DNA from: a virus
Reading direction: 5' to 3' (one strand)
IMG/VR virus record: IMGVR_UViG_3300037247_000589
Coordinates: 1-26,184 of that record
Length of the DNA: 26,184 bases
The notes below the pieces were generated by a model. That model was not told the origin of the DNA, ran no database searches, and saw only the letters and a list, made by a program, of their open reading frames with translations. Shown piece after piece: positions 1-26,184 of this stretch. A program made the translations under genes and the position numbers. Numbering within the stretch: position 1 is the stretch's first letter; the number at the start of each line of letters is the position of its first letter.

Positions 1-225
1 TTCCCTCCTGATTTTTTCCCCAGGTGTTATTATGTATTTTTTCAGTGTTTTTTCAGGGATAGCTTTCCCGGTATGCAGAGAATTATCTTTGCGATAATAC
101 ACAGCTATTATTTTTGTGTTTTTAGAATTCCAGGTCGAGATAGTTGTTTTCGATATCGTGAACGGAATTCCGTTTTTTAATAGATCCAAGATGGTCAATT
201 TTACATTTTTGTATTTATATTTCAT
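1..225 (-). CDS. Partial unknown protein, cut by left edge
   Basis: Last gene of the leftward operon; 75 codons are open from an ATG at 225 down to base 1 with no stop, so the C-terminus lies outside the window. The visible part is basic, starts MKYKYKNVKLTILDLLKNGI and shows no motif I can name. The segment with ISKTTISTW could be a small DNA-binding helix, but this is only an impression. An AAGGA-type ribosome site lies upstream within a stretch that is identical to the leader of the first gene of the operon (see the repeat at 221-244). The gene is separated from the PP-loop gene by only about 20 bases, so co-transcription is likely. Confidence 0.6.
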   Translation of the reverse strand, partial: MKYKYKNVKLTILDLLKNGIPFTISKTTISTWNSKNTKIIAVYYRKDNSLHTGKAIPEKTLKKYIITPGEKIRRE

Positions 226-244
226 TTTATTTATTTTCCTTTTT
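221..244 (-). repeat. 24-bp translation leader, copy 1
   Basis: The 24 bases 221-244 (start codon plus the upstream AAGGA ribosome site and an AT-rich spacer, read on the minus strand) are identical to 1596-1619, the start and leader of the 120-aa gene. Both genes are leftward. It looks like a duplicated translation-initiation module; the coding sequences after it do not match. Confidence 0.7.
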
Positions 245-247
245 AAA

Positions 248-988
248 TTATTGCTTATTATACTTCCCTCTTTCAGATAAAGCCCATTCAATAACTTGTT
301 TTATGCCAGTAGCACCCATATGACGATATGGTCTAAACATTACACGAGGTTTATTTTTTGAAGTAAACCCCATCTCTATTTCAAGCATTGCAATCTCTTC
401 TATTTTTTTCTTGTCTTTTGATAATAATCTTAAGTCGGATCTATTTGAGCAAACACAGGGAAAGCATTCCATAGAACTATGAAGTAAAATATCAAGTCCT
501 GTTTCATCTATAAGAAAATCTCTGTCTCTTTCAGTATGTTTTACAAGTGGGAATCTCTGAAGCCTTCCCTCATATTTTTCGTGGAATATAATTTCTTCAG
601 GATGATTTTTTCTATTAACGCTTTCTTCTCTTCTTACTCCTATAAAAATAACTGCGTTTTTGTTTGGATCATTTTTTCTAAGCCATTCAAGCGTTGGCTC
701 TGTTTTTAAAACAGATGTACAAAATTGCATCTTTGAGGCACACATTGGAAAGCCTTTTTTTCTCAATGCCATGTTCCTAAAACCTTCCGATTGAGTCTCA
801 GAAAAATTAAAACCTATTTTATTACAATAATCCTTAACCTCTTGAATTCTTACTTCCCACCCTTCTCTTGCCCACCCTGTATTATTGTAAATTACAGTTA
901 CATTCTTTTTATTTTGTTTATATAGATATTGAATCAATGCAACTGAATCATTACCGCCAGAGCAACAAACTATGTTTTTGTATTCCAT
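248..988 (-). CDS. PAPS reductase / DndC-like PP-loop protein
   Basis: A 246-aa protein of the adenosine phosphosulfate reductase-like branch of the PP-loop ATP-pyrophosphatases. The PP-loop SGGNDS is at residues 10-15, right at the N-terminus as usual. Further hallmarks are the MCASKMQFCTSVLKTEP stretch (around residues 82-98), matching the CT..LK..P pattern common in phage members, and a MECFPCVCSNRSDLR cluster near residue 173. These cysteines could hold an iron-sulfur cluster or zinc as in DndC-type proteins. Known relatives activate a substrate with ATP and transfer or reduce sulfur; phage members are usually uncharacterised. The start at 988 is supported by AGGGG about 8 bases upstream. 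It directly follows the 63-aa gene in a leftward operon. A role in sulfur metabolism, nucleotide or DNA modification cannot be decided here. Confidence 0.8.
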   Translation of the reverse strand: MEYKNIVCCSGGNDSVALIQYLYKQNKKNVTVIYNNTGWAREGWEVRIQEVKDYCNKIGFNFSETQSEGFRNMALRKKGFPMCASKMQFCTSVLKTEPTLEWLRKNDPNKNAVIFIGVRREESVNRKNHPEEIIFHEKYEGRLQRFPLVKHTERDRDFLIDETGLDILLHSSMECFPCVCSNRSDLRLLSKDKKKIEEIAMLEIEMGFTSKNKPRVMFRPYRHMGATGIKQVIEWALSERGKYNKQ

Positions 989-1004
989 TTTATTATCCCC
1001 TATT

Positions 1005-1196
1005 TTATTTTCCTATATTCATTGTTCCATTAAAATTACAAAGAGCGTTTGTTGTTCTTTTGACTATCAAGCTTTTTCTTTTAAGTTTGAGGTCTTGTAT
1101 CCTCAGGTAAGAAGAACAGCTCTCTATTATTTCTTTAGCTGAAAGTGTTTTAAGATGTGTTTCTATTTCTTTTCTGTTCATTTTTGAAAAGTCCAT
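1005..1196 (-). CDS. Small unknown protein (63 aa)
   Basis: A 63-aa basic, mostly helical protein starting MDFSKMNRKEIETHLKTLSA. AAAGGA lies about 7 bases before the ATG at 1196, and the hairpin at 1209-1222 sits just before that ribosome site. The stop at 1005 is 16 bases before the next start at 988, so it is probably co-translated with the PP-loop gene. The first 30 residues could form a helical bundle or a helix-turn-helix-like fold, but no family is recognised. Confidence 0.6.
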   Translation of the reverse strand: MDFSKMNRKEIETHLKTLSAKEIIESCSSYLRIQDLKLKRKSLIVKRTTNALCNFNGTMNIGK

Positions 1197-1208
1197 GATT
1201 ATTCCTTT

Positions 1209-1222
1209 GCCCCTTTCGGGGC
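1209..1222 (-). other. Intergenic hairpin with GAAA tetraloop
   Basis: GCCCC and GGGGC arms flank GAAA when read on the minus strand, a very stable GNRA tetraloop hairpin. It is not followed by a T-run on the minus strand (AAAGG follows), so it is a poor leftward terminator. It lies between two leftward genes directly ahead of a ribosome site and may stabilise or process the mRNA. On the plus strand it is followed by TTTATT, a weak terminator shape. Confidence 0.5.
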
Positions 1223-1237
1223 TTTATTGTTTATTTT

Positions 1238-1600
1238 TTAAATGTTATTATATCCTCTAATCGCGTTTAAATTATCTTGCTTATTATCAGACATTGCATC
1301 TTCGTATAAGTTTGAGAGTCCAGTATCTAATCTCTCTATGCTATCCCTTGTTTCTGCATCTGAAAGTTCAGGATTTATGTTCAAGGTTTTCAAGATGTAT
1401 CCTATTATTTCATCAGTTTTGTTGTTTATTTTTTTTTGAGAGTTTTTTCCCGATTTGCTTTCTGCTGTGTTAATTTCTGCTTGAATAATTTTTAATTCAG
1501 CGTCATGTCTACAATGATTTTCTGCTATTCTTTGTGACATTTCAGAATCTGTTAAAACTACCAATTTTTCATTTTTTGTTTCTGCGTTTGCTTTTTTCAT
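1238..1600 (-). CDS. Unknown protein (120 aa), first gene of leftward operon
   Basis: A 120-aa hydrophilic protein with no recognised domain. The N-terminal half is charged and lysine-rich; the C-terminal half has a helical look with TLNINPELSDAETRD followed by acidic residues. There is no signal peptide or membrane segment. It is the promoter-proximal gene of the leftward operon, with an AAGGA element upstream in a leader that is repeated at 221-244. Its position as the first gene behind an operator-bearing promoter would suit a regulatory or early function, but nothing in the protein proves this. Confidence 0.6.
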   Translation of the reverse strand: MKKANAETKNEKLVVLTDSEMSQRIAENHCRHDAELKIIQAEINTAESKSGKNSQKKINNKTDEIIGYILKTLNINPELSDAETRDSIERLDTGLSNLYEDAMSDNKQDNLNAIRGYNNI

Positions 1601-1619
1601 TTTATTTATTTTCCTTTTT
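1596..1619 (-). repeat. 24-bp translation leader, copy 2
   Basis: Identical to 221-244; covers the start codon and upstream ribosome-binding region of the 120-aa gene on the minus strand. Confidence 0.7.
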
Positions 1620-1641
1620 GTTTTTCGTTAGCTTCAAGTAC

Positions 1642-1670
1642 ATATTCGCATATATTTATCTGTTTGTCAA
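1642..1670 (-). promoter_or_regulatory. Leftward sigma70-type promoter
   Basis: On the minus strand TTGACA (1670-1665) is followed after 17 bases by GAATAT (1647-1642). A TG dinucleotide sits one base before the -10, so it may act as an extended -10 element. It lies about 40 bases upstream of the first leftward gene. The perfect -35 and ideal spacing support the call; the -10 is mediocre. Confidence 0.55.
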
Positions 1671-1677
1671 GCAAACA
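1661..1677. promoter_or_regulatory. Palindromic operator-like site over the -35
   Basis: TGTTTGTCAAGCAAACA is a 6-bp inverted repeat with a 5-base centre that covers the -35 box of the leftward promoter. A dimeric repressor bound here would block the promoter. A looser CAAAT/ATTTG pair lies just beyond it (about 1676-1702). The repressor itself is not identified in the window. Confidence 0.5.
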
Positions 1678-1809
1678 AATGATAAAAGATAAGTTTATTT
1701 GTATTTATTTTACAAGTTGTTGAAATTGTTATGTTTTTATTTTTGAGCTCCCGGAAGTATTTTTGTGAAATCGAAGGAGTGGTTTTTTGTTGATAGAAAC
1801 GCTTTTAAT

Positions 1810-1848
1810 TTGACACTTGCCTGTAATTATTTTATTTTATAATATAAT
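1810..1848 (+). promoter_or_regulatory. Rightward promoter for the holin-like gene
   Basis: TTGACA at 1810-1815 is followed after 17 bases by TATTTT (1833-1838); two overlapping TATAAT hexamers follow at 1838-1843 and 1843-1848, at longer spacing. Which -10 is used cannot be told. It sits 32 bases before the start at 1880 and is divergent from the leftward promoter. The stretch 1680-1800 between them holds no gene or clear motif. Confidence 0.5.
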
Positions 1849-1879
1849 CAATAAAAATAAATAATTCAAAAGGTGTCTC

Positions 1880-2107
1880 ATGTCTCCACAGGATGAAAAA
1901 CTAATAGCCAGGATTGATGAGCGTACAGAAATAATGTTGGGAATTATGGATAAGCTACAGGAGAAAGAAGAAAAGAATGGAAAGCTAATTGCAAGGCACG
2001 ACGAGAAGTTAAAAAATCATTCTAAGCTTTTATGGAAGAATATTTCAGCAAATGTGGCATTAGGTGTTGGCCTTGTTTTACTGGCCTGGAAGACAGTTTT
2101 TAAATAA
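1880..2107 (+). CDS. Small membrane protein, XhlA/holin-like
   Basis: A 75-aa protein with a charged, coiled-coil-prone N-terminal part (residues 1-45) and one C-terminal membrane segment (about residues 56-73, NVALGVGLVLLAWKTVF). This layout is that of XhlA-type phage proteins that work with holins at lysis. The location upstream of the terminase genes matches the P22 order, where the lysis genes precede gene 3. AAAGGTG lies 6-7 bases before the ATG, and a promoter is upstream. No endolysin is present in the window, so the lysis role is inferred. Other small membrane-anchored coiled-coil proteins would look the same. Confidence 0.5.
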   Translation: MSPQDEKLIARIDERTEIMLGIMDKLQEKEEKNGKLIARHDEKLKNHSKLLWKNISANVALGVGLVLLAWKTVFK

Positions 2108-2174
2108 CCGGTATTAATTTTAAAGCAAAACTATTAAAATTGTTGAAAAATTACACAGAAAAGTGAAAAAAATG

Positions 2175-2203
2175 TTGAAAAATTTGTGTTTTTAGTGTAT
2201 ATT
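2175..2203 (+). promoter_or_regulatory. Promoter for the late/packaging gene run
   Basis: TTGAAA at 2175-2180, 17 bases, then TATATT at 2198-2203: five of six and five of six matches with ideal spacing. It lies 75 bases upstream of the ATG at 2278 and could drive the rightward run into the terminase genes. A near-copy of the -35 region (TTGAAAAATT) occurs 35 bases earlier. Confidence 0.5.
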
Positions 2204-2277
2204 GTTATTAAAATATAGGTCAGAATCTCAACGGCTGAGTGTCGGTCTCCAAAACAAAAAATGTGAGGATAAATATA

Positions 2278-2913
2278 ATGTGGTGTGAAAATTTTAGTTT
2301 AGATCCTAAGTGTGTAAAATGTAAAGATTATGGCTGTACATCATCTAAAGGAAATAAAAACACACCTGATGAGGGAATGTCCACAGAAGATGCTATTAAA
2401 TTTTTAGAAAATTTAAGGGATGAAAAAAAATACAAAGAAAAATATGAAACTCTTTTAGATAAATATTCAGCTTTAGCGGCAAGTTCATGTGGTCAAGATA
2501 TAATAATTCTATCACAAAAAGAAGAGATTGAAAAATTAAAAAAAGAGAATGAAGAGACTGTTGAAAAGAGTGCGGATAGATACAGAGAAATATATTGGAA
2601 TTCACGCGAACAGGTCAGCGCAATGCTTAAAGATGAACCAGCAAATACCATATGTGAAAAATGTGGGAGGCAAATGTGTTTTATAAAAAGACCCACGGTA
2701 AGATTTTGTCCTATATGTGAAGAAGAGGAAAGAGCAGCTCTTGAAGTATTAATGACATTTGCCAAAGAATATATAAAAGACATAGAGAAGCCAGAGAAGA
2801 AAACTAAATCAGTTTTATCAGAAGAATTATTCCAGCTTGAACAATCACTATTCGCTTATATAGACAGAAAGATTGAGCATCTTAGAAACGAATTAATACC
2901 ACCAGTGAGGTAA
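2278..2913 (+). CDS. Cys-rich coiled-coil protein, putative zinc binder
   Basis: A 211-aa unknown protein. The N-terminus has a cysteine cluster (Cys 3, 11, 14 and 19; pattern C-x7-C-x2-C-x4-C), the middle (about residues 40-115) is a charged coiled coil, and a zinc-ribbon-like CEKCGRQMCF ... RFCPICEEEE follows near residues 127-152. The C-terminus is again helical and charged. The frame is also open upstream to a GTG at 2239. I chose the ATG at 2278 because GAGGAT precedes it by about 8 bases and the GTG has no ribosome site. It is the first gene after the promoter at 2175-2203 and ends 4 bases before the next gene. Confidence 0.65.
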   Translation: MWCENFSLDPKCVKCKDYGCTSSKGNKNTPDEGMSTEDAIKFLENLRDEKKYKEKYETLLDKYSALAASSCGQDIIILSQKEEIEKLKKENEETVEKSADRYREIYWNSREQVSAMLKDEPANTICEKCGRQMCFIKRPTVRFCPICEEEERAALEVLMTFAKEYIKDIEKPEKKTKSVLSEELFQLEQSLFAYIDRKIEHLRNELIPPVR

Positions 2914-2917
2914 TTAT

Positions 2918-3238
2918 ATGAAATATGCCCAAAGGCTTTCTAAATATAAACACCAGCAAAAATTGATTGCCGCAAAACAATTGCTTAAAGCAAATGGGTT
3001 TACGGTTAAGGTTATATGCAAAGACGAATCAAAGCACATATTAGACGAACAAGACTTAATAAACATGATAAAAGGAATAGGCGTTCCTTACTACATGATA
3101 ACCAATGATACAAAGTATAATAAATATTTTAAATTCACAGGGAACCAACATAATGATTCATTTGATTGGGCCAAGTTAGATAACAAATCTATGGAATTTT
3201 TAATAGGATTATATCAGTATATAAAAGAAGTGAGGTAA
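2918..3238 (+). CDS. Unknown protein (106 aa)
   Basis: A 106-aa basic protein of mixed helix and strand, starting MKYAQRLSKYKHQQKLIAAK. No family is recognised. GAGG within the end of the preceding gene serves as ribosome site, and the 3' end carries the same GTGAGGTAAT string that starts the next gene, so the three genes 2278-3428 are tightly coupled. No membrane segment or signal peptide. Confidence 0.6.
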   Translation: MKYAQRLSKYKHQQKLIAAKQLLKANGFTVKVICKDESKHILDEQDLINMIKGIGVPYYMITNDTKYNKYFKFTGNQHNDSFDWAKLDNKSMEFLIGLYQYIKEVR

Positions 3239-3239
3239 T

Positions 3240-3428
3240 ATGTATTTACCGTTAGTAGCTCATTATATAAATGACCAGAAAAAGAAACAAAGATTAACAA
3301 GATGTAAGAATTCAATGACAAGTCAGCATGGAAAAGCTGACAAGTTTGGTAAGAATAAAGATAAGCCAGATACCTGTAAGTATTGTGGGAAGTTGTGGGA
3401 GGATTTATATTATGACACCCAGAAATAA
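3240..3428 (+). CDS. Small Cys-containing protein (62 aa)
   Basis: A 62-aa basic protein starting MYLPLVAHYINDQKKKQRLT with a TCKYCGKLW knuckle near the C-terminus and another Cys at 22, possibly a small zinc finger. The ATG follows GTGAGG by four bases and is one base after the previous stop. Its last 17 bases overlap the start of the small terminase gene, and the small terminase ribosome site lies inside it, which suggests translational coupling. Confidence 0.55.
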   Translation: MYLPLVAHYINDQKKKQRLTRCKNSMTSQHGKADKFGKNKDKPDTCKYCGKLWEDLYYDTQK

Positions 3429-3807
3429 AAAATTCGCTGAAGAGTTTATTGTCGATCAAAACAAGACTAAAGCTGCGGAAAGGGCTAAGTATTCAAAAAA
3501 AGGAGCAGCACAGCAAGGCGAGCGTTTATATAGAAATGTTGAGATTCGAGAATACATTGATAAGCTCTTAGAGAAGCAATCAAAAAGAACAGAAGTCACG
3601 GCCGACAAAATATTAAAGGAGTTATCAGATCTTGCCTTTAAAGATGCCAAAGACGGTGGAGCAGAAAAGGAAAAGAACAAAATAAAATGTTTAGAATTAC
3701 TCGGGAAGAATAAGAAACTCTTCACTGAGAAAGTAGAAGTATCAGATCCAGACGGCAACAAGTTAAAATGGGAGGTGGAAATTGTAGAACCTAACAAAAA
3801 AGAGTGA
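3412..3807 (+). CDS. terS: Terminase small subunit (Terminase_2 type)
   Basis: A 131-aa protein that opens MTPRNKKFAEEFIVDQNKTK and continues with AAERAKYSKKGAAQQGERL. This is the N-terminal helix-turn-helix pattern of Terminase_2/XtmA small subunits (K..F..EY..D.N.T.AA..AGYS...A..QG..LL). The C-terminal half has a coiled-coil oligomerisation segment and a charged tail, as usual. It recognises the packaging site and hands the DNA to the large subunit. The frame is open further upstream to 3328, but GGGAGG at 3398-3403 lies 8 bases before the ATG at 3412 and the family homology starts there. The large subunit follows after one small gene. Confidence 0.85.
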   Translation: MTPRNKKFAEEFIVDQNKTKAAERAKYSKKGAAQQGERLYRNVEIREYIDKLLEKQSKRTEVTADKILKELSDLAFKDAKDGGAEKEKNKIKCLELLGKNKKLFTEKVEVSDPDGNKLKWEVEIVEPNKKE

Positions 3808-3836
3808 TTTTAAATCAGTAACAATATTAACAGTTT

Positions 3837-3864
3837 AGTCTACTTCTTACACGGAGTGGAGACT
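3837..3864 (+). promoter_or_regulatory. Stem-loop upstream of the release-factor-like gene
   Basis: AGTCTACTTC (3837-3846) pairs with GGAGT plus AGACT (3853-3857 and 3860-3864) with a two-base bulge and a TTACAC loop. The inner arm can instead pair with AAGAAGT at 3871-3877 (ACTTCTT, 3842-3848), so two exclusive folds exist. The first one hides a GGAG. No T-run follows, so it is not a standard terminator. Confidence 0.4.
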
Positions 3865-3890
3865 TTAAAAAAGAAGTTGGGACGGTAAAC

Positions 3891-4067
3891 ATGTATTCAG
3901 AAGATATAATGACAACCACATACTCTACAACAACAATTGTTCGAGTTGTTCATTTGCCTACAGGATTAGAGGTGACTTGTTATGAATACAATTGGAAGTC
4001 CAAGAATAAAAAGAAAGCCCTTGAACTACTAAAAGACAAATTAACAGAATATAAAATGTTTAAATAA
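3891..4067 (+). CDS. Mini release-factor-like protein (RF-1 domain fragment)
   Basis: A 58-aa protein too short for routine gene calling. Residues 16-51 match the part of class-I peptide chain release factors that follows the GGQ loop: IVRVVHLPTGLEV (HLPTG at 21-25) corresponds to the VR.THLPTG.VV strand pair, and KSKNKKKALELLKDKL (36-51) to the HKNKAKAL.LL..RL helix. The GGQ motif that triggers peptide release would lie before residue 10 and is absent. The upstream open frame back to 3831 does not supply it either. It therefore cannot release peptides in the known way; a ribosome-binding or RNA-binding role is possible. A GGGACGG lies a few bases before the ATG. It sits between the two terminase genes. 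Release-factor-like small proteins are annotated in other phages, but their function is unknown to me. Confidence 0.65.
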   Translation: MYSEDIMTTTYSTTTIVRVVHLPTGLEVTCYEYNWKSKNKKKALELLKDKLTEYKMFK

Positions 4068-4081
4068 AAAAGGTAAATAAA

Positions 4082-5524
4082 CTGCCAAAAATACAACTCC
4101 CAGCCAAATTGAAAAGAATCCTCACAACTAAAGCAAGGTTAATAGTTATTATTGGCGGTAGATCTTCTGCAAAATCTGAGTCTGTCGGAAGAGTGTTATT
4201 GATGAAGAACCAAACAGAAGGAGCCGACGTTCTATGTGGCAGAGAATATCAAAACTCCATTGATGATTCAGTCCATAAGCTGCTCAAAGGACTAATCAAA
4301 AAATTAAAGGTTACAGGCTATGAGACAACAGATAAAAAGATAAACTGTCTTACTGGTGGTGAAATAAAGTTCAGAGGCTTCGCAAGAAACTCCGACGCTG
4401 TTAAATCAGCCCAGGACTTTAAATATTCATGGATAGAAGAGGCTCAATCACTTTCTCAAAAATCAATAGATGATCTACTCCCCACGATTAGATCAGAAGG
4501 TTCGCAACTTTTCTTTACCGCTAACCCGCAAAGTTCTGCTGATCCATTCTCAAAAAGATTTATTGTTCCATTCATTAGAGAAATAAAACTCAACGGCTTT
4601 TATGAAGATGATATGCATTTAATTATCGAGGCAAACTGGAGAGACAACCCATGGCATGGTGAACTTGAATCTCAAAGGATGTGGGATTATAACAATTTAC
4701 CCAGGGCAAAGTATGATCATATTTGGGAAGGTGCTTTTAATGATTCTATTGAAGACCCACTTATATTAGCTGAATGGTTTGATTCTTGTATTGATGCTCA
4801 TAAAAAATTAGGGTTTGATCCGGTCGGTGTTAGGTTAAGCTCACATGATCCTTCAGACGTTGGGCCTGATAATAAGGGATTTGCATTTAGACACGGCTCT
4901 GTTGTTCAAGATGTTCAAGAAAAGATTGACGGTGATATTAACGAGGGTGGTGATTGGGCTTTAAGTCTTGCAATAAACCATAACTCTGATGGGTTTAATT
5001 GGGATTGTGACGGGATGGGAGTGGGTCTTAATGCTCAAATAACAAAATCGTTTGAAGGGAAACACACTACCCTAACTCAGTTCAAAGGTTCTGAAGGTGT
5101 TGACTTTCCTGATGCAATTTTTGACCCTGCCGATGGTTCACCAGTTAGAGAACAGAAAACAAATAAAGACGCACTTAGAAACAAGAGAGCGCAATATTAT
5201 TTCATACTCAGGAATAGAATATATAAAACTCATCAAGCGGTGAATGGAAAATATATTAATCCGGATGAGCTATTAAGTTTTTCTTCTGATATTGAATGTC
5301 TCACAGAATTAAGATCTGAATTATGCAGGATGCCAATTAAATATAATTCCAATGGAAAATTTGAGCTTTACACTAAGCAAGAAATGAAAACAAAATTCAA
5401 ATTTAATTCCCCGAACCTTGCCGATTCCGTTATGATGTTAATGAAAACACCGGCATTGCAAAACAATATTAACTTTAAAATGCCACAACCAATGAAACCA
5501 ATGGGGAGAACGGGGAGAAGATGA
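4082..5524 (+). CDS. terL: Terminase large subunit (P22 gp2-like)
   Basis: ATP-driven DNA packaging motor and headful nuclease, about 480 aa (P22 gp2 is 499). From the proposed CTG start: IQLPAKL at residues 4-10, a Walker A variant GGRSSAKS at 25-32, Walker B YSWIEEAQ near 115-122, the coupling motif FFTANP near 144-149, and a RuvC-like nuclease with HDPSDVG (Asp near 256 and 259), DCDGMGVG and a C-terminal ADSVMML. The start is unusual. No ATG is available, a TTG at 4109 has no ribosome site and would remove the conserved IQLPAKL segment, while a CTG at 4082 has AAAAAAGG 8 bases upstream and keeps it. The stop overlaps the next gene by an ATGA. Confidence 0.9.
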   Translation: MPKIQLPAKLKRILTTKARLIVIIGGRSSAKSESVGRVLLMKNQTEGADVLCGREYQNSIDDSVHKLLKGLIKKLKVTGYETTDKKINCLTGGEIKFRGFARNSDAVKSAQDFKYSWIEEAQSLSQKSIDDLLPTIRSEGSQLFFTANPQSSADPFSKRFIVPFIREIKLNGFYEDDMHLIIEANWRDNPWHGELESQRMWDYNNLPRAKYDHIWEGAFNDSIEDPLILAEWFDSCIDAHKKLGFDPVGVRLSSHDPSDVGPDNKGFAFRHGSVVQDVQEKIDGDINEGGDWALSLAINHNSDGFNWDCDGMGVGLNAQITKSFEGKHTTLTQFKGSEGVDFPDAIFDPADGSPVREQKTNKDALRNKRAQYYFILRNRIYKTHQAVNGKYINPDELLSFSSDIECLTELRSELCRMPIKYNSNGKFELYTKQEMKTKFKFNSPNLADSVMMLMKTPALQNNINFKMPQPMKPMGRTGRR

Positions 5525-5661
5525 TGAACGGTAAAATGGCAAAGAAAATAAGAAGAGAGATTAATACAAACATTAAATATGCAAAACTTACAGCCAGCGG
5601 CAAAAAGAAAATGATACAGTTATTAAAGAAAGCTGTTGTTAATATTCAGAGAGAATGTTAA
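5521..5661 (+). CDS. Small basic protein (46 aa)
   Basis: A 46-aa very basic peptide, starting MMNGKMAKKIRREINTN and ending NIQREC. Its ATG overlaps the stop of the large terminase (ATGA) and GGGGAG lies about 5 bases upstream, so translational coupling is likely. The charge suggests nucleic-acid binding. P22 has no gene here. No family is recognised. Confidence 0.5.
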   Translation: MMNGKMAKKIRREINTNIKYAKLTASGKKKMIQLLKKAVVNIQREC

Positions 5662-5717
5662 TTATTATGTAAACATTGCGTGGTGATGAGATTAAAAATG
5701 CATCCTTGGAGTTTAAA

Positions 5718-7895
5718 ATGGCAATAGGCTTAATAAAATTAAAAGAACTACACGACAAGGCTTATGAATTTAGCCAGACAACGAGAGATAATGCCAGTGA
5801 TGATTTAGTTTTTGCGTTCATCAATCAGTGGGATGCTGACTTTCTCACAAATTCAACTCTCGGATATCGTGGAGAGTTCGACGTATTAATCAAAGGCATT
5901 CGTCAAGTCCTTTCAGACCTTGCAGAAAATCCAATACAGCTTGACTTCGAACCAGTTGATCAGGAAAGACAAGATGCCGCCGAACTCCTTGATGGAATAT
6001 ACCGTACAGATGATAACAACAATCTATCCATAGAGTCCTACGAAAATGCAAAGCAAGAAGTTGTGGCCTGTGGTGTTGGTGCTTGGGAAATATTCACGGA
6101 ATATTCTTCACTCAGGACAAATAATAAAGACCAAGTTATAAGACGACGACCTATCTTTGAATCATGCAACACAGTTTTTTGGGATCCTAACGCAATACTT
6201 CTCGACAAATCTGATGCAAAATATGTATCTTACCTGAAAGCTTATTCAGCAGATGGATATAAGGATTTAGTTGAAGAATTAACCGGGGAAGAATTAGACT
6301 CTGTTAATGTCGCTGATTTTAAAAGCCCGAACCAATCATATACATTTCCATGGATAGAAGGCGACAGTGAAGTTATTTATGTTACCAACTTTTATTTCCG
6401 GGAAAAAATTAAAACCAAACTGATAACAATGACAAATCCGGTTGGAGATTCCTTTGAATTATTAGAGGAAAATCTTAAAGATATTTCTGATGATATGATG
6501 GATGAAGGATGGAACATTGAAGACGAAAAAGATATAACAGTTTGGCAAGTTACAAAATATATTGCCTCTGGTGCTGAAATTCTCAATGGTGAAATGGGAG
6601 ACGATGAAGAAAGACTTGGCGAGGTAATAGCCGGTGAATACATCCCAATCATTCCTGTCTACGGTCAGCACGCCGTAGTTGAGGGGAATGAGCATTATGA
6701 AGGATTAACCAGAAGGGCAAAAGATCCACAACGCTTGAGAAACTTTGCTCTTTCTTATATAGCAGATATTGTTTCCAGATCTTCAAGGCCTAAACCTATT
6801 TACTGGCAGGAACAAATTGCAGGTTTTGAAGCAATGTATTCAGAAAATGGAATTGATGATAATTTTCCTTATAGATTAATGAACATGAAAACCGCTAATG
6901 GAGAACATTTGCCATTATCACCAATTGGGGTTACTCCTGAACAACCAATGCCACAAGCTTTAGCTGCTCTCATCGGATTAACAAGAGAAGCCGTTGACGA
7001 CGTGGCAAACGCCGGAATGCCGCAAGATGTTTCCGACCCTGATGCATCCGGGAAAGCCATTAAATTATTACAAAGCCGGATAGATATGCAGGCGACTATC
7101 TATCAACAACATTACAAACATTCAAAACGTCATGATGGTGTTGTTTATGCTTCAATGGCTTCTGAAATATATGATGTTCCAAGGAAAGTTTCTCTAACGC
7201 TTAAAGATGGAACAAAAAAAGAGAGTGAGGTAATGCAAACAGTTGTAGATAAGGAAACAGGTAAAATTGTTGTGCTGAACGATCTCTCAAATACAGAATT
7301 TAATGTTACATCTACTGCCGGACCTTCTTACTCAAGCCAAAAAGAAGAGACTCAGGAAAAATTAGGGTTGATGATTCAAGGAATGCAACCCGGAGATCCA
7401 AAGCGAACAATCCTTGAATTAAAAATGTTAGAGGGTATGGACGGTGTTGATGTTGAAGATCTAAGAGATTATTCAAGAAAAGAATTAATACTATTAGGAG
7501 TGAGAAAGCCAGACACACCAGAAGAAGAGCAAATGTTGAAAGAATCCCAGGAAAAAGGCACAGAGCCTTCAGCCGAAATGCTAATGGGAATGGGTGAAAA
7601 GATGAAGGGTCAAGCCGCTCTTGAAAAGAATCAGATTGAATTAACAAAGATACAGTTGAATAGTAACAATGAAGAAATGAAAAGAACTGTTGACGGGTAC
7701 AAGATCAAGATAGAAGAACAAAAAGTACAAATAGAAGCACAGAAAGTACAGGCAGAAATAAGCAATAAAGAAGCCGACACTTTGAGCAAAAAGCTTGACA
7801 ACATCGCAAAAGAAAAAGAAGGTATAGAAATACCTGATATAATTCATGAAGACATGTCAGACGATCAACTTTATGATATTTTACTGGAGGCTTAA
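5718..7895 (+). CDS. Portal protein (P22 gp1-like)
   Basis: The dodecameric DNA gate at the head vertex. Starting at the ATG at 5718, which has GGAG 6 bases upstream, it is 725 aa, the same length as P22 gp1. The frame stays open to a TTG at 5676 but without a convincing ribosome site. P22-portal signatures include DDLVFAFINQWDADFLTNS, YRGEF, NPIQLDFEP, CGVGAWE, RRPIFE ... VFWDPNA and LDKSDAKYVSYL in the N-terminal half. The last 150 residues are a long charged helix region (EMLMGMGEKMKGQ, then KIKIEEQKVQIEAQKVQAE), corresponding to the P22 portal barrel. The 3' end lies in a 12-bp tandem duplication. Confidence 0.92.
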   Translation: MAIGLIKLKELHDKAYEFSQTTRDNASDDLVFAFINQWDADFLTNSTLGYRGEFDVLIKGIRQVLSDLAENPIQLDFEPVDQERQDAAELLDGIYRTDDNNNLSIESYENAKQEVVACGVGAWEIFTEYSSLRTNNKDQVIRRRPIFESCNTVFWDPNAILLDKSDAKYVSYLKAYSADGYKDLVEELTGEELDSVNVADFKSPNQSYTFPWIEGDSEVIYVTNFYFREKIKTKLITMTNPVGDSFELLEENLKDISDDMMDEGWNIEDEKDITVWQVTKYIASGAEILNGEMGDDEERLGEVIAGEYIPIIPVYGQHAVVEGNEHYEGLTRRAKDPQRLRNFALSYIADIVSRSSRPKPIYWQEQIAGFEAMYSENGIDDNFPYRLMNMKTANGEHLPLSPIGVTPEQPMPQALAALIGLTREAVDDVANAGMPQDVSDPDASGKAIKLLQSRIDMQATIYQQHYKHSKRHDGVVYASMASEIYDVPRKVSLTLKDGTKKESEVMQTVVDKETGKIVVLNDLSNTEFNVTSTAGPSYSSQKEETQEKLGLMIQGMQPGDPKRTILELKMLEGMDGVDVEDLRDYSRKELILLGVRKPDTPEEEQMLKESQEKGTEPSAEMLMGMGEKMKGQAALEKNQIELTKIQLNSNNEEMKRTVDGYKIKIEEQKVQIEAQKVQAEISNKEADTLSKKLDNIAKEKEGIEIPDIIHEDMSDDQLYDILLEA

Positions 7896-7909
7896 TTGGA
7901 GGCTTAATT
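7886..7909 (+). repeat. 12-bp tandem duplication carrying ribosome site and TTG
   Basis: GGAGGCTTAATT occurs twice in tandem at 7886-7897 and 7898-7909. Each copy contains a Shine-Dalgarno sequence, a TAA stop in one frame and a TT that completes a TTG with the next G. The first copy ends the portal gene and opens a three-codon frame (TTG GAG GCT TAA); the second initiates the 54-aa gene. Confidence 0.85.
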
Positions 7910-8072
7910 GGAAGAATTTAAAATATGGGTAGAAAAAAATGAACCTATGAAAGAAGCTCTTGAGCTAATGACGGACGAATGGATTGAAGATGGTTCTTAT
8001 TGCCAACAAACGGTTAAAGATCTAAGAGACTTATTAATACTATTAATACATGATCTGTCTGAAATAAGATAA
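7908..8072 (+). CDS. Small acidic protein (54 aa), TTG start
   Basis: A 54-aa acidic helical protein reading EEFKIWVEKNEPMKEALELM after the start, with a leucine/isoleucine-rich stretch (DLLILLIHDL) near the C-terminus. TTG is chosen because GGAGG lies 5 bases upstream and no ATG exists before residue 14. It directly follows the portal gene and precedes another TTG-started small gene by 12 bases. Function unknown. Confidence 0.55.
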   Translation: MEEFKIWVEKNEPMKEALELMTDEWIEDGSYCQQTVKDLRDLLILLIHDLSEIR

Positions 8073-8084
8073 TCGGAGATTTAA

Positions 8085-8285
8085 TTGAAAGTTGAAATTA
8101 AAAAGTATTTCCCATCAAGCGAACAAACATTTAATGATGGAAAGAAAAGATGGTTTGTGTCCAGACTCATTGAAAAAGCAAAAGATTTAACAATTGAAGA
8201 AATGCCATTGTCCGGTTTAAATACATATAATATTCATCCAATACTAGAGAACATGAATTCGTTCGTTGATTATGAGGCCAAATGA
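8085..8285 (+). CDS. Small unknown protein (66 aa), TTG start
   Basis: A 66-aa protein starting (M)KVEIKKYFPSSEQ and ending NMNSFVDYEAK. GGAG at 8075-8078 precedes the TTG by 6 bases. The MPLSGLNTYNIHP stretch in the second half has the look of a short conserved phage protein, but I cannot name a family. Its stop overlaps the next start by an ATGA. Confidence 0.55.
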   Translation: MKVEIKKYFPSSEQTFNDGKKRWFVSRLIEKAKDLTIEEMPLSGLNTYNIHPILENMNSFVDYEAK

Positions 8286-8419
8286 AAGAACTAATAAAAA
8301 TATTAACCGATTTAATAGCCAATAATTTCTATGGTAAAGTGACAATATCATTTGAAAATGGTAATATGACTTTGGTTAGGCAAGAGCAAACAATAAAACT
8401 TAAAAAGGAGCAACCTTAA
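8282..8419 (+). CDS. DUF2292/YezD-like mini-protein (45 aa)
   Basis: A 45-aa protein: helix MKELIKILTDLIANN, then FYGKVTISFENGNMTLVRQE and QTIKL. This helix plus three short strands with YG.VTI...GN....... KL resembles the small DUF2292 (YezD-like) family found in Firmicutes and many phages; function unknown. The start overlaps the upstream stop (ATGA) and its stop is directly followed by the next ATG, so it is translationally coupled on both sides. The match rests on pattern only. Confidence 0.55.
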   Translation: MKELIKILTDLIANNFYGKVTISFENGNMTLVRQEQTIKLKKEQP

Positions 8420-8617
8420 ATGGAAGAATATCAAGAGAGAGTAGTGGCAGAAAGAAAAGAGCTTGAGTCAAAAATTGATAAGCTTGATAATTTTATTAAA
8501 AGTGATGCTTATAACAAACTTGGTGACATAGATAGAGTTTTGTTAGTTAGGCAGCTGAGTGCCATGAATATGTATTCAAATGTTTTACAGGAAAGAATAG
8601 ATTATTTTAAAAGATAG
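8420..8617 (+). CDS. crAss001_48-related small helical phage protein
   Basis: A 65-aa helical protein: MEEYQERVVAERKELESKID, then KLDNFIKSDAY, RVLLVRQLSAMNMYSNVLQERI. The pattern YQ.RV..E..EL..KI.KL..FI ... L..QL..M..YS..L..RI is that of a widespread phage family labelled crAss001_48-related protein in domain databases; its function is not known. GGAG lies about 10 bases before the ATG, inside the previous gene. A strong terminator follows at 8649. Confidence 0.6.
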   Translation: MEEYQERVVAERKELESKIDKLDNFIKSDAYNKLGDIDRVLLVRQLSAMNMYSNVLQERIDYFKR

Positions 8618-8648
8618 AAATTAGCAATAAATAGGTATTGAAAAAATC

Positions 8649-8711
8649 AAGCCTGTTAAATCTTAATTAGACACTTAAAATGTGTATCTTGAGAATTAAC
8701 AGGCTTTTTTT
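8649..8711 (+). terminator. Rho-independent terminator inside the structural gene run
   Basis: AAGCCTGTTAA (8649-8659) and TTAACAGGCTT (8696-8706) form an 11-bp perfect stem around a 36-base loop that contains an imperfect inner pair (GACAC with GTGT). Seven Ts run from 8705 to 8711. It would end or attenuate transcription between the portal group and the scaffold/coat group. Confidence 0.75.
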
Positions 8712-8788
8712 ATTTACGGAGGCGACCCGGTTAAACGCAATTTACTTGTGAATACACAAGGCAACCTAACATGTGGGAGCTTTAAAAC
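8712..8788 (+). promoter_or_regulatory. Scaffold/coat leader with possible RNA structure
   Basis: A 77-base non-coding leader between the terminator and the scaffold start. It contains a perfect CTTGTG/CACAAG hairpin with AATA loop (8745-8760), flanked by GGTT (8729-8732) and AACC (8763-8766), which can close a multi-helix element. The GGGAG at 8775-8779 is the scaffold ribosome site. No good sigma70 promoter is seen; a TTGTGA/TAACAT pair has a 15-base spacer and is weak. GC content is higher than in the surroundings. Confidence 0.4.
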
Positions 8789-9715
8789 ATGGGCGCAAAA
8801 AATGAAGAAGATGTGAACGTTGAAGAAGAGGAAGTTGTCGAGGAAGAGATTGAATCTGAAGAAGATCTTGAAACAGATTTAGAAAACGGCGACGATGATG
8901 ATGGAGAAAAAACCATTGAGCCTTGGGAAGAAGAACTTGAAGAGAAACCCGTAACGGTCAACGCTCAGATTAAACAGCGGAGGAAATTTCAGAAGAGAGA
9001 AGAAGTCATTAAAGCCGAAAATATGGCTCTTAAAGCTGAAAATGAAAAGCTGAAAAACTCCGGCACACAAAATAAAACCACTCTTCCACAAGAAGAGGAT
9101 TTCGATACCTGGGAAGAATTCAAAGAAGCTGAGGGAAAATATACTCAGGATCTTATTAAATCCCAGATAAATACTGAATCACAAAAAGCAGTTGACAGAA
9201 AGATTCAGGAGAGCGTTGAGAAAGAAGTCGGAAATCATTACACCCGTGTTGATAGTTTCTTGCAAGAGAGTGGAATTAAGCAAGAGATTTATGACAAGTC
9301 TGATGAAACAGTTAGGCAGGTTATAGAGGATATTATTCCCGGTGGTGGTGATAACATTTTTGAAGCCTTGATTAGTAAAATGGGTGAAGGTTCAGAAAAA
9401 GTAACTTATTTTATTGGCAGAAATAAAGCTGAGTTTCAATCAAAATTAATGTCTGACAAGACAGGGATTGAGGCGGCAATTTATTTAGGCCGTAAACTTG
9501 AACAATTTAATAATAGCTCAACCAAAAAAAGGAAGTCAAAAGCACCTGCTCCGGCTTCAAATGCTAATGGTGATGCCTCTGTGAAAGTCGTCTCTGCAAG
9601 CGGGAAAGCGTTTAAAAAGAAATACGATGCTCTCCACAAATCAAAGGACACAACAGTTGCATTTAATGTTAGACAAGAGGCAAGAAGAGCAGGGGTTGAC
9701 GTTTCCAGTTGGTAG
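8789..9715 (+). CDS. Scaffolding protein (P22 gp8-like)
   Basis: A 308-aa protein at the scaffold position (P22 gp8 is 303 aa). The first 60 residues are extremely acidic (runs of Glu and Asp), the middle is coiled coil (residues about 65-100 and 120-165), and the C-terminus is basic with KKRKSKAPAPASN and a final helical part ending RQEARRAGVDVSSW. A basic helical C-terminus that binds coat is the P22 pattern. It guides procapsid assembly and leaves before packaging. The ATG at 8789 has GGGAG 9 bases upstream. The identification rests on composition, length and position directly before coat. Confidence 0.85.
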   Translation: MGAKNEEDVNVEEEEVVEEEIESEEDLETDLENGDDDDGEKTIEPWEEELEEKPVTVNAQIKQRRKFQKREEVIKAENMALKAENEKLKNSGTQNKTTLPQEEDFDTWEEFKEAEGKYTQDLIKSQINTESQKAVDRKIQESVEKEVGNHYTRVDSFLQESGIKQEIYDKSDETVRQVIEDIIPGGGDNIFEALISKMGEGSEKVTYFIGRNKAEFQSKLMSDKTGIEAAIYLGRKLEQFNNSSTKKRKSKAPAPASNANGDASVKVVSASGKAFKKKYDALHKSKDTTVAFNVRQEARRAGVDVSSW

Positions 9716-9740
9716 AGCCTTGATATAAGGAGTACTAAAA

Positions 9741-11021
9741 ATGGCAAGTTTAACCGCAAAGAGTGCCGAGGTGATGTTCGAAAAGGCCTTAGAAACTCAT
9801 GAAGAGCAAATGGATTTACTTCCTTTGGTTGATTTTGTTCAGCCAGATGGAGCACAGCAGCAAAATTCAGGTAATGTGATATGGACACCTGTACAGCAAC
9901 ACGCTCCTGTTATTTCTGGATGGGATTTAACCGGACAGGAAACAGGTATAATTGAAGAAGAATACCCAATGATTCTTGGCGTCCCTTCAAATGATTTTGT
10001 TCAGGTTCGAGCAGATGATTTGAGAGATAAGCGTTTTTGGGAAAAAAGAGGTAAGACTTCAGGCCGTCGTCAGGTTTCAGAACTTAATAAACAACTTGCT
10101 ATTGCTGCTATGAATCAAGCCGGTATGTTTATCAGGTCTAACGCCGCAGATGGTTATTCGTTCATTGCAGAGGCACAAGCCCTGATGAATGAGCGTCAAT
10201 TAACTGATAATGGTCGTTGCTTTATTTTGAATGACCGTGACCAGTTAAAATTCAGCAAGGATCTTGCCGGAAAGCAAACCATGCAAGGCCGCCCAGAAAA
10301 TGAAGCATGGTCAAAGGGACAAATAGGGGCTAACGTTGCTGATTTTAATATCTTCACCAGTTCAGCGTTGCCAAATCTTGATGGTGGTTCAAGTCCAGCG
10401 GTCACTGTTACAGGGAATCATTCCTTTGCCCCTGAAAGTGGTTCCGTGGATGAAGCAGCGGGAACGGCAACAAATGTTGATTATAGGAACGGTACACTTA
10501 TTGTAAGTGATTCATCCGATTACACTGTTGGCGATAAGTTTATTGCTTCAAATTCTGGTGTTCCCGTGAAAGCTATAGGGTTAGAGGATAAAAACGACAC
10601 CGGACAGGCAATGACATTTACCATCAAGTCAATCACAGATGGGACACACATTGTTATTTCACCGAAGCCAATCGCCGCCGATGATGCTGCACTTTCAACT
10701 CTTGAAAAAGCATACGCAAACGTTGACACAACTATTCTCAACGCTGCGACTCTGACCAGAATGAACATTGACACAGCAAATAAAGTTAATTTGTTTTGGG
10801 ATAAAGAAGCCATTCAGGTTTGTGGTGGAACAATCCCCGCCAATTTATTTGCAGAGTTCGACGGAATGAAAGAGCTTTCTTCAACAATGCCAAATGGGCA
10901 GACAATGTATATGTTTTATGATGGAAGTATTTCCACCATGAACTTTAGATATCGCTTATTCACATGGTATGGAATAACGATAGCTAACCCAAGTGCGGTT
11001 GGTGTTGCAGTAACTTATTAA
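9741..11021 (+). CDS. Major capsid protein (P22 gp5-like)
   Basis: A 426-aa coat protein (P22 gp5 is 430 aa) with the HK97 fold expected. The N-terminus MASLTAKSAEVMFEKALETH, then DLLPLVDFVQPDGAQQQ and a conserved WTPVQQHAPVISGWDLTGQE region match P22-type coats. Residues about 220-340 form an inserted beta-rich domain (NGTLIVSDSSDYTVGDKFIA, VKAIGLEDKN, TFTIKSITDGTHIVISP), which corresponds to the P22 I-domain. The C-terminal part has the TRMNIDTANKVNLFWDKEAI and MNFRYRLFTWYGITIANP strands. AAGGAG lies 8 bases before the ATG. The scaffold gene ends 26 bases upstream. Confidence 0.92.
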   Translation: MASLTAKSAEVMFEKALETHEEQMDLLPLVDFVQPDGAQQQNSGNVIWTPVQQHAPVISGWDLTGQETGIIEEEYPMILGVPSNDFVQVRADDLRDKRFWEKRGKTSGRRQVSELNKQLAIAAMNQAGMFIRSNAADGYSFIAEAQALMNERQLTDNGRCFILNDRDQLKFSKDLAGKQTMQGRPENEAWSKGQIGANVADFNIFTSSALPNLDGGSSPAVTVTGNHSFAPESGSVDEAAGTATNVDYRNGTLIVSDSSDYTVGDKFIASNSGVPVKAIGLEDKNDTGQAMTFTIKSITDGTHIVISPKPIAADDAALSTLEKAYANVDTTILNAATLTRMNIDTANKVNLFWDKEAIQVCGGTIPANLFAEFDGMKELSSTMPNGQTMYMFYDGSISTMNFRYRLFTWYGITIANPSAVGVAVTY

Positions 11022-11054
11022 TATATGGGGAAACCCTTTGAAAAGGAGTACGTT

Positions 11055-11429
11055 ATGGGTACTAATAAATGTACACATTTTGAATTTTTCCACCACTCGC
11101 TCACCACTGAATATGATGATGGCGGGAGCAAGGCAATGATAGCGGATGCGCTTGTTATTCCGTTAACACACCCATTTATATTAAAAGTAACTGGTGGTGA
11201 CGCTGAAGCCTTAACACTTGCCAATGGTGTACCAGGGCAAACAGTAACAATTAATCTTATTACTGATGGTGGTGGTGATGCAACTATTACACCAGCAACC
11301 TCCACAGGCTTTTCAACTGTTGTGCTTGCTGATGCTGGCGATCAGGTAGAGTTCGGCTATGTAGACGATACAGTTGGTTGGAAAATTAATAATTGCCATG
11401 GTTTCTCAGCCCCACCGGTTGTGGCATAA
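11055..11429 (+). CDS. Capsid decoration-type beta protein (124 aa)
   Basis: A 124-aa beta-rich protein. The segment ALTLANGVPGQTVTINL, DGGGDATITPATSTGFST and VVLADAGDQVEFGYVDDTVGW is a beta-sandwich pattern that I know from many environmental phage structural proteins next to coat genes. It probably binds the outer capsid surface. The frame is open from 11025, but AAGGAG at 11043-11048 precedes the ATG at 11055, so the shorter form is preferred. A hairpin without T-run follows the stop. Confidence 0.6.
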   Translation: MGTNKCTHFEFFHHSLTTEYDDGGSKAMIADALVIPLTHPFILKVTGGDAEALTLANGVPGQTVTINLITDGGGDATITPATSTGFSTVVLADAGDQVEFGYVDDTVGWKINNCHGFSAPPVVA

Positions 11430-11442
11430 ACAATAATCCTTT

Positions 11443-11463
11443 GGGGGAATTAAAAACTCCCCC
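11443..11463 (+). other. Intergenic hairpin (GGGGGA/TCCCCC)
   Basis: A 6-bp G/C-rich stem with a 9-base loop between two structural genes. No T-run follows on the plus strand, so readthrough is expected. It may stabilise the 3' end of the coat mRNA or set relative levels. Confidence 0.5.
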
Positions 11464-11487
11464 TCAGAACAAAGGAGATTTTAAAAA

Positions 11488-12453
11488 ATGTCAAGAAAAA
11501 GAGATTTTTATCACACAGGTATACAGGTAAGTAGAAGTACGATGAATAGCTTGGTTGATGGTATGGGGCCAGGGAACATATATTTTGTGGATTATGGAAA
11601 AGGTTCTGACCAGAATGACGGTTTGACTTGGGCAACTGCATTTAGGACGTATAGCAAAGCTATTGACGAGGCAAAAACAAATAATAATGATATAATCAAT
11701 CTTAATGGTATTTCTACTATTATAGAGGCAGCCATGGTCACGCTTTCAAAAAGCCGTATTCATACTATAGGCTGGAATGGAATGCTCGGTCATTATGGGC
11801 AAGGTGCAAAAATAAGTGTTGGCGTTACCACTGCCGCAACTGATATTGCAACTTTCAAAAATACAGGTGTTAGGAATACTTTTACCGGTATCAAATTTAT
11901 AAACGAAAATACGGTTGCGGAAGGGCTTTATTCTGTTGCTGAAGCCGGAGAATTTGCAAGGTATTTTAATTGTGAACTTTATAAAAGCACTGACCTTGAT
12001 GATGCGGATGCCGCTGAACTTCTTTTGAATGGTGATAGCGCCATGTTTTATGATTGTACAATTGGAAGTTCTGCAAATGAAACGGGAAATATCAGAGCGA
12101 ATGTTCTTGTGACTGCCATACTTGACGGAAAGAAATGCCGTGATACATACTTTGAAAATTGTATCTTTCTCGGAAAAGCTGACGATACAGACAAGGTTTT
12201 TGTTTATGGAGCAAATGCCACAGATGTTGAGAGAATGTTTCTCATGAACAGATGTAAATTTTTTAATAATCCTCTTTCTGCCGGAACCCCTGCTCACGCT
12301 GTTGGTTTTGGAGCGGCACAAACCGAGGGTGCTGTGGTGCTTGAGGATTGCATATCTGTTGATTGCACCGTTATGGCTGAAGCATCAAGAAATATTTATG
12401 TTACTGGTGCGGTTCCAACATTTGCCACAACCGGTGTTTCAAAATCTGCATAA
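11488..12453 (+). CDS. Right-handed beta-helix structural protein
   Basis: A 321-aa protein with a pectin-lyase-like beta-helix look. An N-terminal IYFVDYGKGSDQNDGLTWAT and AFRTYSKAIDEA match the entry motif of parallel beta-helix proteins (D..GSD.NDG.SW.TAF.T...AI..A). Repeating strands follow with Asn/Cys ladders (YFNCELYKS, FYDCTIGSS, YFENCIFLG, LMNRCKFFNNP, LEDCISVDC), about 20-25 residues apart. There is no catalytic motif that I can name. Located after coat and a decoration-like protein, it is best read as a capsid-attached structure and not the host-recognition spike, which is encoded at 23069. GGAG precedes the ATG. Confidence 0.7.
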   Translation: MSRKRDFYHTGIQVSRSTMNSLVDGMGPGNIYFVDYGKGSDQNDGLTWATAFRTYSKAIDEAKTNNNDIINLNGISTIIEAAMVTLSKSRIHTIGWNGMLGHYGQGAKISVGVTTAATDIATFKNTGVRNTFTGIKFINENTVAEGLYSVAEAGEFARYFNCELYKSTDLDDADAAELLLNGDSAMFYDCTIGSSANETGNIRANVLVTAILDGKKCRDTYFENCIFLGKADDTDKVFVYGANATDVERMFLMNRCKFFNNPLSAGTPAHAVGFGAAQTEGAVVLEDCISVDCTVMAEASRNIYVTGAVPTFATTGVSKSA

Positions 12454-12460
12454 TAAAAAA

Positions 12461-12488
12461 ATGTGTCAGTATTAATTTGCTGACACAT
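12461..12488. other. Hairpin before the zinc-finger gene
   Basis: ATGTGTCAG (12461-12469) and CTGACACAT (12480-12488) form a perfect 9-bp stem with a 10-base loop. On the plus strand no T-run follows and the AAGGAGG ribosome site begins six bases after it. On the minus strand the stem is followed by seven Ts, so it could end antisense transcription. Confidence 0.55.
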
Positions 12489-12506
12489 AACATAAGGAGG
12501 TTTCTG

Positions 12507-13058
12507 TTGAGTATCTTACACTATAAAAAAGGCACGGAAAAAGATCCGGCCATAGACGGTTTGCATTGTGAGATCAGGAGAATAGACCCAACATATAGCA
12601 TTCAACCTGAAAAAGGGTGGCACATGTCACCGGAGGAAGCCCATGGCATTAAAAAAGAGATCACGGAAGAAAAATACAAAGTATCCGAAAATGAAACAGA
12701 AGAAAAAACCGGCAAAAAAGAAGTATTAAAAAATACAATTGTTTCAGCTATGGAATTGAATCAAGAAAAGATGAATGATTTTTTTGAACCTGAAATAGAT
12801 TCACTCGATGAAAATAAAGCCTTTGAAGATATGGTTATTCCAGAAGAAAAAGTTTTAACTCCTGAAGATGAAGCTGATTCTTGTGAACCAAAAGTTGATG
12901 AAACCGCAGGGTTAGAAACTCCTCAACCCAGAACCCGAAAGCAATTTAAGTGCAAAGGTTGTGGGAAAAGAAAAAACCGGTTTGAAGACACTATTGTATT
13001 AAATTATTCCGGTGACAGGTTTTGCTCCGAAAAGTGTAAAAAAAATTACAAGGAATAA
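12507..13058 (+). CDS. Zinc-finger protein in the head gene cluster, TTG start
   Basis: A 183-aa protein. N-terminal residues 1-45 are a small globular part (SILHYKKGTEKDPAIDGLHC ... GWHMSPEEAHG), the middle is acidic and disordered, and the C-terminus carries CKGCGKRKNRFED and FCSEKCKKNY, a C-x2-C ... C-x3-C knuckle of TRASH/MYM type. The TTG at 12507 follows AAGGAGG by 6 bases, one of the best ribosome sites in the window; the frame is open upstream to 12477 through the hairpin and is not needed. It lies directly before the gp4-like gene. The role in the virion or in assembly is unknown. Confidence 0.65.
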   Translation: MSILHYKKGTEKDPAIDGLHCEIRRIDPTYSIQPEKGWHMSPEEAHGIKKEITEEKYKVSENETEEKTGKKEVLKNTIVSAMELNQEKMNDFFEPEIDSLDENKAFEDMVIPEEKVLTPEDEADSCEPKVDETAGLETPQPRTRKQFKCKGCGKRKNRFEDTIVLNYSGDRFCSEKCKKNYKE

Positions 13059-13061
13059 GAA

Positions 13062-13808
13062 ATGACTGGCGACCTCAAGATTGACCTCATAAGCGGTGCA
13101 TACTCCAAGCTTAGGATTTCAGGGTTAACAGTTATCCCAAGCCCTGAAGATACGGAACTCGCTTTAATATTACTTGAAAGCATGCTTGATGAGTACGAAG
13201 CCCGGAATATTTGCGTTAATTATAAGTTTGAAGATGAACCAGACGAAAACAGCCCCTCCGGTGTAGCTCGTAAGTATTGGGATGCTATTAAATGTAATTT
13301 GGCTGTAAGGTTAATTCCTGACTTTGGGAAAGGTCAACGGCCTGACCCTGTGTTAATAACTCAGGGAAATGCGGCTCTTTCTTTCTTGTCTTCAAATACA
13401 GCCCTCGTCAGGCAAGTTCAAGCACCTTCAAGAATGCCTTTAGGGGCTGGTAATAGAAGATATGGAAGAAGAGGTTGGAGTAATTACAATATTCCTGTAC
13501 CTGAGGCTCCATTAAATTGTGAAACCATTAAGATGATCATCGGAAATGTTGACGATTTTGTTGAGCATTTTGATTCATATCTTAACTCGGGTGAAGATAT
13601 TGACACATATACAATAGAGGCAGATACGGGGTTAACTATTGTCTCAGATTCTAACTCTTCCACAGATGTTTTGTACAGAATTAAAGCAGATGGAAACAGC
13701 GGCACAAAATCAGATTCATCGCTGCAATTAAAAATAGTTGTAACAACCACAGATACAAGGGTGGTAACAAGGTTAATAAACTTTGAATTAACTGAAGTGG
13801 AGATTTAA
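13062..13808 (+). CDS. Tail accessory factor / head-tail connector (P22 gp4-like)
   Basis: A 248-aa protein whose first 145 residues match P22 gp4 (166 aa): a helical part with ELALILLESMLDEYEARNI and AIKCNLAVRLIPDFGK, then the signature QAPSRMPLGAGN (120-131) close to P22's YPSRMPTGSGN, followed by an aromatic tail segment (RGWSNYNIP). gp4 binds under the portal and starts the tail machine. The extra 100 residues (about 150-248) are beta-rich with Ser/Thr/Asp (DTYTIEADTGLTIVSDSN, LQLKIVVTTTDTRVV) and look like an added Ig-like domain. It follows the previous gene by 3 bases with AAGGA upstream. Confidence 0.85.
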   Translation: MTGDLKIDLISGAYSKLRISGLTVIPSPEDTELALILLESMLDEYEARNICVNYKFEDEPDENSPSGVARKYWDAIKCNLAVRLIPDFGKGQRPDPVLITQGNAALSFLSSNTALVRQVQAPSRMPLGAGNRRYGRRGWSNYNIPVPEAPLNCETIKMIIGNVDDFVEHFDSYLNSGEDIDTYTIEADTGLTIVSDSNSSTDVLYRIKADGNSGTKSDSSLQLKIVVTTTDTRVVTRLINFELTEVEI

Positions 13809-13810
13809 AA

Positions 13811-14146
13811 ATGTCAAACAACAGATATTCAGAAAATGCAATAATCGCAGCAGGGGAGACGGTTAGCGGAATTGTAAATTGTGATAAAGGCAAACTTGTT
13901 GGAATAGTAACTCCTTCAGGTTTTGACGGGGCAAGTTTTACCTTTTTGGTTTGTCAAACAAAAGGTGGAACTTATCAACAATTAGTAAGGGCTTCTGATG
14001 GTGCAGCGGTCACGGCCACGGTTGCCTTGAGCAAACATGCTGTTGTTGACCCGGATGATTTCTTTTCAGCAAAATTTATTAAGATTGTGTCAAGTGCAAC
14101 TGAGGTTGCGGCTGTCACTATAGAATTAATATTAATACACCTATAA
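13811..14146 (+). CDS. Small beta-sandwich structural protein
   Basis: A 111-aa beta-rich protein: KLVGIVTPSGFDGASFTFLV, CQTKGGTYQQLVRASDG, DPDDFFSAKFIKIVSS, then a hydrophobic end VTIELILIHL. The pattern LVGI..P..F.GA..TF.V....G.TYQ.L....GA ... F...KF.KI.S is shared by many small phage tail-region proteins. It lies 2 bases after the gp4-like gene, next to the gp10-like gene, so it probably decorates the tail machine or head. No enzyme motif. Confidence 0.6.
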   Translation: MSNNRYSENAIIAAGETVSGIVNCDKGKLVGIVTPSGFDGASFTFLVCQTKGGTYQQLVRASDGAAVTATVALSKHAVVDPDDFFSAKFIKIVSSATEVAAVTIELILIHL

Positions 14147-14161
14147 AAAGATACGGATTAT

Positions 14162-15574
14162 ATGGAAACACCAGTACCAATAATTAAAGGCGACAAAGTA
14201 GGTGTTGAAACAGATTACCGGGACGCATTGCCCGTTAACATGTACGCTGTCGCCCATAAAATATTGGGCGCTAATGGATATATGCTTAGTTATCCAGGAT
14301 TAACACTACTTGGAACTGGTTCCGGCATTGATAGGGGAGCAAATTACATTGCAAATGAAGATTTAAAAAATCAATACCGGGTTTCCGGAACACAACTAAT
14401 CTCTGTTTCTTCTTCTGGTGCTGTTGTTGAACTTGGAAATATTTCCGGGTCTGAACAGGTTGCAATGCCACATAGTTTTAATACTCAATGTGTTATAGCT
14501 GATGGTAAAATGTTTTTGTATGATCCGACTATTGGGTTTAGAGAAGTAACTGATTCAGATCTTGGTGACCCGATTGATGCGGTTTGGGTTGATGGATATT
14601 ATTTTCTTACTGACGGAGAATTTCTTTATCACACTGACATAACGGATGAAAGTTCAATTGATCCTTTAAAATTTGCAACATCTGAATATAGTCCTGATCC
14701 TACGTTGGGATTATCTTTAACTCAAGATAATAAAGTCATTGCCTGGAACAGATATTCCATGGAATCATTCAGGAATGTGGCAAACACAGATTTTGCTTTC
14801 ATAAGACTTCCAGAAAGAACACAAAAAATAGGCATCGTGGCAACACATGCAAAATGCGAAGCCGGTCAAAAGTTTTACATAACAGGTGGAAGAAAAGAAG
14901 AAAATGTTGGAATTCATATAGTAACCATTGGTGGATCTGAAAAAGTTTCCACAAGAGAAATAGATAAAATATTATCTGAATACACAGAACCCGAACTTTC
15001 AAACATGCGGATGGAAGCAAGAACCGAAAAAGATGTAACATTTGTTATTGTCCATTTACCAAATGAAACATTGTGCTTTAATGTAACGATAGCAAAAGCA
15101 TTTGGAATAGAAACAGCATGGATGATATTAAAAACAGATGTTGCCGGGGATGCACAATACAGAGGCATAAATGGAATTTTTGATGCTCGTTCATCCAAAT
15201 GGGTTTATGGTGACAAGATAAACAGCAATATAGGCATTTTAGATAATGAAATATGTACTCATTATGATGAGATAGTTGAGTGGATTTTTTATACTCCTTT
15301 TATTAAGCTCGAAACATTTTCAATTAATAGTATTGAATTAGACACAATACCAGGATTTACAATCACAAAAGATGCAACGGTAGCATTTTCTATTACAACA
15401 AATGGTAATTTTTACGGGACTGAGAAATGGGAAATGTATGGACTTCCTCATGATTACGGAAAAAGATTCACTAAAAGAAGGCTTGGAAATGTCCGACATT
15501 GGATAGGATTTAAATTTAGGAGTGCGTCCAGATCAAGAATGGCTTTCTCAATGCTGGTGGTGAATTATGACTGA
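14162..15574 (+). CDS. DNA stabilisation / tail plug protein (P22 gp10-like)
   Basis: A 470-aa protein (P22 gp10 is 472 aa) at the conserved place after gp4. It starts METPVPIIKGDKVGVETDYR and DALPVNMYAV, typical of the gp10 opening, followed by beta-propeller repeats (YPGLTLLGTGSGIDRG, GKMFLYDP, DAVWVDGYYFLTDGEFLYHT, ITGGRKEENVGIHIVTI) and a C-terminal beta part (KRFTKRRLGNVRHWIGFKF). gp10 extends the portal channel below gp4 and holds the packaged DNA together with the needle. The ribosome site is weak (ACGGAT). The last 8 bases overlap the next gene. Confidence 0.9.
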   Translation: METPVPIIKGDKVGVETDYRDALPVNMYAVAHKILGANGYMLSYPGLTLLGTGSGIDRGANYIANEDLKNQYRVSGTQLISVSSSGAVVELGNISGSEQVAMPHSFNTQCVIADGKMFLYDPTIGFREVTDSDLGDPIDAVWVDGYYFLTDGEFLYHTDITDESSIDPLKFATSEYSPDPTLGLSLTQDNKVIAWNRYSMESFRNVANTDFAFIRLPERTQKIGIVATHAKCEAGQKFYITGGRKEENVGIHIVTIGGSEKVSTREIDKILSEYTEPELSNMRMEARTEKDVTFVIVHLPNETLCFNVTIAKAFGIETAWMILKTDVAGDAQYRGINGIFDARSSKWVYGDKINSNIGILDNEICTHYDEIVEWIFYTPFIKLETFSINSIELDTIPGFTITKDATVAFSITTNGNFYGTEKWEMYGLPHDYGKRFTKRRLGNVRHWIGFKFRSASRSRMAFSMLVVNYD

Positions 15575-16922
15575 GCCTATAAACATTGATGATATTAAAA
15601 CATATGATTTCAGTCTGTCTGAATTAAAAGAATTGACGGGCCTTCCTGATGCTTTTCTTCAAGAGTTTTTAAACCTTCTCAGGAACATTGGGGTAATAAT
15701 AGAATTTTTGAATGTTGAGATTATTCAGAGGCTTGAAGATGTTCCGACGGATTTTTTAGACGGATCAATTCCGGTTGTGAATGGTGGTTTTTTGGTGGCC
15801 GATCTCCTTGGATTTAATTATAATATAGCCACAAAAACACTACAGATAGGAACTATAAAATCAACGATTGCAACTAATTTAGTTTTATTGCCAACAACAG
15901 GTATAGTACTGGTCAACGCAGCATATGTGCCGCCAACAATTGAAAACGAAATTTCCACAAAAAAATATGTTGATGATAATGATATAATCGAAGGTGGAAC
16001 CGAAAATGGACAATTAGCCTTTTGGGACACTGACGGGTGGAAGCATACTGAAAAAACAGAACTCTTTTGGGATGATGTTAATAAAAGATTCGGTATATTA
16101 AAGGCGAATCCAACAGCAAAACTACACTTGCCAGCAGGCACAGCGGTGGAGAATACAGCACCGTTAAAGTTTTCACTTGGGATACAATTAGCAGTTGCCG
16201 AAGCTGGGGCGATTGAATATATAACAAATTTGTTTAAACTACGAGGCGGTGATGGTTTACAGATAGGTGATGATGTTAACAATACAACCATCAGCCCTTC
16301 TGGTAATATAACGATGAAGGGTACAGCCGACACAATTGATACAATTGATAAGGATTTATTAGTTGATTGCGGTACCGAAAAAACATTAAAATTAATAGAA
16401 CCTGTGTGGGATGACCTACAATTTCCTGTTTCAAGCGCAAAAGTTCCAGCTGCAAATGCCCCAACATGGGAAACGTTCACACCGAATACAAATGAGTACA
16501 GTTTTGGTATAAATGATTTTATAGATTGTCATGCAAACGAGATCCCCCATGGGTGGGTAGAGGGAACCAACGTAGATATTCATGCCCATATAACAACTAA
16601 GGCGGAGAATTCAACCGGTTCAGACAGGTTCGCTCAATTTACGGTATGGGTTGCTTATGTAAATAAGGGCGAAGTATGGCAACAAACATCGTTTACCGCT
16701 GAATTGACGATACCAGATGGAACAGCGGCGCTGCAAATATTTTATTTAGACTTGGGCGATTTAGTACTCACAAATTTTTTACTGGGGACAGAGATAAAGA
16801 TTAGAATAGGAAGAGTTGCAGCCACCGGCGGGACGGAATATCCAGGTAATATTTTTACTACTCAAGTTGGATTACATAATAAACATAATACATTAGGATC
16901 AAGGCGGGAGAATGTAAAATAA
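15567..16922 (+). CDS. Tail-needle-position protein with beta-sandwich tip
   Basis: A 451-aa protein where P22 has the needle gp26 (233 aa). The N-terminus (about 1-60) is helical with ELKELTGLPDAFLQEFLN and LLRNIGVIIEFLNVEI, a plausible trimeric coiled coil for plugging gp10. The middle is beta-rich and Asn/Thr-rich (NPTAKLHLPAGTA, GGDGLQIGDDVNNTTISPSG). The last 150 residues (EIPHGWVEGTNVDIHAHITT ... LGSRRENVK) are a C-terminal domain that occurs on many environmental phage proteins and ends in the same LGSR.E.VK pattern. Needle or short fibre cannot be decided; both would close the tail and contact the cell. It starts within the gp10-like gene. Confidence 0.65.
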   Translation: MTEPINIDDIKTYDFSLSELKELTGLPDAFLQEFLNLLRNIGVIIEFLNVEIIQRLEDVPTDFLDGSIPVVNGGFLVADLLGFNYNIATKTLQIGTIKSTIATNLVLLPTTGIVLVNAAYVPPTIENEISTKKYVDDNDIIEGGTENGQLAFWDTDGWKHTEKTELFWDDVNKRFGILKANPTAKLHLPAGTAVENTAPLKFSLGIQLAVAEAGAIEYITNLFKLRGGDGLQIGDDVNNTTISPSGNITMKGTADTIDTIDKDLLVDCGTEKTLKLIEPVWDDLQFPVSSAKVPAANAPTWETFTPNTNEYSFGINDFIDCHANEIPHGWVEGTNVDIHAHITTKAENSTGSDRFAQFTVWVAYVNKGEVWQQTSFTAELTIPDGTAALQIFYLDLGDLVLTNFLLGTEIKIRIGRVAATGGTEYPGNIFTTQVGLHNKHNTLGSRRENVK

Positions 16923-16924
16923 TT

Positions 16925-17836
16925 ATGAATGAAACAGAACTAGCAATTATAAAATCAGATTATTTCAGTGCGTTGGCTGATTATGGGATTGAGCATCAAG
17001 CAGCAATTGAGCAGACGGAAAATCATTCAGATTTAATTAAAGATAAAATAAAAGATGTTTCTGTAAAAGAGTCAGAAATAAACGGAAAAGGTCTTTTTTC
17101 AGAAAAAGATTTTAAAAGTAGTGATTTAATTTGCATTGCCAGGAAAGAAGAAAAAAGAACTCTTGCCGGAAGATATGCAAATCATTCTCCAGATCCAAAC
17201 GGAGCGTTTTTATTTCAGAATCTAAATATAATTTTAATGGCAATTAAGGATATAAAAAGGGGGGAAGAAATTACAGTTGATTACCGCCATTCTATAAATT
17301 TACAAATGCAATTGCCAAAGAATATTAATCAGTTAGTTGTGGATAATAAAGATATTTCCGTATTGACCACCGGCAGGGTTTATTTAACCAGAGTTGATGC
17401 CGCCGCATATGATTTACTTTTAAATGAAGATCACATTGACAATTTAACAGTCCGTGAAAGGGTTCTTGCTTTTGAGGCTGTTCTTTTAAAATTACCACAA
17501 GTTGAAATACCGGTAACACATGAATTTATAAAAGGATTGTACCGCAGGGAAATAACTTTCAAGAAAGGTACATTTGCAACCGGTAAAATACATAAAGAAG
17601 ACCACATGGACGTTGTTTTGTCTGGTGAAATGTTAGTTGTTTCAGATGGTGGATATAAACATATTAAAGGCCCATGTTTTTTAACTTCCATTGCTGGGAA
17701 AAAGAAAGCGGGTTATGCATTAACCGATTGTGTGTGGTGTTCATATCATCCAACAAAATGCACAACCATTGAAGATGTTGAAAAAGAATTATTTATTAAT
17801 GAATTTGATATCAATTTAGAACCTGTGGAGGTGTAG
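16925..17836 (+). CDS. SET-domain / cupin fusion protein
   Basis: A 303-aa protein with two recognisable parts. Residues about 45-122 carry the core motifs of SET-domain lysine methyltransferases: GKGLF (54-58), RYANHSPDPN (83-92, for R.INHSC.PN) with the cofactor-binding Asn86-His87, and GEEITVDY (113-120) with the expected catalytic Tyr120. The variable region between the first two motifs is very short and no post-SET cysteines follow. Residues about 195-290 form a cupin jelly roll: HEFIKGLYRREITFKKGTFA, then GKIHKEDHMDVVLSGE with His223 and His227, and His275 in SYHPT, a possible metal site. A methyltransferase acting on a virion, phage or host protein is inferred. It sits between the needle and ejection genes, where P22 has gp14. 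The ribosome site is weak (GGGAG, 14 bases away). Confidence 0.75.
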   Translation: MNETELAIIKSDYFSALADYGIEHQAAIEQTENHSDLIKDKIKDVSVKESEINGKGLFSEKDFKSSDLICIARKEEKRTLAGRYANHSPDPNGAFLFQNLNIILMAIKDIKRGEEITVDYRHSINLQMQLPKNINQLVVDNKDISVLTTGRVYLTRVDAAAYDLLLNEDHIDNLTVRERVLAFEAVLLKLPQVEIPVTHEFIKGLYRREITFKKGTFATGKIHKEDHMDVVLSGEMLVVSDGGYKHIKGPCFLTSIAGKKKAGYALTDCVWCSYHPTKCTTIEDVEKELFINEFDINLEPVEV

Positions 17837-17837
17837 A

Positions 17838-18491
17838 ATGTCTGGTATAGCTACTGCAGTTGTTGCAACCGGGGTACTTACATATTTAGGGACTCAAGAG
17901 GCTGCAAAATCAAGCAAGGAAGGTGCCGCAACTATGGCAGCCGGAGCCACATCTGCCGCTGAAGTTCAAGCCCAATCACAAAGGGAACAACTTGAATACC
18001 TTAAGGAAGTCAACGCCCTTCCTACTGAACTTCGGAACGAAGCCTTAACGCAATTGGGAGGGATGTCAGGGATTGGAGACAAAAACACACAACAAGAAAT
18101 TCTTGACCGCGCAAAGGCTTCTCCATTTTATAAGGAAATGATCGCAGAGGGTGAAGAGGGTGTTTTAAGAGGAGCTTCCGCAACTGGTGGGTTGAGGTCT
18201 GGAAATGTTCAGTCCGCATTATTCAACGAAAGGAGACAGGCCTTGCAATCTGCATACGGATCTGAAGTTTCAAACCTCCGAGGACTTGCGGGATTATCCA
18301 CGGGACAAAATCAAATAGCCCAAACTATGGGAAATATTGGGGCGACTCAGGCCGGCGGTATTTATGGTGCAGCTCAAGCCACAAGTCAAGGACAGATAGC
18401 ACAAGGGCAAATAGCGCAACAAGGGCTTCAGGGTATTGCAAACATAGGTATGCAAGGTGTTGGAATGGGAATTTATGGAGGGTATATATAA
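17838..18491 (+). CDS. Ejection protein (P22 gp7-like)
   Basis: A 217-aa Ala/Gly/Gln-rich protein. A hydrophobic N-terminus (GIATAVVATGVLTYLGT) is followed by a helical coil (AEVQAQSQREQLEYLKEVNA), then SPFYKEMIAEGEEGVLRGAS and ATGGLRSGNVQSALF, a signature of phage DNA-transfer proteins, and a Gln/Gly-rich tail ending GMGIYGGYI. P22 gp7 is 229 aa and is the first protein to leave the head into the envelope. GGAGG lies 6 bases before the ATG. No cleavage site is evident, although P22 gp7 is processed at its N-terminus. Confidence 0.75.
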   Translation: MSGIATAVVATGVLTYLGTQEAAKSSKEGAATMAAGATSAAEVQAQSQREQLEYLKEVNALPTELRNEALTQLGGMSGIGDKNTQQEILDRAKASPFYKEMIAEGEEGVLRGASATGGLRSGNVQSALFNERRQALQSAYGSEVSNLRGLAGLSTGQNQIAQTMGNIGATQAGGIYGAAQATSQGQIAQGQIAQQGLQGIANIGMQGVGMGIYGGYI

Positions 18492-18492
18492 A

Positions 18493-19608
18493 ATGGCAAA
18501 TCCATATTCAATAGATGTAGCAGATTTATCAAAAGGCTTTCAGGGTTTAATGACAGGCTTTGCAAAAAGAAGTGAATTCGAAAGAGAAAAATCCAAGAAA
18601 TCCGCTGATTTAAAAATGCGTGAAGAGGTTTTAAAATTAAGCAAAGAGGGTACGATTGAAGAGATTCAAGGATATATTGCAAAAAACCCCGGCGCAAAAA
18701 ATGTTTACAGTGAAATGGTGGGAACGAAAAACGAAATTACTAAGCAAAACAAAATAGATTCCGCTATTAGGATGATTAATGGTGAAGATCCAACGACGGT
18801 TTTAATTGAGAGTGGTGATGTTATAGAAAAACAAGGTGGCGACATTACCCAAACAATTGAAGCAATTAAACAATCAGTCGGTGATCCTAAGGGAATGGTG
18901 GAAAAAGGAAAGAGGATGTTGGCTTTTTGGGCACCTGAAAAATTAAAAGCTCTTAAATCTTTAGAGCCTGAAAAAACAACAGCGATATTAGAATGGGAAT
19001 TTGGAGAAAAAAATCCGGGCTTTCTAATTTCTCAAAAAAATAAAGCTGATTCCAAAAGAACAAAAGAAATAAGCAAGCAAAATTTTAAGGATTCTCAATC
19101 ATTGCGGAAAGAGTTCCTCTCTCAATCAAAAGATTACATGAAAGTTAGAGATTCTTATACAAGAGTTGAAGGTTCAACAAGGAACCCATCACCGGCTGGT
19201 GATTTGTCCTTGATTTTTAATTACATGAAAATGTTAGACCCTGGCTCTGTTGTGCGTGAGTCAGAATTTGCCACAGCCGCCGCAACTGGTTCATATGGTG
19301 ACAGAATTCAGTCCTCTGTTCAAAAAGTAATTAACGGTAAAAGATTAACACCAAAGCAGAGAAAGGATTTTGTTGATAAAGCTAAAGTGTTAATGGATGG
19401 TATGAAAAGGCAGCATAAAAAAAGAGAAGGAAATTATCGGGTAATTGCAAAGAAAAATAATTTATCTCCTGGTGAAGTTGTGACGGATATTAATATTCCC
19501 ATTGAAGAAGCTGAAAAAGAAATAACAGATTTCCAGGAAGGACAAACAGCAACCGGACCTGGTGGACAAAAAATGATATTTAAAAACGGAGTATGGGAGG
19601 CTTTATAA
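18493..19608 (+). CDS. Ejection protein (P22 gp20-like position)
   Basis: A 371-aa largely helical protein from the ATG at 18493, one base after the previous stop. GGAGGG lies about 11 bases upstream, and the longer frame from 18457 overlaps the gp7-like gene needlessly. The core GDLSLIFNYMKMLDPGSVVR, ESEFATAAATGSYGDRI and RLTPKQRKDFVDKAK is a signature found in many phage DNA-injection proteins. The C-terminus has GPGGQKMIFKNGVWEAL, a short tail motif (GP.G.K....G..W) that is common at the end of phage ejection proteins. P22 gp20 is 471 aa; similarity is by position and role more than by sequence. It is expected to form part of the envelope-spanning conduit. Confidence 0.75.
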   Translation: MANPYSIDVADLSKGFQGLMTGFAKRSEFEREKSKKSADLKMREEVLKLSKEGTIEEIQGYIAKNPGAKNVYSEMVGTKNEITKQNKIDSAIRMINGEDPTTVLIESGDVIEKQGGDITQTIEAIKQSVGDPKGMVEKGKRMLAFWAPEKLKALKSLEPEKTTAILEWEFGEKNPGFLISQKNKADSKRTKEISKQNFKDSQSLRKEFLSQSKDYMKVRDSYTRVEGSTRNPSPAGDLSLIFNYMKMLDPGSVVRESEFATAAATGSYGDRIQSSVQKVINGKRLTPKQRKDFVDKAKVLMDGMKRQHKKREGNYRVIAKKNNLSPGEVVTDINIPIEEAEKEITDFQEGQTATGPGGQKMIFKNGVWEAL

Positions 19609-22600
19609 TGGGAAGTCAATTGCCACCTGGGTTTGTTTTGGATGAGTCAGAAGAAGAACTTATAAATCAAACAGTTGTTGACGAACCTATTTTACAGACA
19701 ACAGAACAAGATCAAGTTTTACCAACTGAAGAGCCTGTTTTTGAATCTGATGTTGGTTCTTCTGAACTTCCAGAAGGATTTATTCTTGATAAGTCACCAG
19801 AATCTACAATCACAAGAGATCAAAAAATTGACACTCTTCTTTCAAAATTATATTCCGGGAATCTTTCAGATAATCAAATGAAAGCCCTGAACGAATTAAC
19901 AAAAAGAGGAGTTTTAAAGGGTGATACCGGAGAACCTTTTTCCGTTGCAAAATTAAGTTACGGATTAAGGCAAAGAGAAATAAGACCTGGCGCAAAGATG
20001 GTTTCGGAATTTGCAAGACCTATAATTAGTGGGATTGCTGGTGCTGGTGGGGCAATACTTGGTTCTCCTGGTGGCCCCGCCGTGTCTGCTCTTGCTGGTG
20101 GTGGTGGTTATGCAATGGGTGAAGAATTGGCAGATCTCTTTGAAGAATTCTTAGGACTGAGGGAAAGAAAAAGTTTATCCGAAGAATTAAAAGAATCAGG
20201 CATGGATATAATTGAAGGTGCTGTGATGGAAGCCGGGGGTGCAATTATTGGAAAAACTCTTGGGGCATTAGCAAGCGGTGGGAAGAAAATTGCCGGGGAA
20301 ATTCTTAAACGAGGAAAACCATTAACAAGAGCCGGGGCGGTAAAGAGGGCTGCTGAAATATTAAATGGTAAGGCAACAAGGGGCTCGTTGATTGATAAAA
20401 ATATTGAGGAAGCCAGGGCACTTGAGGAATTAATCCCAGGGCTAAAATTTTCTCGTGGTCAATTAACTAATGATCCTGAAATTATTAAATTTGAACGGGC
20501 AAGAGCAAGAATGCCGGGTGAAGTAGCAAAAGAGCAATTAGAAATGTTGGCCAAAAACGCAGAGTCTATCAGGGATTTTATAAAAAAAAAGAAGGGCCCT
20601 TCTGGAATCGAAGAAGTTCTTGACCCATTGGCAGCAAAAGGAGAAATTGCAGAAACGGGAGTTGCAGAAGCGACCGGCATCCTCGAAAGAGAGGCGGCGC
20701 AGTTAGAACCTTCAGTAACAGCCGAAGAAATAGGCGAAACAATAAGAACCGCCGCAACTGGTGGCAAAAAAGCAGCAAAATTAAAAGCCGGAGAACTTTT
20801 CGAAGAAGTCCCGGTTGTCGAAATTGACGGTTCTTCTATAATTGCAAGAATAGACAGTCTTTCAAAACCATTATCAAAGTTTGAAGATGTTGCAGAAAAT
20901 ATACCAAAAGAGTTTAAGTTTTTTAAGAAAATTTTATCTGAATCTGACGGAGTTGTTAATCCTCAAGACCTTCAAGGCTTAAGAGGTTCCCTCACGGATT
21001 CGTTAAGGGATTTACAGGGATCTGCGTCGCCGAATAATAGAAAAATTGCAAGGTTGACTGGGCTATTAAAAGAAGTTGATCAAGTTCTTGACACCGCACC
21101 ATCTGTGAAAACTTTAGGAATAGACGAAAAACTTAAAAAAATGTCAGTGGAAGAGATTAAAAAAGAATACAAAGACATTTTGACAGCAAGACAATTAAAA
21201 TTAAAAACAAAAAAATCGGTTCTTGGGCATGTAAAAAAGGCAATTCCAAAAAATACGGAAACTGAAAAAGTTTACCATGGGTCTTATGCGTTTGAGGGAA
21301 AACCGTCCTTGGATGACTATGGAGCAGGAGAGGGTGGGGAAGGGTTTGGTTATGGTTTTCATGTAACAACATCAAAAAGCTCCGCCACTAATTATGCTAT
21401 GCCCTCGGCAAAATTTAAAGTGGATGGAAAGACATATTTTGGAAATGATACAGAGTATCCAATAATAAAGATGCTGAATGATGATGGATATGAAAATGCT
21501 GAAAAATTGCTATTAAAAAGTATTAAAAAATATCCTGATTCGAAGTTTGCAAAAGAGAAATTAAGCATACTCAAGTCTCTTAAAGGAAAAGATATTGTTG
21601 ATTCAAGCAAGCCTTCAAAGGTACACGTTTTTGATATACCAAAAAATGATTTAGATTCATATTTGGAATTTAAACTACCCCTCAGTAAACAATCAAAATC
21701 AGTTAAAGAATCACTAAGGAAGCATGATATTAGTATTACGGAACAAACAGGAGAGGACTTTTACTATGACATTGCTGACAGCATGGGCGGCGATTTTAAA
21801 GGGGACAAAAATGCAAGCGAGTTTTTGGATAGCATAGGTGTCAAGGGTATTAGATATATAGACGATATTGCAGCAGGCGCGGAGGATATTGTTGGTGATT
21901 ATGAAAAAATAAGAGCAAAGAGGTTATACAACTATACAGTATTCAACCCAAGCAAATTGGCGAAAGATATACCGGCTGTCGATCCAACATATGCCGGGCA
22001 AAAACTTAAAACAGCAAGATCCGTTTACAAAAAAGAAGTCATTGAAAAATATAGTTCCGGAGCTGTCGGTGACATTCTCAAGAAAAGCCATGGTGGTGAT
22101 AAAGTTTCTAACGCAAACATAGCAAGTAGATTTTTTAAACCAGGGTTCAAGGGAACCGAATCAGCACAACAATTTATAAATGCTGTGGGCGACAATAAAA
22201 ATGCCCGGGATTCTCTAAATGATTACATTAGGCAAGATCTTCTTTCTTCAGCAACAAATCCAGCAACCGGTGAAATTGTAGATACAAAATTAAAAACATG
22301 GCTACTTAAATACAAACCAGCTTTGAAAAAGTTAGGTCTTGAAGATAGATTTGATTCTATCACAAAAGCTCGAAATGAATTAAGTAAGGCTCAGGAGATT
22401 AAAGTTGAATTTGACAAATCGGTTGCAAGTAAGTTCTTGAAGTCTGATGTTGATTCCGCTGTTAAAAATGCTTTTTCTGCTGGTTCTAAAAGGAGAACAG
22501 CTATTAACTTGATGAGAGATTTAAAAGGGGATAAGAAAGCTATTTCAGGCTTACAAAATTCAACCATAGACCATATTATTAAAAATGCAGAGACAACAGC

Positions 22601-23069
22601 CTCAGACGCCTTTAATAATCCTGTTATAAGTTTAGCAGCAGTTGAGCGAGAATATAAAAAGTTTCAACCAGCCATTGAAGTATTGTTCAAAAACTCTCCG
22701 GAGAAACTAAAAGCTTTAAATCAATTCAGAAAAGCTTTGAAAATAATGCAAAGAGGAAAAGCCTCACCTCTTGGCGGTGGGTCTGACTCAGCGGAAAATA
22801 TCATTCATGCAATGGCCGCCGCTTCTGGTATAGCGAAGGGAAAGATTGCAACAATCGCAAAATCTGTTATCGCTCCATTAATTAAAATGAGTGACGATCA
22901 AGTCAATTCATTATTAAACCGGGCAGCCTTTGACCCTGATTTTGCCTATACATTGCAAATGATGGCAAAAGGAAAACCCATTGATGAAGTTGAACAAAGA
23001 TTAAAAGGACACCTTGCAGCATTATTAATGCGTGGGACTATTAAAAACAAAGAACAGGAGAAAAAATAA
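19608..23069 (+). CDS. Large ejection protein with ADP-ribosyltransferase-like domain
   Basis: A 1153-aa protein at the place of P22 gp16 (609 aa). The N-terminus holds two copies of a short motif, LPPGFVLD (5-12) and LPEGFILD (54-61). Residues about 120-165 are Gly/Ala-rich and hydrophobic (PIISGIAGAGGAILGSPGGP), suited to membrane contact. Long helices follow. Residues about 550-785 form an ADP-ribosyltransferase-like domain of the phage polyvalent-protein type: VYHGS with His557, GYGFHVTTSKSSATNYA with Tyr596, a PLSKQSKSVKESLRK segment, GVKGIRYIDD (744-753) and YTVFNPSKL. The rest is helical. The start at 19608 (overlapping TAATG) is preferred over 19593 because GGGAGG lies 7 bases upstream. 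It should enter the cell with the DNA and could modify host proteins; catalysis is unproven. Confidence 0.8.
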   Translation: MGSQLPPGFVLDESEEELINQTVVDEPILQTTEQDQVLPTEEPVFESDVGSSELPEGFILDKSPESTITRDQKIDTLLSKLYSGNLSDNQMKALNELTKRGVLKGDTGEPFSVAKLSYGLRQREIRPGAKMVSEFARPIISGIAGAGGAILGSPGGPAVSALAGGGGYAMGEELADLFEEFLGLRERKSLSEELKESGMDIIEGAVMEAGGAIIGKTLGALASGGKKIAGEILKRGKPLTRAGAVKRAAEILNGKATRGSLIDKNIEEARALEELIPGLKFSRGQLTNDPEIIKFERARARMPGEVAKEQLEMLAKNAESIRDFIKKKKGPSGIEEVLDPLAAKGEIAETGVAEATGILEREAAQLEPSVTAEEIGETIRTAATGGKKAAKLKAGELFEEVPVVEIDGSSIIARIDSLSKPLSKFEDVAENIPKEFKFFKKILSESDGVVNPQDLQGLRGSLTDSLRDLQGSASPNNRKIARLTGLLKEVDQVLDTAPSVKTLGIDEKLKKMSVEEIKKEYKDILTARQLKLKTKKSVLGHVKKAIPKNTETEKVYHGSYAFEGKPSLDDYGAGEGGEGFGYGFHVTTSKSSATNYAMPSAKFKVDGKTYFGNDTEYPIIKMLNDDGYENAEKLLLKSIKKYPDSKFAKEKLSILKSLKGKDIVDSSKPSKVHVFDIPKNDLDSYLEFKLPLSKQSKSVKESLRKHDISITEQTGEDFYYDIADSMGGDFKGDKNASEFLDSIGVKGIRYIDDIAAGAEDIVGDYEKIRAKRLYNYTVFNPSKLAKDIPAVDPTYAGQKLKTARSVYKKEVIEKYSSGAVGDILKKSHGGDKVSNANIASRFFKPGFKGTESAQQFINAVGDNKNARDSLNDYIRQDLLSSATNPATGEIVDTKLKTWLLKYKPALKKLGLEDRFDSITKARNELSKAQEIKVEFDKSVASKFLKSDVDSAVKNAFSAGSKRRTAINLMRDLKGDKKAISGLQNSTIDHIIKNAETTASDAFNNPVISLAAVEREYKKFQPAIEVLFKNSPEKLKALNQFRKALKIMQRGKASPLGGGSDSAENIIHAMAAASGIAKGKIATIAKSVIAPLIKMSDDQVNSLLNRAAFDPDFAYTLQMMAKGKPIDEVEQRLKGHLAALLMRGTIKNKEQEKK

Positions 23070-25198
23070 TGTCTTCAATTGTCAAACTTTCAGTCGAATA
23101 TTTCGCAGATCCAACAAAAGGAAGACCTGTTTCAAATGGTAATATCTACATAGGTGTTGTTGACCTTGACCCTGAAATAGAATCAAATCAAAAACAAATT
23201 AGTGTTATACAAGAAGATGGTACAACTGTTGAAGTTGCGCAGCCACTAAAAACAAGCCCTGGCGGAGTCCCTGTATATAATAATTCCCCAGTGACAATTA
23301 CGGTTAGTGGTGGCTATTCATTAAAAGTAACTAATAAAAACGGATCTGAGGTTTATTATGTTCCTAAATCGTCGACACTGGCAGTCGAGGAGGTTATCAC
23401 AACGGTTGACACAATTCAAGAGTTAAGAGATTCCGATATTCATTTATTATCAAAAACAGTTAAAGTTTTAGAAGTCGGTGAGGCTGGGACTTTTGTATGG
23501 GATTCCTCTAATTTGTCGTCTGAGGTTTCAGCAGACATTAATTCAACAACGTATATAGCACTAAGTACAGATTTAACAGGAACTTCAGGAGCATGGGTCA
23601 GAGTTAATGATAGATATGATTACCCGACAGTCGACACCATACAAGACCTAAGAGATTACCCAATAAAATCAACCACAAAAACTCAGACAGTTAAAGTTTT
23701 AGGTTATTATACAAAAGGTGATGGTGGTGGAGATTTATTTCTATGGAATGTGTCTTCAACAGTAGCTGATAATGGCGGTAGTGTTATTAAATTAGCTTCT
23801 GAGCTTACAGGAAGATTCGAGTCAACTACACCAGACGAAGTTAATACGAAGAAATGGGGTTGTAGAGGGGATGAAACAACAGATGATACCGTGCGTGCTC
23901 AAGCTGCTGTAACATATTGTGTTGCAAATGCTCTTGACCTCGACGTAATAGGACTTGTAAGAATTACAGCCTCTTTAAATATAGACAGATTAGTTGATAC
24001 AGCAGCAGCAGATACTTATTTCAATATCTACACTTCAAATGGTGGTGGATTCTATGTAGACTCAGCAATCCCTATGTTTTCAACAACTATTCCTTTTACA
24101 ACTGCCCCAGTATCACAGATGATTAAATTTTCAGATATTGAATTCCAAGCATCTGATGCTGCTCTCAATGCTTTTGTCCTTGATGATGCTAAATTTTTAA
24201 GGATGCAATTTAGTAGTTGTAGTTTTCTGAAAATAAAATGCTTATATGCTCCCACTGTGTTCACTCAGTCAATTTACTTTTTTGGGTGTAATGCAAGAAG
24301 GTGGGAGGGTGTATTTTTTAGATCATTAAATGTAAGTTTTGATACTAAATTTCAAGGTAATTTAGCAGAAGCTGGAGAGACTTTTGCTGAACTTGATTTT
24401 CCTGTTGCAAATAGCTTTATTGGCAACACAATTGAAGGGATGTCAGGTACTGCAATAAAAGCACAAGGTTCTCAAGGGCTTACTGTTCATGGTAACTATT
24501 TTGAATTCAATGATATGGATATGGATACATCAGGCTCTGCATCTTTGGGAATGTCAATCCTTGGTAATTATTTTTCTCATAACGCCGGTGAACATTCAAC
24601 CGATTGGTCAATTACATGGGGACCGGCTGAGTCTGCCATGTCTGCTGGAAATTATAGTAGTCATAAATTGCATGATTTAGATTCAGCAAGTAAGGTTGCT
24701 ATTAGAGATTATGCTATTACGTTGGTTACCAATAGAGCAGGACAATCTGAAATTCCATTTAATGTACCAACATTTAATGCATATTTATCAGCCCCACAAG
24801 CGGCTGTAACGGGTGTGTGGACAAAAGTCCCAGTTAACACAGAAAATTTTGACACAAATGCCAATCTTGATGGGACTGGGAAGTTTCAACCGACAATACC
24901 AGGGTATTATAAATTTTCAGGTAAGATAAATTTCATTGTGGCAGGTGGAACAATGACATTGAGGTTGGTAGCCATTTATAAAAACGGTTCAGAATTTGAA
25001 AGATTATCGCAAAACCCATTGTCTGTTTCCGATGCTTGTTTGGAAGGAGGAGACACAGAAATATTGATGAATGGTTCAACAGACTACGTTGAACTATATG
25101 GGTATATTGTGGGCACAGGCACATTAACTTTTGGTTCTGCAACAATTCCTGAGTCAAGTAGATTTTCAGGTTCTTTTGTAAGATCAATCGGAGTATAA
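23069..25198 (+). CDS. Tailspike (P22 gp9-type head-binding domain)
   Basis: A 709-aa spike (P22 gp9 is 667). Residues 1-110 are a P22-type head-binding domain: GRPVSNGNIYIGVVDLDP, SNQKQISVIQEDG, QPLKTSPGGVPVYNN and VYYVP match gp9 closely. Two related units follow (VDTIQELRD near 113 and VDTIQDLRD near 190, each with a G..GTF.W or GGGDLFLW strand). WGCRGDETTDDTVRAQAAV (about 265) opens a right-handed beta-helix to about residue 560. Residues about 568-709 are a C1q/TNF-like jelly roll (VNTENFDTNANLDGTGKF, YYKFSGKINF, NGSTDYVELYGYI), likely a trimerising or receptor-binding tip that replaces the P22 C-terminus. Host surface glycan binding or cleavage is expected. Start overlaps the previous stop (TAATG), with GGAG upstream. 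Confidence 0.9.
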   Translation: MSSIVKLSVEYFADPTKGRPVSNGNIYIGVVDLDPEIESNQKQISVIQEDGTTVEVAQPLKTSPGGVPVYNNSPVTITVSGGYSLKVTNKNGSEVYYVPKSSTLAVEEVITTVDTIQELRDSDIHLLSKTVKVLEVGEAGTFVWDSSNLSSEVSADINSTTYIALSTDLTGTSGAWVRVNDRYDYPTVDTIQDLRDYPIKSTTKTQTVKVLGYYTKGDGGGDLFLWNVSSTVADNGGSVIKLASELTGRFESTTPDEVNTKKWGCRGDETTDDTVRAQAAVTYCVANALDLDVIGLVRITASLNIDRLVDTAAADTYFNIYTSNGGGFYVDSAIPMFSTTIPFTTAPVSQMIKFSDIEFQASDAALNAFVLDDAKFLRMQFSSCSFLKIKCLYAPTVFTQSIYFFGCNARRWEGVFFRSLNVSFDTKFQGNLAEAGETFAELDFPVANSFIGNTIEGMSGTAIKAQGSQGLTVHGNYFEFNDMDMDTSGSASLGMSILGNYFSHNAGEHSTDWSITWGPAESAMSAGNYSSHKLHDLDSASKVAIRDYAITLVTNRAGQSEIPFNVPTFNAYLSAPQAAVTGVWTKVPVNTENFDTNANLDGTGKFQPTIPGYYKFSGKINFIVAGGTMTLRLVAIYKNGSEFERLSQNPLSVSDACLEGGDTEILMNGSTDYVELYGYIVGTGTLTFGSATIPESSRFSGSFVRSIGV

Positions 25199-25218
25199 TA
25201 TAAAATATGGAGGATACA

Positions 25219-25404
25219 ATGAAGGAAAGAGCATTAGCACAATTTGGAACAATAATTATGAAGTTTTTACCAGAAGATAAGTCAACTAAATTAGCAAAAC
25301 TCATTGTTGATTTTATAGAATCTGAAATTATTAATAAACCCGGTAAAATAAAAGAAATAGCTTTACCGGTTTATGATCAAATTAAGAAAGATTTTAACTT
25401 ATAA
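25219..25404 (+). CDS. Small helical unknown protein (61 aa)
   Basis: A 61-aa protein starting MKERALAQFGTIIMKFLPED and ending DQIKKDFNL, helical and amphipathic with no membrane segment. GGAGG at 25209-25213 lies 5 bases before the ATG at 25219, so this start is preferred over the ATG at 25207. It is the last gene of the rightward structural run, right behind the tailspike, and is followed by a strong stem-loop. A role in virion formation or lysis is possible but nothing shows it. Confidence 0.55.
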   Translation: MKERALAQFGTIIMKFLPEDKSTKLAKLIVDFIESEIINKPGKIKEIALPVYDQIKKDFNL

Positions 25405-25413
25405 ATCCCAAAT

Positions 25414-25451
25414 CCCCATTTGTTCATGGCATTTTTTTGGAATGAATGGGG
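25414..25451. terminator. Stem-loop between convergent gene groups
   Basis: CCCCATTTGTTC (25414-25425) pairs with GAATGAATGGGG (25440-25451) over 12 base pairs, two of them G-U in RNA, with a 14-base loop that contains seven Ts. It sits 9 bases after the last rightward stop and 14 bases before the stop of the leftward gene. Neither side has a clean T-run, so it may be factor-assisted or a 3'-end protector; the location is right for a bidirectional end of transcription. Confidence 0.55.
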
Positions 25452-25465
25452 TAATTCCTAAATAA

Positions 25466-25633
25466 CTAATCAAATTCAAATTCTCCCCTTCCTGTTATAA
25501 TTATTTCTAAAAAGTCTATGTCGTTTTCATCAACAATGATTATTTCAGTTGAAGATTCAGACGTGTCTGTCGATATTGAATCTATGACACATGATAGATG
25601 TCCTCCCCCGATAGTAATAATATATGGCATCAT
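25466..25633 (-). CDS. Small acidic unknown protein (55 aa)
   Basis: A 55-aa protein rich in Ile, Asp and Glu: MMPYIITIGGGHLSCVIDSI ... DENDIDFLEIIITGRGEFEFD, with a beta-strand look. The frame extends to a GTG at 25648, but the ATG at 25633 overlaps the upstream stop as ATGA, so it is preferred. A GGGAAAG lies about 6 bases upstream. No family is recognised. Confidence 0.5.
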   Translation of the reverse strand: MMPYIITIGGGHLSCVIDSISTDTSESSTEIIIVDENDIDFLEIIITGRGEFEFD

Positions 25634-25968
25634 TTTATACTTTCCCACTCTGCATTAAATTCTTTTATTTTAGCCTCAATGTCAATTTTACCCCAAAATT
25701 CTTCCTTTGACGTTTCATGCCTTGAATCAGGATAAAAAGTGTGGCAGCTATTAGAACATAAGGGGACTGCTCTTTTATCTGAACATTTACCTCCAGTAGT
25801 TCCGTATCCTTTTTTATTTTCGTGATGTGCGTCTATTCCAAGAGGCAATCCTGTTGTTATTGATTCGTACGGGTGTATACCACATTTTAAACATGGCTTT
25901 GATCTTATCCAGGATTTATATTTCTCATTGCGTTCTGGCTTTTCTTTGAAATAAGTTTTAACTTTCAT
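25630..25968 (-). CDS. DUF968/Ref-like HNH-type nuclease candidate
   Basis: A 112-aa protein with WIRSKPCLKCGI (about 20-31), DAHHENKKGYGTTGGKCSDK (about 46-65), AVPLCSNSCHTFYPDSR and a C-terminal EEFWGKIDIEAKIKEFNAEW. This W.R..PC..C ... HH ... GG..K.SD...VPLC...H pattern is that of DUF968 and the related RecA-dependent nuclease (Ref) and NinG-type phage proteins, which carry an HNH-like metal site with structural cysteines. Phage relatives act in recombination or DNA processing. The start has GAGG 5 bases upstream and overlaps the stop of the gene before it (ATGA), so it belongs to a leftward operon entering from the right edge. Confidence 0.7.
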   Translation of the reverse strand: MKVKTYFKEKPERNEKYKSWIRSKPCLKCGIHPYESITTGLPLGIDAHHENKKGYGTTGGKCSDKRAVPLCSNSCHTFYPDSRHETSKEEFWGKIDIEAKIKEFNAEWESIK

Positions 25969-26184
25969 ATTTCCTCACCACAAAACGGACAATAGGAATG
26001 AAGAATTATTTCTTCTAATTTTTTATTTTGACCATTAAGGGTTATAAGAGCTTTTGTAAACATTCTTTGGCCCAAGCTGCCATCTTTTTTATTTATAACA
26101 AACCTTTGTTCGATTTTAACCTTTTCAAATGGTTTTCTGTACTTATGTTTTAAACAGTTTTCATGTAATTTTTTTTCAATTTCT
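25965..26184 (-). CDS. Partial zinc-knuckle protein, cut by right edge
   Basis: The last 72 codons of a leftward gene whose start lies beyond 26184. The visible part runs EIEKKLHENCLKHKYRKPFE ... QRMFTKALITLNG and ends HSYCPFCGEEI, where CPFCG is a typical zinc knuckle. The segment resembles small phage zinc-ribbon proteins of early regions, with no specific family. Its stop TGA overlaps the ATG of the nuclease candidate, so the two are translationally coupled. Confidence 0.55.
   Translation of the reverse strand, partial: EIEKKLHENCLKHKYRKPFEKVKIEQRFVINKKDGSLGQRMFTKALITLNGQNKKLEEIILHSYCPFCGEEI

Follow-up and report, generated by a model that had tools for sequence, protein, structure and literature searches.

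A SET-cupin fusion encoded at the position of P22 gp14 in a phage genome: a candidate protein-lysine methyltransferase

Most work on lysine methylation by SET domains concerns eukaryotes and the effectors that bacteria secrete. A phage gene that appears to encode a SET domain joined to a cupin, and that lies among tail and ejection genes, raises two questions: (i) whether the protein has the fold and catalytic residues of a SET methyltransferase; and (ii) what such a protein would do at this position. The gene is located in a viral contig of 26,184 nucleotides (IMG/VR record IMGVR_UViG_3300037247_000589), the whole of which was analysed and is referred to here as the window. The relevant features are as follows.

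14162..15574, + strand: P22 gp10-like head-closure protein (PF11134, E = 1e-54; PHROG 578)
15567..16922, + strand: fibre- or needle-like protein, family unproven (all Pfam and PHROG matches at E = 0.038 or worse)
16925..17836, + strand: SET-cupin protein, 303 aa, ATG start, with the SET domain first, which is the minority order (Pfam, PHROG and locus comparison)
16925..17029, + strand: segment at the N terminus of the SET module, predicted to be helical (model helices at residues 3-19 and 25-34; pLDDT about 50-65)
17045..17287, + strand: SET core, residues 41-121 (PF00856, E = 9.6e-11; pLDDT mostly 88-97; Z 11.9-12.5 against known SET structures)
17084..17098, + strand: SET motif GxG, as GKGLF, residues 54-58
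17171..17200, + strand: SET motif RYANHSPDPN, residues 83-92, with Asn86-His87
17261..17284, + strand: SET motif GEEITVDY, residues 113-120, with the putative catalytic Tyr120
17309..17434, + strand: linker between SET and cupin, residues 129-170, of low confidence (pLDDT below 50 over 133-160)
17450..17794, + strand: cupin domain, residues 176-290 (PHROG 34170, 12032 and 24280; model; fold match)
17838..18491, + strand: P22 gp7-like DNA ejection protein (PHROG 598, E = 3.8e-11)
18457..19608, + strand: gene at the gp20 position, assigned by position only (PHROG 13634, function unknown, E = 1.9e-34)
23069..25198, + strand: tailspike with a P22 gp9-like head-binding domain (PF09008, E = 5.1e-17)

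The SET core and its catalytic residues

Judged by its profile score, the SET match of the ORF is well above chance (42.5 bits against a Pfam cut-off of 22.4), and a search with the whole record was concordant. A sequence search of the PDB matched MLL1, SMYD3 and vSET, with a best E value of 8e-5. An AlphaFold2 model built from 56 aligned sequences has a confident SET domain (residues 41-121) and a confident cupin (about 190-290); the placement of the two relative to each other is undefined, because the overall pTM is 0.47. When aligned with VIA-align, the SET model superimposes on EZH2 (Z 12.5, rmsd 2.0, 88 residues aligned), on MLL1 and SET7/9 (Z 12.4 for each) and on vSET (Z 11.9, rmsd 2.1, 76 aligned). 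The SET fold, for which a structure prediction had been proposed beforehand in a sequence-only reading of this DNA, is thus borne out by the model.

The three SET motifs lie where that reading had put them (G54-K-G-L-F58, R83-Y-A-N-H-S-P-D-P-N92 and G113-E-E-I-T-V-D-Y120). Among 86 distinct SET sequences, Gly56, Asn86, His87, Glu115 and Tyr120 are invariant and Gly54 is present in 83, with the reservation that the scan for relatives used two motif patterns, so that part of the invariance could have been selected for. All 28 members lacking the GEEITVDY-type scan pattern nevertheless keep Tyr120, and all 16 lacking the RT..GRY.N-type pattern keep Asn86-His87. Loss of Asn86, His87 and Tyr120 in homologs, which would have spoken against a SET enzyme, is accordingly not seen. 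In addition, a DYxxxL..xG... motif in the N-terminal segment also occurs just before the SET domain in cupin-SET proteins and in stand-alone SETs, as seen by eye in the alignments.

The core had also been described as unusually small, and this proves to be a property of the whole family: the spacing from Gly56 to Arg83 is 26 residues in 85/86 distinct SETs. Model residues 40-120 align with residues 1-105 of vSET, making the core about 24 residues shorter than that of the viral enzyme. The reduction concerns the SET-I insert, which is below its usual length and nearly absent; insert length varies across the superfamily and there is no strict requirement for it.

The cupin and its gene slot

The C-terminal cupin suspected from the sequence is confirmed at the level of fold, Foldseek having matched this half of the model to several cupins, TM1459 among them (E about 2e-5). 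Three PHROG families span the region, each with E = 1.5e-31 or better; neither Pfam nor a PDB profile search gave a cupin match, and the assignment comes from fold comparison only. The metal site that had been proposed fares less well. Across 115 cupins, position 223 is His in 62, Gln in 30 and Tyr in 17, and position 275 is His in 61, Tyr in 39 and Phe in 9, so that of the three histidines singled out earlier only His227 is common (93/115); His199 is common as well (106/115). No HxH pair of metal ligands is kept across the 115 sequences, and it is unlikely from these alignments that the cupin is a canonical metal enzyme. Proteins in PHROG 12032 and 24280 are called short tail fiber protein or tail fiber adhesin. 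The predicted fold, a cupin, lends these names no clear support and suggests that they may mislead.

With a gp10-like gene two positions upstream and a gp7-like gene directly downstream, starting 2 bases past the SET-cupin stop codon, the gene does occupy the position of P22 gp14, as had been supposed. Its placement between needle and ejection genes holds on the downstream side; the identity of the upstream gene as a needle is not supported by any family match. The synteny extends to other phages, the next gene being gp7-like in 38 of 58 fused loci, with gp10-like genes mostly upstream (counted by eye). No clear excess of promoters or terminators was seen in the SET-cupin region, and no tRNA genes were found there. 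The left end of the window carries, at positions 248-988 on the minus strand, a gene for a protein with a phosphoadenosine phosphosulfate reductase domain (PF01507, E = 3.7e-14). In other loci the gene immediately before the cupin often encodes a small protein (about 110-180 aa; the VvAW1 gp05 family, PHROG 1276; e.g., L008:7609-7953); no such gene was noticed in the window.

Distribution and domain order

Relatives were sought in viral contigs with an alignment of six SETs, and at least 370 were confirmed among 600 candidate stretches; the same scan with a single-protein query found none. Among the best 80 of these, 55 have the reversed order, cupin-SET, three have SET-cupin (loci L017, L037 and L051), one has neighbouring cupin and SET genes (L083) and 21 have a SET that is not fused to a cupin, a contig end truncating one of these 21. 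The window gene is a further case of the SET-cupin order. A search for the fusion elsewhere found it, in one order or the other, in 58 of the best 80 SET loci, and the view that the fusion is exceptional does not stand. Nor is a phage SET surprising in itself, since such domains are abundant in phages and have already been annotated automatically (e.g., UniProt A0A6J5PTS6); what is unusual about the window protein is that the SET comes first. In trees of the SET and the cupin, the SET-cupin order comprises four rows with long branches and weak support. In the cupin tree, some loci labelled cupin-only are truncated by a contig end (e.g., L139 and L142), which inflates the counts of changes. The linkage of cupin and SET in two domain orders suggests that the pairing itself has been kept.

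The counterpart of the cupin-SET family among the PHROGs is PHROG 34170, listed as of unknown function, and the named phages that carry cupin-SET are PH1, Rhodoferax P26218, zth2-2 and the Manatee Spring phages. Six loci came from bacterial assemblies (Comamonadaceae, Methylophaga, Pseudomonadales, Paraburkholderia, Bacillota and Lentisphaera records), and several of these are plainly phage contigs. On the Paraburkholderia ferrariae contig (L234:4093-5540), in what is apparently a prophage region, the cupin and SET genes overlap.

For the cupin, nine aligned sequences were too diverse to serve as a query, and the scan was made with gp38 of Shewanella phage X14. In X14-like phages of Shewanella the slot is occupied by a cupin alone, whereas relatives such as L120-L123 have cupin-SET. 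The cupin DNA of L119 (cupin only) and L120 (cupin-SET) is closely similar, and both run straight into gp7; L120 has SET-coding DNA between the cupin and the gp7 start that is absent from L119. These closely similar phages, differing in the SET portion, form a natural pair. Because closely similar cupins occur with and without a SET, the SET looks, from these comparisons, like an accessory to the cupin. Cupin-only phages are common, which implies that methylation would be inessential for this virion type.

Nineteen loci contain a stand-alone SET (L016:1169-2048 and 18 similar ones). They share a common neighbourhood, and their distinct SETs form one clade. For one locus, the terminase has matches in Flavobacterium and Cellulophaga phages. 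These contigs are related to phages of marine Bacteroidota, and the SET gene lies upstream of the terminase gene. The stand-alone SET follows a small gene that, in the two examples compared, gives a weak match to 2OG-Fe(II) oxygenases (E = 2.9e-4, under the Pfam cut-off).

Possible functions and related systems

There are several scenarios for how the protein may act. The one we favor, to which we give an even chance of being correct, is that SET-cupin is a late SAM-dependent protein-lysine methyltransferase encoded among the tail and ejection genes, with the cupin recruiting the substrate and a phage protein as the likely target. The protein would be expressed late, from the tail and ejection gene region; the cupin barrel would recognize or dock the substrate in place of SET-I; the SET core would transfer a methyl group from SAM to a substrate lysine; and the target would probably be a phage protein assembled in the neck, tail or ejection part of the particle. 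SAM use and lysine methylation are predicted from SET enzymology, and late expression and a phage target from gene position and domain linkage only. The adaptor role of the cupin is suggested by the fusion and by the reduced core. The SET-I insert normally contributes to the substrate groove, and in a core with nearly all of it missing, substrate recognition or docking would most likely be given by the cupin barrel. Of the earlier interpretation, the SET fold with all its catalytic motif residues, the cupin fusion and the gp14 position are retained, and the conserved histidine metal site is given up. Relatives are encoded at the same position in many environmental phages, from which it appears that a protein is chemically modified as the virions of these phages are assembled. 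A comparison of gp7 homologs from SET-carrying and SET-lacking phages, which ignored kinship, gave no SET-linked lysine (the best column had 30% vs 0%).

A second scenario is that the protein is directed at the host: its target would be a host protein, methylated either at a late stage of infection or once the enzyme has been delivered together with the ejection proteins, and the cupin would bind that host factor. Secreted bacterial SET enzymes are known to target host chromatin (reviewed in PMC10117894), the gene adjoins the ejection genes, and the presence or absence of the SET beside closely similar cupins is a pattern often seen for host-interaction genes. The slot beside gp7 is, however, retained across divergent P22-like phages, which fits a role in the virion better, and we consider a host effector unlikely. 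A third scenario is a virion-associated structural protein: the cupin would belong to the tail as a minor component, and the SET would serve for binding, without methyl transfer. The tail-fibre names given by PHROGs to cupin-only relatives and the frequency of the cupin alone in the slot agree with this; but the invariant Asn86, His87 and Tyr120 would be needless in a dead binding module, and the X14 paper contains no virion proteomics for its cupin and no mention of mass spectrometry or SDS-PAGE (PMC9011153). A purely structural role is accordingly rather improbable in our estimation. Finally, a two-step modification in which the cupin is a catalytic, metal oxygenase-like domain acting on the same substrate as the SET would be in keeping with the oxygenase-like gene before the stand-alone SETs, but it is very improbable given that the candidate metal-ligand positions vary (His223 and His275 above) and that hhalign shows no relation of the 2OG-like family to the cupin.

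The same cupin family also has neighbours of another enzyme class. A gene for a GNAT acetyltransferase directly precedes a cupin gene of this family in Bordetella phage BPP-1, in MW202722 and in two viral contigs. P22 gp14 itself (L010:912-1364), which holds the slot between needle and gp7 in P22, belongs to DUF2824 (PF11039), its annotation going no further than a role in head assembly or morphogenesis. Its model (pLDDT 84.9) aligns with GNAT enzymes with Z 16.5, rmsd 2.2 and 141 residues aligned (Foldseek E = 1e-8), and suggests that gp14 has a GNAT fold, an assignment of predicted fold only. The likeness needed a structure model to be seen, hhalign of P22 gp14 against the BPP-1-type GNATs having given nothing (probability 0.2%), and hhalign likewise found no relation of the cupin to gp14, to the GNATs or to the 2OG-like protein. 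The acetyl-CoA motif Q/R-x-x-G-x-G/A is retained in the BPP-1 and MW202722 GNATs and is absent from P22 gp14, which has IRGFSKEIG at that place, and from phiSG1, which has FRGRYALEG. The phiSG1-type relatives of gp14 in DUF2824 (L149 and L241) share the modelled GNAT fold and are without the motif. Because P22 gp14 lacks the usual motif, some phages may have no active enzyme in the slot. We tentatively raise the idea, which we think has a somewhat less than even chance, that in short-tailed phages one late-gene position next to the ejection genes is reserved for protein-modifying enzymes, with a SET methyltransferase, a GNAT-type protein or neither in it; the cupin would be the shared substrate adaptor, and lysine methylation or acetylation would tune virion assembly or genome ejection.

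A keyword search of 5.39 million open-access papers gave no description of a phage SET-cupin; two matches concerned immunoglobulin set domains and were rejected. Within that scope, the SET/cupin fusion family appears to be undescribed, as do its slot and the connection with GNAT-type neighbours. A large family of phage SETs at one virion slot, present or absent beside similar cupins, would offer a natural system for studying the role of lysine methylation in a virus particle, and an enzyme-like fold is suggested for P22 gp14.

Among known systems, the vSET protein of PBCV-1 (A612L, an H3K27 methyltransferase; PDB 3kma/1n3j) resembles the phage protein as a minimal viral SET with the same fold and core motifs, and the two match in sequence with E = 0.0034; it differs in being a chlorovirus protein with no cupin and a longer core. 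Vibrio phage VvAW1 gp04 and Shewanella phage X14 gp38 (PHROG 12032/24280) share the cupin and the slot, but have no SET domain. In the bbp24-bbp23 pair of BPP-1, a protein-modifying enzyme class is again paired with the same cupin, although the enzyme is a GNAT in a separate gene and the pair sits between terminase and portal. P22 gp14 differs from the window protein in its predicted GNAT fold, its degenerate acetyl-CoA motif and its lack of both cupin and SET. The PHROG 34170 proteins (Pseudoalteromonas phage PH1 ANY29560, Rhodoferax phage P26218 gp30, zth2-2 and MW202744 UOF81456) are hypothetical or unannotated, except UOF81456, which is named after the PBCV-1 enzyme; their domain order is reversed, but they consist of the same two domains as the window protein, and the annotated ones also lie ahead of the ejection genes in the same gene neighbourhood.
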